From Pseudomonadaceae bacterium (lineage in GTDB: Bacteria > Pseudomonadota > Gammaproteobacteria > Pseudomonadales > Azotimanducaceae): DNA of 64,000 bases. The stretch is from contig JANSXA010000001.1 of assembly GCA_024743175.1 (NCBI GenBank), positions 372,001 to 436,000 of the forward strand, written 5' to 3'. The notes beneath the pieces are model-generated. The model was given only the letters and a program-made list of their open reading frames with translations, did not search any database and was not told the origin of the DNA. How positions within the stretch are numbered: the first letter of the stretch is position 1; each line of letters starts with the position of its first letter. Positions 1 to 64,000 of this stretch are shown piece by piece. A program made the position numbers and the translations under genes.

Positions 1-605
1 GCATTAGGCATCTCCCAGAAATCGGGCATGCTGCGCGGATGGGGATAAGATGAAAGACCGCCACCAGCGCCTAATTCGCGCCGGTAGTTGTCCAGCTGTG
101 CAGTTGTCAAACGCCCTTCTAACCAGGCGCGAGCGTAAACTCCAGGTGCAGCATGAGGCTGTGGCAGCACCATATCCGGATCGTTATCGTTGTCAAAACT
201 CTGAAAAAAGTGATTAAACCCTACTTCCAGCATGGTGGCGCAGGAAGCATAGGTTGCAATGTGTCCACCAACGCCAACACCTGCATCCTGGGCACGCAGC
301 ACCATCGCCATTGCATTCCAGCGAATTATCTTTTCAATCCTGGCTTCCAGCGCAAGATCACCGGGGTAAGCCGGCTCGTCTTCTACACTGATGGTATTGA
401 TATATGGTGTGTTAAGTGTGGCCTCGCTTAGCGGCACGTTTAAGCTCAGGGCATGATCCTGCAGACTGCGCAGAATCTCACGTACACCAGCGTCACCAAA
501 TTCCGCATGGATGGATTCTAACGACTCCAGCCATTCCTGTTTGTCTTCGGCAAGATAGCCAGCTTCAAGGCTGGTCAGGTGCTGGCTGGACTGAACATCA
601 GTCAT
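1..605 (-). CDS. aceE: Pyruvate dehydrogenase E1 component, homodimeric type (3' part beyond the window)
   Basis: First 201 codons of the thiamine-diphosphate enzyme that decarboxylates pyruvate and passes the acetyl group to the lipoyl E2 subunit of the cytoplasmic pyruvate dehydrogenase complex. The visible N-terminus follows E. coli AceE closely: YINTI at residues 68-72, then AYPGDL, RWNAMAMVLRA (95-105), GGHIATY (113-119), FNHFF (130-134), PGVYARAWLEGRL and GLSSYPHP. The frame is open to the left edge, so the gene is cut by the window and not broken. The ATG overlaps the last codons of the upstream HIT gene by 8 nt, which suggests translational coupling. Having aceE behind a HIT gene instead of a pdhR regulator is a local arrangement. 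Identification is secure. Confidence 0.95.
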   Translation of the reverse strand, partial: MTDVQSSQHLTSLEAGYLAEDKQEWLESLESIHAEFGDAGVREILRSLQDHALSLNVPLSEATLNTPYINTISVEDEPAYPGDLALEARIEKIIRWNAMAMVLRAQDAGVGVGGHIATYASCATMLEVGFNHFFQSFDNDNDPDMVLPQPHAAPGVYARAWLEGRLTTAQLDNYRRELGAGGGLSSYPHPRSMPDFWEMPN

Positions 606-1026
606 TGTCGTTCAGGCATTTTCGAATTTTATCGGCATGCGCTTCTAAGATGTCAAAATCCTGCATTTCCCTGGCATGCATACCTAACGCCAGGCCCTCA
701 TGTCGAGGCATTATGTGAAAATGCAGATGGAATACGGTTTGTCCAGCTGCAGCACCGTTGAGTTGGGCCAGCATAACGCCAGGTGCAGAGAACGCGGCTT
801 TCACCGCCGCTGTGACCTTCTGTACGGTCGCAATAGTCTGCGCGAGCACCAGCGGATCAGCATCCAGCAGATCCTCGGCTTCGCATTTGGGGATAACCAG
901 CGTGTGCCCATCCACCTGAGGCATTACGTCCATGAAGGCCAGGGAATATTCATCCTCATAAACTTTAAAGGCTGGCGCTTCACCACGCAGGATCTTGGCA
1001 AATATGTTATTTGCATCGTATGTCAT
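598..1026 (-). CDS. HIT family nucleotide-binding hydrolase
   Basis: A 142-residue histidine-triad protein. The family hydrolyses or transfers nucleotidyl groups on substrates such as AMP-lysine, Ap4A or nucleoside phosphoramidates in the cytoplasm. The diagnostic triad H-L-H-F-H is at residues 100-104 (His100, His102, His104) near the C-terminus, preceded by the usual FMDVMPQVDGHTLVIPK strand pattern near 31-47. Length fits single-domain Fhit/HINT-like bacterial proteins. The ATG at 1026 is preceded by an AGAGAG stretch. It overlaps the aceE start by 8 nt, so the two are probably co-transcribed. The true substrate cannot be told from sequence. Confidence 0.9.
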   Translation of the reverse strand: MTYDANNIFAKILRGEAPAFKVYEDEYSLAFMDVMPQVDGHTLVIPKCEAEDLLDADPLVLAQTIATVQKVTAAVKAAFSAPGVMLAQLNGAAAGQTVFHLHFHIMPRHEGLALGMHAREMQDFDILEAHADKIRKCLNDND

Positions 1027-1138
1027 AGGTCATCACTCTCTTTACAGCGCTGCATCGAGTAGGCGCGCTACCCGGAGCCCTGATCATAAACAACTTTCGA
1101 GAGAGTGGCGAAAATTAGCCGCACGCTGCAAGCGGGCA

Positions 1139-1498
1139 CTAATCTTCAAGCATTAACCAGGCAACCGGCAGCAGTCCTGCAACCGCAATGAGCGGCACAA
1201 CCAACGCTGTTGCAATAGAGGAGTAACCGCCCAGCAGGTTTGCCGGCAGCAACTGGGTGAACTGCTCAAGGGGAAAGGATTGTAACGACAGTGCAAAAAC
1301 GACGCCGCCAACAAGCACCGCAAGCAGTAAAATCCAATTACGACCAATATGTGGGGCAAAACCTGGGAGTTCAGCCTCCACCTGTGGCAACGTTTCTACC
1401 TGCGCCATGATGTCGCGAACCAGATTTACATCACTGTCAGCGCGCTGCAGCGACTGGAATTTATTTTTCAGAATCGCATCTAACTCTTTGTTATCCAT
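1139..1498 (-). CDS. Small membrane protein of the ECF sigma operon, possible anti-sigma regulator
   Basis: A 119-residue protein of no family I recognise. Residues 1-60 are hydrophilic and predicted cytoplasmic; two strongly hydrophobic segments follow (about 55-75 and 85-112), with a short acidic end. I chose the ATG at 1498 over an upstream TTG (1519) because AGGAAG lies 8 nt before the ATG. That start overlaps the end of the sigma-factor gene by 8 nt. A small membrane protein directly behind an ECF sigma gene is the usual place for an anti-sigma factor. The zinc-binding HxxxCxxC signature of ZAS anti-sigma factors is absent, so this role is only inferred from position. Confidence 0.6.
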   Translation of the reverse strand: MDNKELDAILKNKFQSLQRADSDVNLVRDIMAQVETLPQVEAELPGFAPHIGRNWILLLAVLVGGVVFALSLQSFPLEQFTQLLPANLLGGYSSIATALVVPLIAVAGLLPVAWLMLED

Positions 1499-2099
1499 GC
1501 TTTTTACTTCCTGTTTCAACTCGCCCGGTCTGCGCCTGTTCTAGTTTTTGCTGCATTTTGTGTTTGGCTCGATGCACGTGGGATTTTACGGTACCCAAAG
1601 CCATACCGCGACTCTCTGCCACTTCCTTGAGGGTAAACTCGAAGCCATAACACAGCACCATTATCTCACGCTCCAGAGGTGTACACAGTGCCAGAAGCTC
1701 GTTAAGTTCAGCATCTGTATCCACAATATCCTGGGTGTCGATAACCACATCACCCGCTTCAGGCAGATGTTTCTGCTCAGTCTGTTTGCGCCGATAGCTG
1801 TGCAGAAAGTGACGATAAGCGAGCTGTTTCAACCAGCCGCCAAACTTCTGCGGTTCTACCAGTGTATTCAGTTTCTGCCACGCCGTTAAAAAGGTGTCCT
1901 GAGTAAGGTCATCGGCTAATGCAGGCTGCCGAGTCAATCCCAGCAACATTGAACGCACAAAACCCTGATAGCGGGTCACCAGCACGGTGTAGGCTGTGTG
2001 GCGCTCTGACAACGTACCCTGTCGAGCGCACAGCACCAGTTCTGCATCTGCTGCATCATCATCCGGCGTGTTCACACTGGCGGGAAAAGACAAAATCAT
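1491..2099 (-). CDS. ECF-type RNA polymerase sigma-70 factor
   Basis: A 202-residue alternative sigma factor that would direct RNA polymerase to a small regulon. Region 2 covers roughly residues 40-105 (YQGFVRSML, then ADDLTQDTFLTAWQKL and the -10-recognition stretch ending in YRRK). Region 4 covers about 130-190 (TPLEREIMVLCYGFEFTLKEVAE with the helix-turn-helix GTVKSHVHRAKHKM). There is no region 1.1 or region 3, as expected for the ECF group. Its ATG overlaps the stop of the DUF6249 gene in an ATGA arrangement, and its own end overlaps the small membrane protein gene, so the three form a tight operon. The signal sensed is unknown. Confidence 0.9.
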   Translation of the reverse strand: MILSFPASVNTPDDDAADAELVLCARQGTLSERHTAYTVLVTRYQGFVRSMLLGLTRQPALADDLTQDTFLTAWQKLNTLVEPQKFGGWLKQLAYRHFLHSYRRKQTEQKHLPEAGDVVIDTQDIVDTDAELNELLALCTPLEREIMVLCYGFEFTLKEVAESRGMALGTVKSHVHRAKHKMQQKLEQAQTGRVETGSKKHG

Positions 2100-2458
2100 T
2101 TATCGCTTTTCTGTCCAAAGTAGCCCATCAGAAGGTACGCAAAGCTCGTCAAGATGGGAAACGCTGAGAATCCGAGCATTGGTCCGACTGCATCTTCTTT
2201 GCCAATCAAAAACGCCAGACAAACAAAAGCCAAGCCAATGGCCAGCAGGATCACCCCCCGTCGAACATCATTGTGCTGGGGCTGCAGGGCCGCGGTCAAT
2301 TGCTCCAACAGTTCGCTGGAAAGTGCCTGGCCTGATTCCAGCGTGGCCCGGATGGTCAGCTGCAGTTCCTGGCGGTTGCGATAGCGATAAAAAGTGACAA
2401 TTGCCACAATACCGAAAATCATCGCAAAGAGGGTTATGGGTACTAATGCTTCAGCCAT
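2096..2458 (-). CDS. DUF6249 membrane protein
   Basis: A 120-residue protein with one N-terminal transmembrane helix (about 5-25), a basic juxtamembrane patch (YRYRNRQELQ), a 40-residue soluble segment containing LESGQALSSELLEQL, then two more hydrophobic segments (about 68-85 and 90-112). This layout, including the RRGVILLAIGLAF start of helix two, matches the DUF6249 family, which is often found beside ECF sigma genes. Function is not known. It is first in the operon and has a clear AGGAGA ribosome site before the ATG at 2458. It may be the membrane sensor of the sigma system, but that is inference from position only. Confidence 0.75.
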   Translation of the reverse strand: MAEALVPITLFAMIFGIVAIVTFYRYRNRQELQLTIRATLESGQALSSELLEQLTAALQPQHNDVRRGVILLAIGLAFVCLAFLIGKEDAVGPMLGFSAFPILTSFAYLLMGYFGQKSDK

Positions 2459-2488
2459 CGGGCTCTCCTAAGGTTTGTTTCTCATATA

Positions 2489-2515
2489 AGAGCCCCAGCT
2501 GTTGAGAAAGGTTGC
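2489..2515 (-). promoter_or_regulatory. Candidate ECF-sigma promoter of the sigma operon
   Basis: On the minus strand GCAACC (2510-2515) and GCTCT (2489-2493) lie 16 nt apart, resembling the AAC-type -35 and CTC/GTC-type -10 of ECF promoters. It would fit autoregulation of the DUF6249-sigma operon. A GGGCTCT/AGAGCCC inverted repeat (2460-2466 with 2489-2495) also spans the ribosome site. Tentative. Confidence 0.3.
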
Positions 2516-2530
2516 ATTATTTTTTGAATA

Positions 2531-3658
2531 CTAACCATCACGCAACCATTGCAGAACCTCTTCGGTATGTGCCCCAATGTCAGGCATCTCCAGATCGCTG
2601 TCAGCTGCAGCGTTGATTGCCCGGCCGGGTACTACCGGCAGCTCGATACTGGCACTATTGACGGCCACACGGGTTGTGCGCAGGTCTGCATGATTGACCA
2701 GCTCTGGCACTCCATTCACCGGCGCAAACGCCACATCTGCGGCATCAAGACGGGCAGCCAGGTCGACATAACGGGTGCTGGCAAAGTGCACCTGCAGCGT
2801 TGCGTCTACAAAAGCCCGATGCGCAACCCGGGTCTCATTGTCAGCACAACGCTTATCCTGCGCCAGCGTGTGCAGAGAACCATCGATCTGACACAGACGC
2901 TGCCACTCTGCTTCATTCTGCACGGAAAGGACAAAGGCTATCTGATCAGCGCTCTCGAACACGCCGTAAGGGCATATACCTGGATGTGCCAGACCCACTC
3001 GTGCGGGCGGTCCTCCCCCATATCTCGTGAGCAGATAAGGTACGCTCATGTATTGTGCAACCGCATCAAAAAGCGCGACGCTGATTCGCTCACCAGTGCC
3101 GCTATGGTGCCGCAGCAGAACAGCTTCCAACACGGCCTCATAGGCAAACATACCCGTTGCAATGTCGACAATGGATACGCCAACCCGACCCGGTGCTTCC
3201 ATAGAACCCGTGATAGAGGCCAGACCAGCCTCGGCCTGCATCAGCAGATCGTATGCTTTGCGCTGGGCACCGGGTCCATCCGGGTGAAAACCGCTGATGG
3301 ACACTGAAATAAGGTGTGGATAGCGGGCGTGTAATTCAGTCAGACCCAGGCCAAGTTTTTCCAGTGCGCCAGGTTTCAGATTCTGTACCAGAACGTCACA
3401 GCGGCTGATGAGTTTTTCTAACAGCCTGACGTCCTCAGCTTCGCGCAAATCGAACACCACCGATTTTTTACCGCCGTTCAGCCAGACAAAGTAGCTGCTC
3501 TCACCTGCAACCGCTGTATCGTAGAAGCGTGCAAAATCACCCTCCGGGCGCTCAACTTTGAATACTTCAGCCCCTGCTAACAGAAGCCTTTTGCTGCACA
3601 AAGGTGCCGCCACCGCCTGTTCAATGGATACAACCCTGACACCCTCAAGTGGCTGCAT
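2531..3658 (-). CDS. CaiB/BaiF family (class III) CoA transferase
   Basis: A 375-residue CoA transferase that moves CoA between carboxylic acids through an enzyme-bound aspartyl-CoA. The family catalytic aspartate is in VDIATG (Asp165); other landmarks are the N-terminal LEGVRVVSIEQAVAAP, VFKVERPEGDFAR near residue 35, the SYFVWLNGGKKS segment near 55 and DVLVQNLKPGALEKLGL near 88. I chose the ATG at 3658 because AGAGGAGA lies just upstream; a TTG 30 nt earlier has no such site. It sits between the sigma operon and an aldehyde dehydrogenase gene, separated from the latter by a terminator, so it has its own transcript. Substrate is unknown; neighbours suggest acyl-CoA catabolism. Confidence 0.88.
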   Translation of the reverse strand: MQPLEGVRVVSIEQAVAAPLCSKRLLLAGAEVFKVERPEGDFARFYDTAVAGESSYFVWLNGGKKSVVFDLREAEDVRLLEKLISRCDVLVQNLKPGALEKLGLGLTELHARYPHLISVSISGFHPDGPGAQRKAYDLLMQAEAGLASITGSMEAPGRVGVSIVDIATGMFAYEAVLEAVLLRHHSGTGERISVALFDAVAQYMSVPYLLTRYGGGPPARVGLAHPGICPYGVFESADQIAFVLSVQNEAEWQRLCQIDGSLHTLAQDKRCADNETRVAHRAFVDATLQVHFASTRYVDLAARLDAADVAFAPVNGVPELVNHADLRTTRVAVNSASIELPVVPGRAINAAADSDLEMPDIGAHTEEVLQWLRDG

Positions 3659-3689
3659 AGTATCTCCTCTGTTCTTATCCAGGGGCAAA

Positions 3690-3712
3690 AAAAGAGGGCC
3701 TTGTGGCCCTCT
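3690..3712 (-). terminator. Rho-independent terminator of the aldehyde dehydrogenase gene
   Basis: Perfect 8-bp stem (3693-3700 with 3705-3712) and a 4-nt loop, followed on the minus strand by a run of seven T. It lies about 50 nt after the aldehyde dehydrogenase stop. Confidence 0.85.
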
Positions 3713-3763
3713 TTAATTCACTTAGCTTCAGCTTTAACTTCAGCTTTAGCGGGGCTGACCGAT

Positions 3764-5197
3764 TCAGCCTGCGGCGTTGTAGCCCATGATGGCTTTGGTT
3801 TCGAGGAATTCTTCAAAACCGTGCAGGCCCCACTCACGCCCGTTACCAGACTGCTTGTAACCACCAAATGGCGCGTTGTTGTCTACTGGCGCACCATTGA
3901 GGTGGACGTTACCCGTGCGAATCTGTCGAGCCACACGCTTGGCACGTTCCGGATCACTGGAGGAGATGTAGCCGCTCAAGCCGTACAGCGTGTCATTGGC
4001 AATCCGCACGGCATCTTCTTCATCTTCGTAGCCAATCAGTGACAGCACCGGTCCAAAAATTTCTTCCTGGGCAATGGTCATATCATTGGTGACATGAGAG
4101 AAAACAGTGGGTTTAACGTAATAACCAGCGTTCAAGCCATCAGGTCGACCGGTTCCACCTGTTTCAAGCTTGGCGCCTTCGTCGATACCTTTCTGAATCA
4201 GGTTCTGGATTTTGTTGAACTGAACTTCAGAGACAACAGGACCAATCGTTGTGCCTTCCGCGGTCGGGTCGCCAACCTTGACCTGTTCTGCCGCTGCTTT
4301 TGCAATCGCAGCAGCTTCATCCATGCGTGCATTCGGCACCAGCATGCGTGTTGGCGCATTACAGGACTGACCTGAATTCATGCACATGCCGAATACGTCC
4401 CGGGAGATAGATTTGGTGAAATCTGCGTCATCGAGAATGATGTTGGCTGATTTTCCACCCAGTTCCTGAGCGACACGCTTAACGGTTGGTGCTGCGTTTT
4501 TCGCCACTTCAACACCTGCACGGGTTGAACCGGTGAAGGACATCATGTCGACATCAGGATGTGACGACAATGGTGCACCTACGCTGGGTCCGTCACCGTT
4601 GATCAGGTTAAAGACACCCGGCGGTACGCCTGCCTCGTGCAGTATTTCGGTAAATACGATGGCGTTCAGCGGCGCAACTTCCGAAGGCTTCAGCACCATG
4701 GTGCAACCTGCGGCCAGAGCTGGTGCAACCTTGCAGGCAATCTGGTTCAGAGGCCAGTTCCACGGTGTGATCAAACCACAGACACCTGCGGGCTCACGAA
4801 CAACATGAGAGGTACCAATATCTTCTTCGAACTCAAAGTTTTTCAACACTTCAAGGGTTGTCATGAAGTGGCCAAGTGCAGACGGCGCCTGCGCTGCGTT
4901 AGCTAACCCTAAAGGCGCGCCCATTTCCTGACTGATAGCGGTAGCAACATCTCCCATCCGCTCAGCGTATTTGGCGATAATTGCTTCCAGCAGTGCAATG
5001 CGCTCTTCTTTGGTGGTCTGCGAGTAGGTTTCAAAAGCGGCTTTGGCGGCTGCAACGGCTGCGTTGACGTCCGCTTCGCCACCCATTGCGATTTTACCAA
5101 TGGGCTGCTCTGTTGCTGGGTTGATGACATCCAGCGTGTCGCTGGTTGAAGGTTCAACCCACTGCCCATTAATGTAGAATTTTAGTGCGTTCTCCAC
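3764..5197 (-). CDS. NAD(P)-dependent aldehyde dehydrogenase
   Basis: A 477-residue aldehyde dehydrogenase that oxidises an aldehyde to the acid in the cytoplasm. Landmarks are TPWNWPLNQ (144-152), the cofactor site FTGSTRAG (221-228), the general base Glu245 in QELGGKS and the nucleophile Cys279 in NSGQSCNAP. Length and ending (ETKAIMGYN) are normal for the family. Just after the stop, a different frame reads on as an Ala/Lys/Glu-rich tail up to 3718, directly before the terminator; see findings. The gene has a long divergent spacer from the FadB-like gene and is probably monocistronic. The aldehyde used is unknown. Confidence 0.92.
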   Translation of the reverse strand: MENALKFYINGQWVEPSTSDTLDVINPATEQPIGKIAMGGEADVNAAVAAAKAAFETYSQTTKEERIALLEAIIAKYAERMGDVATAISQEMGAPLGLANAAQAPSALGHFMTTLEVLKNFEFEEDIGTSHVVREPAGVCGLITPWNWPLNQIACKVAPALAAGCTMVLKPSEVAPLNAIVFTEILHEAGVPPGVFNLINGDGPSVGAPLSSHPDVDMMSFTGSTRAGVEVAKNAAPTVKRVAQELGGKSANIILDDADFTKSISRDVFGMCMNSGQSCNAPTRMLVPNARMDEAAAIAKAAAEQVKVGDPTAEGTTIGPVVSEVQFNKIQNLIQKGIDEGAKLETGGTGRPDGLNAGYYVKPTVFSHVTNDMTIAQEEIFGPVLSLIGYEDEEDAVRIANDTLYGLSGYISSSDPERAKRVARQIRTGNVHLNGAPVDNNAPFGGYKQSGNGREWGLHGFEEFLETKAIMGYNAAG

Positions 5198-5444
5198 GTT
5201 TTACGTTCCTCTGGTTATGAAATTGTATGGGGCAGGCTGAGCCTGGACCTCGAAAGCTCCAGCCGACATAGGCATTCTGCCCTCAACAGCCGACTAGAAT
5301 AACGCCTGGCGGGGGAATTAAAAAGCGCAGCTGAATCGACATTCAAGCCAGGAATTTCCGTGTGTTATCTGTGCATACCTACCCTTCTCACCTGAGTTAC
5401 GGCAAACTGTCGACCCAGATTTTTGAACCCAGTTGAGAGAGAAT

Positions 5445-7553
5445 ATGAAAGGTACTGTGCACTACGAGCAGCGCGATAACATCGCGCTTCTGACCATCGA
5501 TAACCCACCGGTTAATCCTTTGTCCTCAGGCGTACGCCAGGGACTGTCCGATGGCATCGCCAAGGCACTGGCCGACGACAGCGTAGAAGCCATTGTGCTT
5601 ACCGGCGCGGGGCGCGCATTCATCGCCGGCGCAGATATCTCCGAATTCGGCGGTGCTGCACAGGGTCCCAGCCTGCATGATTGCCTGCAAAGCATGGACA
5701 ACAGCAGCAAACCGATCATTGCCGCAATCAACGGCACAGCTTTTGGCGGTGGTCTCGAAGTAGCTTTGTGCTGTCACTACCGGGTCATTGCGCCTAGTGC
5801 ACCTGTTGGCCTGCCTGAAGTTAAACTGGGCCTTCTGCCTGGCGCCGGCGGCACCCAGCGTTTGCCTCGCCTGATCGGTGCAGAAAAAGCCCTGGACTTC
5901 ATTCTTTCCGGTGATCCCATCCCTGGTCCGGCCGCAAAAGAACTGGGTATTGCGGACAGCGTAGCGGATGGCGACATCGTTGAGGCAGGCATCGCCTTCG
6001 CGCAGGACATCATCGCCAAGGGCAGCCCTATCCGCAGAGTGCGGGATGAATCAGAACTGCTGCAAGCCGATCGGGATAACGCCGAGCTGTTTGACAACGC
6101 GCGCAAAACATCAGCGCGCAGGATGCGCAAACGTTTTGCGCCTGAAATGATCATTCAGTGTGTTGAGGCGGCGGTTAATCTGGGCGATTTTGACGCGGGT
6201 ATGAAAGTTGAGGCTGAGTGTTTTGCAAAATGTCTGAAACACCCTCAGCGTGAAGCCCTCATCCACATGTTTTTTGCTGAACGCGAAGTGGCAAAAATCC
6301 CTGATGTTCCTAAAGACACGCCTACCCAGGACATCAATCAGGCTGGCGTCATCGGCTGCGGCACCATGGGTGGTGGTATCACCATGTCTTTCCTCAATGT
6401 CGGTATCCCGGTCACGGTACTGGAAGTTGATCAGGAAGCCCTGGACCGCGGTATCGGCGTGATCAAGCGCAACTACGATATTCAGGTACAGCGTGGACGT
6501 ATGAGTGCTGAAGAGGTCGATCAGCGCATGGGTATTCTCACCGGTACAACCGAGTTTTCCGATCTCGGCACAGCTGATGTCATTATCGAAGCCATTTACG
6601 AAAACATTGATGTGAAAGTCGATACCTTCAAGAAGATGGAGGCTGTGGCCAAACCCGGCGCCATTCTTGCCAGTAATACATCTGGTCTTGATATTGACAA
6701 GATGGCCGACGCAACCACCCGTCCTGAAGCGGTGATTGGCCTGCATTTCTTCAGCCCAGCTAATGTCATGCGTCTGCTCGAAGTTGTACGCGGCGAAGCC
6801 ACCAGCAAAGAAACCATCGCTACGTCCATGAAACTGGGCAAACGACTTAATAAAGTGGCGGTGTTGTCTGGCAACGCGCCTGGTTTCATTGGTAATCGAA
6901 TGCTCGGTGGCTACACGCGACAGGCCGGCGAAATCATTCTCCAGGGAGCGACACCCTACCAGGTAGATAATGTCATCCTCGGCTTTGGCATGCCCATGGG
7001 TCCTTTCCAGATGAACGACCTGGTTGGTCTTGACCTGGGCTGGCGCGCGCGCAAGCTCGGTGGCGTTAAGCCGGAAGACGTGCCAATTACTGCACGTGTT
7101 GCTGACAAATTATGTGAACTGGAACGGTTTGGACAGAAGACCAATCGCGGGTTCTACATTTACCCCGAAGGCAGCCGTGCAGGCACACCCGATCCAGAGG
7201 TTGTTGCTATCGTTGAAGAAACTTCAGCTGAGCTTGGCATCACCCGACGGGAAATCTCTGATGAAGAAGTGTTGAAGCGCTGCCTGTATCCGTTGATTAA
7301 CGAAGGTGCCCGAATCCTCGAAGCCGGTATTGCCATTCGGCCCTGTGATATCGATATTGTGTATATCAACGGTTACGGTTTTCCCGAAGTTACCGGCGGA
7401 CCGATGTTCTGGGCAGACCAGATCGGACTGGAGAATATTCTGGCTGATATCAAAAAGTTTCAGTCTGAATATGGTGGCGACATCTGGGAACCTGCACCGC
7501 TGCTCGAAAAGCTGGTCAGCGAAGGCAAGACATTCGCCAGTCTGCAAGGCTGA
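5445..7553 (+). CDS. FadB-like enoyl-CoA hydratase / 3-hydroxyacyl-CoA dehydrogenase fusion
   Basis: A 702-residue bifunctional beta-oxidation enzyme that hydrates trans-2-enoyl-CoA and then oxidises the 3-hydroxyacyl-CoA with NAD+. The crotonase domain fills residues 1-190 (AFIAGADISEFG oxyanion loop; catalytic-region LPEVKLGLLPGAGGTQ). The NAD-binding fold starts at GVIGCGTMGGGI near 302, with SNTSGLDIDKMA and LHFFSPANVMRLLEVV after it. Two C-terminal dehydrogenase dimerisation domains follow. I start it at the ATG at 5445 because GAGAGA sits 4 nt before it; a TTG is 12 nt upstream. No thiolase (FadA) gene follows directly, unlike the fadBA operon; a thiolase lies 2.2 kb away. Confidence 0.93.
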   Translation: MKGTVHYEQRDNIALLTIDNPPVNPLSSGVRQGLSDGIAKALADDSVEAIVLTGAGRAFIAGADISEFGGAAQGPSLHDCLQSMDNSSKPIIAAINGTAFGGGLEVALCCHYRVIAPSAPVGLPEVKLGLLPGAGGTQRLPRLIGAEKALDFILSGDPIPGPAAKELGIADSVADGDIVEAGIAFAQDIIAKGSPIRRVRDESELLQADRDNAELFDNARKTSARRMRKRFAPEMIIQCVEAAVNLGDFDAGMKVEAECFAKCLKHPQREALIHMFFAEREVAKIPDVPKDTPTQDINQAGVIGCGTMGGGITMSFLNVGIPVTVLEVDQEALDRGIGVIKRNYDIQVQRGRMSAEEVDQRMGILTGTTEFSDLGTADVIIEAIYENIDVKVDTFKKMEAVAKPGAILASNTSGLDIDKMADATTRPEAVIGLHFFSPANVMRLLEVVRGEATSKETIATSMKLGKRLNKVAVLSGNAPGFIGNRMLGGYTRQAGEIILQGATPYQVDNVILGFGMPMGPFQMNDLVGLDLGWRARKLGGVKPEDVPITARVADKLCELERFGQKTNRGFYIYPEGSRAGTPDPEVVAIVEETSAELGITRREISDEEVLKRCLYPLINEGARILEAGIAIRPCDIDIVYINGYGFPEVTGGPMFWADQIGLENILADIKKFQSEYGGDIWEPAPLLEKLVSEGKTFASLQG

Positions 7554-7668
7554 TGTGCAGCCACTGAGCTTTCTGGAATTGCCGCAGCACCCACGCAACT
7601 CGAACTCCGGGCTGGGGCAATATTCACGACCAACTTTTGATGCCAGGTTCAGGCTTGGCTTAGGGTGC

Positions 7669-8331
7669 ATGTTGGCCACCCTGTTTGCAGTTGTGGCGGG
7701 ATGGGCCCATGCGCATGGTGTCGCTGACGGCGACGCCATTTTTCTGCAGAGCCAACAGGGGTTCACCTTCTGGCCCTACTTCTATCTCGGCGCTAAACAC
7801 ATGGTGACGGGTTACGACCACCTTCTGTTTCTGGCGGGCGTGATCTTTTTTCTTTATAAAATCAGCGACATTACCGTCTACGTTACCTTGTTTGCTCTGG
7901 GGCACAGCTTGACGCTGGTGGCGGGTGTCTGGTTCGACATCCCGGCAAATGCGTATCTGATTGACGCTATCATCGGCTTGTCGGTGGTTTATAAAGCATT
8001 CGAAAATCTTGGTGGCTTTGACAAGCTGGGTATCTCCATCAACACCAAGGCAGCGGTCTGGGTGTTTGGCCTGTTTCACGGCTTTGGCCTGGCCACCAAG
8101 CTACAGGCTCTGACCCTGTCCGAAGACGGTCTGCTGGGGAATCTACTGGCTTTCAATCTGGGAGTAGAGGCTGGGCAGCTGACCGCCCTGGTCGGCATTG
8201 TTGCACTTATGAACCTGTGGCGGGCCAGCGCCCGCTTCGAGTCCCAGGCGAGTGTGGCCAACGGCTTACTGATGACCTGTGGCTTTGTTCTGATCGGCTA
8301 TCAGCTGACCGGGTATGGTCTCTCGATTTAA
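7669..8331 (+). CDS. HupE/UreJ family membrane protein
   Basis: About 220 residues with a signal-like N-terminus ending in AHAHG and five or six further hydrophobic segments. Conserved features of the HupE/UreJ family are visible: HMVTGYDHLLFLAGV, LFALGHSLTL and GLFHGFGLA, whose histidines and aspartate are the presumed metal ligands. The family is linked to nickel or other metal uptake for hydrogenases and urease, but neither enzyme is encoded nearby, so the metal is open. The start is uncertain: ATG 7669 gives a normal signal peptide, whereas a GTG at 7555, right after the FadB-like stop with an AAGG site, would add 38 residues. Close spacing suggests co-transcription with the upstream gene. 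Confidence 0.8.
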   Translation: MLATLFAVVAGWAHAHGVADGDAIFLQSQQGFTFWPYFYLGAKHMVTGYDHLLFLAGVIFFLYKISDITVYVTLFALGHSLTLVAGVWFDIPANAYLIDAIIGLSVVYKAFENLGGFDKLGISINTKAAVWVFGLFHGFGLATKLQALTLSEDGLLGNLLAFNLGVEAGQLTALVGIVALMNLWRASARFESQASVANGLLMTCGFVLIGYQLTGYGLSI

Positions 8332-8341
8332 GGCGGGCGAT

Positions 8342-9043
8342 TCAGCTTAAAAGCCAGCCGCCATCAACATCAACCGTGGTACCGGTTACAAAATCGTTCT
8401 GCACCACAAACATAATGCCCTGAGCAACTTCTTCCGGCGTACCCGGCCGGGGAATAAGATTTTTAGCCGTAGCACCCTGCAGCATGCCTTCACGCGCTTC
8501 GCTGTCAGGTCCAAACATGGGTGTTGCAATGACGCCGGGGGAAACGATATTTATACGCCGTGGTGCCAGCTCAGCAGCTACTGAACGAACAAACTGCTCA
8601 ACGGCGCCACCCACAGAGGCAATCGCGGCCTGTCCGGGTTTTGCGCGCCGCGCGGGTGATCCGCTGACCAGTACGATACTGCCCTGCTCGGTGAGATGTT
8701 GTGTGCCTAGCCGGACACAATTGGTATAGCCCCACAACTTATCAAATGAACCCTGATAACCGTCGAGATCCATCTGCAGAAACGGACCATTAGCCCTTTC
8801 GCCGCCGGTGGCCGCACTGATCAGTACATCAAAGGGGGCTTCTTCAGCAAACAGCTGGGACAGAGCCTCTCGATCACGTACATCACAGGCGCGCATTTCA
8901 ACTCCGGGAATATCACCGGCTTTGCTGGGGTCGCGGCTGATCGCCAGTACCCGGGCACCCGCCTGCTGCATCAGTAATGTTGTCGCCAGCCCGATGCCGG
9001 ATGTACCGCCGAAAATCAGCACCTTTTTGTCTTGCAGTTCCAT
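8342..9043 (-). CDS. Short-chain dehydrogenase-like protein lacking the YxxxK active site
   Basis: A 233-residue Rossmann-fold protein of the SDR superfamily. The cofactor loop GGTSGIG (12-18), the AATG block (77-80), the catalytic-serine region VSGSP and the C-terminal INIVSPGVIATPMF and VDVDGGWLLS are all present. The Tyr-x-x-x-Lys pair that should follow the serine by about 13 residues is missing; the equivalent stretch is QAAIASVGGAVEQF. A divergent SDR group with this gap is known from many genomes, so this may be a subfamily trait and not decay. It converges on the HupE-like gene with a 10-nt gap. Substrate and even reductase activity are uncertain. Confidence 0.85.
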   Translation of the reverse strand: MELQDKKVLIFGGTSGIGLATTLLMQQAGARVLAISRDPSKAGDIPGVEMRACDVRDREALSQLFAEEAPFDVLISAATGGERANGPFLQMDLDGYQGSFDKLWGYTNCVRLGTQHLTEQGSIVLVSGSPARRAKPGQAAIASVGGAVEQFVRSVAAELAPRRINIVSPGVIATPMFGPDSEAREGMLQGATAKNLIPRPGTPEEVAQGIMFVVQNDFVTGTTVDVDGGWLLS

Positions 9044-9114
9044 CTCAACCTCTCCTTAAAATGCTATTTGAGCAGACCTGGGCATAAGTGTCATCCAGAG
9101 CACACCCGGTTACA

Positions 9115-9756
9115 ATGTGCGGCAGAAATTCTGAGCAATTGGGACCAAGGGTGTATCCGGAAAATAGACTTGAAGACGCATTGGGGCGGCTCGGACAGCG
9201 CCGCTCTGTTAAAGCCATGGACATTTGTGAACCCGGCCCCGGACCCGACGATCTGCAGATGATCCTTACCATCGGCGCACGGGTCCCGGATCACGGCAAG
9301 CTGGGCCCCTGGCGCTTCATCTGTTTCCAGGATGACGCGAGAATTGATTTTGGCAACATCCTGGCAGAGCGTTACAAAGACCTGAACCCTGAGGCGAAAC
9401 CTAAGAACATTGTTGCCGAACGCAACCGTCTCACCCGCGCGCCTGTTGTCGTCTGCGTTGTTGCTGATGTCAAACCTCATGCGAAAATACCCGAGTGGGA
9501 ACAACAGCTTTCAGTGGGTGCGGTATGCCAGAATATTCTGGTTGCAGCGTCTCTGGCTGGCTACGCAGCCCAATGGCTGACCGAGTGGTACGCATTTGAT
9601 CCGGTAATCAATGGCGCACTTCAACTGTTGTCATCGGAACGTGTTGCAGGGTTCATTTATCTGGGCTCTGCCGCAGAAAAGCCAGCCGAACGAGTACGAC
9701 CTGAACTGCAGGATCGCCTGACCCACTGGTCGGCGCCGAAAGATACAAACACATAG
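9115..9756 (+). CDS. Nitroreductase family protein (YdjA-like)
   Basis: A flavin-dependent reductase of about 213 residues, most like the small YdjA-type nitroreductases that use FMN and NAD(P)H. Signature segments are the N-terminal RRSVKAM with the paired arginines that grip FMN, ARVPDHGKLGPWRF, the central VGAVCQNILVAASLAGYAAQWLT helix and the late GFIYLGSA strand. The start is not certain: ATG 9115 is used here, with GTG 9088 or GTG 9151 as alternatives; none has a strong ribosome site. It is followed 26 nt later by a thiolase gene in the same direction. The physiological substrate is unknown. Confidence 0.85.
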   Translation: MCGRNSEQLGPRVYPENRLEDALGRLGQRRSVKAMDICEPGPGPDDLQMILTIGARVPDHGKLGPWRFICFQDDARIDFGNILAERYKDLNPEAKPKNIVAERNRLTRAPVVVCVVADVKPHAKIPEWEQQLSVGAVCQNILVAASLAGYAAQWLTEWYAFDPVINGALQLLSSERVAGFIYLGSAAEKPAERVRPELQDRLTHWSAPKDTNT

Positions 9757-9782
9757 CGCACAACCCCAAGAGAGCAAAAATT

Positions 9783-10973
9783 ATGCAGGATATTGTCATT
9801 GTTGATGCCGCCCGATCGCCGGTCGGCAAGAGAAACGGACGCCTTGGCGGAGCCCATCCAACCGACGTGCTGGGTCAGGTCATGATGGGCCTGCTGCAAC
9901 GAAATGGTGTCGACTCGGCACAGGTTGATCAGGTCATCGGAGGCTGTATCAACAAACTTGCAGCACAGGGTATGAACGTGACCCGAACGGCCTGGCTCGC
10001 ACATGGCGGCGCTGTAACAACGCCGTGTATCACCATTGATTCGCAATGTGGTTCATCACAGCAATCCACCACGTTAGCGCACAGTGTGCTCGCTGCCGGT
10101 CATGCAGACGTTGTTCTTGCCTGTGGTGTGGAAAACATGACCCGGCTGCCAATCGGCAGTGACGCGGTTGGCCGTGATCCAAAAAATGGTAAGCCGGTGT
10201 CAAAGAGCTATTTTGAGCACCATGAATTCACCAGTCAGTTTGAGGGCTCTGAACGGCTTGCGGAGAAGTATGGTATCAACCGACAGGACGCTGACGCTTT
10301 TGGTCTGTTGTCCCAGCAACGTGCAAGAGCCGCAATTGATCAAGGGTACTTCAACAGTCAGATCATTCCCGTCAGCGCCCCTGTGATGGATGCCAACTTC
10401 GAAAAAACAGGGGAAATCATAACCGTTACCGAAGATGAAGTCCCACGCGACACCAGTCTTGAGGCGCTTGCAGAACTTAAACCGGTTGCCCGGGACAATG
10501 GTATTCATACCGCCGGAACATCATCACAGATCGCAGATGGTGCCGCTGCGGTGCTGATGATGACAGCCAGCAAAGCTGCTGAACTCGGTTTACAGCCAAT
10601 GGCGGTTGTACGCGCTTCCGCCTTGGTAGGGTGTGATCCGGTGCTGATGCTCGAAGGCCCCATACCAGCAACTGAAAAAGTGCTCAGCACAGCAGGCTTG
10701 ACCATCAATGACATTGATGTGTTTGAAGTGAACGAGGCCTTTGCCTCCGTGGCCCTGTCCTGGGCAAAAACCGTCGGTGCAGACATGGCAAAAGTAAATC
10801 CCAACGGCGGTGCCATCGCTCTGGGTCACCCACTAGGCGCTACAGGCTGTTTCCTGATTGCAAAAGCGGTCCATGAGCTACAACGTACTGACGGCCGCTA
10901 CGGCCTGATTTCCATGTGTTGTGGCGGCGGACTGGGCACAGGTACATTGGTTGAGCGTGCCGGCGCTGCGTAG
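9783..10973 (+). CDS. Acetyl-CoA C-acyltransferase (thiolase)
   Basis: A 396-residue thiolase that cleaves 3-ketoacyl-CoA to acetyl-CoA and a shortened acyl-CoA, or runs in reverse. The acyl-accepting cysteine is Cys89 in DSQCGSSQQ. The His of GHPLGATGC and the second Cys of MCCGGGLGTG complete the active site, and VNEAFASVALSW is the usual thiolase segment between them. The sequence resembles the acetyltransferases found with steroid or branched-chain catabolism more than FadA, but that is an impression. It probably works with the FadB-like and CoA-transferase genes nearby. The ATG at 9783 follows an AAGAGAG site. Confidence 0.92.
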   Translation: MQDIVIVDAARSPVGKRNGRLGGAHPTDVLGQVMMGLLQRNGVDSAQVDQVIGGCINKLAAQGMNVTRTAWLAHGGAVTTPCITIDSQCGSSQQSTTLAHSVLAAGHADVVLACGVENMTRLPIGSDAVGRDPKNGKPVSKSYFEHHEFTSQFEGSERLAEKYGINRQDADAFGLLSQQRARAAIDQGYFNSQIIPVSAPVMDANFEKTGEIITVTEDEVPRDTSLEALAELKPVARDNGIHTAGTSSQIADGAAAVLMMTASKAAELGLQPMAVVRASALVGCDPVLMLEGPIPATEKVLSTAGLTINDIDVFEVNEAFASVALSWAKTVGADMAKVNPNGGAIALGHPLGATGCFLIAKAVHELQRTDGRYGLISMCCGGGLGTGTLVERAGAA

Positions 10974-10996
10974 GTCCTCAACAGCAACACCCGTGA

Positions 10997-11025
10997 GGCA
11001 GTTGCGTGGATAAAACTCAACTGCC
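10997..11025 (+). terminator. Possible terminator hairpin after the thiolase gene
   Basis: 8-bp inverted repeat GGCAGTTG/CAACTGCC with a 13-nt loop, 20 nt after the thiolase stop. The following CTTCCTGCTT is only weakly T-rich, so termination is not certain. Confidence 0.4.
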
Positions 11026-11104
11026 CTTCCTGCTTCGGCGTTTTGCTCAATGTCAGCTAGACTCAGAGCGATAACTTTTTTCTCGACATTGAGCACATAA
11101 CAGC

Positions 11105-12775
11105 ATGTCTTTGCATCTGCCTGAACATACTCCGAACCCTGACTATCTGTCTGTCCTCGCGGCTCTCAACAAGATGCCCGACAAAGCAGCAAAACACCTG
11201 AAAAGTGCGTTTGCGCTGTTAACAGAAAGAACCGCAACCACGCTGGAAGCCTCACGCGCCAACGTCTGGTTATTTACCGACAGCAGCCGCACGACGTTGC
11301 GTTGTATCGACATGTACAACTTCGCTACGAATCTGCATAGCTCTGAAGGTGAACTGCATATTGATCAAGCACCCGGATACATCAATGCGCTGAAACACGA
11401 GCGTGTGATTCGTGCAGATGATGCTGCAACAGATCCTCGAACGGCCGAGTTTCACGAAGAATATCTATCGACCCACAACATTAAATCAATGCTGGATGCA
11501 CCTATCCGTCAGGATGGCGAAGTTGTGGGGGTAATCTGTGTAGAACAGATTGGCAGCAATAGACAGTGGGACGATGCTGAGGCTAATTTTGTTGCAACGA
11601 TGTCTGATTTCGCCACCATGGCCCTGCTCAGCCATGCAAAAGATCTCGCTGAAACCGCATTGATCCAATCGCAGAAAATGGAGTCTCTCGGACGGCTGGC
11701 CGGTGGTATAGCGCACGACTTCAATAATATATTGATGGTGCTCTCAGGCGCGGTAGACACGCTGCAGATCAGCGGAGGCGATGCAGAACTGCGCCAGCGA
11801 ATGCTTGCGCTGATGGCAGATGCCTGTGAACGGGCGCAGAAGCTTACACGCAATCTGCTGGCATTCGGAGGCAAACAGAACCTTGATACAGAACAGATCA
11901 GTACACACAAACTACTGCACGCAATTGAAGGATTGACAAAAAGCATTATCCGTGAGGATATTCAGGTTCACTTCGTTGTCGGTCATACACCATTCTGGTT
12001 TGAAGGCGACCAGACCAAACTGGAACAGGTTGTCCTTAATCTGATGATCAATGCAATGGATGCCATGCCAGATGGCGGGGAACTGACAATCGAAGCTCTA
12101 CCACCTGACCACAATGGACTTGTTGGACTGGCTGTTGTTGATACGGGCAAAGGTATAGCCCAAGACTGCGTCGATAGAATTTTTGAACCCTTTTTCAGTA
12201 CAAAAGGTGAACTGGGCACAGGCCTCGGCTTATCAATTTCCAGTGGTATCGTGCAACAACACAACGGCACGCTCGAGTGCGTCAGCACATCGCAGGACGG
12301 CACCCGTTTTGAAATCAGAGTGCCGCGCATTTCTCAGCGTCAGGTGACAGACAAAAATAGAAGAACAGAATCAGGCAGTGAAGACAATCGAGCGCGTTTG
12401 CGTATCCTTCTGGTGGAGGATGAAGAAAGTGTTCGTGATATTGTCAGCCAGATGTTATCTGCCATCGGTTACGATGTGCAGGTGGCGCGTAGCGCGGGAC
12501 ATGGTTTATCTTTGCTGGGGCAAGGCGACATTGATCTGCTGGTATCTGATGTCATTATGCCTGACATGCGTGGCCCCGATCTGTACCAGAGCGCCCTGAT
12601 CAAACAACCCGACCTCAAAGCGCTTTTTGTCTCCGGCTACAGTGAGGATCTGACCACTGAATTGACCGCAAACAGCGACAACGTAGGCTATTTGAGTAAA
12701 CCATTTACCTTGGCTCAACTGCGCTCCGCGCTGGGAAAACTTTCGCAGAATCAGAACAACGCATCGTCTTTATAG
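11105..12775 (+). CDS. Hybrid sensor histidine kinase with GAF and receiver domains
   Basis: A 556-residue soluble two-component protein. A GAF-type sensory domain covers about residues 20-180 (SRANVWLFT; MLDAPIRQDGEVVGVICVEQ). The phosphoacceptor helix has His204 in GGIAHDFNNIL. The ATPase domain follows, with NLMINAMDAMPDGG, DTGKGI and GTGLGLSIS. A C-terminal receiver domain starts near 430 (ILLVEDEESV) with phosphoacceptor Asp482 in SDVIMPD and Lys in LSKPF. No transmembrane segment is visible, so it senses a cytoplasmic signal. There is no regulator gene next to it, so its partner is encoded elsewhere, probably through a phosphotransfer protein. It converges on the membrane-anchor gene with a 3-nt gap. 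Confidence 0.92.
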   Translation: MSLHLPEHTPNPDYLSVLAALNKMPDKAAKHLKSAFALLTERTATTLEASRANVWLFTDSSRTTLRCIDMYNFATNLHSSEGELHIDQAPGYINALKHERVIRADDAATDPRTAEFHEEYLSTHNIKSMLDAPIRQDGEVVGVICVEQIGSNRQWDDAEANFVATMSDFATMALLSHAKDLAETALIQSQKMESLGRLAGGIAHDFNNILMVLSGAVDTLQISGGDAELRQRMLALMADACERAQKLTRNLLAFGGKQNLDTEQISTHKLLHAIEGLTKSIIREDIQVHFVVGHTPFWFEGDQTKLEQVVLNLMINAMDAMPDGGELTIEALPPDHNGLVGLAVVDTGKGIAQDCVDRIFEPFFSTKGELGTGLGLSISSGIVQQHNGTLECVSTSQDGTRFEIRVPRISQRQVTDKNRRTESGSEDNRARLRILLVEDEESVRDIVSQMLSAIGYDVQVARSAGHGLSLLGQGDIDLLVSDVIMPDMRGPDLYQSALIKQPDLKALFVSGYSEDLTTELTANSDNVGYLSKPFTLAQLRSALGKLSQNQNNASSL

Positions 12776-12778
12776 TCG

Positions 12779-13330
12779 CTAGTCTACGCTGAAGTCGCGT
12801 TTGAACTCACCACTGGGGCTGTAAGTTGTGGATTCGGTAAAGAACCCGGTGGTTTTCAATTTAACTGTCACTTCCTCAGCGCCGCGATTTTCCCAGAACC
12901 AGCCATGCACACCAGGGTACGGGGCGACATAAGTACCTCGCTGACTGTCATCCCGGCCTATTGAAAAGCTCACTGAATCTTCAGGCAGCGTGCCCTCTTC
13001 TTCGCTGTGAAAATCAAACACAAGTTCACCCTCCGCCTGCCACTCGAACATCAAAGCCTGTCCTTCACCTAAGGTGTATTTGTATTCAATCGACTCAAAC
13101 GGGGCTAATGGGAATTCCACATAATCTGAAACAAAACTCTGTTCTTCCGCGGACAGCGCGCTGACCTGATATCCGGCCATGCCGGTAAGACCCATCTTGG
13201 CGCCAAGGCCGGTCGCATCAATGTTGTATTCGGCAGGCAGAACAAACAAAACAAGAACAACAACTGCAAGCACGATACTCAGCAGCACTGTTGTGATCAG
13301 CTGCCTGGGTTGAACATCCGCAGAGGACAT
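12779..13330 (-). CDS. Transmembrane anchor protein of unknown function
   Basis: A 183-residue protein with a short cytoplasmic start, one membrane helix at about residues 12-31 and a periplasmic domain of about 150 residues. Segments such as LPAEYNIDATGLG, FEWQAEGELVFDFH and APYPGVHGWFWENRG match a family commonly annotated transmembrane anchor protein, a beta-rich domain often seen with metal or redox genes. No catalytic residues are evident. Its ATG directly abuts the stop of the upstream cytochrome lipoprotein gene, so both are made from one transcript and may act together in the periplasm. Function unknown. Confidence 0.7.
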   Translation of the reverse strand: MSSADVQPRQLITTVLLSIVLAVVVLVLFVLPAEYNIDATGLGAKMGLTGMAGYQVSALSAEEQSFVSDYVEFPLAPFESIEYKYTLGEGQALMFEWQAEGELVFDFHSEEEGTLPEDSVSFSIGRDDSQRGTYVAPYPGVHGWFWENRGAEEVTVKLKTTGFFTESTTYSPSGEFKRDFSVD

Positions 13331-13825
13331 CTATCCGCCTTCCTGAGTCTGCACAATGTAACGGTTATGGCAGGCCAGACAGACGCTGTATAACTGCGCA
13401 CCCGCCTGAAACAAAGCGTCAGCATCTTTTGCCTGGGCAGCCTCCCGGGCTTTGATACCAGCAGTGATCAGACCCCGGGAGTACTCCATCCAATCGCTGT
13501 CAACGGCATAGCCCGGTATCATCAAGAGATTGCCAGATTCTGCAACAACAGTTGCTGCATTGCGCACGTTATCCCAACCCTCCTGAGTAGTTGGCTGCAA
13601 ATCAACCTCGCCGTCTTCAGTGACAATATAGCCAGCCGAATCCCAGAGCACATCCGCCTGCGGTTCCAGGTACCAGTTCATAAACTCCAGTACTGTGCCG
13701 GTAGGTGCAAATGCGGCGGCCTCGGTTTCCTCTGACTGACTGCAACTCGCGAGACCACAAAGCGGGATCAGAAGCGCGCAGCAGATTCGAAAAGATAAGC
13801 GGGATTGTAGTGGCATCGATTTCAT
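13331..13825 (-). CDS. Periplasmic cytochrome c lipoprotein
   Basis: A 164-residue lipoprotein. The signal peptide ends in a lipobox-like GLASC, so the mature protein would be tethered through that cysteine. A single haem-binding motif CLACH is close to the C-terminus (about 153-157), the position typical of class II cytochromes. The middle is acidic and helical with no other motif. I start it at ATG 13825; a TTG 15 nt upstream and an ATG 9 nt downstream are alternatives. It abuts the membrane-anchor gene, suggesting that the two form a small periplasmic electron-transfer pair. Its redox partner is unknown. Confidence 0.75.
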   Translation of the reverse strand: MKSMPLQSRLSFRICCALLIPLCGLASCSQSEETEAAAFAPTGTVLEFMNWYLEPQADVLWDSAGYIVTEDGEVDLQPTTQEGWDNVRNAATVVAESGNLLMIPGYAVDSDWMEYSRGLITAGIKAREAAQAKDADALFQAGAQLYSVCLACHNRYIVQTQEGG

Positions 13826-13919
13826 TTGATTACTCTGCAACAGTGGTCTTGAAAAGCTTTGATAATAACACGCTCAGCACCTCGGACCTGCGCCATGCAC
13901 AAATGTGGGCAGGATTGAT

Positions 13920-15374
13920 TCAGGCGGTGAATCCCAACCAGGTTTTAAAAATTGCAGCCACTCTTGGTGTAAATCGTGAACGATTGTAAGCGTCTGCCAG
14001 TCTTTTCAGATACTCAGATCGTGTTGGATACGAAAACAGTGCCTTGCCTGCTGCACTGAGGCCCAGACCGTTGCTCATCAGCAGACAGATCGGCGCGATC
14101 TGTTCGCCGGCATCATGGCCGACCAGGGTTGCACCGAGAATCCTGTCTGAACCTTTTTCGGTATAAACCTGCGCAAAGCCGGAACCTTCAATTTCAGCAC
14201 GACCGCGATCAAGCTCGGCGAAATCAAATTCGTAGCTGTCATATTCTATTTTTGCTGCTTTGAGTTGCTCAGAATTCTGCCCAACCGACGCAACTTCAGG
14301 TTTTGTATACGTACAGTGTGGTACAACAAGCTTGTCTACCGAGGCTGTCGGTGCAAACAGCGTATTCTGTACAATGGCCCTGGCCTGGGCGTCAGCATGA
14401 TGGGTGAACTGCAGGGCGGACGTGCAATCCCCAGCGGCATAAACTTTTTTGTTTGAAGTGCGAAGTTTGCTGTCTGTAACAATCAGCCCACGGTCGCTCA
14501 TCTCAATGCCCGCTGATTGCAGATTCAGAGTTTCGGTATTTGGTGTACGTCCCAGAGCGACCAGAACATGGGATGTCAGCACCTGCTCCCCTGCCACGCT
14601 GACGCAGTGGCCAGCCTCTCCATCAGTGCGCGCCTCAATTGCTTCAACCCCAGCACCGAGGTGCAGGATGACACCTGCACTGCTTAGCGCTTGGCTGACG
14701 GCTTCACTGGCTGCTGCCACCTCCAGCGGTAATACCCGGGGAGCCATTTCAAAGAGATGCACCTCGACACCTAAGCGGGCAAAAACCAGTGCCAGTTCAC
14801 AGCCAATGGCGCCAGCGCCGAGAATCGCCATAGATTCCGGCTTCTGCGTTAAATCAAAAACTGTTTCGTTGGTCAGTGGATTACTTTCACGGAGTCCAGG
14901 AATAGGTGGAATTGCAGCTCGCGCACCCGTACATATCGCAATGCGACGCGCAGGTAATGGATTACCGTTTACACAGATTTCACCAGCACTGTTAAAACTT
15001 GCATCCCCAAGGTATACATCAACCCCAGCCTCACTATAGCGCGCCACAGAATCGTGCGGTGCGATACCGGCGCGTACTTCACGCAACCAGGCAAACGCCT
15101 CGCTGAAATCAGGATTCTTATGGTACCCGGTATATTCAAGCAGCGCTTTGCTGGGCACACACCCCACATTCAAACAGTCTCCACCCATACGGTGTCGTTC
15201 CACCAGAGCAACTTTTGCACCCAGTCCGGCTGCGCCAATTGCGGATATCAGCCCAGCTGGACCGGCACCAACAACCACCAGGTGGTAACGCCCCTGAGGT
15301 GTGGGATTGGCGTAATCCTGAGGGCTCAGCAACGCCTGAGTTGTTTCATCAAACACCTGACCGGAATAGCTCAT
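13920..15374 (-). CDS. FAD-dependent pyridine nucleotide-disulfide oxidoreductase, mercuric-reductase-like
   Basis: A 484-residue flavoprotein of the class I disulfide reductase family. The FAD-binding GAGPAG is at 36-41, the redox pair Cys67/Cys72 lies in CLNVGC, the NAD(P) site GAGAIGCELA is near 190 and the second FAD contact AAGDC near 330. The usual HPT before the final acidic residue reads YPTRSE, as in MerA-like members, so it is not a standard glutathione or lipoamide reductase. The paired C-terminal cysteines of MerA are absent, so mercury reduction is unlikely. It overlaps the TVP38 gene by 4 nt, a pairing seen in many bacteria. It is the last gene of the seven-gene operon. Confidence 0.88.
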   Translation of the reverse strand: MSYSGQVFDETTQALLSPQDYANPTPQGRYHLVVVGAGPAGLISAIGAAGLGAKVALVERHRMGGDCLNVGCVPSKALLEYTGYHKNPDFSEAFAWLREVRAGIAPHDSVARYSEAGVDVYLGDASFNSAGEICVNGNPLPARRIAICTGARAAIPPIPGLRESNPLTNETVFDLTQKPESMAILGAGAIGCELALVFARLGVEVHLFEMAPRVLPLEVAAASEAVSQALSSAGVILHLGAGVEAIEARTDGEAGHCVSVAGEQVLTSHVLVALGRTPNTETLNLQSAGIEMSDRGLIVTDSKLRTSNKKVYAAGDCTSALQFTHHADAQARAIVQNTLFAPTASVDKLVVPHCTYTKPEVASVGQNSEQLKAAKIEYDSYEFDFAELDRGRAEIEGSGFAQVYTEKGSDRILGATLVGHDAGEQIAPICLLMSNGLGLSAAGKALFSYPTRSEYLKRLADAYNRSRFTPRVAAIFKTWLGFTA

Positions 15375-16069
15375 TTTGTTTCTCCAGCTGCGGTATCTAA
15401 CTTGTTACTCAACGCATTTGTAGCGATACGCGAAATGACGATGGTCAGGATCAGGGTAGCGATGAGGCCAACATACAGAGGCCAGTTACCTACCGGTGAC
15501 TCACCCAGATCGCCAGCCAGAAGCGCCGTCAGATCAGAGGCAATGGACCCAAGATAAACATACAGGACCGTGCCCGGCATCATGCCGATCCAGGAAACCG
15601 CAACAAACGTCCAGAACTTCACCGCGGTCAAGCCCAGTGCATAGTTCAGTAAATTGAAGGGAAATACCGGTGATAGCCGCGTTAAAAAAACGATCAACGC
15701 ACCGCGTTCGGAAATGGCGGTATCCAGAGCGGCAAATCGCGGCAAGCTGCTCAGCCTGGCAGACACCCACTCGCGTGCGAAGAAACGCCCGATCAGGAAA
15801 GCTAAACTGGCACCCACTACACTGGAAAACGAGACAATCACAAAGCCATAGCCCAGTCCAAAAAGGAAGCCGGCACCCAGTGTCAACAAACTACCGGGCA
15901 GCAGCAATACAGTTGAGGCTATATAAAGAACAATAAAAACTGCCCAGGATATGGTGCGGTTCTCATCTATCCACGCGAAAGCCGCCTCAGCCCACTCTGC
16001 AACCGGCAGTATGAGTGCACTGACAAACAAAACGACGATGACAATTCCAAACAATAGAGGCTTCTGCAT
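15371..16069 (-). CDS. TVP38/TMEM64 family membrane protein
   Basis: A 232-residue inner-membrane protein with about six hydrophobic segments. The VTT/DedA-superfamily core is visible as LLPGSLLTLGAGFLFG near residue 57, GASLAFLIGRFFAR near 85, and FLTRLSPVFPFNLLNYALGLT near 127, which resembles the re-entrant loop with conserved Pro and Asn. Members are proposed lipid scramblases or transporters. It is sandwiched between an acyl-CoA synthetase gene (1-nt overlap) and the flavin disulfide reductase (4-nt overlap), so the three are translationally coupled. The link to the reductase is recurrent but unexplained. Confidence 0.88.
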   Translation of the reverse strand: MQKPLLFGIVIVVLFVSALILPVAEWAEAAFAWIDENRTISWAVFIVLYIASTVLLLPGSLLTLGAGFLFGLGYGFVIVSFSSVVGASLAFLIGRFFAREWVSARLSSLPRFAALDTAISERGALIVFLTRLSPVFPFNLLNYALGLTAVKFWTFVAVSWIGMMPGTVLYVYLGSIASDLTALLAGDLGESPVGNWPLYVGLIATLILTIVISRIATNALSNKLDTAAGETK

Positions 16070-17721
16070 TACAGTTGTTCTGCCAGTTCCCGTAAGGCGA
16101 ATTTCTGCACCTTGCCGGTTGAAGTTTTAGGTAAATCGGTAAACACCACATTTTTAGGCACCTTGAACCGCGCAAGATGCGAACGACAGTATTCGATCAC
16201 GTCCTGCTCGGTCAGTTCCTCCCCGGCACGCAGGGTTACAAAGGCGCAGGGTGTCTCTCCCCACTTTTCACTGTTCTTCGCCACGACCGCCGCTTCCATT
16301 ATGCTGGGGTGCTTGAACAGCAGATCTTCGATTTCGATACTGGAAATATTTTCACCACCCGAAATAATGATGTCTTTGGAGCGATCTTTTATCTGGATGT
16401 AGCCATCCTCATGCCATACCGCAAGGTCGCCGGAATGAAACCAGCCCCCGCTGAACGCCTCAACCGTGGCGGCTGGATTCTTCAGATAGCCTTTCATGAC
16501 ATTGTTGCCCCGCATCATGATTTCACCTATGGCCAGACCGTCTCTGGGCACCGGCTCCAGGGTCTCGGGATCAGCAACCATAAGACCTTCAAGCATTTGT
16601 CCTCCCACACCCTGGCGGGCTTTCAGAGTTGCCTGTTCAGCTGATTCCAGCTCACCCCAGAGATCGTCGCGCCAGGCACACAGAGTGACCGGGCCGTAGG
16701 TTTCGGTTAAGCCATAAACGTGGGTGACATCAACACCCATATTCTGCATTCCCTCAATGATTGCCGCCGGTGGCGCAGCGCCAGCGGTCATCACTTTGAC
16801 CTCGTGTTGAATCATCTGTTGCAGCTGTTTATCTGCATTCAGCAATGTATTCAGTACTACCGGGGCACCACAGAAGTGTGTCACTTTGTGCGCAGCGATG
16901 CTCTGATAAACCAGCTCTTCACGCACCTGTCGAATGCAAACACTGGTACCCGCGTTAACTGCAAGCGTCCACGGAAAACACCAGCCGTTACAATGAAACA
17001 TGGGTAGTGTCCAGAGATATACAGGATGCTCACCCATATGCCAGGTCAGCGCGTTAGATACTGCATTGAGGTAGGCGCCACGATGATGGTAGACAACCCC
17101 TTTGGGGTTACCAGTGGTACCTGATGTGTAGTTCAGCGCGATAGCCTGCCATTCGTCCTGGGGCAGGTACTCGCCAGCATCCACCGGCACTTCTGCATAC
17201 TCTTGAAGCAGCTGTGCACCTTCTGCAACAAGAGCGTCATAGTCCATCTCACCTAACAGCTTTCCTTCGCTACAGGTGTTGTCATCAATATGAATGACTT
17301 GCGGGGTGACGTCTGCAACAGTCAGCGCCTGCTCGGCCACTAGACCAAATTCTTTGTCTACCAGGAAAACTTTTGCTTCGCCGTGCGAGAGGATAAAGCC
17401 AACCGTATTCGCATCCAGGCGCATGTTAATCGCATTGAGGACTGCACCGGCCATGGGCACAGCAAAGTGCGCCTCGAACATTTCGGGTAAATTTGCACTT
17501 AATATTGCAACGGTATCGCCCTGGACAATTCCACGGGCCTGCAGCGCGTGAGCCACACAAACGCTGCGTTGCCAGACTTCGAGCCAGGTTAAGCGTCGCT
17601 CGCCGTAGATGACCGCGGTTTTCTCCGGATAGATCGCCGCGGCCCGACGAAGAAACGATATCGGTGAAAGTGCCGTAAAGTTAGCCTGTGTTCTGTCCAG
17701 GTCGGTATCAAATATTCCCAC
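16069..17721 (-). CDS. AMP-forming acyl-CoA synthetase
   Basis: A 550-residue ligase that activates a carboxylic acid as acyl-AMP and then forms acyl-CoA. The P-loop is NYTSGTTGNPKGV near 195. The adenylate-binding GLTETYGP lies near 340, and GWFHSGDLAVWHEDGYIQIKDR near 420 with SGGENIS just after is the hinge. The catalytic Lys is in KTSTGKVQK near the C-terminus. Resemblance to the broad medium-chain and methylmercaptopropionate ligase group is clear, but the substrate is not defined. Translation starts at GTG 17721. Its operon with a thioesterase, a hydratase and two solute transporters suggests uptake and CoA-dependent breakdown of a small organic acid or amino-acid derivative. Confidence 0.9.
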   Translation of the reverse strand: MGIFDTDLDRTQANFTALSPISFLRRAAAIYPEKTAVIYGERRLTWLEVWQRSVCVAHALQARGIVQGDTVAILSANLPEMFEAHFAVPMAGAVLNAINMRLDANTVGFILSHGEAKVFLVDKEFGLVAEQALTVADVTPQVIHIDDNTCSEGKLLGEMDYDALVAEGAQLLQEYAEVPVDAGEYLPQDEWQAIALNYTSGTTGNPKGVVYHHRGAYLNAVSNALTWHMGEHPVYLWTLPMFHCNGWCFPWTLAVNAGTSVCIRQVREELVYQSIAAHKVTHFCGAPVVLNTLLNADKQLQQMIQHEVKVMTAGAAPPAAIIEGMQNMGVDVTHVYGLTETYGPVTLCAWRDDLWGELESAEQATLKARQGVGGQMLEGLMVADPETLEPVPRDGLAIGEIMMRGNNVMKGYLKNPAATVEAFSGGWFHSGDLAVWHEDGYIQIKDRSKDIIISGGENISSIEIEDLLFKHPSIMEAAVVAKNSEKWGETPCAFVTLRAGEELTEQDVIEYCRSHLARFKVPKNVVFTDLPKTSTGKVQKFALRELAEQL

Positions 17722-17741
17722 AACAGTTCTCTTGTTAAACG

Positions 17742-18620
17742 TTAGTCTGAAAGCCTTGAGATAAGCTGCTGGCGTAAGACAGCAAGACGATCTTCAGGCA
17801 AAGCAATGGCACGACGCAATTTCAGGTCCATTCGTACTGCCGCCGCTTGCGCTGAAACGGCTATGTGACCGTCCCCGGCGTGATACATCAAATGGGCAAA
17901 CTGCTGAACCTTGGCGCTGACGTCGCGCACGCCGGAAACAATTTCAAAAGTGTCACCGCAAAACAGAGGTCGATGATAATGCATCCTGTATTCAAGCACT
18001 GCACCGCCCTCCTCAACGGGCTCATCATCATCGCTGGTTGCAGAAGCAGACTCAAACCGCCCCCATAGATGAGGCATAGCATCGGATACTCGTCCCATAT
18101 AATGATGCACCCGCATTTGCGACGCCGCAGTACATTCTTCGCTGGTTGGCATACCTTTGCCAACGGTGAAGAAGCCTTTTTCCAGCGCTGCCTGTAGCGA
18201 CAAAGCTGCGTGGGGCAAATCTGTCGGCGCTATGCCTCTCGGTTGGGCATGTTCAGGCACATCGTCAATATCTGCAGGGGCTGTCAGATCCATTTGCAGA
18301 CTGTGCAGACAGGTGCTCAACGGTGTCTGAGTGAAAGAGTGGCGCAGCTCTGTTAAAACCTCAACACGATCGTCTGATACACCAACAACACCAACGTAAC
18401 CCGAGATGGGTGTAGACAGCCTGGCTTCAGCAAGAAAGCGGATGTGCTGCGACTTCAGCGCACTGATGTAATTGTCAGGGTTTGTGACTGCAGGCAGCCC
18501 GATTCGTACTGCAGCGGCGCAGACACTCTGCCAGTGCTTCTCAACAAAGAAACGTACGTTGAGGTGATCATTTTCATCGCACTCCCAACGATTAACACTG
18601 CCGCGAAAATATAATTCCAT
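17742..18620 (-). CDS. Tandem hot-dog thioesterase family protein
   Basis: A 292-residue protein with two hot-dog halves, as in acyl-ACP thioesterase and 4-hydroxybenzoyl-CoA thioesterase relatives. The first half begins VNRWECDENDHLNVRFF, an Asn/His-rich thioesterase start. The second carries VHHYMGRVSDAMPHLWGRF and YRMHYHRPLFCGDTFEIVSG. It probably hydrolyses acyl-CoA in the cytoplasm. The ATG at 18620 shares one base with the stop of the upstream transporter gene (TGATG), so I prefer it to a start 75 nt further upstream inside the transporter gene. It lies 20 nt before the acyl-CoA synthetase gene. The substrate is unknown. Confidence 0.8.
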   Translation of the reverse strand: MELYFRGSVNRWECDENDHLNVRFFVEKHWQSVCAAAVRIGLPAVTNPDNYISALKSQHIRFLAEARLSTPISGYVGVVGVSDDRVEVLTELRHSFTQTPLSTCLHSLQMDLTAPADIDDVPEHAQPRGIAPTDLPHAALSLQAALEKGFFTVGKGMPTSEECTAASQMRVHHYMGRVSDAMPHLWGRFESASATSDDDEPVEEGGAVLEYRMHYHRPLFCGDTFEIVSGVRDVSAKVQQFAHLMYHAGDGHIAVSAQAAAVRMDLKLRRAIALPEDRLAVLRQQLISRLSD

Positions 18621-19969
18621 CAGTTTGAGAAGAGTCCTGAAAAAAAGATGATCGCAACCGCAGGTACAACAAGCCAACGCATCAACTGGTGCCACAGGCT
18701 AAAGATCCTGGCATTGCTCAGCCTCAGCTCTTCTCTGGCTGCCTCAGCGTTGACAAACCAACCCGCAAAAATCGCGATCAGCAAGCCACCTAAAGGCAAC
18801 ATGATCTGATTAGGCAGATAGTCAATCAGCTCACTCAGAGAGAGACCAAAAAGATTCACATCAGACCAGACGTTGTAACTCAACACGCTGACCATGCCCC
18901 CTGCGACAGCGGCCAGGGTCAATACGATGGCTGCTTTGTGCCGCGACCATAAGAAGCGTTCTGACAGCCAGGCACACAAAGGCTCAAACAGACCAACAAC
19001 CGAAGTCATTGCAGCCACAGCCAGAAGTAGAAAAAATGATGTACCCACCCACTGCCCGGCTGGCATCTGTGCAAAAGCCACCGGCAGCGTCTGGAAAATG
19101 AGACCAGTACCGCCCGCGGGATCCAGACCATTGTGAAAAACCATGGGGAAGATGACAAACCCTGCCAGCAGTGCTACCAGGGTATCAGCAATAACGATCA
19201 GAATTGCACTTTGCCCGATAGAAATGTGTTCAGGTAGATAAGCGCCGAACATCATCATACCTGCCATCGCCACACCAATACTGAAAAAGGCCTGGCCTAC
19301 GGCTGCAAGCAGCATGGCGGAATTGATTTTGGAAAAATCAGGTACCAACAGATAGCTGACCGTTTCCGGTATACCGCCGACGACCAGATTAAACAACATC
19401 AGCGCAACAAGCAGAAAGAACAGCAGCGGCATCAAAATCTTCACGGCACGCTCGATACCGTCCTGCACACCTTTGTAGATAATGAAACCCGCCACCATCA
19501 GCGTGAAGATCGACCAGAACACAAGCACCTGAGGTCGCGCCAGCAATGCCGAAAAGTATGCTGTTGATGCACCGGCATCAAAACCAAGCAGAGCGCCAGT
19601 GGCGGATCCATACAGGTAATACAATACCCACCCGGCGACCACGCCATAGGCAATCAGAATCGAAAAAGCAGTCAGCAGGTTCAGATAGCCAACCAGTGAC
19701 CACCAGGTTGAACGACCATCAGCTGCTGCGACAGCTGCCACAGACCCCGGCGGCGTTAAGCCACCGCGTCGCCCCAGCATCAGCTCGGCCATTAAGATCG
19801 GCACACCTATGCCAAAGGCACACAACAGATAAACCAGAACAAAGGCGGAACCGCCGTTCTCTCCAGTTATATAGGGAAATCGCCAGATGTTTCCCAGACC
19901 AACGGCAAACCCGACGGATGCCATCAGAAAACCAAAGCGCGAACTCCATGCCTGGGCGGCACCCGCCAA
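18620..19969 (-). CDS. Sodium-dependent transporter, NSS/SNF family
   Basis: A 449-residue secondary transporter of the neurotransmitter:sodium symporter family, which couples Na+ entry to uptake of amino acids or similar solutes. The family start WSSRFGFLMASVGFAVGLGNIWRF-type segment (unwound helix 1 with the Na+ and substrate sites) is at residues 8-31, and about 11 membrane helices follow. The only start that keeps helix 1 intact is a TTG at 19969, 2 nt after the hydratase stop. The first ATG would remove half of helix 1. So the gene depends on a TTG start, probably by coupling. The substrate is unknown. Confidence 0.88.
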   Translation of the reverse strand: MAGAAQAWSSRFGFLMASVGFAVGLGNIWRFPYITGENGGSAFVLVYLLCAFGIGVPILMAELMLGRRGGLTPPGSVAAVAAADGRSTWWSLVGYLNLLTAFSILIAYGVVAGWVLYYLYGSATGALLGFDAGASTAYFSALLARPQVLVFWSIFTLMVAGFIIYKGVQDGIERAVKILMPLLFFLLVALMLFNLVVGGIPETVSYLLVPDFSKINSAMLLAAVGQAFFSIGVAMAGMMMFGAYLPEHISIGQSAILIVIADTLVALLAGFVIFPMVFHNGLDPAGGTGLIFQTLPVAFAQMPAGQWVGTSFFLLLAVAAMTSVVGLFEPLCAWLSERFLWSRHKAAIVLTLAAVAGGMVSVLSYNVWSDVNLFGLSLSELIDYLPNQIMLPLGGLLIAIFAGWFVNAEAAREELRLSNARIFSLWHQLMRWLVVPAVAIIFFSGLFSN

Positions 19970-19971
19970 TG

Positions 19972-20793
19972 TCAGCGGCCGCTGAATTCAGGTGCGCGTT
20001 TCTCGACAAAGGCCACTGCGGCACCTTTATGATCGTCTGTCATGAAACAACGCACCATGTGCAGGGCTTCCCGATCAAAGGTGTCGCTCAGAGAACCGCC
20101 ATATGCCGCGTTGAGATTTTTCTTCATATAACCCACAGCAACCGTAGGTAAGCTCGCCAGCGAAGTGGCAAATTCAGCTACCGCGTTATCGTAGTCGTCA
20201 GCGGTGGTTATTCGATTCACCAGTCCCATGTCTAACGCTTCCTGTCCGGACACGACCGCGGCGGTGAAATACAGCTCGCGGGCTTTGGCCTGTCCGACGA
20301 GATAGGGCAGAAAAAAAGAACCACCATAATCACCAGACAACCCCACTTTGGAAAACGCAGTGGTCAGCTTGGCCGTCTCTACAGCAATGCGAAGATCACA
20401 GGCCAGCGCCAAGGCAAATCCGGCACCCGCTGCGGGACCGGGAATAGCTGCAAGCGTGGGTTTGGGCATCTCATGTAATATGCGTGACAGTTCCATGCCT
20501 GTGCGCAGGTTCTGAGCACGCCCTTCAAGATCAAACCCGCGGGGTTTGTCGTCATTTTTGTCGCTCTCAGCGCCGGCTTCAGATGCAAACCCTTTGACAT
20601 CTCCACCCGCGCAAAATGCGCCACCTGCACCGGTCAGAACAACACAGCGTACGTTTCTATCCGCCGCCAGGCGTGGCAGTGCTTCGGTCATTGCGGCCAT
20701 CATTTCGCCGCTCATTGCGTTTCGCGCAGACGGTCTGTTCATGGTCAGGGTGGCAACCCCGTTATCGAATGTTTCAATTAAATGGTCGGTCAT
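19972..20793 (-). CDS. Enoyl-CoA hydratase/isomerase family protein
   Basis: A 273-residue crotonase-fold enzyme. The oxyanion-hole segment is GAFCAGGDVKGF near residue 58 and the second is IPGPAAGAGFALALACDLRIA near 115. The catalytic-glutamate region reads SKVGLSGDYGGSFFLP, in which one of the two usual glutamates is replaced by Asp-Tyr; such crotonases are often isomerases or have unusual substrates. A 20-residue insert with acidic and lysine residues (ESDKNDDKPRG) follows the first motif. The ATG at 20793 has a GGAG site. It is five bases after the permease gene and two before the NSS transporter gene, in the seven-gene operon. Confidence 0.9.
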   Translation of the reverse strand: MTDHLIETFDNGVATLTMNRPSARNAMSGEMMAAMTEALPRLAADRNVRCVVLTGAGGAFCAGGDVKGFASEAGAESDKNDDKPRGFDLEGRAQNLRTGMELSRILHEMPKPTLAAIPGPAAGAGFALALACDLRIAVETAKLTTAFSKVGLSGDYGGSFFLPYLVGQAKARELYFTAAVVSGQEALDMGLVNRITTADDYDNAVAEFATSLASLPTVAVGYMKKNLNAAYGGSLSDTFDREALHMVRCFMTDDHKGAAVAFVEKRAPEFSGR

Positions 20794-20798
20794 GGTCC

Positions 20799-22121
20799 CT
20801 ACTCCACAGATGAATGTTCAGGCGTTACCCTATCTCTAGATACGTAGTAGAACAACCAGCCTGAGACAATCAAAACTGCACCCACAAGTGCTTCGACAGG
20901 TCGCTCCCAGACAACAAATACCAGCGTCCAGAATGTGATGCCTACGTAGATCAGCATCGGCCATGGATACCAGGGCACACGAAACAGATCCGGTGCAGAT
21001 CGCTTCCTGTACCTGAGTACCGCTACCCCGATGACGGTTAAAAGTGTATTCAGAGCAAGTGTAAAACTGGCAAAAATTAGAATTTTGTCAAAGGTTGAGG
21101 TCAGCACCAACAGAAGAGTTATGGTGGTTTGAAAACAGATTGCGACCGCCGGCACACCAAACCTGTTCTCATAGGCGAGAAAACGCAGGGCACGAAAATC
21201 CTGCCCGATGACCTGCAGTGCACGTGGGCCAGCAATGACCATAGCGCTGACGGTGGAAACGAGCAGCGTGGCCAACATCAACCCAACCAGCGTGGACCCG
21301 GCGTCTCCAAACGCAAACCCTGCCACAATGTAGCCAATTTCAATCTGCCCACTCATGGCAGACATGGGCGCTACGGAGAGAAACATGACATGCAACAGAA
21401 GATAAAGAGCCATTACCAGCGCGGTCCCTACCAGCAGAATTCGCGGTAGATGCCGACCACCACCATTTACCTCACCTACCAGATAAGTGGCTGCATTCCA
21501 GCCTGTGTAAGCATAATTCACATAGATGAGCGCGATGGCAAATCCTCCGCTGGTGATCAGGGGTAAGTCTTCTTTTGTGGGAGTCCAGCGAACATTCTGC
21601 AGCTGATCAACCTGCCACCAGGCGGCAATAATAAACAGCAGGATCAAGAGCACCTTCAGGGCTGTAAACAAAAGCTGGAAGCGAGCGCTACCGCGACGGC
21701 TACCCAGGTGTACCATGCCGACAAGAATCACCAGCACGGCAGCAACACCGACAATCGGCAATTCGGGCCGCACCGCATTCAGATAAGTGGCGCCGGTAAT
21801 AGCCGCTAATGCTGTTGGCGCAGCAAATCCGATGGTGGAAGATATCCAACCGGAAATAAAACCCGCAGCGGGATGGTAAATCTGACTGAGAAAGTTGTAT
21901 TCCCCACCGGAACGAGGCAAAGCGGCACCCAATTCGGCGTAACACAGGGCACCACACAGAGCGAGAATGCCGCCAATCACCCACAGCAACAAGATTACGG
22001 GGGCAGACTGAATATCCAGCAACTGAAAACCGAGGCTGGTAAATACACCCGTACCAATCATGTTCGCGATAACAATGCTGGTCGCTGTATTTACGCCAAA
22101 TTTTTCTGATTTGTCTGTCAA
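20799..22121 (-). CDS. APC family amino acid permease
   Basis: A 440-residue membrane permease of the amino acid-polyamine-organocation family with about 12 hydrophobic helices. The N-terminal NMIGTGVFTSLGFQL (helix 1 substrate loop), the YAELGAALPRSGGEYNFL segment near 62 and the YVNYAYTGWNAATYLVGEV stretch near 200 are typical. It starts at a TTG (22121) preceded by GGAGGG; there is no ATG in frame before helix 1. It is the first gene of the operon that runs to 13920, and its start is only 29 nt from the divergent acetyltransferase gene, so both promoters must overlap coding ends. Substrate unknown. Confidence 0.9.
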   Translation of the reverse strand: MTDKSEKFGVNTATSIVIANMIGTGVFTSLGFQLLDIQSAPVILLLWVIGGILALCGALCYAELGAALPRSGGEYNFLSQIYHPAAGFISGWISSTIGFAAPTALAAITGATYLNAVRPELPIVGVAAVLVILVGMVHLGSRRGSARFQLLFTALKVLLILLFIIAAWWQVDQLQNVRWTPTKEDLPLITSGGFAIALIYVNYAYTGWNAATYLVGEVNGGGRHLPRILLVGTALVMALYLLLHVMFLSVAPMSAMSGQIEIGYIVAGFAFGDAGSTLVGLMLATLLVSTVSAMVIAGPRALQVIGQDFRALRFLAYENRFGVPAVAICFQTTITLLLVLTSTFDKILIFASFTLALNTLLTVIGVAVLRYRKRSAPDLFRVPWYPWPMLIYVGITFWTLVFVVWERPVEALVGAVLIVSGWLFYYVSRDRVTPEHSSVE

Positions 22122-22150
22122 ACCACCCTCCGTGCGCTATCCTGCGCATC

Positions 22151-22639
22151 ATGACAGATCCCTATACAATACGCGCCATCGAAGCACAGGATCTGGAAGC
22201 GATGCTTGCCTTGCTACCGCAACTTGCAGACTTCCAGGTGCCCGATCGGCGCAATCCGAATGATCTGTGGCAAAGCGATGCACAGCTGTTGAGTGAGGTG
22301 GTTGACGGATCCGCTACCCTGACATTTGCAGACGTCATTGTAGATGCAACCAACACGCCACATGGCCTGGTGCTGATTACGCTACGCGAAGAACTGATGA
22401 GTCATGCGCCTAGTGCCCATCTCGAGGCCATTGTTGTCAGTCCGGAAAAACGTGGCAAAGGCCTGGGAGGCATACTGCTGCAACACGCGGAGCAGGCGGC
22501 TGTCCGACGCGGGGCGCGCAGCCTGAGTTTACATGTATTCAGCAACAATCTGCGCGCGCGAGGGCTTTACGATCAAGCGGGTTACGACAGCGAATTGATA
22601 CGCGCAATCAAGTGGTTCGACCAGGGAGCCGCTGATTAA
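22151..22639 (+). CDS. GNAT family N-acetyltransferase
   Basis: A 162-residue acetyl-CoA-dependent acetyltransferase. The acetyl-CoA loop is in VSPEKRGKGLGGILL near residue 96 (R-G-K-G-L-G), followed by HAEQAAVRRGARSLSLHVFSNN and the ARGLYDQAGY motif that ends the fold. The N-terminal 50 residues are ordinary for the family. The ATG at 22151 follows a 29-nt spacer from the divergent permease gene. The acceptor could be a small amine or a protein; nothing here decides. It converges on the phytanoyl-CoA dioxygenase gene. Confidence 0.88.
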   Translation: MTDPYTIRAIEAQDLEAMLALLPQLADFQVPDRRNPNDLWQSDAQLLSEVVDGSATLTFADVIVDATNTPHGLVLITLREELMSHAPSAHLEAIVVSPEKRGKGLGGILLQHAEQAAVRRGARSLSLHVFSNNLRARGLYDQAGYDSELIRAIKWFDQGAAD

Positions 22640-22661
22640 GTATCGAATGCTCAGAGGCTTC

Positions 22662-23465
22662 CTAGACAATATGTCGGGTAAAGGGATTCTGACGCCAGTC
22701 TTTCCCCTGCGCTTCACACGCACCCGCCGCAAAATGAACGGAAATAGCCCGACGAAAATCTGAACTGCGATTACGGCCTGACCCGTGAATCAGCAATGGA
22801 TGAAACAGCAGCGTATCTCCCGGGGCCATTTCCACGTGTACCCGTGTCTCGACGTCCACGTCATTGAGGCCAAAAAAACCATGGTTCACATAATCCCAAT
22901 CCGGAGCTTCATGCGCCAACAATCCCTGTTTGTGGGATCCAGGGATAACAGCCAGGCATCCCGCCTGCCGTGGCGCTGGTAACAATGCAGTCCACACTCC
23001 AATAATCTGATCCGCGGGTCTGAGCTTGAAATAACGTAGGTCCTGGTGCAATGGATGGCGACCATCCACCCCCGGCGGCTTGTTAAAAACGTTAGAACTC
23101 AGACTGTACAGGTCTTTACCAAGCAGGCTCTGCACAACCCCGACCAGCTGCGGTTGCCGCGCAAATTCAAACAGCACAGGATCTTCTTCGAGACATAACA
23201 GCTTGTTGACGCCATGGGTTGGAGATTCCGGGGTAACGGCGCCTTTTACCACCATCACATCCTGCATAATTTTCATACCCTCTGCCAGGGGCACTGTGCC
23301 GTTGACCAGATCGACAAACCGTTGGTTAAAACGTGCCAGCAGGCCTGGCTCGATCAACCCGGGTAACAGCAGGAAGCCCTGGGACCAGTAAGATTCACAC
23401 TGATCTTGCGAAAGATGCTTCAAGAGCGGTATTGCCAATTCCTCATACCCTTTTAAATGGGACAA
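22662..23465 (-). CDS. Phytanoyl-CoA dioxygenase (PhyH) family protein
   Basis: A 267-residue Fe(II)/2-oxoglutarate dioxygenase. The metal triad is visible: His140 and Asp142 in HPLHQDLRYF, and His227 in LLIHGSG; Arg239 in FRRAISVHF should bind 2-oxoglutarate. PGSHKQGLL near 175 is the usual family turn. These enzymes hydroxylate a wide range of small molecules, so a fatty-acid role is only one option. The only upstream start is a TTG at 23465, with no strong ribosome site. The gene stands alone between an acetyltransferase and a dehydrogenase. Confidence 0.88.
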   Translation of the reverse strand: MSHLKGYEELAIPLLKHLSQDQCESYWSQGFLLLPGLIEPGLLARFNQRFVDLVNGTVPLAEGMKIMQDVMVVKGAVTPESPTHGVNKLLCLEEDPVLFEFARQPQLVGVVQSLLGKDLYSLSSNVFNKPPGVDGRHPLHQDLRYFKLRPADQIIGVWTALLPAPRQAGCLAVIPGSHKQGLLAHEAPDWDYVNHGFFGLNDVDVETRVHVEMAPGDTLLFHPLLIHGSGRNRSSDFRRAISVHFAAGACEAQGKDWRQNPFTRHIV

Positions 23466-23515
23466 CTGCTGCTGCTACACTGCCATCTTTACAAAACAAA
23501 TAAAACAGGTGCGCT

Positions 23516-24292
23516 ATGACAGACTATCCCCTCCCCAATACCAGCCAGGACCTCTCCGGCCAGGTTGCCCTGGTCACCGGCACAACATCTGGTCTTGGAC
23601 GCCGTTTTGCCCAGGTGCTGGCCAGCTGCGGCGCTAAAGTGGCCATCACCGGCCGTCGGGTTGAGCGTCTGGAGGCCCTTGCCGAGGAACTCAGAGCAAC
23701 CGGGGCAGAGGTTGAGCCTATTGCCGTCGATATGCGCGACAACGACGCCATCATAACGTGTGTTGAGCAGGCAGAAGCGGCTCTGGGCACAGTGACCATC
23801 TTAGTCAACAACGCTGGCATTCCCGATGCTCAGCGAGCGCACAAGATGGACAACCAGCTGATTGACGATGTGTTCGATACCAATCTGCGCGGCCCCTATG
23901 TGCTGTCCTGCGAAGTAGCCAGGCGCCTGATTGCCGCCGAACTCCCAGGTCGGATGGTCAATATTTCTTCGGTAGGTGCATTCAATTATGCAGGTCAGGG
24001 TGCGGCGCTCTATTCCATCACCAAGGCTGGAATTATCAGAATGACCGAAGCTCTGGCTGTTGAGTGGGCCCGCTACAACATCAATGTCAACGCCATTGCG
24101 CCCGGTGCTTTTGCGTCTGAGATGATGGATGGCATGCTGGAAAGGATGGGGGACATCAGCAAGATGTTTCCGCGTAAAAGAATCTGCGACCCCGCTCAGA
24201 TGGACAGCACCCTGCTCTATCTCGTTTCACCCGCATCAGAAGCGGTGACCGGCACATTCATCAAGATTGATGATGGCCAGGGTTCACGCTGA
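23516..24292 (+). CDS. Short-chain dehydrogenase/reductase
   Basis: A 258-residue classical SDR. It has the NAD(P) loop TGTTSGLG (21-28), NNAG (98-101), the catalytic serine in NISSVG and Tyr166/Lys170 in YSITK, then NVNAIAPGAF and the C-terminal GTFIKIDDGQG. The arginine pair at 47-48 (GRR) favours NADP(H). It is divergent from the PhyH gene, with a CAGGTG ribosome site before the ATG. Unlike the SDR-like gene at 8342, its active site is complete. Substrate unknown. Confidence 0.92.
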   Translation: MTDYPLPNTSQDLSGQVALVTGTTSGLGRRFAQVLASCGAKVAITGRRVERLEALAEELRATGAEVEPIAVDMRDNDAIITCVEQAEAALGTVTILVNNAGIPDAQRAHKMDNQLIDDVFDTNLRGPYVLSCEVARRLIAAELPGRMVNISSVGAFNYAGQGAALYSITKAGIIRMTEALAVEWARYNINVNAIAPGAFASEMMDGMLERMGDISKMFPRKRICDPAQMDSTLLYLVSPASEAVTGTFIKIDDGQGSR

Positions 24293-24372
24293 GTCAAATA
24301 CTGACTTCGGAAAATACTGAATGACATTCTCCTCCGCTCATCTACACTTCGCACAGAGAGAGAGGAGAATTC

Positions 24373-24591
24373 ATGTTCAGACCAATGACAACTATCCGTT
24401 GCGGGATGCTCGCGGGTTTGTGTTTTATTGCAGCAGCTTGCACCAGCCAGCAAGCCCCCAGATTGGCATCGACCTACAAGGCACCAAGTGCCTGTCCTGA
24501 GGGTAAAGTGCGTTATTGTGATTCACGCAGCCAGCGGAAATGCGGGTGCGTTACTCAATCTGAGGTTCGAGACTTCATGGCCGCCTTCTAA
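24373..24591 (+). CDS. Small cysteine-rich lipoprotein
   Basis: A 72-residue protein with a signal peptide (about 1-22) ending in the lipobox IAAAC, so it should be lipid-anchored. The mature part is only about 50 residues and holds four more cysteines in CPEGKVRYC and KCGCV, which could make two disulfides. A strong GAGAGGAGA site precedes the ATG. I do not recognise the family. The start, signal peptide and cysteine spacing all argue that it is a real gene. It stands between an SDR gene and the convergent TauE-like gene. Confidence 0.65.
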   Translation: MFRPMTTIRCGMLAGLCFIAAACTSQQAPRLASTYKAPSACPEGKVRYCDSRSQRKCGCVTQSEVRDFMAAF

Positions 24592-24640
24592 GCATCTCCA
24601 GGCACACCGGGTAGTTAATTTTCTGGACTATCGAAGTCGA

Positions 24641-25504
24641 CTATCCCAACGCCAGAGCTGATGCACTTTGTACCTGCAATGACTTGTAGAACATCGAAGC
24701 GGAAACGATCACAAGGTAGCCGCCAAAAAGTCTTTTCAGATGTACTTCGTTAAGACTGTGCGCCCATTTTGCGCCTACGGGTGCCGTCATAACCGACGCA
24801 ATGCAGATGGCAAGCAGTGCCGGCAGATTAATGTATCCCAATGACCCGAACGGTAGATCATTGACATGCCAACCCAAAATTAAAAAGCCTAATGTACCTG
24901 GTACCCCGATAATAAAACCCACGCCTGCGGCAGTGGCAACAGCCTGATGAACAGGTCGATTGCACATAACCATCGTCATCACTGTAATTGTTCCCCCACC
25001 GATGCCGAGCAACGCAGAAAACCCGCCTAAAAACGAAGCCAGCCCGGCACGGAAGATCCCGGTTGGCATCGACAGCGATTTTGTTACTCCAGCAAAAAGA
25101 TTGGGAAACAAAAAGTAAACGGAATATGCAAGAACACCCGCAGCGAAAATAATAAAGAGATTCTCGCCATCGGTTACCGATGCAACAAGCAAACCCACGC
25201 CGACACCCAGAACCAGCCACCCTGACCAGGATCGCAGGACTGCAAAATCCACCGCACCATGAGCTCGATGGGATTGCACGGACCTGGCAGAAGCGACCAC
25301 TATTGACGCCAGAGAAGTACCTATAGCAACGTACATCAGCTGCCCTTCCGCTTGATCGAATATTGAGAACACCCCAACGAGTGCCGGTACGACAACAAAC
25401 CCCCCACCATTACCAAATAGTCCTGCGGTTATTCCGGCTATCGCCCCCGCCGCACCCAGCGCAACAAACAGCCAAACTAACTCGATCGTCAATCCATCAC
25501 CCAC
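24641..25504 (-). CDS. TauE/SafE family sulfite exporter-like permease
   Basis: A 287-residue membrane protein with about eight helices arranged as two repeats. Each half contains the family's glycine-rich entry helix: AGAIAGITAGLFGNGGGFVVVPAL near residue 20 and LGGFSALLGIGGGTITVMTM near 160. Members export sulfite, sulfonates or other organic anions by an unknown mechanism. The start is GTG 25504, with an AAAGAGAG site. It is divergent from the TonB receptor gene by 525 nt. The substrate cannot be assigned. Confidence 0.88.
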   Translation of the reverse strand: MGDGLTIELVWLFVALGAAGAIAGITAGLFGNGGGFVVVPALVGVFSIFDQAEGQLMYVAIGTSLASIVVASARSVQSHRAHGAVDFAVLRSWSGWLVLGVGVGLLVASVTDGENLFIIFAAGVLAYSVYFLFPNLFAGVTKSLSMPTGIFRAGLASFLGGFSALLGIGGGTITVMTMVMCNRPVHQAVATAAGVGFIIGVPGTLGFLILGWHVNDLPFGSLGYINLPALLAICIASVMTAPVGAKWAHSLNEVHLKRLFGGYLVIVSASMFYKSLQVQSASALALG

Positions 25505-25830
25505 GCGTAGATCTCTCTTTAAGACATTGAAGCTTCCAAGCGCATAGAGGATCCAAGAAACGTGCCAAACCCAGAACAGACCATTGAACGACCACCGATC
25601 AGCATGGGCGGCTTTTTTTGGTATCTAACAGATAGTGTTAGCAACAAATCTCGCACCAAACAAGATACTCGACACAAATAGTGCTCGCACAAGGTGCGAA
25701 CCGCAGTATCTAATCCCTCGATAATACTTCGCCATGGATATTCTCAGCGCCCCATAAAAACGCATAAATAATTTCCACAAGGCACTCATTTCAACGGACA
25801 GCTCAGAATTGGCACCGCAAGCGTGCAAAC

Positions 25831-25861
25831 GCACCAAAGTCCCCCACAGGAGTGCACCAAA
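25831..25861 (+). repeat. Direct repeat GCACCAAA, possible activator sites
   Basis: Two exact 8-mers at 25831-25838 and 25854-25861, 23 nt apart, with a related inverted copy TTGGCACC at 25809-25816. They lie 40-95 nt before the sigma-54 promoter, within reach for an enhancer-binding protein. Function is inferred only from position. Confidence 0.3.
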
Positions 25862-25901
25862 AAAGAAACTTGAACCTTGTCCAACGACAAATAATGAAAT
25901 C

Positions 25902-25916
25902 GGCACGCTCCTTGCA
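25902..25916 (+). promoter_or_regulatory. Sigma-54 (RpoN) promoter for the TonB receptor
   Basis: GGCACGCTCCTTGCA matches the RpoN consensus: GG at -24 and GC at -12 with exactly 10 nt between, in the extended GGCACG-N4-TTGCA context. It points at the TonB receptor start about 114 nt downstream. Confidence 0.7.
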
Positions 25917-26029
25917 AAAACCTGGGCGCGCACCCGCAGCAGGCGGTGTGTGATTTTGGTACCAGGAAGTCACCAGATAAAAACAAATGCCCTTATATGA
26001 AGAACAAACAAGCTAACAGGAGTCCCGTC

Positions 26030-28672
26030 ATGAATTTGGGGAAAGCTTTAATCGCAAGAATCATTCTCTTTCTGGGATTAGGATTGATTATCCATCCCGC
26101 AGTGGCCCAGGACGCTGCAGCAGAGGAGGTAGCCATCGAAGAAGTCGTGGTCACAGGTGTGCGAGGAAAACCACGCACGGTTATGGACTCTGCCGTGCCT
26201 ATTGATGTATTCGGTCAAGAGGAAATCGAGTCAGTATCACACAGTGACACACACGACATCCTTCAAACCCTGGTGCCTTCTTATAACGTCGGCCGCCAAC
26301 CAATCAGCGATGGCAGCACGTTTATTCGCCCTGGCTCTTTACGTGGCCTGCCTTCTGACAAAACCCTTGTGCTTGTTAACTCCAAGCGCAGGCATCGAGC
26401 TTCACTTGTCTCGATCGGTGGTTCAGGCACTCAAGGTCCTGACGTTGCTACGATTCCTGCAGTCGCCATCAAAACCATCGAAGTATTGCGCGACGGCGCA
26501 GCCGCTCAATACGGATCGGATGCAATAGCTGGCGTCATCAATTTTATCCTGAAAGATAATAACGAGGGATTCAGTTTCACGATTGATACCGGCGAATACT
26601 TCGAAGGTGATGGGTTACAGACAACCATCCAGGCCAACGCTGGCTTCAAACTCGGTGAGCGAGGCTTTCTCAGCATTTCAGGCGAATACGCGGACGCTGA
26701 GTTCAGCGAACGCGCTGAACAGTACTGCGAATCCTGGTTCTGTTTGAATCCAAACAACGCTCGTTATGACCCGACGGCAGACTATGTTGCCTTCACTGAA
26801 GATCCTACGTTCCTGGCGGGTGTTCCCCAGGCTTCTCTGGAAGGAGATGTTGTACAACCCTGGGGACAGCCCAATTCCGAGGCACTTCGTTTTTTCTATA
26901 ATGCAGGTTACGAATTGGGCGACGGTGCCGCTGAGCTGTACAGCTTTGGTAGTTATTCTGCCAGTGAAGGTGACGGCGGATTTTTCTATCGCTATCCGGG
27001 CAACGGAACGATCGAAGACTTGCGCTTAGAAGATGGCTCTGTGTACAGCCCGCTGGAAATCTTTCCCGGTGGATTCACCCCTCGTTTCGAAGGTGAAGTA
27101 GAAGATTATTCCTTTGCCGCGGGTATTCGTGGGGCGTTTGGCGACAGTGCAGGTTATGACGCAAGTTTTCGTTATGGTTACAACGAGATATCTTACACGC
27201 TCAACAATACCATCAACCCCTCCCTGGGACCCGATACCCCGACCTCATTCAAGCCCGGCGACTTAAGCAACGAAGAGATTCAGTTCCAGATCGACGTTTA
27301 CCAGGATTTTGATCTTGGTCTGGAAAGTCCAGTTACTGTAGCCCTTGGGGTATCGTATATGGATGAGACCTACGAGGTAGTTCAGGGACAGGAACTGTCT
27401 TACATTCCCGGACCTTTCGCGAGCCAGGATCCTTTTGGGTTCTGCAGTGATGAAGCGGATGTTACCGCGCGCAGCGCAACGGCTGCAGGCCTTGCAGTGA
27501 TCGGAAACGGTTCGTCGCTGGACTGTACGTCTTCGTCTGATCCGGTCTATCGCGTTGTTGGGGTTGGCTCCAATGGTTTCCCTGGTTATTCCCCTGAGTT
27601 TTCCGAGGAATACACCCGTGATTCTTACGGCGTGTACGTAGATGTCAGTGCGGACGTCACTGAACGCCTGTTCTTGCAGAGTGCCATACGCTATGAGGAC
27701 TACTCCGACTTCGGGTCAGAGACGGTCTGGAAAGTGGCCGGACGATTTTCGGTGACAGATAATTTTGCGATTCGCAGTTCTGTCGGTACCGGCTTCCGGG
27801 CGCCAACACCGGGTCAGCAGGGTACAACGAATGTATCTACCCGCCTGCCCAACGGATTCCCGGTTGCTACTGGCTTATTCCCAGCGAGTAGCAACGTTGC
27901 ACAAGCATTGGGGGCCAGCGATCTTAAAGCTGAAACATCTGAAAATTTCACACTCGGTTTTACAGCTGACATTGGTGAATTAGGTCTGACACTGGATTTC
28001 TACAACATCGATATTGCTGACCGCGTTTACGCGGTATCAACACTGGACGTGTCAACGGATCCCACAAACGGTAGTGCGTTTGATAATTATCAGGCACTCG
28101 TCGGCGCAGGTGTGGCCGGTGCTGAATCAATTGGCGGCGTGTTCTACTTCACTAATGCATTCGACTCCAGCACACAGGGTGTTGATCTGGTTGCAACTTA
28201 CCCGCTGGATTTTGGAGAAGCCGGCACCACAACGCTGACTGCCTCTGTCAATTACAATAAATCTGAACTGGATTCTGACGCCAGCGCATTCTTAAACGGT
28301 GAAGATCAGTTTGATTTTGAAAACCGCGACCCGGAGATACGTGGGGTTTTCACAGCCGTTCACGGGGTTGGACCCGTTTCGATCCTGGGGCGTATGCGCT
28401 ACTTTGGTGAATCCGAAGATGCAGACAGCTCGCCTACCGGGTCTGTTCAGAAATTTGATGCACTGACCTTCTTTGATCTGGAGGCTGCATACCAGATTAA
28501 TGAGAACTTTCGTGTGACCGTTGGCGGAAGGAACATCTTTGATGAGTATCCGGACAAGGTCGATCGTGCAGTTAACGGCAACGACTATTGCTGTGGTCGA
28601 GTCTACGCATCGACCTCCGTCGCAGATTGGCAGGGAGGATATTATTATCTGCGTTTAAACGCAGATCTCTAG
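26030..28672 (+). CDS. TonB-dependent outer membrane receptor
   Basis: An 880-residue outer membrane receptor that uses TonB energy to import a scarce ligand. A signal peptide (1-26) ends near HPAVAQ and is followed by the TonB-box-like IEEVVVTG (36-43). The plug domain runs to about 180 with LRGLPSDKTLVLVN and the closing VLRDGAAAQYGSDAIAGVINF; a 22-strand barrel makes up the rest. Cysteine pairs in extracellular-type loops (for example YCESWFC) are visible. I start it at ATG 26030 because CAGGAG lies before it; an ATG 33 nt upstream lacks a site. It has its own sigma-54-type promoter and a strong terminator. Ligand unknown. Confidence 0.92.
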   Translation: MNLGKALIARIILFLGLGLIIHPAVAQDAAAEEVAIEEVVVTGVRGKPRTVMDSAVPIDVFGQEEIESVSHSDTHDILQTLVPSYNVGRQPISDGSTFIRPGSLRGLPSDKTLVLVNSKRRHRASLVSIGGSGTQGPDVATIPAVAIKTIEVLRDGAAAQYGSDAIAGVINFILKDNNEGFSFTIDTGEYFEGDGLQTTIQANAGFKLGERGFLSISGEYADAEFSERAEQYCESWFCLNPNNARYDPTADYVAFTEDPTFLAGVPQASLEGDVVQPWGQPNSEALRFFYNAGYELGDGAAELYSFGSYSASEGDGGFFYRYPGNGTIEDLRLEDGSVYSPLEIFPGGFTPRFEGEVEDYSFAAGIRGAFGDSAGYDASFRYGYNEISYTLNNTINPSLGPDTPTSFKPGDLSNEEIQFQIDVYQDFDLGLESPVTVALGVSYMDETYEVVQGQELSYIPGPFASQDPFGFCSDEADVTARSATAAGLAVIGNGSSLDCTSSSDPVYRVVGVGSNGFPGYSPEFSEEYTRDSYGVYVDVSADVTERLFLQSAIRYEDYSDFGSETVWKVAGRFSVTDNFAIRSSVGTGFRAPTPGQQGTTNVSTRLPNGFPVATGLFPASSNVAQALGASDLKAETSENFTLGFTADIGELGLTLDFYNIDIADRVYAVSTLDVSTDPTNGSAFDNYQALVGAGVAGAESIGGVFYFTNAFDSSTQGVDLVATYPLDFGEAGTTTLTASVNYNKSELDSDASAFLNGEDQFDFENRDPEIRGVFTAVHGVGPVSILGRMRYFGESEDADSSPTGSVQKFDALTFFDLEAAYQINENFRVTVGGRNIFDEYPDKVDRAVNGNDYCCGRVYASTSVADWQGGYYYLRLNADL

Positions 28673-28692
28673 AGTCGACTTGGTCTTCTCAG

Positions 28693-28718
28693 AAAAGGGC
28701 GCCAACAGGCGCCCTTTT
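28693..28718. terminator. Bidirectional terminator
   Basis: Perfect 11-bp stem AAAAGGGCGCC/GGCGCCCTTTT with an AACA loop, between the convergent TonB receptor and serine hydrolase genes. The A-run and T-run let it work on both strands. Confidence 0.92.
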
Positions 28719-28730
28719 ACTTTCAATTGA

Positions 28731-30020
28731 TTATTCAGAACTTTCTGTAAGTGCCTGATAAGTAGCTATTTTTAAATCCGACCGAAACGGATACGGAGAA
28801 CCCATCAGCTGGATCATGCCAACCACGACCACGTCTTCAACCGGGTCGATCCAGAACACAGTACCTGCAGCGCCACCCCAGTTGAACTCGCCGTCGCTGC
28901 CCATAACACCGGCTGCCACTGCATCGGTAACCAGCCCGAAACCAAGACCAAAACCGAAACCTGCACCATTGGTAGTACTTCCCAATGTCGGTTGCTCACC
29001 GTTACCGCCAGCCACAATACTGGCGGGCAAGTGGTTCTGACGCATGTAATTCACAGTTTTTGGACTCAGTATCCGGACACCGTTGAGCTCGCCGCCATTA
29101 CGCATGGCTTCAGCAAACTTCATGTAGTCCATTGTGCTGGAGACAAGCCCGCCGCCACCGGAGAACAACGTGACTTTTTTGTAGTCCTGCATGGCATCTG
29201 TGCCGCCTTCAGGGATCTGCGTCAGCTCACGGGTCTTGGGATCGATGTAGTGATTAGGCAGAAACCGGTCAAGCTTATCCGCAGGCACCTCAAAAAAAGT
29301 GTCATCCATACCCAGCGGCGTGAAGATATGCTCATCAAGGTACTCATCAAAAGGCTGGCCGCTGATGCGTTGTACAACCAGGCCCGTGACATCTACGGCT
29401 ACTGAATAGTGCCACTGATCACCTGGATTGAATTTCAACGGGATCTGCGCCAGTTTTACCGCAAAGTCGTCCAGGTCTTCTGCGGCCCAGAGTTTGGCAT
29501 CCACATAAAGCTGGTCAACAGGATCACCTTTCGGATTGAAGCCATACGACAAACCCGCTGTGTGCGTCAGCAGCTGACGCATGTTCATCTCGCGCGCTGC
29601 AGGTACCTGCTCGCCGTCCGCATTCAGTACCTTGAGATTTTTCAACTCAGGTACAAACTTCGATACCGGATCTGACAGGGCAAATTTGCCTTGCTCGTAG
29701 AGCTGCATAGCCGCCGCAGCCGTGATGGGTTTGGTCATGGAATAGATGCGGAACAGGTCGTCTTTTCGCAGCGGCGTTGAGTCCTGCGCGCCGCGTTGAC
29801 CCACCGCCTCAAAATGTACAATTTTACCGTTGCGGGCAACCATTGTGATAACGCCAGCCAGTTTCCCTTCGTCAACGTACGCCTGGGTGACCTCGGTGAT
29901 TCTCTGCAGACGCTCTGTGGAAAACCCTTCCCGCTCAGCTTTTACACTGGGCAGGGGTTTTGCCGTCACGACTGTCGTAAATGACAGCGCTATCCATACC
30001 AGCAATACCTTCCTAAACAT
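28731..30020 (-). CDS. Exported serine hydrolase, beta-lactamase/esterase family
   Basis: A 429-residue protein of the class C beta-lactamase-like (EstB) family. A signal peptide (1-20, ending VVTA) sends it to the periplasm. The nucleophile and general base are in SMTK (Ser94, Lys97), HTAGLSYGF near 155 is typical of the family, and the second motif tyrosine is in WHYSVAVD (Tyr-Ser-Val in place of the usual Tyr-x-Asn). The missing Asn argues for esterase or amidase activity over true beta-lactamase activity. It is the last gene of a four-gene operon with a hydratase, a D-aminoacylase-like protein and a GMC oxidoreductase. Confidence 0.9.
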   Translation of the reverse strand: MFRKVLLVWIALSFTTVVTAKPLPSVKAEREGFSTERLQRITEVTQAYVDEGKLAGVITMVARNGKIVHFEAVGQRGAQDSTPLRKDDLFRIYSMTKPITAAAAMQLYEQGKFALSDPVSKFVPELKNLKVLNADGEQVPAAREMNMRQLLTHTAGLSYGFNPKGDPVDQLYVDAKLWAAEDLDDFAVKLAQIPLKFNPGDQWHYSVAVDVTGLVVQRISGQPFDEYLDEHIFTPLGMDDTFFEVPADKLDRFLPNHYIDPKTRELTQIPEGGTDAMQDYKKVTLFSGGGGLVSSTMDYMKFAEAMRNGGELNGVRILSPKTVNYMRQNHLPASIVAGGNGEQPTLGSTTNGAGFGFGLGFGLVTDAVAAGVMGSDGEFNWGGAAGTVFWIDPVEDVVVVGMIQLMGSPYPFRSDLKIATYQALTESSE

Positions 30021-30051
30021 AACTCTCCCCTCTCAAGTTCAGATCCACGAT

Positions 30052-30849
30052 CTATTTGTCCCGGTATTTACCCGGGCGTTTTTCAAAAAAGGCAGCGACA
30101 GCTTCGGCATGGTCTGGTTCTGCATGACACACGGCCTGGAATGTTGCTGACTTGTCTAACAATTCATCCAACGAAGATTTCTCACTGGCGCGCATCAGCT
30201 GCTTGGTCAAACGCACGGCATGCGGCGGATTGGCAGCAATACTGGCCGCAAGCGCAATGGCTCGGGTAAGCAAAGCTTCGGGTTCAACCACCTCTGAGAC
30301 CAGTCCCATCTGCAGAGCTTCGGCAGCTTTCACCGGCTCGCCGCTGAAAGCCATTTTACAGGCGTTTGAATAACCCACTGCACGGGGTAAGAACCATGCA
30401 CCGCCGTCGCCCGGGATTATGCCCAACTTGACAAAGCTCTCCGCAAACATGGCTTTTTCGCTGGCAATACGGATGTCACACATCGTCGCCAGATCACAAC
30501 CGGCACCCACCGCTGGACCGTTGACCGCTGCGATAATTGGCACGTTCAGAGCGTGCACCGCGCGTGGAATTCGCTGTATACCACGACGATAAGCATCCGC
30601 CTGATCAAACGGATCGCCGGAGAACAAGCCGGTACGATCACGCATATCTTTTACATTTCCGCCTGCACAGAATGCTGAACCAGCACCTGTTAAAACAACA
30701 CACCGCACGGACATATCGTTGTTGATATCACGGCAGGTTTGCTCAAAGTCATCAAACTGATCATCCCCGGTCAGGGCATTACGCGTATCAGGACTGGACA
30801 TGGTTAACACCAGCACATGCCCTTCGCGGCTTTGTTCAAGAAAACTCAC
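30052..30849 (-). CDS. Enoyl-CoA hydratase/isomerase family protein
   Basis: A 265-residue crotonase-fold enzyme. The first oxyanion segment is SAFCAGGNVKDM near 58; the second is VNGPAVGAGCDLATMCDIRIA near 112; VKLGIIPGDGGAWFLP holds the catalytic region, where Asp replaces a usual glutamate. The C-terminal AAFFEKRPGKYRDK is typical. It starts at GTG 30849, 8 nt after GGAGAAG. Sitting between serine hydrolase and D-aminoacylase genes in one operon suggests it handles an acyl-CoA released from a larger amide or ester. Substrate unknown. Confidence 0.9.
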   Translation of the reverse strand: MSFLEQSREGHVLVLTMSSPDTRNALTGDDQFDDFEQTCRDINNDMSVRCVVLTGAGSAFCAGGNVKDMRDRTGLFSGDPFDQADAYRRGIQRIPRAVHALNVPIIAAVNGPAVGAGCDLATMCDIRIASEKAMFAESFVKLGIIPGDGGAWFLPRAVGYSNACKMAFSGEPVKAAEALQMGLVSEVVEPEALLTRAIALAASIAANPPHAVRLTKQLMRASEKSSLDELLDKSATFQAVCHAEPDHAEAVAAFFEKRPGKYRDK

Positions 30850-30917
30850 GCTTGTTCTTCTCCAGTATTCAAGTGACCGTGCAGTGTGCGCAATTTCGCC
30901 AGGAGTTCAAGAAAACT

Positions 30918-32405
30918 CTACGCAGGCGAATAAGATGATTGACGATAGCGCAGCATCTGACCGGCACCTACAGCGGTATGTCTACCGTTGTAATAGGCCA
31001 CCTGACCGTTCACCACAACACAGCTGACGCCTTCTGGCTCCTGCTGCGGTTCGTCATACGTTGCTGTGTCGATAACAGTCTTTGGATCAAACATCACCAG
31101 GTCAGCCCAATATCCTTCCCTGAGCTCACCTCGCTCTATCATGCCGAAAGTTTTTGCGGACACCGACGTCATCCGACGTACTGCTTCTGTCAGAGACAAT
31201 ACGCCGCGCTGTCTGACATAACGACCTAACACCCGTGGAAATGTACCAAACAGACGTGGATGCGGACGCCCTCGCAGATCGGGAATACCGTCAGAACCCA
31301 CCATCATGTCTGCATGCGCAAGGTTCGTTTCAATGTCGTCTTCATCAATAATGAAGTGAATACAGATGGTACGTTCACCCTTGGGTGCAGTCAGAATCTG
31401 CCTCACCACATCTTCAACACCGCACCCCTGCGTCGCTGCAATATCTTTCACCATCTGTCCTTCATACGCTCTGAACGCGGGACAGGATGCGATGCGAACC
31501 ACTTCGGCAAATTCGGTATTAATTCGATCAAGATTAAAGTATTCGATCATGCGGCCACTACCTGCTGTATAGGGATACACATCCAGTGTCACCCGCTGAC
31601 CGGCCTGCAGGGCAGCATCCACCTTTGCCAACGAAGCAGCCACTTTGCCCCAGTTAGGTTTGCCTGCTGCTTTGTGATGGGAAATATGCAGATGCACACC
31701 TGCTTCCAAGCCAATACGTAAACTTTCGTCAACGGCGTCCAGCAGCAGGTCACCTTCATTGCGCATATGGGTGGTATAAAGGGCATCAAACGTTGCCGCT
31801 TCGCTGGCCAGCGCTATGACTTCTTCAGTATCGCTGAACCGCCCAGGCCGATAAATCAGTCCACTCGAAAACCCGCAGGCACCTTGAGACAGGGCATCTG
31901 CGACGTGTTGTCGCATCTCCAGTAGCTGCCTGGCAGTGGGTGCGGACTTTTCGTTACCCATAACAAGAGAACGAACCGTGTTGTGCCCTACCAGCATCAT
32001 ATTGTTGATAGCCGGCTGCCGCTTTAGCACGGCAGCGAAATAGCCTTCCAGATCAGTGAATTCGCCCGCAAGCCCAGCAAGGATTCCACCGCTCGCGGCC
32101 ACGGAATCCTTAGCTGGATCCGCTGGAATCGCACTGAAGCCGCAGTTACCGCTAACCACAGATGTCACGCCCTGAGCGAGTTTGAAAGACATATCCGGAT
32201 GACGGAAAAAAGCGCCGTCATCATGCGCATGGGTGTCAATAAAACCTGGTGCCAGTACCTGGCCTTCACCGTCTATTTCCACCTGTCCAGCTCCAACCCG
32301 CCCAATCGCGGCAATGCGCCCATCTTTCACCCCCAGCTCGCCTTCTACAGCCGGGCTGCCCGAGCCATCAAGCAGCAGTACATTCTTGAAAACCACATCA
32401 AACAT
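30918..32405 (-). CDS. N-acyl-D-amino-acid deacylase family amidohydrolase
   Basis: A 495-residue metal-dependent amidohydrolase. D-aminoacylases release the acyl group from N-acyl-D-amino acids. Zinc-site features are H-A-H-D-D at 59-63, the family cysteine in GNCGFS near 95, HISHHK near 245 and GSDGIPD near 360. The N-terminal VLAPGFID and C-terminal GYWADLVMFDP form the small beta-sandwich. The ATG at 32405 has a GGGG site; a start 15 nt upstream is possible. It lies between a GMC oxidoreductase and a hydratase gene in the same operon. Relatives also act on hydantoin-like and other cyclic amides, so the substrate is open. Confidence 0.88.
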   Translation of the reverse strand: MFDVVFKNVLLLDGSGSPAVEGELGVKDGRIAAIGRVGAGQVEIDGEGQVLAPGFIDTHAHDDGAFFRHPDMSFKLAQGVTSVVSGNCGFSAIPADPAKDSVAASGGILAGLAGEFTDLEGYFAAVLKRQPAINNMMLVGHNTVRSLVMGNEKSAPTARQLLEMRQHVADALSQGACGFSSGLIYRPGRFSDTEEVIALASEAATFDALYTTHMRNEGDLLLDAVDESLRIGLEAGVHLHISHHKAAGKPNWGKVAASLAKVDAALQAGQRVTLDVYPYTAGSGRMIEYFNLDRINTEFAEVVRIASCPAFRAYEGQMVKDIAATQGCGVEDVVRQILTAPKGERTICIHFIIDEDDIETNLAHADMMVGSDGIPDLRGRPHPRLFGTFPRVLGRYVRQRGVLSLTEAVRRMTSVSAKTFGMIERGELREGYWADLVMFDPKTVIDTATYDEPQQEPEGVSCVVVNGQVAYYNGRHTAVGAGQMLRYRQSSYSPA

Positions 32406-32437
32406 GAACAAACCCCGCAACCCCGGTCGCTGTTATT

Positions 32438-33967
32438 CTATAAGCCATATTGATTCTTCTCTGTGCGTATCCACTCACCTACTTTCTCACCAATCATGAA
32501 ACAGGTCAGATTTGTATTGGCCCGTGGCACGGCCGGCATGATGGAGGCGTCTGCCACGACAAGTTGATCGACGCCATGCAGCCTGCACCGCGCATCCACA
32601 ACAGCTAACGGATCTGATTCAGGGCCCATCTTTGCAGTACCACAGGGATGATAGCCGGAGCCGGCAAACTTCTGACAAAGGTTTTCAATAGCTTCACGTG
32701 AATGCCCACGCCCGGGATCCGGGAATTTTACTGCCGCAATCATATCCGCCAGCGGGGCTGTCCTGGTGAATGCCAGCGTATCAAGGACACAACCAGCGAG
32801 AATTGCACGGTCGCGTTCATCTGCACAGAACTGATTTTCAATCACCGGCGCATGGTGTGCATCTGCCGAAGTGAATTTTAACTGCCCGCGGCCGTACTGA
32901 TATTCCAGCACCGGCGCCAGCAGAAACATCGGCGGCCCGCCTCGGCGGCCCGCAAAGCTGATCTGTTCGATCTGCAGGTCACAGCGATGTTCAGAGTGCT
33001 CTCCCGTATAACGCAATATGGTCTGAATAATCGGCGCGTCAAAGTTGATCAGGCTGGCGTCCTTAACTTCACATAGAACTGATAAAGCCGGGTGATCAGA
33101 CAGGTTCTTACCCACACCAGGCACATCTCGTAACAGATCCACACCGATATCAGCCAGTTCCTCGCGTGCGCCGATGCCACTGCGCATCAATACTGACGGG
33201 GTCATCAGAGCACCCGCGCTGAGTACGACCAGCCGTGCAGCAATTTCACTGACCGCGCCTGTTTCATCCTCAACTTCGACACCCGTGCACTTACCATTTG
33301 CAACCAATAAGCGACGCACCAGGGTTTTTGGCAGAATGGTTAAGTTTTCTCGAATTCGAGCGCTTGCCAGATATCCAACTGCTCCCGATATCCGCACCCC
33401 ATTGAGTTTGTTCATAGGCTGTGGGCCTGCGCCCCAGGCCCAGGGGTCATTGGCATCGGGGCAATCCGGGTACCCCAGGTCTGTTGCACTCTGCAGAAAC
33501 GCCTGATGTGCCGGCAGCAGTTCGTCGTGCGGATGGCGGCGAATGGATATCGGCCCGCTGTCACCATGGTAGCTGGCCCCTGGGTAATCCAGGTCTCGTT
33601 CAAGGCGCTTAAATGCCGGTAGAACTTCCTGCCAGGACCAGCCCTCATTACCTGCAGCCGACCAGGCATCATAATCTTCCGGCAAGCCTCTTAATGCGAT
33701 TGTTGTATTTACCGCGCTCGACCCACCAACAACTCTGCCCCGTGGAAATCGGTCCTTGCGGTGCGGTGTGGGTGCATATTCCATGCCCCAGTCGTGGGCC
33801 GTATACGAATTGTTATTGCCGTTGCGCAGGTCCCCGGGCAGTTGTGCTAAATCAGGGTAATCGGGTCCGGCTTCTATCAATCCTACAGAAACTGTTGGGT
33901 CTTCAGATACACGGGCAGCTATCGCGCAGCCTGCACTGCCCGCGCCTACTATCAGTACGTCAAACAT
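32438..33967 (-). CDS. GMC family FAD oxidoreductase (choline-dehydrogenase-like)
   Basis: A 509-residue flavoprotein that oxidises a primary or secondary alcohol. The FAD loop GAGSAGC is at residues 7-13, the first GMC signature at GRVVGGSSAVNTTIALRG near 77-94, the second at SAGALMTPSVLMRSGIG near 250, and the active-site histidines in SGYHPCGTAKMG near 450 and near the C-terminal NTNLTCFMIGEK. It lacks a signal peptide, so it is cytoplasmic. It leads the four-gene operon and is divergent, by 74 nt, from the nitronate monooxygenase gene. The alcohol is unknown. Confidence 0.92.
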   Translation of the reverse strand: MFDVLIVGAGSAGCAIAARVSEDPTVSVGLIEAGPDYPDLAQLPGDLRNGNNNSYTAHDWGMEYAPTPHRKDRFPRGRVVGGSSAVNTTIALRGLPEDYDAWSAAGNEGWSWQEVLPAFKRLERDLDYPGASYHGDSGPISIRRHPHDELLPAHQAFLQSATDLGYPDCPDANDPWAWGAGPQPMNKLNGVRISGAVGYLASARIRENLTILPKTLVRRLLVANGKCTGVEVEDETGAVSEIAARLVVLSAGALMTPSVLMRSGIGAREELADIGVDLLRDVPGVGKNLSDHPALSVLCEVKDASLINFDAPIIQTILRYTGEHSEHRCDLQIEQISFAGRRGGPPMFLLAPVLEYQYGRGQLKFTSADAHHAPVIENQFCADERDRAILAGCVLDTLAFTRTAPLADMIAAVKFPDPGRGHSREAIENLCQKFAGSGYHPCGTAKMGPESDPLAVVDARCRLHGVDQLVVADASIMPAVPRANTNLTCFMIGEKVGEWIRTEKNQYGL

Positions 33968-34041
33968 AACCCCTCAATACACTACCCCTGAACTGGTGGC
34001 ATAATACGCGCAGTCACGGGCCTGGAGCAAAAGGGGAAAAA

Positions 34042-35178
34042 ATGAATTCTAAGTTATGTGAGAAGCTGAATATAGAGTTTCCGCTGTTCGCGTTCAGTCA
34101 TTGTCGCGATGTGATTGTAGAAGTGAGTAAGGCGGGTGGTTTTGGCGTTCTCGGAGCAGCAGGCCACACGCCTGAAAGTCTTGAAATCGAGATGAACTGG
34201 ATCGACGAACACATAGACGGCAAGCCCTATGGCATCGATCTGATTGTGCCAAACAGCATTGATTCGAAAGAGAGCAGCAATCTGTCACCTGAAGATATCG
34301 AAGCCAAAATACCACCCGAACACAAAGCCTATGTTAACTCGATTCTGGCCCAGGCCGGAATCGATACACAGGACCTGTGGCAACGTCCCCAGGCCGGCTA
34401 TGGTGACAACATGCGGGAAGCAGGTGCCAGCGCTATTCTTGATGTTGCGTTTTCTCACCCTATAAAAATGATTGTTAACGCACTGGGTGTACCGCCACTG
34501 TTTATGATGCAGCGGGCTAAAGAAGCCGGCGTCGCTGTCGGTGCGCTGACAGGCGCAAAAGAACACGCCGTAAAACACTGTGAATCTGGTGTAGATGTCC
34601 TGATTGTGTCGGGTACCGAAGCCGGCGGGCACTGTGGTGAAGTCTCTACCCTGGTGCTGGTGCCTGAAGTCCTTGACGCCATCGGCGATCGGTTTCCGGA
34701 CGTTGCTGTACTGGCCGCTGGCGGCATAGTCACCGGCAAACAAATGGCTGCCTGCATGGCCATGGGGGCCCACGGCGCATGGTGTGGGTCCGTCTGGCTG
34801 ACAACATCTGAGGCTGAAACTAACCCGGCTGTGAAAGAAAAGATGTTATCTGCCAACTCACGACAAACTGTGCGCTCGAAAAGCCGAACCGGTAAGTACA
34901 CCCGCCAGCTACGATCGCAGTGGACAGATGCCTGGCAGTCGGAAGATGCACCTGCCCCGCTGCCAATGCCATTGCAGTCACTGGTCAGCGAGCCTGCACT
35001 GCGCAAAATAGATAAGCTGGCCGAATCCGGAGACGCCGGGGCCCGCAACCTGGCCACTTACTGGGTGGGTCAGGGTGTCGGTTTAATGAACACCTCAGTC
35101 AGCGCACGCACAGTGGTTTACGATTTCATGGAAGATTATGCAACTGCGGTAGAGCGCCTTGGCAATACCGTCTCCTGA
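34042..35178 (+). CDS. Nitronate monooxygenase (2-nitropropane dioxygenase family)
   Basis: A 378-residue FMN-dependent TIM-barrel enzyme that oxidises nitronates such as the toxin propionate-3-nitronate. FMN-binding elements are seen in order: SKAGGFGVLGAAGHTPE near 30, VSGTEAGGHCGEVSTL near 190, VAVLAAGGIVTGKQMAACMAMGA-type region near 225 and GAWCGSVWL after it. A possible active-site histidine lies in GGHCGE. The ATG at 34042 follows AAGGGGAAAAA. Its end overlaps the mobA start by 20 nt, an unusual pair. Some relatives act on 2-enoyl-ACP or other substrates, so the reaction is not certain. Confidence 0.9.
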   Translation: MNSKLCEKLNIEFPLFAFSHCRDVIVEVSKAGGFGVLGAAGHTPESLEIEMNWIDEHIDGKPYGIDLIVPNSIDSKESSNLSPEDIEAKIPPEHKAYVNSILAQAGIDTQDLWQRPQAGYGDNMREAGASAILDVAFSHPIKMIVNALGVPPLFMMQRAKEAGVAVGALTGAKEHAVKHCESGVDVLIVSGTEAGGHCGEVSTLVLVPEVLDAIGDRFPDVAVLAAGGIVTGKQMAACMAMGAHGAWCGSVWLTTSEAETNPAVKEKMLSANSRQTVRSKSRTGKYTRQLRSQWTDAWQSEDAPAPLPMPLQSLVSEPALRKIDKLAESGDAGARNLATYWVGQGVGLMNTSVSARTVVYDFMEDYATAVERLGNTVS

Positions 35179-35758
35179 CGCAACCATCCACAATACAACC
35201 CTGCTGGTCCTCTGCGGTGGTGCCGGGCGCCGCATGCAGGGAAGAGATAAACCTTTACTGCTGTGGCGTGGCGAACCCATGGTGCAGAAAATTCTGGCAA
35301 CGGTACCCGCTGACATGCCGAAACTGATCAGCGCTAACCGCAACCTGGACAGCTATCGTCAGTGGGCTGACGTCGTTACTGATCGACCCGACACCGCAGC
35401 AGTGCCGGCAGAAGTCTATCAGGGCCCTCTCGCAGGGATTCTAAGTGGGCTTCGGGCCTGCAGGACCCCCTGGCTGCTGGTCTGTCCAGGTGACACACCG
35501 GCGCTACCGGAAAACTGGTGTGAACCTTTAATGCAAAGTGTTGACAGCCATGTCAGCGGCGCCGTGGTCCATGACGGGGAACGTCAACAACACCTCCATC
35601 TATTGCTGAATCGCAACGTTAAAACGGACCTGGAGAGATTTTTAGCGGGTGGTGGATACCAGGTCTACAAGTGGCTTCGAAACCTCAAACTGGTGGTAGT
35701 TGAATACGACAACAGCAGCGCTTTCAAAAATATGAACTCGCCACAGGAGCTACTCTAG
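35159..35758 (+). CDS. mobA: Molybdenum cofactor guanylyltransferase
   Basis: A 199-residue nucleotidyltransferase that joins GMP to molybdopterin to make the bis-MGD cofactor. The GTP loop is LCGGAGRRMQGRDKPLLLW near residue 18, followed by GPLAGILSGLRA near 90 and CPGDTPALP near 110, where Asp binds the metal. The end FKNMNSPQELL matches the F-x-N-x-N-T-P signature. It starts at TTG 35159, inside the previous gene; no ATG is available before the GTP loop. It shares its last bases with the convergent DUF7009 gene. No molybdoenzyme is encoded in the window. Confidence 0.85.
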   Translation: MAIPSPDATIHNTTLLVLCGGAGRRMQGRDKPLLLWRGEPMVQKILATVPADMPKLISANRNLDSYRQWADVVTDRPDTAAVPAEVYQGPLAGILSGLRACRTPWLLVCPGDTPALPENWCEPLMQSVDSHVSGAVVHDGERQQHLHLLLNRNVKTDLERFLAGGGYQVYKWLRNLKLVVVEYDNSSAFKNMNSPQELL

Positions 35759-36129
35759 CCGACGGCTTGAGGATTGGGAAAGGTATCGCTTTCTTCTTCC
35801 CCGATCCGCGGCGTGATGCAGGTGAAATCTTTTTCGATCAGCACACTGACAGGGTCAATCTGCAAGGGCGTTTCGCCGCTGTAACCAACCTGTTCCGAGG
35901 TCGCCCAGGTGTGCGCCTGGGACGCAACAATCTCAACAACAATTTCGACCTGAGATGAGTCGCGTCGCATGTGAACAGCGTTGGACGTTCCGGCTACCAG
36001 GGTGTAGATCAAGGCTGAGCCATCCGGTAAATGTAGCGTTTCCGAAACGCTGCGCCCCGCACCGATGGATTCAACTTCTGAGCGAGTGAGGCGCAGCCGC
36101 ATGGTGTCGGCCCTGACACGTAATTTCAC
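35755..36129 (-). CDS. DUF7009-type conserved protein
   Basis: A 124-residue cytoplasmic protein of a small conserved family that I recall as DUF7009. It opens with MRLRLTRSEVESIGAG near 10-25, has a beta-rich middle including ADSALIYTL-like strands (GSALIYTL), then SEQVGYSG and the characteristic C-terminal LIEKDFTCITPR with EEESDTFPNP. No catalytic motif is evident, and the function is unknown. It starts at GTG 36129 and is 13 nt downstream of the bacterioferritin gene on the same strand, so it is probably co-transcribed and may respond to iron. Confidence 0.75.
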   Translation of the reverse strand: MKLRVRADTMRLRLTRSEVESIGAGRSVSETLHLPDGSALIYTLVAGTSNAVHMRRDSSQVEIVVEIVASQAHTWATSEQVGYSGETPLQIDPVSVLIEKDFTCITPRIGEEESDTFPNPQAVG

Positions 36130-36142
36130 GCTGGATTTATCT

Positions 36143-36619
36143 CTATTCTGTCGTCATCTGAGATTGAATGTAGTTCTGCAGACCGGTTTTTGCAATCAAC
36201 CCCTGCTGTGTTTCCAGCCAATCCACGTGCTCTTCTTCAGAATCAAGAATTTCCTGCAACAAGTCGCGGGTGCCGTAATCTTTTACCTCTTCACAATGGC
36301 TGATGGCTGCACGGAGGTCTGGAATTGCCACCATTTCTAACTGCAGGTCTGCAGCAATGATTTCTTCCACATTCTGGCCGATCATCAACTTGCCCAGATC
36401 CTGCAGATTAGGCAGGCCTTCCAGGAAAAGAATGCGCTCAATCAGAACGTCTGCATGTTTCATCTCATCAATGGATTCGTGATGCTCGTGGGCCGCCATA
36501 CGCAGCATCCCCCAGTCTTTGAGCATTTTTGCATGCAGAAAATACTGATTAATGGCTGTCAGCTCATTCTTCAGAATAATGTTCAAATGCGTGATAACAC
36601 CCGGATCTAGTGATTTCAT
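36143..36619 (-). CDS. bfr: Bacterioferritin
   Basis: A 158-residue haem-containing ferritin that oxidises Fe(II) and stores it as a mineral in a 24-subunit cage. Family residues are in place: the [16 protein letters not shown] helix near 18-33, the haem-binding Met53 in DEMKHAD, ferroxidase ligands Glu52 and His56, [18 protein letters not shown] near 61 and [12 protein letters not shown] near 127. The length is normal. It is divergent from bfd across 205 nt containing a Fur box, and leads the DUF7009 gene. Release of iron would need the ferredoxin made by bfd. Confidence 0.95.
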
Positions 36620-36756
36620 AAAGCTCTAGTTTTAATAAATGAGAACAAATGATGCCTGAGGCAACCACACACAGCAAGCTATATGTTCTCTAAACCATTG
36701 ATTTATAACAATAATTACTCTCATCAGCAGACGGTAATCGCAGACAAAAAGTTATT

Positions 36757-36777
36757 GCAATCAAGAATGATTTGCAT
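36757..36777. promoter_or_regulatory. Fur box upstream of bfd
   Basis: CAATCAAGAATGATTTGCATT resembles the Fur consensus; GAATGATTTGCATT is a common gammaproteobacterial form. It lies about 50 nt before the bfd start and 140 nt before bfr, so iron repression of bfd is expected. Confidence 0.6.
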
Positions 36778-36824
36778 TTACACTAAACTCCGACCATCGG
36801 GATTCGAACGAGAAGTAAACCGCC

Positions 36825-37010
36825 ATGTATGTGTGTATCTGCAAAGCGATATCAGACCAGGACATCGAAGAGGCCGTCAATGAAGGTCTCGAAGATCTGA
36901 GTGCCATTCAGACGCACCTGGGCGCTGCTACCGGCTGCGGCACCTGTGTTGAACACACACAGCAGGTCATCGAAGAAACCCTCGCGCGCAAACTGGTCTA
37001 CGCCGCCTAA
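36825..37010 (+). CDS. bfd: Bacterioferritin-associated [2Fe-2S] ferredoxin
   Basis: A 61-residue ferredoxin that reduces the haem of bacterioferritin and so mobilises stored iron. The cluster ligands are Cys4 and Cys6 (CIC) and Cys38 and Cys41 (CGTC), the spacing of the BFD-like fold; the helical segment between is normal. A candidate Fur box about 50 nt upstream fits induction under iron starvation. The stop overlaps the stop of the convergent MaoC gene by 3 nt. Identification is secure given bfr next door. Confidence 0.93.
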   Translation: MYVCICKAISDQDIEEAVNEGLEDLSAIQTHLGAATGCGTCVEHTQQVIEETLARKLVYAA

Positions 37011-37525
37011 TAATCTATCTGGTCATCTACCGCATGGCCACGCTGGGGAATCAGCATCGCTCTGTCGAAACTGATGACCTCCACCCGCTCCTGTTTAAAA
37101 CCTGTAGTCCTGACCCGTACAATGCCCTGATGAGGCCGAGACGCTGACGCGCGGATATCTGTCACCTCTGATTCTGCATATAACGTATCACCGATAAACA
37201 CAGGACCTGTTAGCCGCACGTTGTCCCAACCGAGGTTTGCGATGGTTTTCTGTGAGATATCTGAAACCGACATGCCGGTTATAATTGAAAGCGTCAGACA
37301 TGAATTTACCAGTACCTGCCCGAACTCGCTTTTAGCGGCGTACTCGCGGTCGAAATGCAGGGGGTGTTGGTTCATGGTCAACAGCGTGAACCATGTATTG
37401 TCGCTTTCCGAGATAGTACGTCCAGGACGGTGTTCATAAACATCACCCACCTTGAAGTCCTCAAGATAGCGCCCGTATGATTCCCGATAACGTTGTTCCG
37501 CAACCTGTTTTGCTTCTGCCACCAT
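37007..37525 (-). CDS. MaoC family dehydratase
   Basis: A 172-residue hot-dog protein of the R-specific enoyl-CoA hydratase group, which hydrates 2-enoyl-CoA to (R)-3-hydroxyacyl-CoA. The segment RYLEDFKVGDVYEHRPGRTISESDN leads to the catalytic-loop equivalent MNQHPLHFDREYAAKSEFG (the Asp/His pair), then a typical ending with GDTLYAESEV. The ATG at 37525 follows AGGAAGG. Several mesaconyl-CoA and itaconyl-CoA hydratases look like this, so the substrate is open. It is divergent from the DUF427 gene by 84 nt. Confidence 0.88.
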   Translation of the reverse strand: MVAEAKQVAEQRYRESYGRYLEDFKVGDVYEHRPGRTISESDNTWFTLLTMNQHPLHFDREYAAKSEFGQVLVNSCLTLSIITGMSVSDISQKTIANLGWDNVRLTGPVFIGDTLYAESEVTDIRASASRPHQGIVRVRTTGFKQERVEVISFDRAMLIPQRGHAVDDQIDY

Positions 37526-37609
37526 AAATTTGCCTTCCTGTAAGTTAGTTGTTGCACACGGACATCTGTGCGAGGCAGCATAGCCGGGCACAACTGGTGG
37601 AACAAATTT

Positions 37610-38038
37610 ATGGCAAACCCAGCTCCCGGCTTCGACATTCATCCCGGTTATCAAGTGAAAATCACACCACTACAGGATGAGGTCACCGTTGAGGTTAACA
37701 ATCAGGTTATTGCGCACAGTAAACAGGCTGTGCTGGTTGAAGAAACCAAGCACAAACCCGTCTGGTATATGCCGCTGGCTGATATTGATGCGGATGTCCT
37801 GCAAACCAGTGAGACCAGCACCTATTGCCCTTTCAAAGGACAGGCCAGTTATCGCTCTGTTGCGGTTGCAGGTGAAACTATAGAAGACGCGATATGGGTG
37901 TATGAAAAACCGTTCGATGAATGCGCAGCTATCGCTGGCTATGCATCTTTTTATACCAACAAAGTGCAGCTCAAAGTTGCAGGGCAGACCATCGACAACA
38001 GCGGGCCCGGCTTCCAGAAAACTCACGAGTCAGCTTAA
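37610..38038 (+). CDS. DUF427 domain protein
   Basis: A 142-residue protein of the DUF427 family, a beta-tent fold of unknown function. The family pattern is clear: HKPVWYMPLADID near 44, TYCPFKGQASYRSV near 68, AIWVYEKPFDECAAIAGYASFY near 93-114. The ATG at 37610 follows GGTGG. It converges on an enoyl-CoA hydratase gene with a 12-nt gap. Nothing in the context gives a specific role beyond the repeated association with MaoC and crotonase genes seen here. Confidence 0.88.
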   Translation: MANPAPGFDIHPGYQVKITPLQDEVTVEVNNQVIAHSKQAVLVEETKHKPVWYMPLADIDADVLQTSETSTYCPFKGQASYRSVAVAGETIEDAIWVYEKPFDECAAIAGYASFYTNKVQLKVAGQTIDNSGPGFQKTHESA

Positions 38039-38050
38039 GGGAGCCGTGGC

Positions 38051-38839
38051 TTAACGCCCCTGGTACACGGGTGTGCGCTTTTCAAGGAACGCTGCTACCC
38101 CTTCTTTCGAATCTTCAGTGGCCCGCAAGCGGGTGATCTGCTCGATTGCCCACCTGCCAGTATCCCGCCAGTCCGGCTCCACCGTGCGCCGCAAACCCGC
38201 TTTTAGCGCCTGAACCGCCAGTGGTGGATTCTTTGCAATTTTATGTGCCAGCTCCAGCGCTGTGGGCATAAGATCCTCATGAGGTACACATCTGCCAACC
38301 AGGCCTATCTGCTGTGCCGTCTGTGCATCTACGATATCACCGGTGAACAGCAATTCTGCAGCTTTCTCGCGACCGACCAGCTGCGCCAGACGACCTAATC
38401 CCGGCGCGTCACAACAGAGCCCTCGGATCACAAACAACTCGCCGAACTTGGCATTTTCAGAGGCGACCCGCAGGTCGGCCATCAGAGCAAGTTCCATACC
38501 CCAGCCCACGGCGGGGCCGTTAATGGCGGCGATCACAGGGATATCCGTATACAACAGCGCATCCGCTGCAGGGGTCAGGCCGCCAGTAGCCTTAGCACGG
38601 TCGCGGAACTCCGTTGGTGCAGGTGCTGAACTACCCAGAATCTGTTTGACGTCATCCCCTGCACAAAACGCCCGCCCATTACCTGTAATCACAAGTACTC
38701 TAGCGGTGCTTTCCCGCACAGTGTCTTCAAGATCCGCATAAAGTTGATAGGTCAATGAATTCATCGCTTCAGGACGATTGAGGGTAATCACACCAATGTG
38801 ATTTTCGACCTCATATAACAATGCGTTTTCTTCACTCAT
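38051..38839 (-). CDS. Enoyl-CoA hydratase/isomerase family protein
   Basis: A 262-residue crotonase-fold enzyme. The first oxyanion segment is GRAFCAGDDVKQIL near 58, the second INGPAVGWGMELALMADLRVA near 108. The usual catalytic-glutamate region reads GELFVIRGLCCDAPGLGRLAQLVG, with the common Gly-Gly-Thr-Gln replaced by Asp-Ala-Pro-Gly, so the chemistry may be unusual. It starts at ATG 38839 after a GGGG site; a longer form to 38893 would run far into the divergent spacer. It is 111 nt from the divergent selenoprotein gene, but a functional link is only possible, not shown. Confidence 0.88.
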   Translation of the reverse strand: MSEENALLYEVENHIGVITLNRPEAMNSLTYQLYADLEDTVRESTARVLVITGNGRAFCAGDDVKQILGSSAPAPTEFRDRAKATGGLTPAADALLYTDIPVIAAINGPAVGWGMELALMADLRVASENAKFGELFVIRGLCCDAPGLGRLAQLVGREKAAELLFTGDIVDAQTAQQIGLVGRCVPHEDLMPTALELAHKIAKNPPLAVQALKAGLRRTVEPDWRDTGRWAIEQITRLRATEDSKEGVAAFLEKRTPVYQGR

Positions 38840-38950
38840 GCCACTACCCCAAATTAAGTCCCACAGAGTGTGCAACGCATCGGCGAAACGCACAAGTTGC
38901 AGCTACTCAACGGGGTTGCTAACTTGGCACCTCTGATACAAAGGTGTGGT

Positions 38951-39883
38951 ATGCATAGACAAGCGCCGGTTGATTATATTCAGCGTACGAAGGAACAATA
39001 TGATGGCATGGGCTATGCCAGTTATCAGTGGGTGTACAACCCCGACCCGCCGCCTTTCAAGCCGCTGAAAAAGCCGCTTGCTCAGGCCAAACTTGCTCTG
39101 GTTGCATCGGGTGGCGTGTATGTCAGCGGCCAGATAGCCTTTCATTTCAAAGATGACTTCAGCTACCGACAGGTCGACACACAAACAGCGACATCTGCGT
39201 TACGCGCAACCCATTTTGCTTATGATCTGACTGATGCGCGTGCGGATCCGAATGTTGTCTTTCCCATAGAAACGCTCAAACAATGTGATAGTGACGGACT
39301 GATTGGCGAACTCAGCAATCCAGCTTATACGTTCATGGGCGGTATTTATTCCGCACGCAAGGTACGGGACATTCTTGCCCCGGCGCTGGCAGATGCACTG
39401 GAAAAAGATGAAGTTGATGTCGCCCTCATGGTGCCTGTCTGACCCGTCTGTCATCAGTCCGTTGGACTGATCGCCAGAGAGCTTGAATCGCGCGGCATAG
39501 CAACGTTGTCAATGTCCAGCGCACGCTCAATAACCGCGGCTGTTAATCCGCCTCGCGCTGTGTATCTCGATTATCCACTGGGACACACGACAGGCAAACC
39601 TTCCGATCCGAGCAATCAACTGGCCATCATGCGCGATACTCTGGCCGCCTTCGAGCAGATCGATGAGCCCGGCACAATTATCGACCTCGACTACCACTGG
39701 CAGGCTGATGATGGGTGGAAAGATAGTGTCATGCGCCCACAACCCGGTTCTGGGGACAACAGCACGCCCGAGCACAACGATACGCGTACCGAGCGCTACG
39801 ACACGCCTCAGTACCAGAGCGAAGACGACGCAGCTGCGGCGGATCCGCACTGCCCAAGCTGCATCTTTCTGAAAGAAGGATAA
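38951..39883 (+). CDS. Selenoprotein of the glycine/sarcosine/betaine reductase B (GrdB/PrdB)-like family, Sec at in-frame TGA
   Basis: A 310-residue protein if the TGA at 39440-39442 is read as selenocysteine (Sec164). Reductase B-type subunits use Sec to attack a substrate C-N or C-S bond. Before the TGA the frame has VDYIQRTKEQY, GYASYQWVYNPDPPPFKPL, LALVASGGVYVSGQIAFH, a DARADPNVVFPIE block, AYTFMGGIYSARKVRD and DVALMVPV. After it the same frame runs on with PVCHQSVGLIARELESRG, YLDYPLGHTTG and DDGWKDSVMRP to a TAA, and ends in a second redox pair, Cys301 and Cys304 (CPSC). Sec164 and Cys167 form U-x-x-C. A SECIS-like hairpin follows the TGA. I start at ATG 38951 because AGGTG precedes it and VDYI follows. 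Read conventionally it would be two broken pieces. Substrate and partners are unknown. Confidence 0.9.
39440..39471 (+). promoter_or_regulatory. Selenocysteine TGA codon with bacterial SECIS-like hairpin
   Basis: The TGA (39440-39442) is followed by ATCAGTCC-GTT-GGACTGAT (39453-39471): a perfect 8-bp stem with a three-base loop starting with G, 18 nt between the TGA and the loop. This fits the bacterial SECIS rules as I recall them (loop about 16-37 nt from the UGA, G among the first loop bases). Confidence 0.85.
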
Positions 39884-39905
39884 GCCAGGTCCGCAGGGGC
39901 CTGGC
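39884..39905. terminator. Possible terminator between selenoprotein gene and nqrF
   Basis: GCCAGG/CCTGGC hairpin directly after the selenoprotein stop, with extra inner C/G pairing. Neither side has a clean T-run; the nqrF side is weakly T-rich. Tentative. Confidence 0.4.
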
Positions 39906-39923
39906 AACAACCGTCCAGCCTTG

Positions 39924-41153
39924 TCAGCCGCCGAAGTCGTCGAGGCGGATGTTCTCAGGTTCCACACCCAGATCTTCGAGCATCTGCAGAACCGCTGCTG
40001 TCATTGGTGGCGGACCACACAGGTAGTACTCACAGTCTTCCGGCGCTGGATGGTCTTTCAGGTAATTTTCCAGCACAACCTGGTGAATGAAGCCAATATG
40101 GCCATCAAAATCATCCTCTGGGAGCGGATCCGAAAGTGCAACATGCCATTCAAAGTTATCGTGCTCAGCAGCCAGTTTGTCCAGCTCTTCGGTATAGAAC
40201 ATTTCTCGCAGTGATCGAGCGCCGTACCAGTAGCTCATTTTGGTTGTACTGTGTTTGCGCAGCAGCTCATCAAAAATCTGTGAGCGTAGCGGCGCCATGC
40301 CCGCGCCACCGCCGATCCAGATTTTTTCTGCCGGTGTGTCCTGAACGAAGAAATCTCCGTACGGACCAAACACCGTCAGATGGTCACCGGGCTTCAGATT
40401 GAACACGTAAGAAGACATTTTACCCGCAGGCACGTCCATTCCTGGGGGTGGGCTTGCAACACGGATATTGAACTTGAGAATGCCCTTTTCTTCTGGATAG
40501 TTCGCCATGGAATAGGCGCGGATGGTTTCTTCATCTACTTTGCTGTAGTTGTCCCAGACCTTGAACCGATCCCAGTCACCGTGGTATTCCTCGTCTACGT
40601 CGATTTCAGAGTACTTCATCTCATAAGGTGGGATTTCGAGCTGAACATAACCACCCGCCCGAAAGTCCACGTCAGCACCTTCCGGAAGCTTCAGATTCAG
40701 CTCCTTGATAAACGTGGCGACGTTGTCATTTGAAATAACTTCGCAGTCCCAACGCTGCACCCCGATGGCATCTTCCGGCACTTCGATCTTCAGGTCCTGT
40801 TTAACCGCCACCTGACAGCTGAGGCGCCAGTTCTCACGTATTTCTCCGCGCGAGAAGTGCCCTTCTTCGGTAGACAGAATGCTGCCCCCACCTTCAATTA
40901 CGCGACATCGACACTGGGCACAGGTACCACCTCCGCCACAGGCGCTGGCCAGGAAAATACCTTTATCAGCCAGGGTGTTGAGCAGCTTTCCACCTGCCGG
41001 TACCTGTATTGCTTTGTCGGGATCGTCATTGATCAGAATGGTGACATCACCGCTGCTCACCAGTCGGGAGCGGGCGAACAGGATCACAGCCACCAGAGAT
41101 AAAACGGTGGCGGTGAACATGACAACGCCGAGAAGTACTGTGGTATCCAACAT
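39924..41153 (-). CDS. nqrF: Na+-translocating NADH:quinone reductase subunit F
   Basis: A 409-residue electron-input subunit of the NQR sodium pump. It takes electrons from NADH through FAD to a [2Fe-2S] centre. A membrane anchor covers about 5-27. The ferredoxin ligands are Cys72, Cys78 and Cys81 ([11 protein letters not shown]) plus Cys113. FAD binding is at [11 protein letters not shown] near 214, and the NADH site at [15 protein letters not shown] and [12 protein letters not shown] near the end. The length is normal. It is last of the six nqr genes; no apbE or nqrM follows, and the neighbour is the convergent selenoprotein gene. Confidence 0.96.
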
Positions 41154-41183
41154 GATTATTGTCCTTAAACTACCAATGGACGA

Positions 41184-41792
41184 CTAAATATCTATGCCGC
41201 CGAACGACATGAAGCACAGGCTTAACAAGCCGACGGAAATAAATGTGATCCCTAACCCTCTGAGCCCGTCCGGTACATCACTGTATTTCAGTTTTTCGCG
41301 AACCCCTGCCAGCGCAGTAATCGCTAGAGCCCAGCCAACCCCGGCTCCCAGGCCGAAAACAACGCTTTCCGCGAAGGTCTGATCCTGCTCAATCATAATC
41401 AGGGACGCACCCAGAATCGCGCAATTCACTGTAATCAGCGGCAGGAACACGCCCAGCGCGTTGTACAGTGCAGGTACATAACGATCCAGAACCATTTCCA
41501 GTATCTGCACCATCGCGGCGATGACGCCGATGTAAGACAGGAAGCCAAGGAAGCTGAGGTCAACTTCTGGAAAGCCTGCCCAGGCCAGAGCGCCTTCACG
41601 GAGCAGCAGATTATAAATCAGGTTGTTAACCGGTACCGTAATGGCCAGCACCACAACCACAGCGATACCAAGACCGATGGCGGTAGATATCTTCTTCGAG
41701 ATGGCGATGAATGTGCACATGCCAAGGAAGAAAGTGAGGGCCATGTTCTCGATGAAAACAGCGCGAACAAAAATACTCAGAAAATGTTCCAT
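41184..41792 (-). CDS. nqrE: Na+-translocating NADH:quinone reductase subunit E
   Basis: A 202-residue integral membrane subunit with six helices, related to RnfA. With NqrD it holds the intramembrane iron centre between cytoplasmic and periplasmic cofactors. Landmarks are [13 protein letters not shown] near 20 and [36 protein letters not shown]-type region near 120, each with the cysteine used for iron (Cys26 and Cys120 by this numbering). The ATG is 2 nt after the nqrD stop, with an AGGAGG site inside the nqrD end. Confidence 0.95.
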
Positions 41793-41794
41793 GC

Positions 41795-42457
41795 TTAGAT
41801 CGCCTCCTGATACTGCTCGTTGGGGGCTATCTCATATTCAGCCTCTTCCACCTGCTCAGGCTTCCAGGCTCGAATCGCCCAGATGAACAAGCCGATAATG
41901 AAAAACGCACTGGGTGATAACAGCAGCATGCCGTTGGTGTAATACCAGCCGCCGTTGCTGACAGTAGGCAGAATTTCGTAACCCATGAACGTACCGGAAC
42001 CCAGCGGTTCGCGTATCAGGGCAACGCCAATAAGAATCACGCTGTATCCCAGCGCGTTGCCGAACCCATCCAGGGCCGAGAGGTACGGCCCGTTCTGCAT
42101 GGCAAAGGCTTCCGCCCGCCCCATAACGATACAGTTAGTTATGATCAGACCTACAAAAACAGACAGGCTTTTGGAAATATCGTAGGCCACCGCCTGCAGC
42201 ACCTGATCGACCACGATGACCAGGGAGGCGATAATGGTCATCTGCACAATGATCCTGATACTTGTTGGAACGCGATTGCGCACCAGTGATACCGCCACAT
42301 TTGACATGGTCGTGACAAAAATCACAGCGGCACACATCACCAGTGTTTGCGACATGCTGATGGTTACCGCCAGCGCTGAACAGATACCCAGAACCTGCAG
42401 AGCGATAGGGTTGTTATTGAAGATCGGATCTACGAGAACTGCTTTTTGAGTCGACAT
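41795..42457 (-). CDS. nqrD: Na+-translocating NADH:quinone reductase subunit D
   Basis: A 220-residue integral membrane subunit, partner of NqrE and related to RnfE. It shows six hydrophobic segments, with the family stretches [18 protein letters not shown] near 14-31 and [15 protein letters not shown] near 110, and cysteines at the pseudo-symmetric positions that bind the membrane iron centre (in GICSAL and TNCIVMGR). It starts with ATG 42457, 23 nt after nqrC. The C-terminal 25 residues are acidic and cytoplasmic. Confidence 0.95.
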
Positions 42458-42480
42458 CGGTTTCTATATTCCTTTGCGTA

Positions 42481-43278
42481 TCAGGCGCTTGCTTTCAGGC
42501 GTTTGAGATAAGGGCCAAAACCCATTTCACCAGTCCAGAAGTTCACCAGATTTTCAACACCACGGGTGGTAAACGTCGCGCCTGACAGCGCATCAATTTC
42601 GTATTGGGCTGCTTTTGAGCCTTCTGGTGATCGTCTTTTCACAAGACGAACGTCGGGCTCCCCCTGGTCATTGTAGAGTTGTGTACCCGGCCAGGTGGCT
42701 TTCCAACTGGAGTTGTCGACTTCTCCACCCAGCCCGGGGGTTTCTTTGTGGGAGTAGAAGCCAAGGCCCGATATCGTCTGCAGATCTGAGTCGAGGGCGA
42801 GGTAACCAAACAACGTGCCCCACAGCCCATAGCCACGAACGGGTATCACTACTTTGTCAATTTCGCCTTCGCTGCGTTTGAGATAAACAATCGATGCGTT
42901 TTCCCGCCGCCGTATAGTGGCAGGATCTTCTGAGTCGCTCAGTGCCTGACTCATATCCGGGTCTTTCGCAGCACGAATCGGGTCGAAGGTGGCAGGGTCA
43001 AGATCGTCGCGGTATTCACCGCTATCCAGATCAACCACGCGCACATCGAACTCAGCAAACAGCTCGTCAACATCGCGGCCCTGCTCGTCTACATTGCTGT
43101 CCTGTCCGAGCAACCCTGCAGCTCGCAGAATGTTCTGTTTCTGGTCGAGCAGTTTGTTTTCCTGTTGCGTCGGCTTGAGGGCTACGGCAATGCCGGAGAC
43201 GACAATCGAACACACCAGACAGATGCTGATTGCCACGATAAACGTATTGCTGAGACTGTCTTTATCAAAACTAGACAC
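42481..43278 (-). CDS. nqrC: Na+-translocating NADH:quinone reductase subunit C
   Basis: A 265-residue subunit with an N-terminal membrane helix (about 12-32) and a periplasmic FMN domain. FMN is attached covalently to the last threonine of DALSGATFTT near 230, and the surrounding sequence is normal, so ApbE must be encoded elsewhere. GYGLWGTLFGYLALDSDL and ETPGLGGEVDN are the usual FMN-domain segments. It starts at GTG 43278 and overlaps the end of nqrB by 8 nt. Confidence 0.95.
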   Translation of the reverse strand: MSSFDKDSLSNTFIVAISICLVCSIVVSGIAVALKPTQQENKLLDQKQNILRAAGLLGQDSNVDEQGRDVDELFAEFDVRVVDLDSGEYRDDLDPATFDPIRAAKDPDMSQALSDSEDPATIRRRENASIVYLKRSEGEIDKVVIPVRGYGLWGTLFGYLALDSDLQTISGLGFYSHKETPGLGGEVDNSSWKATWPGTQLYNDQGEPDVRLVKRRSPEGSKAAQYEIDALSGATFTTRGVENLVNFWTGEMGFGPYLKRLKASA

Positions 43279-44455
43279 GCGCTAACCTCCGTTTGATGTT
43301 TGATTGCACCACCACGTTATCAATCAACGGCGCAAATAAGTTGCCAAACAGAATGGCCAGCATCATGCCTTCGGGGAACGCCGGGTTTGCCACCCGTATG
43401 AGCGCACACATAAACCCTATGAGGATACCGTAGATCAAACGCCCGCGATTGGTGTGAGCGGCAGATACTGGATCTGTTGCCATGAAAACTGCACCAAAGG
43501 CAAAGCCACCCAACAGCAGATGCCAGAGTGGGTTCATGGAGAACATGGGGTTAGACGAATCCATCAGATTAAACAGACCCACCGTACCGACAAGACCAAT
43601 GACACAACCGAGCATTATCCGCCAGGATGCAATTCGTGTAGCAAGCAATATCGCAGCTGCAATACCTATGGCGAGAATCGATTCACCACCGATAGTCCCC
43701 GGCATATACCCCAGGAACGCTGACGTCATATCAACGCCGTAATCCAGACCTAAAGCAGCATTACCTAACGGTGTCGCCTGAGTTACACCATCCACAGCCA
43801 CCCAGACGGAGTCACCGGACATTGCAGCCGGATAAGCGAAATAAAGGAAAGCGCGTCCAGTGAGGGCTGGATTAAGAAAATTCTTGCCGGTACCGCCAAA
43901 CACCTCTTTACCAATCACGACACCAAACACGATACCAACCACAGCCATCCAGAGTGGGATGCCTGCTGGCAGAGTCAGGGTGTAGAGGATTGACGTGACA
44001 AAGTAACCTTCGTTCACTTCATGCCCGCGGACAGAGGCAAACCAGATTTCGAAGATAATGCCCCCGGCAAAAACCACCATATAGAGGGGGATGAAATAGC
44101 CCAATCCATGGATCAGACAATCGATCATGCTGTTCGGATCAAAGCTGAGCAGCGGGTTCAGGAACACACCCCGCCACCCCTCAATGGCTGTCAGACCCGC
44201 CGCCTGCATGGCTTCGTTAGCCTGCAGCCCGACAAAATAACTGCCCACAATAGCCGGAATCCAGGCGCACAGCCAGACCGTCATCATGATGCGTTTCAGA
44301 TCCAGCCCGTCTCGAACATGAGAGGCGCCGCGGGTGGTATGACCTGGTGTATACAGTGCGGTATCAATGGCTTCATACGCGGGATAAAGAGCCTGGAATT
44401 TCCCACCCTTCTCAAAGTGCGGCGCTATGCCATCCATGATGCTTCTTAAACTCAT
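43271..44455 (-). CDS. nqrB: Na+-translocating NADH:quinone reductase subunit B
   Basis: A 394-residue membrane subunit with about ten helices that carries covalent FMN and riboflavin and forms the Na+ path. The N-terminal HFEKGGKFQALYPAYEAIDT and RDGLDLKRIMM are typical. KNFLNPALTGRAFLYFAYPA precedes the FMN site, which here reads D222-G-V-T-Q-A-T228; the usual form is D-x-x-S/T-G-A-T, so Gln replaces Gly. GFAFGAVFMATDPVSAAHTNRGR near 318 is intact. The start (ATG 44455) lies 3 nt after the nqrA stop. Confidence 0.95.
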   Translation of the reverse strand: MSLRSIMDGIAPHFEKGGKFQALYPAYEAIDTALYTPGHTTRGASHVRDGLDLKRIMMTVWLCAWIPAIVGSYFVGLQANEAMQAAGLTAIEGWRGVFLNPLLSFDPNSMIDCLIHGLGYFIPLYMVVFAGGIIFEIWFASVRGHEVNEGYFVTSILYTLTLPAGIPLWMAVVGIVFGVVIGKEVFGGTGKNFLNPALTGRAFLYFAYPAAMSGDSVWVAVDGVTQATPLGNAALGLDYGVDMTSAFLGYMPGTIGGESILAIGIAAAILLATRIASWRIMLGCVIGLVGTVGLFNLMDSSNPMFSMNPLWHLLLGGFAFGAVFMATDPVSAAHTNRGRLIYGILIGFMCALIRVANPAFPEGMMLAILFGNLFAPLIDNVVVQSNIKRRLARV

Positions 44456-44458
44456 GGT

Positions 44459-45805
44459 TTAACCCTCTTTCTCTATTTGTGTCAGCACCTGTCGCAGCAC
44501 CGGCCCATATTCGTATTTACCCGGACAGACATAAGTGAACAATGCTACATCCTCTTCATCCAACTCCAGACAACCCAGATTGATAGCATTCTCCAGATCA
44601 CCGACCAGCAAACTGCGCAGCAACTGCGTAGCCAGAATGTCCATTGGTGTGACGGCGTCATAAGTGCCGATTGGCACCATAGCCCGGGTACTGCCGTTGG
44701 TGGTGGTTGAGAACTCCACATTGCGCTCGCCCAGCCACTTGGACAAAAAAGCCGGATAAACCGAGTGACGTGTCGTGCCAGGAGCAAGATAGCCAAACAG
44801 TTTACGTTCTTTGTTTTCTGGTAACACAGACACCTGCAGGTGGTATCGACCTAGAAATGCTTCGGCACCCTGCGCAGTACGCCCGGATAAAACTGAGCCG
44901 GAAATCACCCGTTGATTGGCATCCACCAGTTCTCCGGCGGTTAACTCCTCAAGATCAGCGCCGACCAGCGTCTTCACCAGTCGCGGCTCTGAGGCCCCTG
45001 GTCCACCCAGAGCGATCACACGTTCGTTCATGATCTCACCGGTTAGAAACAGATGCCCGATGGCGATAACATCCTGATAGTTCAGATACCAGACTGTTTT
45101 GTTGATGCTGACCGGATCAATGAAGTGGATGTGCGTACCTGCCAGGCCGCTGGGATGGGGGCCGCCAAATTCGTGTGTCGTTATCTGCGCTGAATTACCG
45201 GTCGGCAGAAACTTACCCTGTTCGTGACAGACATGTACCGCTCCGTCCGTCAGACGCGCTATTGCATCCAGACCCGCAGCAAATTGCGTAGCGTACTCGG
45301 CGATAACAACTGAAGGATCCGCAGCCAGCGGGTTGGAATCCATTGCCGTAACAAAAATAGACTTTGGTGAGGTGGATGGGTCCGGTACTTTGGCAAACGG
45401 GCGTGTGCGCAGACTTGTCCAGACACCACTGTCGACAAGCTGTTTAGTCACATCTTCGCGTGGCATGGCAGTTATCTGCTCGGCGCTGTGCGCACCGAAG
45501 TCAATGTTCTCACCATCAGTGTCCAGTTCAATAACCACGGACAGCAGGACACGCTTAGCGCCTCGATTGACTGCGATGACCTTGCCTGCAGAAGGCGCTG
45601 TGTAGTTAACGCCCTGGGTTTTTTTACAGCTGAACAGGAGTGCACCCTTGGCAACGGTATCCCCTTCCGCCACTGCCATCGTCGGCTTCATGCCTGGATA
45701 ATCTTCACCGAGGATAGCCACGCGACGTACCGTGCGGGCTTCACCAATTGTTTGCTCGGGCTTACCCGTGATTGGTAAATCCAAACCCTTTTTAATTTTT
45801 ATCAT
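44459..45805 (-). CDS. nqrA: Na+-translocating NADH:quinone reductase subunit A
   Basis: A 448-residue soluble subunit docked on the cytoplasmic face of the NQR complex, near the quinone site. The N-terminal MIKIKKGLDLPITGKPEQ and VAILGEDYPGMKPTM, the biotinyl-like EGDTVAKGALLFSCKKTQGV and the NAMDSNPLAADPS-type segment near 155 match the family, as does the C-terminal VCPGKYEYGPVLRQVLTQIEKEG. It is the first gene of nqrABCDEF, which converts NADH oxidation into a sodium gradient that could drive the NSS-type transporter in this window. It is preceded by a structured leader (see 45893-45932). Confidence 0.96.
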   Translation of the reverse strand: MIKIKKGLDLPITGKPEQTIGEARTVRRVAILGEDYPGMKPTMAVAEGDTVAKGALLFSCKKTQGVNYTAPSAGKVIAVNRGAKRVLLSVVIELDTDGENIDFGAHSAEQITAMPREDVTKQLVDSGVWTSLRTRPFAKVPDPSTSPKSIFVTAMDSNPLAADPSVVIAEYATQFAAGLDAIARLTDGAVHVCHEQGKFLPTGNSAQITTHEFGGPHPSGLAGTHIHFIDPVSINKTVWYLNYQDVIAIGHLFLTGEIMNERVIALGGPGASEPRLVKTLVGADLEELTAGELVDANQRVISGSVLSGRTAQGAEAFLGRYHLQVSVLPENKERKLFGYLAPGTTRHSVYPAFLSKWLGERNVEFSTTTNGSTRAMVPIGTYDAVTPMDILATQLLRSLLVGDLENAINLGCLELDEEDVALFTYVCPGKYEYGPVLRQVLTQIEKEG

Positions 45806-45892
45806 GCGTACTCAGTTAAATTGGGGCCGCCGTGTGGCCATAGCCAACGTACGGACGAAAAAGACCTGCGTGAACCAACCCGGCCATCGGGG

Positions 45893-45910
45893 GTCCCGGG
45901 ATTCCGGGAC
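45893..45910 (-). promoter_or_regulatory. Stable hairpin in the nqr leader
   Basis: Perfect 7-bp stem GTCCCGG/CCGGGAC with a GATT loop, 88 nt before the nqrA start. No T-run follows on either strand, so it is more likely a leader structure or binding site than a terminator. Confidence 0.45.
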
Positions 45911-45920
45911 ACTTGATATG

Positions 45921-45932
45921 TAGACAAGTCTA
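45921..45932. promoter_or_regulatory. Palindrome TAGACAAGTCTA, possible operator of nqr
   Basis: Inverted repeat TAGAC-AA-GTCTA about 116 nt before nqrA, next to a minus-strand TTGCAA (45934-45939) that could serve as a -35 element. Tentative operator. Confidence 0.3.
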
Positions 45933-46246
45933 GTTGCAATTTCGAAAGATCCTGCGAATCTCAATGGCTATAGCTCAATGACGTCAGACACCGTTAAAAA
46001 AAGGTGCTCGGCGGGCCAAAATGCGACAGTTTGCGTCTGAGCGGATACTGATAGAACAGATCCTGGCGCGAGGCCGCGCAAATTATAAAGAGATGGCCTT
46101 TAGATGCCAATCGTTTGCGGCGAGTAATCGAGGGAAATCAGCGCTTAGAAGCCTTAAATGGATGAGATGCTGACGTATCTTGAGCACAGCGAATGAAACA
46201 GCTCCGCTTTTTGCGGCTGGGTTCGATTGTTCTACGCAGTACTCGC

Positions 46247-47422
46247 CTAGTAGTAGAGTGAAACGAAGAAGCGGGTAACCACGGAATCAAATCCGTACAG
46301 CGGTTCCGTACCCGGAGCCAGACCTGTGCGGGTGACGTCACGAAAATCATCATACTGAAAATCAATGTAGTCCATGAACAAATTAACAGACCCGCGCTTG
46401 AAGCCAGGCAACCAGTCTGCGTTGAACTCGTAAGTGATGCCGCCACCAATTGTCTGGGTCTGAAATGCAGCAAGTTCTTTGTCTCGCGCCATGAAATTCT
46501 GCGCATTTGAGCGCGGAAACAGATCGCTGTAAAAATCTGCAGCAGTCTGCTCATAATAGCGATACTTAAGCTCCAGGGTCAGGTCGTATTTTTCAATCGG
46601 GTGCACGTAACCCAGTTCGAAGTTGTACGCATCAATGCCCCAGGTATCGTTATAGTTGCGAAACTCAAGTTTCACAGCTGCGCGATACGGCAGAAAATAC
46701 ATGGCACGTATCGCCTGGGCGGAACTTGTGCGGGTGCGTGGGTAAACTTCCAGCTCGTAGCCATAGCCACGCGTTTCATTAGGATCCAGGTAACGAACCT
46801 GTCGATAAGGATTGTTCAGGAATCCCTCATCAGTGACCCCTTCATAGTTCATGCTGATCAACATGTTCTTGGTGATCACCTGGGTCAGGTCAACGCGATA
46901 CGTCTGTCGGTCGGTTTCTTCTTCAAAATTCAGATCTCCGTTACGACGAACAGTGTCAGCACCTCTCGCATAGCTCACACCCAGGGTCGTCAGATCACCA
47001 AAGAAATCCTGGCTGATACCAAAACGCCAGCTGTGCGCAGAATAATCAGACTCTTCCGAATTGGTGTACGACAGACCCATAAAAGTTTTGCCGTGCAGAT
47101 AGTCCAGCCCCAGACTTTTCTCTTTACGCTCTTCGGTATATTCGCTGGCAGTAGAGACAACGTCGATCGAGGCACTGGTGATCATATCAACGTAGTAGTT
47201 CGCCCAGACGGACACCTTATCTTTGTAGCCTTTGCGAACCAGTACTGATGGCCCGTCTACCTGCAGCCCGCCACCTTCATAACCGTGATACATGATGTCG
47301 GAACGATCTTCAGGCAGAACTGCGGCAAGACTGACGCCAGAAAATGCGGCGAGCAGAATCACACCCAACAGAGTTTGAAGCAGAAGTCGCAAAGCTGAGG
47401 ATTGCAAAATTTTCAACGGCAT
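46247..47422 (-). CDS. DUF3570 outer membrane protein
   Basis: A 391-residue protein with a signal peptide (about 1-33, ending VSLAA) and a C-terminus of alternating aromatic strands ending FFVSLYY, typical of an outer membrane beta-barrel. Segments such as VSVWANYYVDMITSASIDVVSTAS near 71 and EYTEERKEKSLGLDY are the DUF3570 hallmark. The family's function is unknown; as I recall it is usually found with DUF4266, a thioredoxin-like protein and an ApbE flavin transferase. ApbE is not next to it here, but nqr, whose NqrB and NqrC need ApbE, is 441 nt downstream. AAAGGAA precedes the ATG. Confidence 0.85.
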   Translation of the reverse strand: MPLKILQSSALRLLLQTLLGVILLAAFSGVSLAAVLPEDRSDIMYHGYEGGGLQVDGPSVLVRKGYKDKVSVWANYYVDMITSASIDVVSTASEYTEERKEKSLGLDYLHGKTFMGLSYTNSEESDYSAHSWRFGISQDFFGDLTTLGVSYARGADTVRRNGDLNFEEETDRQTYRVDLTQVITKNMLISMNYEGVTDEGFLNNPYRQVRYLDPNETRGYGYELEVYPRTRTSSAQAIRAMYFLPYRAAVKLEFRNYNDTWGIDAYNFELGYVHPIEKYDLTLELKYRYYEQTAADFYSDLFPRSNAQNFMARDKELAAFQTQTIGGGITYEFNADWLPGFKRGSVNLFMDYIDFQYDDFRDVTRTGLAPGTEPLYGFDSVVTRFFVSLYY

Positions 47423-47485
47423 ATTCCTTTAGCCTGTCTTGCGCATGGTGCTGTCTTTAACAGGACAGCGTTGCTGGATTTGAAG

Positions 47486-47749
47486 TCAGTTACAGCCACA
47501 ACCGCCGCCAGAACCGCCTTCAGCACCACGAGCGCCTTCGCGGGCCTGATAAACGTGGTGCAGGTAAGCCGCGGCCACCGGGTCACGGCTGAAACTCATA
47601 ATCGGATCTGCAAGGTTGTTGCGCTCAAATGGGCTAACCCAGGGCTTGATTTCCATTGAACCACAGCCGCCGGAAGCGAGACTGGCCAGCAATCCAACAG
47701 CCAGCAGAAGCTTTTTCCCGGCAGATTTTATTGAAGTGAAATGAGTCAT
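47486..47749 (-). CDS. DUF4266 small lipoprotein
   Basis: An 87-residue lipoprotein with lipobox SGGC near residue 28. The mature part has the family motifs KPWVSPFERNNLADPIM and HHVYQAREGARG, and ends in the diagnostic glycine-rich GGSGGGCGCN with paired cysteines. I start it at ATG 47749 with AGGAG 6 nt upstream; a TTG lies 6 nt earlier. DUF4266 and DUF3570 are consistent neighbours in many bacteria. The glycine-rich CGC tail might bind a metal, but that is a guess. Confidence 0.85.
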   Translation of the reverse strand: MTHFTSIKSAGKKLLLAVGLLASLASGGCGSMEIKPWVSPFERNNLADPIMSFSRDPVAAAYLHHVYQAREGARGAEGGSGGGCGCN

Positions 47750-47758
47750 TCTCAACTC

Positions 47759-48427
47759 CTAGAAGAAGAACGTCAGGCCGCCGCTGAATTCAATGTTGTG
47801 TTTATTTTCCATCGTGCCTAACAGGTCAGATTCGAAAAAGTGATCGCGCACATCAACATGAAAAGCCAGCCAGTCCGTTGCGATAAGGCGGTAACCCACC
47901 CCGGCGTTGATGGTGAAACGATCATCACCGCCGAATTCTGTACTGCCGGCACCGGCAATCACGTAGAGACTGCCTTTGAAAGCCCATCGGCGACCCACAA
48001 ATGCCTCGCCCGGAAAAATATTCCAGCCCAGAGAGACGTTGTAATACTGCATATCGCGCTCTTCGTCAGACAGAAGAGGCGCGCCACCGCTGAGCAGTTC
48101 AAAACTGGTCTGGCCCAGGGTGGTTTTGCCGTAAACGGCTTCAACAAAAAAATCTTCAGTGACATGGTACGCTGCGCGCACTCCTGTCACGGTGTCTGAA
48201 CCAAAATCTTCGACGTTCATGACGCCGCTGAACACGCCGATTTCAAAATCTTCGCTATCCAGGTCGTCAACCTCGACTTCACGCCGCTCCGGCTCGCGGA
48301 CTAAAAGTGGTTCAAGTTCCAGATCACCCGGTTCTGCCGCGTAAGCAGAGAAGCCGGACACACTGAACAACACCCCTAATAGACACACTTTAAGGGTGAG
48401 CCGACCTTGGGCTTTGAATGTTGGCAT
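47759..48427 (-). CDS. Outer membrane beta-barrel domain protein
   Basis: About 222 residues: a signal peptide ending SAYA near residue 31, an acidic and arginine-rich linker (EPLLVREPERREVEVDDLDSED-type segment), then an eight-stranded barrel with GVRAAYHVTEDFFVEAVYG, FTINAGVGYRLIATDWLAFHVDVRDHFF and a terminal GGLTFFF. The start at ATG 48427 shares one base with the upstream stop (TAATG); an ATG 30 nt upstream is the alternative. It belongs to a five-gene envelope operon with SH3-barrel, DUF4266 and DUF3570 proteins. Function unknown. Confidence 0.8.
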   Translation of the reverse strand: MPTFKAQGRLTLKVCLLGVLFSVSGFSAYAAEPGDLELEPLLVREPERREVEVDDLDSEDFEIGVFSGVMNVEDFGSDTVTGVRAAYHVTEDFFVEAVYGKTTLGQTSFELLSGGAPLLSDEERDMQYYNVSLGWNIFPGEAFVGRRWAFKGSLYVIAGAGSTEFGGDDRFTINAGVGYRLIATDWLAFHVDVRDHFFESDLLGTMENKHNIEFSGGLTFFF

Positions 48428-49206
48428 TAGAAAAATATGCTGAAACCTGCTTTCCATTGATCTATCTCTTCGTTGTCATCCCGACTTGTCAGCACCGTGT
48501 GGCGCTTGTATTCCATTCGCAGCATGAAGCGATCGCTGAGGTACAGGTTTGCCCCGACCCCAGCATGGGCTATTTCATCTTCGCGATCTTCAGCGGCAAC
48601 AATTGTTGTTTGCGGCTGCGTTTTGATTATGCCCGTACCAATAGTGAAATAAGGTGACAGACGCCACTTTGGAAACGGGTACATGAGAATATTTGCGGAA
48701 GCCATCACACCATCAGAAAAGTCTCCAAGGATCTGCGTGCCTTCCAATTGCACAGTAATGTTTGGCGTCAACGCATAACCCAGATAGCCACTTAAGGAAC
48801 TGGCGCCGTTGAAGTCGCCGCCGTTAAAACCCATTTCCCAGCGTCGCTTGGTGAAATCATTTAGACCAAGCGCGCCAAAATCTATCTGTTCGCCGTCAAG
48901 GTCCAGCGTGTGTTGCATCTCCGAGATATGCACCCAGCCTTCTTTGTCACGAGGCGTGCGCACCTTGAACCAGTCGGTTCGGCGCTTCAGCATGACAACC
49001 TCGTCACCCTGCCCTGCTACATAAAAAATAGGATAGCCACGACCGGGGCCGGTGCGCAGTTCCAGGTAGGGATCTGACACCAGCACCTTGGGTTGGTATT
49101 TTTCAAACACGGTCCAGGCGTTTGCCTGCAAGCCGGCAACCAGAACTGCCAGAGTCAGAAGCACCCGGCTCAGGTGTCGCTTTGTGTCTACGCTACTTAT
49201 CTTCAC
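48427..49206 (-). CDS. SH3-domain outer membrane barrel protein
   Basis: About 259 residues. A signal peptide (about 10-32) is followed by a bacterial SH3 domain at about 38-100 (DPYLELRTGPGRGYPIFYV, WFKVRTPRDKEGWV), which often binds peptidoglycan or peptides. A beta-barrel of about 140 residues follows and ends in FSIFF. It could tie the outer membrane to the cell wall. I use GTG 49206 because AAGGA lies upstream; a TTG at 49236 is the alternative. It follows the HzsA-like gene directly. The fusion of SH3 with a barrel recurs in DUF4266/DUF3570 clusters, as I recall. Confidence 0.8.
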   Translation of the reverse strand: MKISSVDTKRHLSRVLLTLAVLVAGLQANAWTVFEKYQPKVLVSDPYLELRTGPGRGYPIFYVAGQGDEVVMLKRRTDWFKVRTPRDKEGWVHISEMQHTLDLDGEQIDFGALGLNDFTKRRWEMGFNGGDFNGASSLSGYLGYALTPNITVQLEGTQILGDFSDGVMASANILMYPFPKWRLSPYFTIGTGIIKTQPQTTIVAAEDREDEIAHAGVGANLYLSDRFMLRMEYKRHTVLTSRDDNEEIDQWKAGFSIFF

Positions 49207-49238
49207 AGCCGAAAATCCTTGTGCGGCACTCGTCAATG

Positions 49239-51959
49239 CTATTGGGGCACATCAAAGGGGTTGTTGTAGTACTGACCACCAATGTCTATCCACTCAGACA
49301 AAAGTTTCAGCTCAGCATCTGTCAGGCGCCCAGCATGGGTTCCACCTGCTGCAAATCTGCTGAAGAAACGAGGGCTTAACAAAGCGCCAGCAACATTGAG
49401 CGACGGTACCTGATTAACAGAAATCAGGATGGGAATCGGGTCACCGTTTATATCGAGAATGACATTGCCGTCTTCGTCCGTCTCAAACAGCAGGTTGCCG
49501 TTGCCATCTGTTGCCTGAACCAGAATATCCTGCAGCGCCCCATCAACTAATTCCTGCTGATTGTCATTGAACAACAGCTCCCTGTAGCTCTTCAGTTGAT
49601 CTGCTTCGTCTGCGCTGGGACCGTCACCCAGATCAAGTTGAGAAGCTGGCACCATCGGCATTCCCGCAGCGTCTACATCAGCGTGACAAGACGTGCAGGT
49701 GTCGTCAGAAAGCACGGTGATGCCATCGACATCCAGCACCTGACGGTCCACAGACCACAACGGATGTATGTGATCCATGTAATTGATCGTAATGCGGCAA
49801 CCTGCATTCCAGTTACTGACACAACCTGGGTCAACCGGGGGCGTGGTTGACAGGTCTGAATAGTTGTAAGAGAACGACAGGTCTTTCGCGCGCACGCTGG
49901 GATCTGTCCACAGGTCATCGTAGCGCAGGTCAACGTTCGGACTCGGGATGCCATTAATCCGTGTAATCACCTCAGCCATGGTCTCGCCAGTGTTGGCAAA
50001 CAACGCAGGTTCTGTATTCGGGAACGGTGAACCATCTACTGCGGCACCCGGGTTCGCACTGGGCGCTTCTGCATCCCGTCGGCCGTGGGGTAATTCAGAA
50101 GTGGGTGTATGACATCCGTTGCATGACATCTCCTCACCGGGTCGGACCTGCATCCAGTTATTGTGACGCGGTGAGATGCGTCGCCCCTGGGCATCTAAAA
50201 CGTCTATCCAGAAAGCAATGTTAGCGGGCACTTTAACCTTCACCGAACCATCGGGCTCGATCGGCGCATAGCCTATTATTTCCCGCATGAGTTGCGCTTG
50301 TGAGCGACCAAAAGCGGCATTATCGATATCGAGAATGTCGTCATCCGGAAACGAAACCGATTTCACGATGCGCAGAAATCTGGCTGGACGCTCGGCCGCA
50401 GTTGCCTGGGCAGGATCTGCCAGATTTGCAATATCAAGACTTGGGGTACCATCAAAGTCGTAGACGCTGCGTATATGTAAAACGCCTACCGCTTCACTGA
50501 CGAGGTCCGGGTCGAGGTCAATGCCTGCAGTCTTGTCCAGAATAACCGGCGGGCTGAGCCGCGACTCCATGACCACAACATCGGAGATCGCAATACCCTC
50601 TTCACCCAGGACTATGGGTTGTTGCGTGTTCTCCAGCGGGTCGTTCATCCAGACGCCATACAGAGGATCTGCTTCAACCATATTCACGTTTGCCAGATTT
50701 TCTTCAGTGCACGGTACAATGACCGGATTCTGCGGATCGCTGGTGGTATCGAGCAAACGGCATTGACTCCACGCAGTTATCAACCGTTCAGTACCATCAT
50801 TCAGCGGTGAGATATGTGCGTAACGACCCTGCAGTGCCGGTTCTGATTCATCCAGACTCAGATCGCCGGGAATGAGAATTTCCTGTGCATCGGAAAGTAG
50901 ACCCGCACTGGCAAAAGTAGGTTGGTCGTGTTCAACGTAATTCGCCACATCGATTGCAACCGGTAAAGCACCTAAGCGGCTTTGCTGGCCGGGTGGGCGC
51001 ATCATGACCAGCAGTCGGCCATCGGGTAATTCAGTGGGTTCTACAAATTCAATGGTCTGACCGTCCGGGCCCGTATCATGGCTATGCACACCATAAAGCA
51101 GTTCCATTTCCGTACCATCAGGGTTAGACCGATACAGGCTGATTCGATCTCGACCAGCAACGTTATCCCAGCGCGAATAGACAACCCGACCGTCACTCAT
51201 GATCGTCGGATCAAGATCAGAACTGGCGTTGTAAGTAATCTGCTGTATCTCGGTGCCGTCGGGATTCATGACATGTAAGGTCAGCGCTTCTTCATCGCGG
51301 TCCTCATCCAGCGCAGAGAACTGCGGCTTACCTTCATCAAGCAGTATCGCTTTCGCCAGGCGCTGCCGCGTAGAGGCAAAAACCAGTCGGCCATCGGGCA
51401 TGAACTGCGGTGCTATGTCGTGGCCATCTTCTGCAACAATGTCCGATACGATCGCGCGGTTCAAAGTGCCCTCTTCCCGGTTCAGTACCCAGATGTTCCA
51501 GGTCGGCTGCTCGTCATCGTCCAGATCGGGATCTTCCGGTGCTCGCATAGCAAACGCCAACTGATTGCCGTCAAAAGAAACGGTCAGGTCTTTGACGTCA
51601 TAAAGAGGAGGATTTCCATCTTCATCGTCTGGGAAAATACCAGCGGTTAAAGATGTTTCTGCCGCACTGGGAGAAGCCCGGTCGCGGATGAACAATTCTG
51701 CGCCCGGGAAAAAGTCGGTCCGTCGGCGCACTTCGGTGGTCAGCAGATTCCCGTCATCATCTGTCAATAACGGACGTTTAACATAGGCAACCGGAAAGTC
51801 GACAACCACTGGATCAGGTGACTGACCGCCACCTAATCCCGAGCTGGAACTACCCGAACCACTACCGCTGCCACACCCAGTCAGCAACAGGATGAGGAGT
51901 GTGCTCAGCCAAGCGCCCGACCCCTTGCCCAAGGCGGATACCGCGAAGTTATGTCTCAT
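49239..51959 (-). CDS. HzsA-like cytochrome c lipoprotein with PD40 propeller
   Basis: A 906-residue lipoprotein (lipobox LTGC near residue 29, then a Gly/Ser linker). Residues about 110-330 hold repeated PD40-type propeller strands (APQFMPDGRLVFAS, DPTIMSDGRVVYSRW, EPTELPDGRLLVMM). Two haem motifs follow, CNGCH (613-617) and CTSCH (755-759), with DHIHPLW between. The C-terminus has GRLTDAELKLLSEWIDIGGQYY, as in planctomycete-type cytochromes. This combination is the hydrazine-synthase-alpha-related architecture found in many non-anammox bacteria; anammox chemistry is not implied. It leads the minus-strand envelope operon and is divergent from the cytochrome operon at 52313. Confidence 0.8.
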   Translation of the reverse strand: MRHNFAVSALGKGSGAWLSTLLILLLTGCGSGSGSGSSSSGLGGGQSPDPVVVDFPVAYVKRPLLTDDDGNLLTTEVRRRTDFFPGAELFIRDRASPSAAETSLTAGIFPDDEDGNPPLYDVKDLTVSFDGNQLAFAMRAPEDPDLDDDEQPTWNIWVLNREEGTLNRAIVSDIVAEDGHDIAPQFMPDGRLVFASTRQRLAKAILLDEGKPQFSALDEDRDEEALTLHVMNPDGTEIQQITYNASSDLDPTIMSDGRVVYSRWDNVAGRDRISLYRSNPDGTEMELLYGVHSHDTGPDGQTIEFVEPTELPDGRLLVMMRPPGQQSRLGALPVAIDVANYVEHDQPTFASAGLLSDAQEILIPGDLSLDESEPALQGRYAHISPLNDGTERLITAWSQCRLLDTTSDPQNPVIVPCTEENLANVNMVEADPLYGVWMNDPLENTQQPIVLGEEGIAISDVVVMESRLSPPVILDKTAGIDLDPDLVSEAVGVLHIRSVYDFDGTPSLDIANLADPAQATAAERPARFLRIVKSVSFPDDDILDIDNAAFGRSQAQLMREIIGYAPIEPDGSVKVKVPANIAFWIDVLDAQGRRISPRHNNWMQVRPGEEMSCNGCHTPTSELPHGRRDAEAPSANPGAAVDGSPFPNTEPALFANTGETMAEVITRINGIPSPNVDLRYDDLWTDPSVRAKDLSFSYNYSDLSTTPPVDPGCVSNWNAGCRITINYMDHIHPLWSVDRQVLDVDGITVLSDDTCTSCHADVDAAGMPMVPASQLDLGDGPSADEADQLKSYRELLFNDNQQELVDGALQDILVQATDGNGNLLFETDEDGNVILDINGDPIPILISVNQVPSLNVAGALLSPRFFSRFAAGGTHAGRLTDAELKLLSEWIDIGGQYYNNPFDVPQ

Positions 51960-52312
51960 GTGCGCACTGACTCCTGGAATTAGTGGACTGCAACCGCCGC
52001 GCCTTCGCTCGGCAGTTACATAACAGTCCTTTCGATTTACATTTTTTCACAAGGTATGCGTGGCAGATGTGCACTGGTTCACAGCTGCCTGATATCAGCG
52101 GCAAAACTGCATCGGTCTCCGGTAAGGAGAAATGAACCCAGAACTAACAAGCTAATTTGCGACAGACCGCGGAAACGAGACTCAGTGCGCTTTTTTCTTG
52201 TAATGAAAGGCTGATTCTTAGCGCTTCGTGAACCCTGAGGGATTTAGGGGTTAATGGCTGCCTGAATTTCGACCCAAGAATTCGCATTAGGCGCAAACGT
52301 GAGGAGCATTTC
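51960..52312. other. Divergent promoter region of the envelope redox cluster
   Basis: 353 nt between two divergent operons. A TCTCC/GGAGA hairpin at 52117-52130 precedes a seven-codon frame (52132-52155), but the ribosome-site spacing is too short to support it. I see no sigma-54 site or clear operator. Confidence 0.5.
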
Positions 52313-53566
52313 ATGAGGTTTTTAACCCCCCGGTTCTTAACCAGCATACACAGGCGAGGACCAGCAGCTGCGGCTGCCATGATTTTCAGCTTTGCCGCGT
52401 TGTTACCGATATCGGCTTCGGCGGATTCAGTTGATCAGGCCAAACGTATTCACGATCGAATCGCCGGCGTACCCCCTGACGCGGCAACCCTGGCATCCAT
52501 GCGTGACGATATTGATGGCGTTAACGCCCGATCAGCTCTGGACGCTGCATTGACGGCAACCCAGGACCCGGAGTTCTATCGGGTCACACTGAAAAATTTT
52601 GCCGCACCATGGACTAATCGTGATCGCAGCGTATTTGTGCCGTTAGACGATTACATCGCAACGGTTATAGGCATGGTCCGCGACGACGTTGATTTTCGCC
52701 AGGTTCTATCCGGCGACATTCTCTATACCGGCAGTGGCAATGGCATACCTGCTTACTCAAACAGCTCAAACGCCCACTATGAGGCACTGGAAAACGCTGG
52801 GACTGATCTGCAGGCCAACCTCCTGGCACGCACCCAGTCAGCTGTCACCGGTTTGCCTTCTTCCGCAACAGCAGGTGTCATTACCACGCGATCTGCAGCA
52901 AAAGCTTTTTTTATCGACGGTACCAACCGCGCGATGTTCCGCTTCACGATGCTCAACCACCTGTGCCTGGATATGGAACAGTTACATGATGTTTCCCGGG
53001 TACCTGACAGGATCCGCCAGGACGTCTCACGCAGCCCCGGCGGAGACAGTCGGGTATTTCTGAACAACTGTATCGGCTGTCACGCCGGCATGGATCCGCT
53101 GACTCAGGCGCTGGCCTACTACGACTATGAATACGATGTTGTCAATGACCCCGATGGCAATAACGGTCAGATCAACTACAACGACTCCGGCGAAATTGAT
53201 CCGGTTACCGGAACCCGCGTTGAAGAAAAATACTTCAACAATAACCTCAATTTCGAGCACGGTTACATCACACCCGACGACAGCTGGGATAACTACTGGC
53301 GTGAGGGTCAGAACAAGCTGCTGGGATGGGATGAAAGTCTGCCAGGCAGCGGCGCCGGCGCTAAAACTTTTGGCGAAGAACTGGCCAACTCTCAGGCGTT
53401 TGCCCAATGCCAGGTTAAAAAAGTTTTCGAGAACGTCTGCTTACGACCGCCACAGGACAGCGCGGACCACAACCAGATCGACGCGATGACCACATCTTTT
53501 CAAAACAACGGGTACAACCTGCGCCGTACATTTGCTGAGTCAGCTGTGTACTGCATGGGTAGCTAA
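52313..53566 (+). CDS. Exported cytochrome c-like protein of the envelope cluster
   Basis: A 417-residue protein with a signal peptide (about 1-37, ending SASA). One haem motif, CIGCH, is at 253-257 in NNCIGCHAGMDPLTQAL, like the haem domain of DUF1588/DUF1592 proteins. TAGVITTRSAAKAFF and RAMFRFTMLNHLCLDMEQLHD before it also recall that group. Several other cysteines (near 220, 370, 381 and 414) may form disulfides. AGGAG lies before the ATG. It is first in a three-gene operon with 12-nt and 22-nt gaps. Function unknown; a periplasmic electron carrier is likely. Confidence 0.75.
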   Translation: MRFLTPRFLTSIHRRGPAAAAAMIFSFAALLPISASADSVDQAKRIHDRIAGVPPDAATLASMRDDIDGVNARSALDAALTATQDPEFYRVTLKNFAAPWTNRDRSVFVPLDDYIATVIGMVRDDVDFRQVLSGDILYTGSGNGIPAYSNSSNAHYEALENAGTDLQANLLARTQSAVTGLPSSATAGVITTRSAAKAFFIDGTNRAMFRFTMLNHLCLDMEQLHDVSRVPDRIRQDVSRSPGGDSRVFLNNCIGCHAGMDPLTQALAYYDYEYDVVNDPDGNNGQINYNDSGEIDPVTGTRVEEKYFNNNLNFEHGYITPDDSWDNYWREGQNKLLGWDESLPGSGAGAKTFGEELANSQAFAQCQVKKVFENVCLRPPQDSADHNQIDAMTTSFQNNGYNLRRTFAESAVYCMGS

Positions 53567-53578
53567 GGGGATATTGCA

Positions 53579-56071
53579 ATGAACCGACTATCTGTAGCTT
53601 CAAGCACGCCCCAGGCGGTATTCAAACCTTCAGGTCTATACAGATCTTTAGGACTCATCGCGATCACACTGTTTCTGCACGCATGCGGAAGTGGCAGCGG
53701 CGCATCAACTTCTGAAAACCCGGTCACCGCAACACCCGATGTCAGTAATTATTCCGGTCCCGCACCTGCTACGGCAGATGTCCAGGCCTTCAAACTGAAC
53801 GTCTGGGATAATCTTGTTGCCAACAACCGTTGCGGTTCCTGTCATACAGACGATCAGAGCCCGCGGTTCGTCCGGGCCGATGACATCAACCTCGCCTATT
53901 CAGAGGTAAACACCGTTGTAGACCTGACCGACCCGGGCAGTTCCCGGCTTGTGACCAACGTTCGCGGCGGCCACAACTGCTGGCTCTCAAGTGATGATGC
54001 CTGCGGAGATATCATCGAGTCCTACCTGGAAAACTGGGCTGGCGATACGCTGGGCGGCGGTGGCAAAGAGGTAGAGTTGGAAGCGCCACCGATACAGGAC
54101 CCCGGTGAAAGCAAAAACTTTCCGGTAGATACCGCGCTATTCGAATCCACCGTTTATCCTCTGCTGACAACGTATTGCTCAGATTGTCACGATGATGCCG
54201 CAGCAGTACCGCAAAGCCCGTTCTTTGCCAGCGCTGAAGTCGAGTCAGCTTATACGGCGTCACAACCAAGGATTGATCTGGAAACGCCTGCAAACTCGCG
54301 CTTTGTGTTGCGCCTGGCTGACGAATTCCACAACTGCTGGGATAACGATTGCCAATCCAGCGCGGCGGAAATGGAAGACGCAATTATTGCGTTCTCAGAT
54401 GCCATCACGCCGACACTGGTTGATCCCAGCCTGGTGACCTCGAAAGCTTTATCGCTGACAGACGGCATTGTTGCCTCCTCTGGCGGACGTTATGAAGCCA
54501 ACGTGATTGCCCTTTATGAGTTTAAGACAGGTACCGGAAACACGGTTTTTGATACCTCCGGTATAGAACCCTCTCTCAACCTCACACTCAGTGGCGACTA
54601 CAGTTGGGTTGGTGGCTGGGGTGTCCAGTTCACTGCAGGTAAAGCTCAGGGTTCTACCACTGCCAGCGCCAAGTTACGTGACCTGATCACCGCCACCGGC
54701 GAATACAGCATTGAGGCCTGGGTAGCACCCGCCAATGTTGTACAGGATGGACCGGCTCGAATAGTCACCTACTCGGGCGGTTCAACATCGCGCAACTTCA
54801 TGTTGGGTCAGACGCTGTATAACTACGATGCCTATGTCCGTACAGATCAGACAGACCCTAATGGAGAGCCACAGCTGTCTACGGCAGATGCCGACGAAGA
54901 CCTGCAGGCAACTCTGCAGCATGTTGTTGTTACGTATGATCCGGTTAACGGTCGTCAGATTTATGTTAACGGTGTGTGGACCGACGATGTGGATCCGGTA
55001 CCCGGCGGCCTGCTCAACGACTGGGATGACACTTTTGCATTTGCACTTGGCAGTGAAGTTGATAACGACAGCCGCTGGGCGGGTACGATACGCCTGCTGG
55101 CAATGCACAATCGTGCCATGACACCAGAACAGATTCTGCAGAACTTCGAAGTGGGCGTAGGTGAAAAGTACTTCCTGCTCTTCAATGTCAGTGACCATAT
55201 CGACGTTATGGACGCATACGTTGTCTTCGAGGTCAGCCAGTTCGATTCCTACGCTTACCTGTTTGATGAGCCTTTCTTCATCATTCTGGATAACCAGGCA
55301 ATGCCAGGGTCTATACCTATGTCAGGCATCAGAATCGGCTTGAACGGACGTGAACTGCCGGTTGGTCAGGCATTTGTTGCGGTGGATACCACTATTACCG
55401 ATGCGCTTTACGAAACCAACGGCAGCCAGAGCCTGTCAAACCTGGGCACTATTGTGCCCCTGGAAAAAGGACCCACTCTGGATGAGTTCTTCCTGACTTT
55501 CGAAGTCCTGGGTGACGAAACCAATGTATACGTCGAGGCTGATCCGGCGCCGGCGCCCCCTCCTGCTGTGCTGCCACGCGATCCGGATGTGGGTATTCGA
55601 GACTTTGCAGAAATCAATGCAACCATGTCGAGGTTGACCGGCATTCCCGTTGCAAACAGCGAGGTGGCAACAACTTATGATCTGGTGCGACAGGCGATGC
55701 CTGTAGGCACCGGCGTCAGTGGTTTCATTTCGTCGCAGCAGATGGGTATTACCCAGCTGGCGATCAAATACTGTTCTGTGCTGGTTGATGATGTGAACGC
55801 TCGTTCAAGCTATTTCCCGGGCTTCCCATTTGGTGCGTCCCAGGCTTCCGCGTTTGACGATCGCAGCCTGCTGATTGACCCGCTGATAGACAACATGGTG
55901 GGTAATGGCATCAGTACTCAACCTGACCTGACCGCATTGGAAGGTGAAGTGAACAGCCTGGTCGACGATCTGATCGCAAGCAGCGTCAGTGTCAACAGCG
56001 AGCGAACCGAAGGGATCGTTAAAGCAGCTTGTGCGTCTGTCTTAGGCAGTGCAGCAATGCTGGTCCAATAG
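53579..56071 (+). CDS. Lipoprotein with two cytochrome c motifs and a LamG-like domain
   Basis: An 830-residue lipoprotein (lipobox LHAC near residue 36, then SGSGAST linker). Haem motifs are CGSCH (85-89) and CSDCH (200-204), each followed by a repeat of similar layout with NCW (GGHNCWLSSDDACGD; FHNCWDNDCQSS). Residues about 310-525 form a LamG/concanavalin-type jellyroll: VIALYEFKTGTGNTVFDTSG, YSIEAWVAP, HVVVTYDPVNGRQIYVNG, IRLLAMHNRAMTPEQI. LamG domains usually bind sugars or proteins, so it may sit on the cell surface and touch a polymer. The rest is unrecognised. Its haem content and operon suggest surface redox work. Confidence 0.75.
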   Translation: MNRLSVASSTPQAVFKPSGLYRSLGLIAITLFLHACGSGSGASTSENPVTATPDVSNYSGPAPATADVQAFKLNVWDNLVANNRCGSCHTDDQSPRFVRADDINLAYSEVNTVVDLTDPGSSRLVTNVRGGHNCWLSSDDACGDIIESYLENWAGDTLGGGGKEVELEAPPIQDPGESKNFPVDTALFESTVYPLLTTYCSDCHDDAAAVPQSPFFASAEVESAYTASQPRIDLETPANSRFVLRLADEFHNCWDNDCQSSAAEMEDAIIAFSDAITPTLVDPSLVTSKALSLTDGIVASSGGRYEANVIALYEFKTGTGNTVFDTSGIEPSLNLTLSGDYSWVGGWGVQFTAGKAQGSTTASAKLRDLITATGEYSIEAWVAPANVVQDGPARIVTYSGGSTSRNFMLGQTLYNYDAYVRTDQTDPNGEPQLSTADADEDLQATLQHVVVTYDPVNGRQIYVNGVWTDDVDPVPGGLLNDWDDTFAFALGSEVDNDSRWAGTIRLLAMHNRAMTPEQILQNFEVGVGEKYFLLFNVSDHIDVMDAYVVFEVSQFDSYAYLFDEPFFIILDNQAMPGSIPMSGIRIGLNGRELPVGQAFVAVDTTITDALYETNGSQSLSNLGTIVPLEKGPTLDEFFLTFEVLGDETNVYVEADPAPAPPPAVLPRDPDVGIRDFAEINATMSRLTGIPVANSEVATTYDLVRQAMPVGTGVSGFISSQQMGITQLAIKYCSVLVDDVNARSSYFPGFPFGASQASAFDDRSLLIDPLIDNMVGNGISTQPDLTALEGEVNSLVDDLIASSVSVNSERTEGIVKAACASVLGSAAMLVQ

Positions 56072-56093
56072 TTACATAAAGAGAGTTAAAACA

Positions 56094-57710
56094 ATGCGTA
56101 AAAGAAGACAACGTAAATACGATGACCCTTTGTGTCACGCCGATCACCGTCGCCCACGGACGCGTCGGGAGTTCCTGGCCCAGGGTTTTATTATGGGTAC
56201 CGGCGCGGTTCTGGGTTCCAGCGCGGTAACGCTGAGCAACAACGTGCAGGCGCAACTGGCGCCTGACCTGCTACCGTTGATCGCTGACTGCGGCATCGCA
56301 ACACAGGGCGCGGGTAAAATACCTTTTATTGCCTTTGACCTGGCGGGTGGTTCTAACCAGGCCGGATCTAACGTTTTGGTTGGACGTCAGGGTGGCCAGC
56401 TGGATTTCCTCAGCACAGCCGGATATGAACGCCAGGGTTTACCCGGCGATATGATTCCGCCAATTCTGAACCCTGACACTCAGACCAACGATTTTATCGA
56501 TACAACGCTTGGACTTGCGTTCCACTCAGACAGTGCATTCCTGCGCGGGATGATGACACGCATTTCTCCGGCAACCGCAGCCAACATTAACGGTGCTGTG
56601 ATACCCGCTCGCTCGGAGAACGACACCGGAAACAATCCACATAACCCGATGTACGGGATTGCAAATGCGGGTTCTGACGGCTCACTGCTGACATTGATCG
56701 GTTCTGAAAACTCAGACTCTGGCGGTAATTCCATGGCGCCAATGTCCATGATTGATCTGACCCGACGACCTACAAAGGTTGATCGGCCTTCGGATGTAAC
56801 TGGCCTGGTTGATGTTGGCGACTTAACCGCCGTGCTCAGCCAGCAGGATGCCGTTGCGGTGATGGAATCTGTTTATCGCATCAGCGATCAGAAGCTGCAG
56901 GCGATCAACACCGGCGGTGATCCGGTGATCCATCCGGAAGACGTTGTGAAAGACCTGGTTAAATGTGGATATCTGAAAAGTGCTGATCTGGCAGACCGGT
57001 TTGGCGATCCAACTACATTAGACCCTGCGGGTGATCCGCTTATCGTTGGGCCACAAGGCATCTTCACTGATGCTGAGTTTAACGGTGGCGACCGTTCTGC
57101 CGGAGAGTTCCGTAAAACGGCTTCTGTTATGAAAATGGTGATCAACGGCTTCGCCGGTGCAGGCACTATAGAAATGGGCGGCTATGATTACCATGGTGGA
57201 CGACGGGCCGAAGGAGAAGTAAAGGACTTCCGCGCAGGTCAGTGTATGGGCGCCTGTCTCGAATACGCGGCGATCACTGGCGTACCGCTGATGATGTATG
57301 TCATGTCTGACGGTTCTCTGTCTTCCAACGGCACCATCGACAACACAGTCGACGGACGTGGCAAAGGTGAATGGAGCAGCGATAACCAGCAGACCGCAGC
57401 GACCTTCTTCCTGGTGTATAACCCTAACGGTCGCCCGACGCTTATCGGAGGAACGCCTGAAGAACAGGCGATACACCAGCAGATCGGTTACATGCGAGCA
57501 GATGGTTCTGTCGAAACCGCAGGGACACCTGCTGCCAACAACGTTAATCTGCTCGCGGAGACCGTTGTGTTGAATTATATGGCGCTGCACGGCGAGAACG
57601 GACAGTTTGGTACCGCTCTGCCTAACAACGGTTTGGGTAATGCAACGCTGCAGGACAGTTTGACTGCCTTCGAGCCGATTGTGAACGGCACCATAACAAA
57701 CCCGGTCTAG
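56094..57710 (+). CDS. Tat-exported DUF1501-like protein
   Basis: A 538-residue protein with a twin-arginine signal, TRREFLAQG with Arg24-Arg25, followed by a hydrophobic stretch, so it should be exported folded. The mature protein begins IPFIAFDLAGGSNQAGSNVLVG, like the opening strand of the DUF1501 (alkaline-phosphatase-like) group, and shows GGYDYHGGRRAEGEVKDF near 363, which resembles a metal-site loop with Asp and His. I start at ATG 56094 because AAGAGAG precedes it. In planctomycetes DUF1501 proteins pair with cytochrome-containing partners, just as here. Reaction unknown. Confidence 0.7.
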   Translation: MRKRRQRKYDDPLCHADHRRPRTRREFLAQGFIMGTGAVLGSSAVTLSNNVQAQLAPDLLPLIADCGIATQGAGKIPFIAFDLAGGSNQAGSNVLVGRQGGQLDFLSTAGYERQGLPGDMIPPILNPDTQTNDFIDTTLGLAFHSDSAFLRGMMTRISPATAANINGAVIPARSENDTGNNPHNPMYGIANAGSDGSLLTLIGSENSDSGGNSMAPMSMIDLTRRPTKVDRPSDVTGLVDVGDLTAVLSQQDAVAVMESVYRISDQKLQAINTGGDPVIHPEDVVKDLVKCGYLKSADLADRFGDPTTLDPAGDPLIVGPQGIFTDAEFNGGDRSAGEFRKTASVMKMVINGFAGAGTIEMGGYDYHGGRRAEGEVKDFRAGQCMGACLEYAAITGVPLMMYVMSDGSLSSNGTIDNTVDGRGKGEWSSDNQQTAATFFLVYNPNGRPTLIGGTPEEQAIHQQIGYMRADGSVETAGTPAANNVNLLAETVVLNYMALHGENGQFGTALPNNGLGNATLQDSLTAFEPIVNGTITNPV

Positions 57711-57742
57711 ACGCCAGACCTTAAAACGGCAGTTTGTAACAC

Positions 57743-57772
57743 AAGGGCCTGCTAAACTTCAGCGGCCCTTTT
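57743..57772 (+). terminator. Terminator of the cytochrome/DUF1501 operon
   Basis: AAGGGCC/GGCCCTT stem with inner GCT/AGC pairing and a T-run, 33 nt after the stop of the DUF1501-like gene. Confidence 0.85.
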
Positions 57773-57794
57773 ACGCTTTACACGGAGTTAAAGC

Positions 57795-59162
57795 ATGATC
57801 AGCCTGTGTTGTCCCCGCTGTGACACTGTTCTCAACGAACAGGCACAAGCGGGTATGCTGTGCACCGCGTGCAAAATCAGTTTCCCGATGTTGTCCAGCC
57901 CAACCGGCCGCGTGCCTTTCCTCTGGTCGGAGCCGCAAGCCTGCCTGCTGGATTGGCAGAATCGTTTTAATGCAGCATTGGCCGATCTGGAAACACAGAT
58001 ATCCACCACGCAGTTGATAGATTCTGTTGGTCCAGCTACACGCCATCGACTGTCCCACCTGAATAACGCCCTGACCCGCCACCAGCGGGAACTGGCAGAT
58101 CTTTTCAGCGGCTTACAGGTTGGCGACGCGCTGGCTCGAGAAACCCATCTTGCCCTGCGCACACAACTGCCGAGCCACCACGGCGCACTGTCTTATGCGC
58201 AGAACATCCATCGCGACTGGAGTTGGGGTGAGGACGAAAATCAACAGGTGCTGGAACATCTGACAGGTGTGCTTGCTCAAACTAAAAAGCCTGTGCGACT
58301 GCTTGTGCTGGGCTGCGGTGCTGGGCGCCTGGCTAATGATCTGCACCGAGCGCTAAGCCCGACAGAGACCTGGGCTGTTGACAGCAATCCCCTGCTTTGT
58401 CTGCTGGGTCAACGCATGAGTGCGGGCGAAACACTCTCCTTGACAGAATTTCCCCTGGCGCCTGTCAATGCAGAAGCGTGTGCAGTGACACGCACGCTTG
58501 CCGCACCGGAGACTGTGGAGGGTTTGACCTTTGTGTGTGCCGATGCAATGAGATTACCTTTTGCACCAGGCCAGTTTGATCTTGTGGTCACACCCTGGTT
58601 GATTGACGTTATCGATGCACGTCTGGCTGATTTCATGCGGGTTATTTATCGAGCCACAGCACCGGATGGATACTGGCTGAATCATGGCTCGTTAGCCTTC
58701 GCTGGTAATCAGGCGGCTAATCGTATGACCTGCGAGGAACTGCAGGAGCAGACAAACGATGCCGGCTTCACCGTGCAGAGCAGCACCGATGAGTTACTGC
58801 CTTATCTGCAATCTCCCGCCAGTCGTCACCGCCGCGTTGAACTCACACATACGCAACTGGCACAGCGGGACAATGCGCAAGCGCCTCAACGTCAACCCCG
58901 TCATCAGCACCTGCCGGAGTGGCTGGTCAGTGGCAGAGCACCGATTCCCTTGAGCCCTGGTCTGCAGACACAGATCACTACCACCAAAATACATGCTTTT
59001 ATCATGTCCCTGATCGATGGCAAACGCAGCGTTCTGGATATGGCTAAAGTGCTGGAAGAGCAGCGGCTGATGCCTGCAGATCAGGCGACGATGGCGGTAC
59101 GCCAGTTTCTGACCACAATGCTCGAGGAAGCGCGCCGCTTTGAGGGCCAGGATCATCACTGA
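57795..59162 (+). CDS. Zinc-ribbon class I methyltransferase
   Basis: A 455-residue protein. An N-terminal zinc ribbon (CPRC at 6-9 and CTAC at 23-26) precedes about 100 helical residues, then a SAM-dependent methyltransferase fold: DWSWGEDENQQ near 141, the SAM loop VLGCGAGRL (171-179), VDSNPLLCLLGQRM near 193 and the acidic DLVVTPWLIDVID near 260. The block resembles carnosine N-methyltransferase-type (N2227) enzymes. The last 90 residues (SLIDGKRSVLDMAKVLEEQ and after) look like a PqqD-type peptide-binding helix set. A small peptide or modified amine may be the substrate; this is inference. It stands alone after a terminator. Confidence 0.8.
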   Translation: MISLCCPRCDTVLNEQAQAGMLCTACKISFPMLSSPTGRVPFLWSEPQACLLDWQNRFNAALADLETQISTTQLIDSVGPATRHRLSHLNNALTRHQRELADLFSGLQVGDALARETHLALRTQLPSHHGALSYAQNIHRDWSWGEDENQQVLEHLTGVLAQTKKPVRLLVLGCGAGRLANDLHRALSPTETWAVDSNPLLCLLGQRMSAGETLSLTEFPLAPVNAEACAVTRTLAAPETVEGLTFVCADAMRLPFAPGQFDLVVTPWLIDVIDARLADFMRVIYRATAPDGYWLNHGSLAFAGNQAANRMTCEELQEQTNDAGFTVQSSTDELLPYLQSPASRHRRVELTHTQLAQRDNAQAPQRQPRHQHLPEWLVSGRAPIPLSPGLQTQITTTKIHAFIMSLIDGKRSVLDMAKVLEEQRLMPADQATMAVRQFLTTMLEEARRFEGQDHH

Positions 59163-59266
59163 AAATGATCCGCGGGACAATGACACTCAGCTACAGAGAT
59201 CATTACCATGCAGGCTGCCTGTGACCAGGCACAGGCGTTAGGGAACAGGACTCGAAGTTGCGGGAC

Positions 59267-60181
59267 TCAGATCGCAGCCGGCTGCATGATTGGTTCGCCA
59301 AACTCAGCCACAGCGGGCGTTTCGTAGGTGGTCATTTCCCAGGCATCTTCGCAGCGAAGCAGCGCACGAGCCAACTTGTTGTTCAGTGCATGACCTGACT
59401 TGAAACCTTCGAATGCACCCAGAATCGGACGACCGAGCAGATAAAGATCGCCGATCACATCAAGCAGCTTATGCTTCACAAACTCATCTTCGTAACGCAG
59501 TCCACCTTCATTCATGACGTCAAAATCATCAATACCTACCGCGTTTTCCAGACTTGAGCCCAACATCTTGTTGATGGCCTGCGCCTGAGGCAACTCTTTG
59601 ATCAAACCAAACGAGCGTGCACGGCTGACCTGATCCACATAGGAGATATTGGAAAAATCCAACTCAGAGACTTTTGGATGGCGGTTATAAACCGGATGGT
59701 CAGCAACAAAAGTGTACGCTGCTTTAAAGCCGTCGTAAGGCTTCAGTACAGCTTCAGCGTCACCCTGGGTGACTTTGATGTCGCGCTTGATGCGAATGAA
59801 CTGTTTCGGAGCCTGTTGCTCAACAATGCCCACCGTGCTGATCAGATAAATAAAAGGCGCGGCGCTGCCGTCCATGATCGGCACTTCTTCGCTGGAAAGC
59901 TCAACCACCAGGTTATCAATGCCCAGCCCCCAGAGGGCAGACATCAGATGCTCAACAGTTGCGACCTGGACGTCTCCTGTTCCCAGACTGGTAGACAATG
60001 TTGTGTCAGAGACATTTTCTGCAGTGGCTCGGATCGGAGCACTGGCCCGGACATCCGTCCGGACAAAAGATATGCCTGTGTTTTCCGCGGCAGGGCGTAA
60101 GGTCATGCGGACTTTGTCACCCGTATGAACACCGATACCAATGGCATGGACCGGCTTCCTGATGGTTCTTTGTCTTAGCAT
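59267..60181 (-). CDS. lpxC: UDP-3-O-acyl-N-acetylglucosamine deacetylase
   Basis: A 304-residue zinc deacetylase that carries out the committed step of lipid A synthesis in the cytoplasm. The zinc ligands are His78 (VEHLMSAL), His237 and Asp241 (KHKLLDVIGDLYLLG); the acid/base His264 is in KSGHALNNKL. The N-terminal KPVHAIGIGVHTGD and MDGSAAPF near 103 are standard. The upstream gene is a cation antiporter over 500 nt away and not ftsZ, so lpxC is separated from the cell-division cluster that usually contains it in this class. Confidence 0.97.
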   Translation of the reverse strand: MLRQRTIRKPVHAIGIGVHTGDKVRMTLRPAAENTGISFVRTDVRASAPIRATAENVSDTTLSTSLGTGDVQVATVEHLMSALWGLGIDNLVVELSSEEVPIMDGSAAPFIYLISTVGIVEQQAPKQFIRIKRDIKVTQGDAEAVLKPYDGFKAAYTFVADHPVYNRHPKVSELDFSNISYVDQVSRARSFGLIKELPQAQAINKMLGSSLENAVGIDDFDVMNEGGLRYEDEFVKHKLLDVIGDLYLLGRPILGAFEGFKSGHALNNKLARALLRCEDAWEMTTYETPAVAEFGEPIMQPAAI

Positions 60182-60725
60182 ATTTGTCTCAGTCCAATCA
60201 TTCTGCTGCTTGATTGTTGAAGTTCTTAACTATCAACGACTTGGCGAAAGACTATACGCACTCTGTGAATGAAAATGAAGAAAAAATGAAGGGAAAAATG
60301 GAAAAATATGAAACAGGTTGTTTCTAAGTGTTTCAGGCAATTAATCCATATTTTTCAATATGTTAGCTACCGATTCCTTGTATTTTCGTGGAAAATCGCA
60401 TGATTTCTGCTGATCTGTATCCATTTTTCAATTCAAATGACAGCCTGCCCCCTTCCTGGACTGTGCGCTTCTGCCATTAACGGCATCTGGGCTAATTGCG
60501 TCGTCTTCGAATAGTCGCCTGCGCAAGTACCCGCCAATAGCTCACCCACGCGTAGGACAGGACGGCCATGTCCCGCAAAGGGCAGCTACCTGCTTCATTT
60601 CATAAACGATTATGGACAATGCCGCTCACTTGAAGTTACTGCAGGAAACAAAAGCATTCGCTGCCTTTATATGGGTCGGCTTGCTGGGCTGCATTGTCGG
60701 AACGCTTACATCAAGTTGGTACATC
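60182..60725. other. Long AT-rich leader/promoter region of lpxC
   Basis: 544 nt without a secure gene. The first 250 nt upstream of lpxC are AT-rich with many short A/T runs, consistent with a promoter or a long leader. A doubtful 47-codon frame lies at 60612-60755. Confidence 0.5.
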
Positions 60726-60755
60726 TCAGGCTATCGCCAACATCAGAACGCATGA
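60612..60755 (+). CDS. Doubtful small membrane protein
   Basis: A 47-codon frame with a soluble start (MDNAAHLKLLQETKAF), one hydrophobic helix (about 17-38) and a polar end. The layout is that of a single-pass small membrane protein, but no ribosome site is visible and its end overlaps the antiporter gene on the other strand by 30 nt. It may be chance. Confidence 0.2.
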   Translation: MDNAAHLKLLQETKAFAAFIWVGLLGCIVGTLTSSWYISGYRQHQNA

Positions 60756-61757
60756 AAAGTACAGCAGAAGCACCAGCGTACTTTCGAATCCGATGTTGCC
60801 AACGCCATGTTTTTCTCTTCGCAATAATCCGAGCAGCAGAATACTTGCCAGCAGAATCGATAGCGCAACCCAGAAAATTTCGCTTGTCGTTATAGCGGCG
60901 TAAATTGATCTGCCTCGGTAGGCGACGTCTGCAGCAGACAGGAACAATACATCGAACGCATTGCCGCCGAGAATATCCCCAACGGCGAGCGCCAGCGCGC
61001 CGCGGCGAACGGCTGTTATGGCAACAACAAGTTCCGGCAAGGAAGTGGTAATTGCTGTCAAAACACCTCCGACCATGCTCTCGTTCAATCCAGCATGAAC
61101 AGACAGGGAGATTGCCGCGCGGGCGAGCGCCCAACCGGCCCCGGCTACCAGTGCGGCCAGCAGCACAAAGGTCAGCCAGAGCAGAACAAGTTCGCGGGAC
61201 GATAAATGAGCGGCTTTGCCCTTACTTTCCGGCTTGGTTTCGTTTGTCATGCGCGGTTGCCACATGGGCTGCTCTCGAGCCTGGCTGATCAGGCGCAGGC
61301 CAAATATATAGCCCAGAACGAGCAACACTGAAATCGGATGCACGCCAAATACCGCGATACCCGGAAGTGCCATCGCCAGCATCGGCAACGCTAACAAGGC
61401 TAGCAGAAGCGCACCATGTAGCAGGTTTGCCTCGGAGGCTGCGGCGTGCTCCAGATTAGCCTTACGGTAAGTCATATCGGCCACTGCCAAAAAAGCTGTT
61501 TGTGCGGCGATGCCGCCAAGCGAATTGCTCACAGCCAGTGTGGCATGTCCCGCAAGCGCTGCAGTGATCGTTGTGGTGAGGCCTGAAAGCGAAGTGATAG
61601 CACCAATCAACACCGCCCCTGTGAGGAGTTCACCCAGACCCGTGACCTGTGCGATGCGTTCCGCCCGCACGGTCAGCAGGACGCCACCAACCCCGATAGC
61701 GCTGGCTGCGACTATGAACACGGTGATACTGAAGCCCAGAGACCAAGCTTCCGCCAT
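60726..61757 (-). CDS. Sodium/calcium exchanger family antiporter
   Basis: A 343-residue inner-membrane cation antiporter of the CaCA type with ten or eleven helices in two inverted halves. The second alpha repeat is clear: ESMVGGVLTAITTSLPELVVAITAVRRG near 222, then AVGDILGGNAFDVLF near 257. The first half is diverged: ELLTGAVLIGAITSLSGLTTTITAAL lacks the TSLPE acidic residue (Ser-Gly in place of Pro-Glu) and is followed by SNSLGGIAAQTAF. Loss of one acidic ligand could change stoichiometry or ion. The start is 3 nt after the stop of the upstream membrane protein gene, so the two are made together. Confidence 0.82.
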   Translation of the reverse strand: MAEAWSLGFSITVFIVAASAIGVGGVLLTVRAERIAQVTGLGELLTGAVLIGAITSLSGLTTTITAALAGHATLAVSNSLGGIAAQTAFLAVADMTYRKANLEHAAASEANLLHGALLLALLALPMLAMALPGIAVFGVHPISVLLVLGYIFGLRLISQAREQPMWQPRMTNETKPESKGKAAHLSSRELVLLWLTFVLLAALVAGAGWALARAAISLSVHAGLNESMVGGVLTAITTSLPELVVAITAVRRGALALAVGDILGGNAFDVLFLSAADVAYRGRSIYAAITTSEIFWVALSILLASILLLGLLRREKHGVGNIGFESTLVLLLYFSCVLMLAIA

Positions 61758-61760
61758 CAG

Positions 61761-62969
61761 CTACACTTCTTCGTCGACAAAGGTAATGTGGCGGAAGTAG
61801 TGGCTGCTTTCGAAAGAAGCACCAAGCGCGCCGATACCAAGTGCAAGCGCCGCGACAAATGCGGAAAGTAGCAGGTACTCGTCAAGTAGCGGTGGTTGCG
61901 CGAGCCCCCCGGACCATTGCACGACCAACCGGTGGTCAAAAAACAGAGAGCCAGCCAGCAGCGCTATACAGAAAATCAGTATGTAGGTTGTGGTCATGCC
62001 CAGCGATACCACCAGCCCCATGGTGACGTTGGTGGTCACGCTCTGCTCGGTCAGGCGCGATTTCCCCCGCCGGACATAGAGGCCCTGATTGAGCACGATA
62101 TACGTCGTTGCAATACAGACAGCGGCGAGAGAAAAAACCGCTACCAACACCCTATCCTGGCTGATTGCCAGTTCCCAGACTTCGGCCGTCACGATCAGCA
62201 CAAGCATTGCGGAAAGCGCAGCTGTGGTCAGGCGACTCAGCCGAAAAGGGAACTGCCATGGTCTGGCTTCGCGCACTGCATTGGAAATATCACGACGGTT
62301 CACCCAGGTGCTCAGCAGATAAAATCGCCAGGGTTTCACAGTCCTGTAGTCGCTGTCCTCCTCCAGTCGCCGGTCGGCTATTTCGCTGAGTTCTCTGACG
62401 AGCTGTTCTTTTTGCCGGGTAGAGTATTGTGCAGGATCGTCGAGGTCGGATACTTCGGCAGGCTTGAAAAGCAGGTTTGCATGATCGTCTTCATCCCGCT
62501 CCAGTCCGCATAGTCTGCTGAATGTGTAAAGCACGAGGCGCTGCAAGCGATCGGCGATGGTGGAAGTGCGCTGTTCAACGTCCACTTCCGGATCAGTAGA
62601 TCTTGGGTCAATCTGTGAGGTGGAAATTAAAGCCGAGTCGAGTGATCGTGACACAACAGCGATAGTCTCAGGAAAGTAATGTCCGATGAGTTCTACCCCG
62701 GTGATGATCACGGTGAAGTCCCAGTGTTTTGCGTTTCTCTCAGCAACGCCATGTTCCAGAAGTTCAGAAGGCTCCGCTCTGGGGCCTATCGCCAGTTCCT
62801 CCCAGCGCACGATCGGCATCTGCCACTGAAATTGTGGAAATGCATTGGACAGCATCTGAGTCAATGAATCCCGGGCGCGCTGTACTGCACGCCAATCCAC
62901 ATCGTCGAGCTTGCCTGCCGCGAGCCAGCCGATTTCTACAAGCGGCAGGTCTTCGGTTTTTTGGTGCAT
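61761..62969 (-). CDS. Unrecognised membrane protein with a possible inactive metzincin-like domain
   Basis: A 402-residue protein I cannot place. Residues 1-235 are soluble and 240-390 contain about five membrane helices, ending in a short acidic tail. The soluble part begins EIGWLAAGKLDDVDWRAVQRA and has HWDFTVIITGVELIGHYF near 83 and VLYTFSRLCGLERDEDDHANLLF near 147. Its order of strands and the G-L after a central helix recall archaemetzincins, but the HExxH zinc residues are absent. This likeness is weak. It is co-transcribed with the cation antiporter (3-nt gap) and may regulate it. Confidence 0.55.
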   Translation of the reverse strand: MHQKTEDLPLVEIGWLAAGKLDDVDWRAVQRARDSLTQMLSNAFPQFQWQMPIVRWEELAIGPRAEPSELLEHGVAERNAKHWDFTVIITGVELIGHYFPETIAVVSRSLDSALISTSQIDPRSTDPEVDVEQRTSTIADRLQRLVLYTFSRLCGLERDEDDHANLLFKPAEVSDLDDPAQYSTRQKEQLVRELSEIADRRLEEDSDYRTVKPWRFYLLSTWVNRRDISNAVREARPWQFPFRLSRLTTAALSAMLVLIVTAEVWELAISQDRVLVAVFSLAAVCIATTYIVLNQGLYVRRGKSRLTEQSVTTNVTMGLVVSLGMTTTYILIFCIALLAGSLFFDHRLVVQWSGGLAQPPLLDEYLLLSAFVAALALGIGALGASFESSHYFRHITFVDEEV

Positions 62970-63120
62970 AAGTTACCGATTCTATTGTCGGAGCGCGCTG
63001 TGCGGATGTCGTAACCGACACAGCGTCAGTTAACCGCAGCGGGAAGGGTCTCGGCCCCCAGTGTACAATATCTCCAGCAGGCTTTGCGATGGCCCACCTT
63101 TTTTTGGCATATTAGCCGCC

Positions 63121-63175
63121 GGCAGGAGATCGCATTTTAAAACTATCAGTGGCAAACAGCGTCCTGCCTCTTTTT
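63121..63175 (+). ncRNA. Possible short leader RNA or attenuator before dusA
   Basis: GGCAGGA (63121-63127) pairs with TCCTGCC (63162-63168), directly followed by TCTTTTT, 37 nt before the dusA start. A TACAAT -10-like box lies at 63064-63069. This could be a terminator for a short leader RNA or an attenuator. The loop is long (34 nt), so it is tentative. Confidence 0.35.
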
Positions 63176-63211
63176 AGTCTTTATTTATCAACGGAAATTA
63201 GCGACAAACCC

Positions 63212-64000
63212 GTGATTCAAAAGGAAAAACTGTTGTGTGTAGCGCCCATGATGGCGTGGACAGATCGGCACTGCCGCTATCTCCACAGGCTGTGCGCACC
63301 GAACGCTTTGCTGTTCACAGAAATGGTCACCACGGGTGCCCTGCTGCACGGCCAGCAATGGCATCTGCTGGACTACAACCCGGCAGAACATCCACTGGCG
63401 CTGCAACTTGGTGGCAGCGAGCCTGACGCACTGGCGCAATGCGCCCAGCGTGCTGCGGAACTGGGTTACAACGAGATCAATCTTAATGTTGGATGTCCCT
63501 CAGAACGGGTTCAGAAAGGTGCTTTTGGCGCCTGCCTGATGCGCGAGCCTGATCTTGTTGCGTCCTGTGTTGAGGCTATGTGCCAGGCGACAGATATCCC
63601 CATCACGGTAAAGTGCCGTCTGGGTGTCGACGACGATGACAGCGATGAGTTGCTGCTCAATTTCATTGATACCGTCAACAGTGGCGGTTGCCAACGGTTT
63701 TACGTACACGCCCGCAAAGCTATCCTGGCAGGACTGAGCCCGGCGCAGAATCGCTCTATCCCACCACTACAGCCTGAACGCGTTGCGCAACTGAAACTCA
63801 GCCGGCCAGAGCTGCAGATCATTATCAATGGTGGCATCGATGACCTCACCACAGCCCTGGCGCATTTAGAGTGGGCTGATGGTGTGATGATTGGCCGCGC
63901 TGCATACCACCATCCCATGTGGCTGCGCACCCTGGACGAAGCACTGTTTGTTGATGACAAGTCTGGGGTTCAGGCTATCGACATCCTGGGCGCTTACCGT
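63212..64000 (+). CDS. dusA: tRNA dihydrouridine synthase A (3' part beyond the window)
   Basis: The first 263 codons of the flavoenzyme that reduces uridines 20 and 20a in the tRNA D-loop. The sequence follows E. coli DusA: VAPMMAWTDRHCRYLHRL near 10-27, TEMVTTGALLHG near 36, EHPLALQLGGS, EINLNVGCPSERVQKGAFGACLM with catalytic Cys95, VKCRLGVDD, HARKAILAGLSPAQNR and GGIDD. I use GTG 63212; a TTG or CTG just before CVAPMM, with AAGGA upstream, is also possible, and a GTG at 63149 would lie inside the hairpin region. The frame is open to the right edge. Confidence 0.94.
   Translation, partial: MIQKEKLLCVAPMMAWTDRHCRYLHRLCAPNALLFTEMVTTGALLHGQQWHLLDYNPAEHPLALQLGGSEPDALAQCAQRAAELGYNEINLNVGCPSERVQKGAFGACLMREPDLVASCVEAMCQATDIPITVKCRLGVDDDDSDELLLNFIDTVNSGGCQRFYVHARKAILAGLSPAQNRSIPPLQPERVAQLKLSRPELQIIINGGIDDLTTALAHLEWADGVMIGRAAYHHPMWLRTLDEALFVDDKSGVQAIDILGAYR

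Follow-up and report, generated by a model that had tools for sequence, protein, structure and literature searches.

The closest described systems are D-proline reductase, in which the pyruvoyl group is carried by a protein other than PrdB (PMC10298544), and the GrdB/GrdF/GrdH proteins; PMC5029168 is a further source. PrdB-like genes have been reported repeatedly from the sea. The Sargasso Sea survey counted 42 prdB genes and referred to them as D-proline reductase (PMC1088965), the GOS survey reported 235 Sec and 110 Cys PrdB sequences with PF07355 and a UxxC motif (PMC2398784), and proline reductase genes were given as 6.4% of marine selenoprotein genes (PMC9402790). A term search found no mention of prdA in the main texts of the two surveys. 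In titles and the beginnings of abstracts, from a collection that mostly does not cover subscription journals, we noticed nothing on a missing PrdA or on a CxxC tail of the marine proteins. The initial annotation of the locus described here had remarked on a Sec-containing, reductase-B-like protein in a marine bacterium. Such an occurrence is not novel by itself, since Sec forms of 'PrdB' have been present in marine surveys since 2005.

The window, i.e. the whole stretch of DNA analysed (64,000 nucleotides, C7:372001-436000), belongs to a Pseudomonadaceae genome of 4.72 Mb in 18 contigs (98% complete). It contains the following features.

38940..38944, plus strand: AAAGG, a candidate ribosome-binding site 6 nt 5' of the ATG, assigned from sequence alone.
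38951..39883, plus strand: predicted PrdB/GrdB-like selenoprotein gene with UGA as Sec164, 310 residues, stop codon TAA (frame, PF07355, TIGR04483).
39440..39442, plus strand: in-frame UGA, predicted Sec164 of the U-P-V-C motif (TGA at this codon in 80/80 relatives).
39449..39451, plus strand: Cys167, the proposed resolving partner in UxxC (invariant in 55/55 aligned sequences and in 14/14 sequences across subfamilies).
39453..39471, plus strand: bacterial SECIS-type hairpin with an 8 bp stem and a GUU loop (fold and comparative pairing).
39851..39862, plus strand: C-terminal CxxC (Cys301, Cys304), the proposed electron-relay tail (CxxC in 78/81 genes).

Standard ORF calling splits the gene into two (38870-39442 and 39506-39883). 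The initial annotation had regarded these apparently truncated frames as one, broken by a TGA alone and within the sequence V-P-V-U-P-V-C-H, and both statements were borne out: 38951-39883 is a single 310-codon frame from ATG to TAA, whose sole internal stop, at codon 164, lies in that motif. When the halves were compared separately with TIGR04483 (PrdB), the first aligned with profile positions 16-144 and the second with 150-236, in register. The two halves thus cover successive parts of the profile, and were therefore taken to form one protein. The read-through protein matched PF07355 (GRDB) over residues 37-161 with 44.4 bits (Pfam gathering cut-off 22). TIGR04483 was the best NCBIfam match (159.7 bits, E 7.8e-47, residues 32-252), below the equivalog cut-off of 300; two relatives, L017 and L095, scored 171.5 and 160 bits, likewise under 300. 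The match to TIGR01918 (49.5 bits) was under the subfamily cut-off of 65.45 and began at position 219 of the 431 of the profile.

With each species represented by one genome, a search yielded 112 encoded relatives, 80 of which were retained for counts. Their record titles named mostly Gammaproteobacteria or Pseudomonadales; the others included Myxococcota, Acidobacteria, Chloroflexi, Acidimicrobiia, Binatota, Desulfosarcina and Entotheonella. Position 164 had been thought to be the place where this family carries Sec or Cys, and the relatives agree: codon 164 is TGA in every one of the 80, and 16 of the 31 further relatives have a Cys codon there. The frames of the 80 stay open 3' of the TGA, and no homolog was seen to end at this point. 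In an alignment of 55 of the 81 sequences U164, P165, V166, C167, H168, Q169 and S170 were invariant, and the residues 3' of the TGA were as conserved as those 5' of it. Among 14 sequences from several subfamilies the invariant positions were D99, P105, G119, D156, P162, C/U164, P165, C167 and E179, followed by G182, P201, R202, P209, L210, G211, G215 and W256. The terminal stop is also TGA in 40/81 genes; the codon thus has both meanings within one gene and has not simply become a sense codon.

The sel genes, whose presence the Sec reading had called for, were all found. A selA-like gene, selB and the gene for tRNA-Sec are consecutive on the same strand of the window's contig, ~92 kb before the window. 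The selB match (424.3 bits) was over the cut-off, the selA-like gene directly before it was named from its sequence, and tRNA-Sec (71.7 bits) has the anticodon tca. A selD match over the cut-off (270.9 bits) is located at C7:290569-291483. This selD forms the C-terminal portion of a protein of 725 residues (L103:4477-6654), the first half of which looks, from its sequence, like an NADH dehydrogenase.

The distribution of the family was compared with that of tRNA-Sec. In 145 genomes of the order the best tRNA-Sec scores were bimodal, at least 63.3 bits in 18 genomes and at most 51.1 bits in the rest, and scores above 60 bits, a line drawn at this gap, were counted as clear. Eight genomes carried the family, with 14 matches, every one of which had the in-frame TGA. 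All eight were among the 18 tRNA-Sec genomes; the hypergeometric probability of 1.1e-8 (uncorrected) is too small, because it ignores kinship and five of the eight carriers, including the window's own genome, come from one family. Among 397 genomes of the phylum, 17 had a match: 15 contained only stop-free forms and two (G000 and G269) TGA forms. Five Cys-form genomes were examined, and four of them (G177, G463, G188 and G329) had background tRNA-Sec scores (44.5-49.7 bits), the fifth (G389) a clear one (77 bits).

Bacterial SECIS elements have been described as hairpins just 3' of the UGA with a G in the small apical loop (PMC1088965). The sequence following codon 164 can form the hairpin AUCAGUCC-GUU-GGACUGAU, in which eight base pairs join 39453-39460 to 39464-39471 around a loop (39461-39463) that opens with G, in agreement with this description. 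The hairpin with its GTT loop had been noted before as lying 18 nt after the TGA; the structure was confirmed, but the 18 nt separate the TGA from the loop, and the stem begins earlier. A 48-nt segment folded with an MFE of -15.1 kcal/mol (z -2.34), and 3 of 200 shuffled sequences folded at least as well, which by itself is moderate evidence for a SECIS. A search with Rfam at gathering thresholds gave no match within the window.

The signal beyond chance comes from the comparative evidence, not from the lone fold. All six core pairs are formed in 75/81 genes and consist of Watson-Crick pairs only in 71/81, as compared with 3.2% and 0.75%, respectively, expected for random synonymous codons at family usage; the remaining 6/81 genes break one or two core pairs. 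Codon choice in the stem is strongly biased: glycine is encoded by GGA in 76/81 and serine by TCC in 75/81 genes, against 15% and 16% elsewhere in the same genes. The Gln and Leu codons occur in the couples CAG+CTG (69), CAA+TTG (10) and CAG+TTG (2), of which the first two represent silent changes preserving one stem pair. When pairs were counted in 79 distinct rows and compared with 500 shuffles, 98.3% of the cells were paired (96.5% in shuffles) and 10 cells had double changes (1.4 in shuffles), all at one pair. Neither value was reached in any of the 500 shuffles, and the covariation score was also above all of them. Stricter measures did not exceed the shuffles (pairs with double changes, 1 vs 0.8; pair types, 3 vs 2.8; both reached in 391/500): double changes are confined to a single pair, and three pairs are invariant throughout. 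These counts were taken on rows, not on a tree, and related sequences can exceed shuffles without any structure. Sliding the partner strand by 1-3 columns reduced pairing to 45% or less. Three further relatives (L115, L116 and L117) have other letters in the stem and the same hairpin at the same place.

The Cys forms were used as a control. Five or six of the six core pairs were present in 14/15 Sec rows (L112 has four), and at most four in 15/16 Cys rows (L137 has five). Four Cys rows (L128, L129, L135 and L140) fold a hairpin at an overlapping place, L128 only weakly. Moreover, a single genus supplies 11 of the 16 Cys rows. The control was thus less clear-cut than expected, and the case for the hairpin leans on conservation among the Sec genes instead. 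Because the sel genes, the TGA shared by all 80 relatives, the SECIS-type hairpin and the co-occurrence with tRNA-Sec point in the same direction, the UGA at 39440-39442 is almost certainly read as Sec164, as the initial annotation had proposed.

The protein extends 58 residues past the end of the PrdB profile match at 252 and, following a PQYQ segment, has the sequence C-P-S-C-I-F-L near its end at 310. A CxxC is present within the last 50 residues in 78/81 genes. The exceptions are L087, L095 and L096, the last of which was counted although its contig ends inside the gene; there the gene runs into VSYTHLTLPTN, which we take to be translated adaptor sequence. The absence of the tail from L087 and L095 indicates that it is not indispensable. 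Among the 31 further relatives two close orthologs, L105 and L106, have the tail and the other 29 do not. In an AlphaFold model (pLDDT 93.1, pTM 0.92) position 164 lies between a strand (157-161) and a helix (165-180). The linker 261-280 is uncertain (65-67) and the last 30 residues are confident (88-97); in this model the tail seems to dock. Of two sequence searches for solved relatives one had no match and the other a single chain at E 0.34, taken as chance, and Foldseek against the PDB found nothing at E <=0.001 (best 4.1e-3, TM 0.23). Neither by sequence nor by fold was there a solved protein that would bear out a reductase.

A tree of 72 rows took in 41 of the 81 close genes and all 31 further relatives. 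The Cys forms fall inside a 25-row branch together with Sec forms, and L105 and L106, both tailed, fall among the window group. Several forks are open: the tail-less L107, which has a long branch and an unsure placement, and the 25-row branch join at the same open fork as the tailed genes. One locus whose record is titled Klebsiella pneumoniae MAG (L079) groups with the gammaproteobacterial MAGs L033 and L061, and we suspect a mislabel.

The initial annotation had noticed no prd partner near the gene, and for PF09338, which we take to be the family of the pyruvoyl subunits PrdA and GrdE, this holds genome-wide. The family was found in 0/14 genomes carrying PrdB-like genes, including the window's own, a set without a positive-control match, and in one of 27 further genomes (reached via loci, completeness not given). 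This one, G546 (Entotheonella), has three PF09338 matches of up to 338.7 bits, and the search therefore works. In total, 40/41 family-carrying genomes are without PF09338. A window-type gene is present in 30 of the 41 (G000, G038, G129 plus all of the 27), and PF09338 is missing from 29 of these 30; the remaining 11 have different members of the family. G546 also has a tail-less PrdB-like gene (L095), which by its position is not adjacent to the PF09338 matches. Inspection by eye of the ORFs between 30000 and 50000 of the window revealed none resembling a prd or grd gene.

The gene stands alone; a conserved operon partner was not seen. It converges on nqrF, and on its other flank an enoyl-CoA hydratase-like gene, named from its sequence, points away from it. 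Around the 80 relatives even the commonest neighbour clusters occurred in 13 loci at most, once the gene, fragments of it and ORFs overlapping it were set aside. An MlrC-like (M81) gene, named from sequence, lies directly 3' in L017, L019, L022 and L070. MetY is nearby in G020 (L126), in L038 and in the group L042/L045/L048/L055/L075/L092, three settings in all, with a model match for one of each. As the window gene has neither of these neighbours, they were not used to deduce a function. Among the best 20 of 32 records in a search of plasmid DNA, the matches were only to the adjoining end of nqrF.

Other PrdB-like genes were encountered in different surroundings. The window's own genome has two further Sec genes from two other subfamilies, L102:9018-10199 (C4, ~112 kb) and L118:8798-9649 (C4, ~207.8 kb). 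The former is prolonged by a long C-terminal segment, and the gene after it, judged by its sequence, encodes a TauD-like dioxygenase, an arrangement also present in L121 from the same genus. A more distant, tail-less Sec gene (L126, G020:C2) is divergent from selA-selB-like genes and is followed by genes for a CoA-binding protein and an O-acetylhomoserine sulfhydrylase. Three relatives of the Cys form (L147, L148 and L153), from large genomes that belong to another class, adjoin a CaiB-like CoA-transferase gene, again named from sequence.

The host had been described as apparently aerobic. Three COX1-family matches over the cut-off in its genome fit this description and support an aerobic life; a marine habitat can be inferred from the relatives. 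The enzyme itself is presumably oxygen tolerant.

On the basis of its sequence, the protein with its UxxC and tail would be a member of a CxxC-tailed group in the PrdB/GrdB family, which we propose here. With moderate confidence we favour the reading that it is an intact selenoprotein and a stand-alone, Sec- and dithiol-dependent reductase with its own CxxC tail as electron relay. The motif, the tail and the chemistry of the family suggest the following scheme. SelB and Sec-tRNA would insert Sec164 by read-through of the UGA, as in the known bacterial pathway, and the protein would work alone as a dithiol-dependent reductase. Sec164, which the model places just past a strand where a helix begins, would attack or reduce a small substrate and finally be bound to Cys167 as a selenenylsulfide. 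This bond could then be reduced by the C-terminal Cys301-x-x-Cys304, which would itself be re-reduced by a thioredoxin-type donor. With no pyruvoyl group, the Schiff-base chemistry proposed for D-proline or glycine reductase would not be usable. It is this missing partner that suggests an uncharacterised reaction.

An unlikely but serious competitor is a general thiol-disulfide or peroxide reductase, in which the targets of Sec164 and Cys167 would be oxidants or the disulfides of proteins, without cleavage of any carbon-heteroatom bond. The combination of a UxxC at a helix start, as modelled, with a CxxC tail resembles thiol oxidoreductases, there are oxidases in the genome, and a table footnote of the GOS survey places PrdB among the homologs of thiol-based oxidoreductases or Trx-like proteins (PMC2398784). 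However, many residues beyond the redox motif are invariant (R85, H88, Y126-S134, P209-G211), which suggests a specific pocket for a small molecule, and the CoA-transferase-like gene beside the three Cys relatives suggests metabolism. Reductive C-S or C-N cleavage of a small compound from the sea, the sulfur or nitrogen of which would supply, for example, the nearby MetY pathway, appears improbable. C-N bond cleavage is known for GrdB/PrdB relatives (PMC10298544), and MetY is close by in the three settings mentioned above, but it is within reach in only 7/80 loci, and 0 to 3 such genes over the cut-off were counted per genome in the ten genomes checked. Moreover, this neighbour was chosen after looking, and none was seen by eye beside the window gene.

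That, in line with the published label 'proline reductase PrdB', the gene encodes a genuine subunit of D-proline (or glycine) reductase that operates together with a pyruvoyl protein is very improbable. TIGR04483 is indeed the best NCBIfam match, the UxxC motif is common to both, and the surveys class marine UxxC proteins with PF07355 as proline reductase. Against this stand the scores of the window protein and of L017 and L095, all far from 300 bits, the lack of PF09338 in the window's own genome and 39 other carriers (it was found in the 41st), and the lack of any prd- or grd-like ORF seen in the inspected part of the window. Finally, a true stop at the TGA (in a pseudogene, between two short proteins or through a sequencing error) has only the standard codon tables in its favour and is hardly credible beside the same TGA with open frames beyond it in every retained relative, the equal conservation of the residues after it and the conserved hairpin; a sequencing error in particular is very unlikely with this TGA recurring in 80 other loci.

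Under the favoured reading of a stand-alone, tail-relay reductase, the name of a leading marine selenoprotein group comes into question. We offer it as a tentative idea, more doubtful than the reading itself, that 'proline reductase PrdB' is functionally wrong for this group, and that it comprises separate selenoenzymes, pyruvoyl-free, oxygen-tolerant and equipped with a tail relay, which reductively cleave a widespread marine substrate. If the group is typical of the 'proline reductase' genes in the oceans, a major use of selenium there would rest on a yet-unidentified reaction, and the current name would imply reduction of an amino acid requiring a partner that the genomes seem to lack. Given that the CxxC tail is conserved and the pyruvoyl family missing, the question is directly testable with one purified protein.

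Compared with the known systems, the similarity to GrdB/GrdF/GrdH (PF07355, TIGR01918) is a distant match to their C-terminal half; the window protein differs in scoring under the TIGR01918 cut-off, in matching only the later part of that profile and in having no PF09338 in its genome. With TIGR04483 PrdB it is homologous over residues 32-252 and shares Sec in a UxxC motif, as described for PrdB (PMC13188914, PMC9312934), but it reaches only about half the equivalog cut-off score, carries 58 extra residues with a CxxC, and occurs in a host with terminal oxidases and without PF09338. The marine 'PrdB' proteins of the Sargasso Sea and GOS surveys resemble it in PF07355 (GOS table), the UxxC motif, the marine origin and the commonness of the Sec form, and differ in that they were named after D-proline reductase. 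The window family and these proteins are probably the same, a match made by description and not by sequence. As judged from the profile scores and gene content, the protein is thus a variant within a known selenoprotein family, one that fails the tests made for the function assigned to that family.
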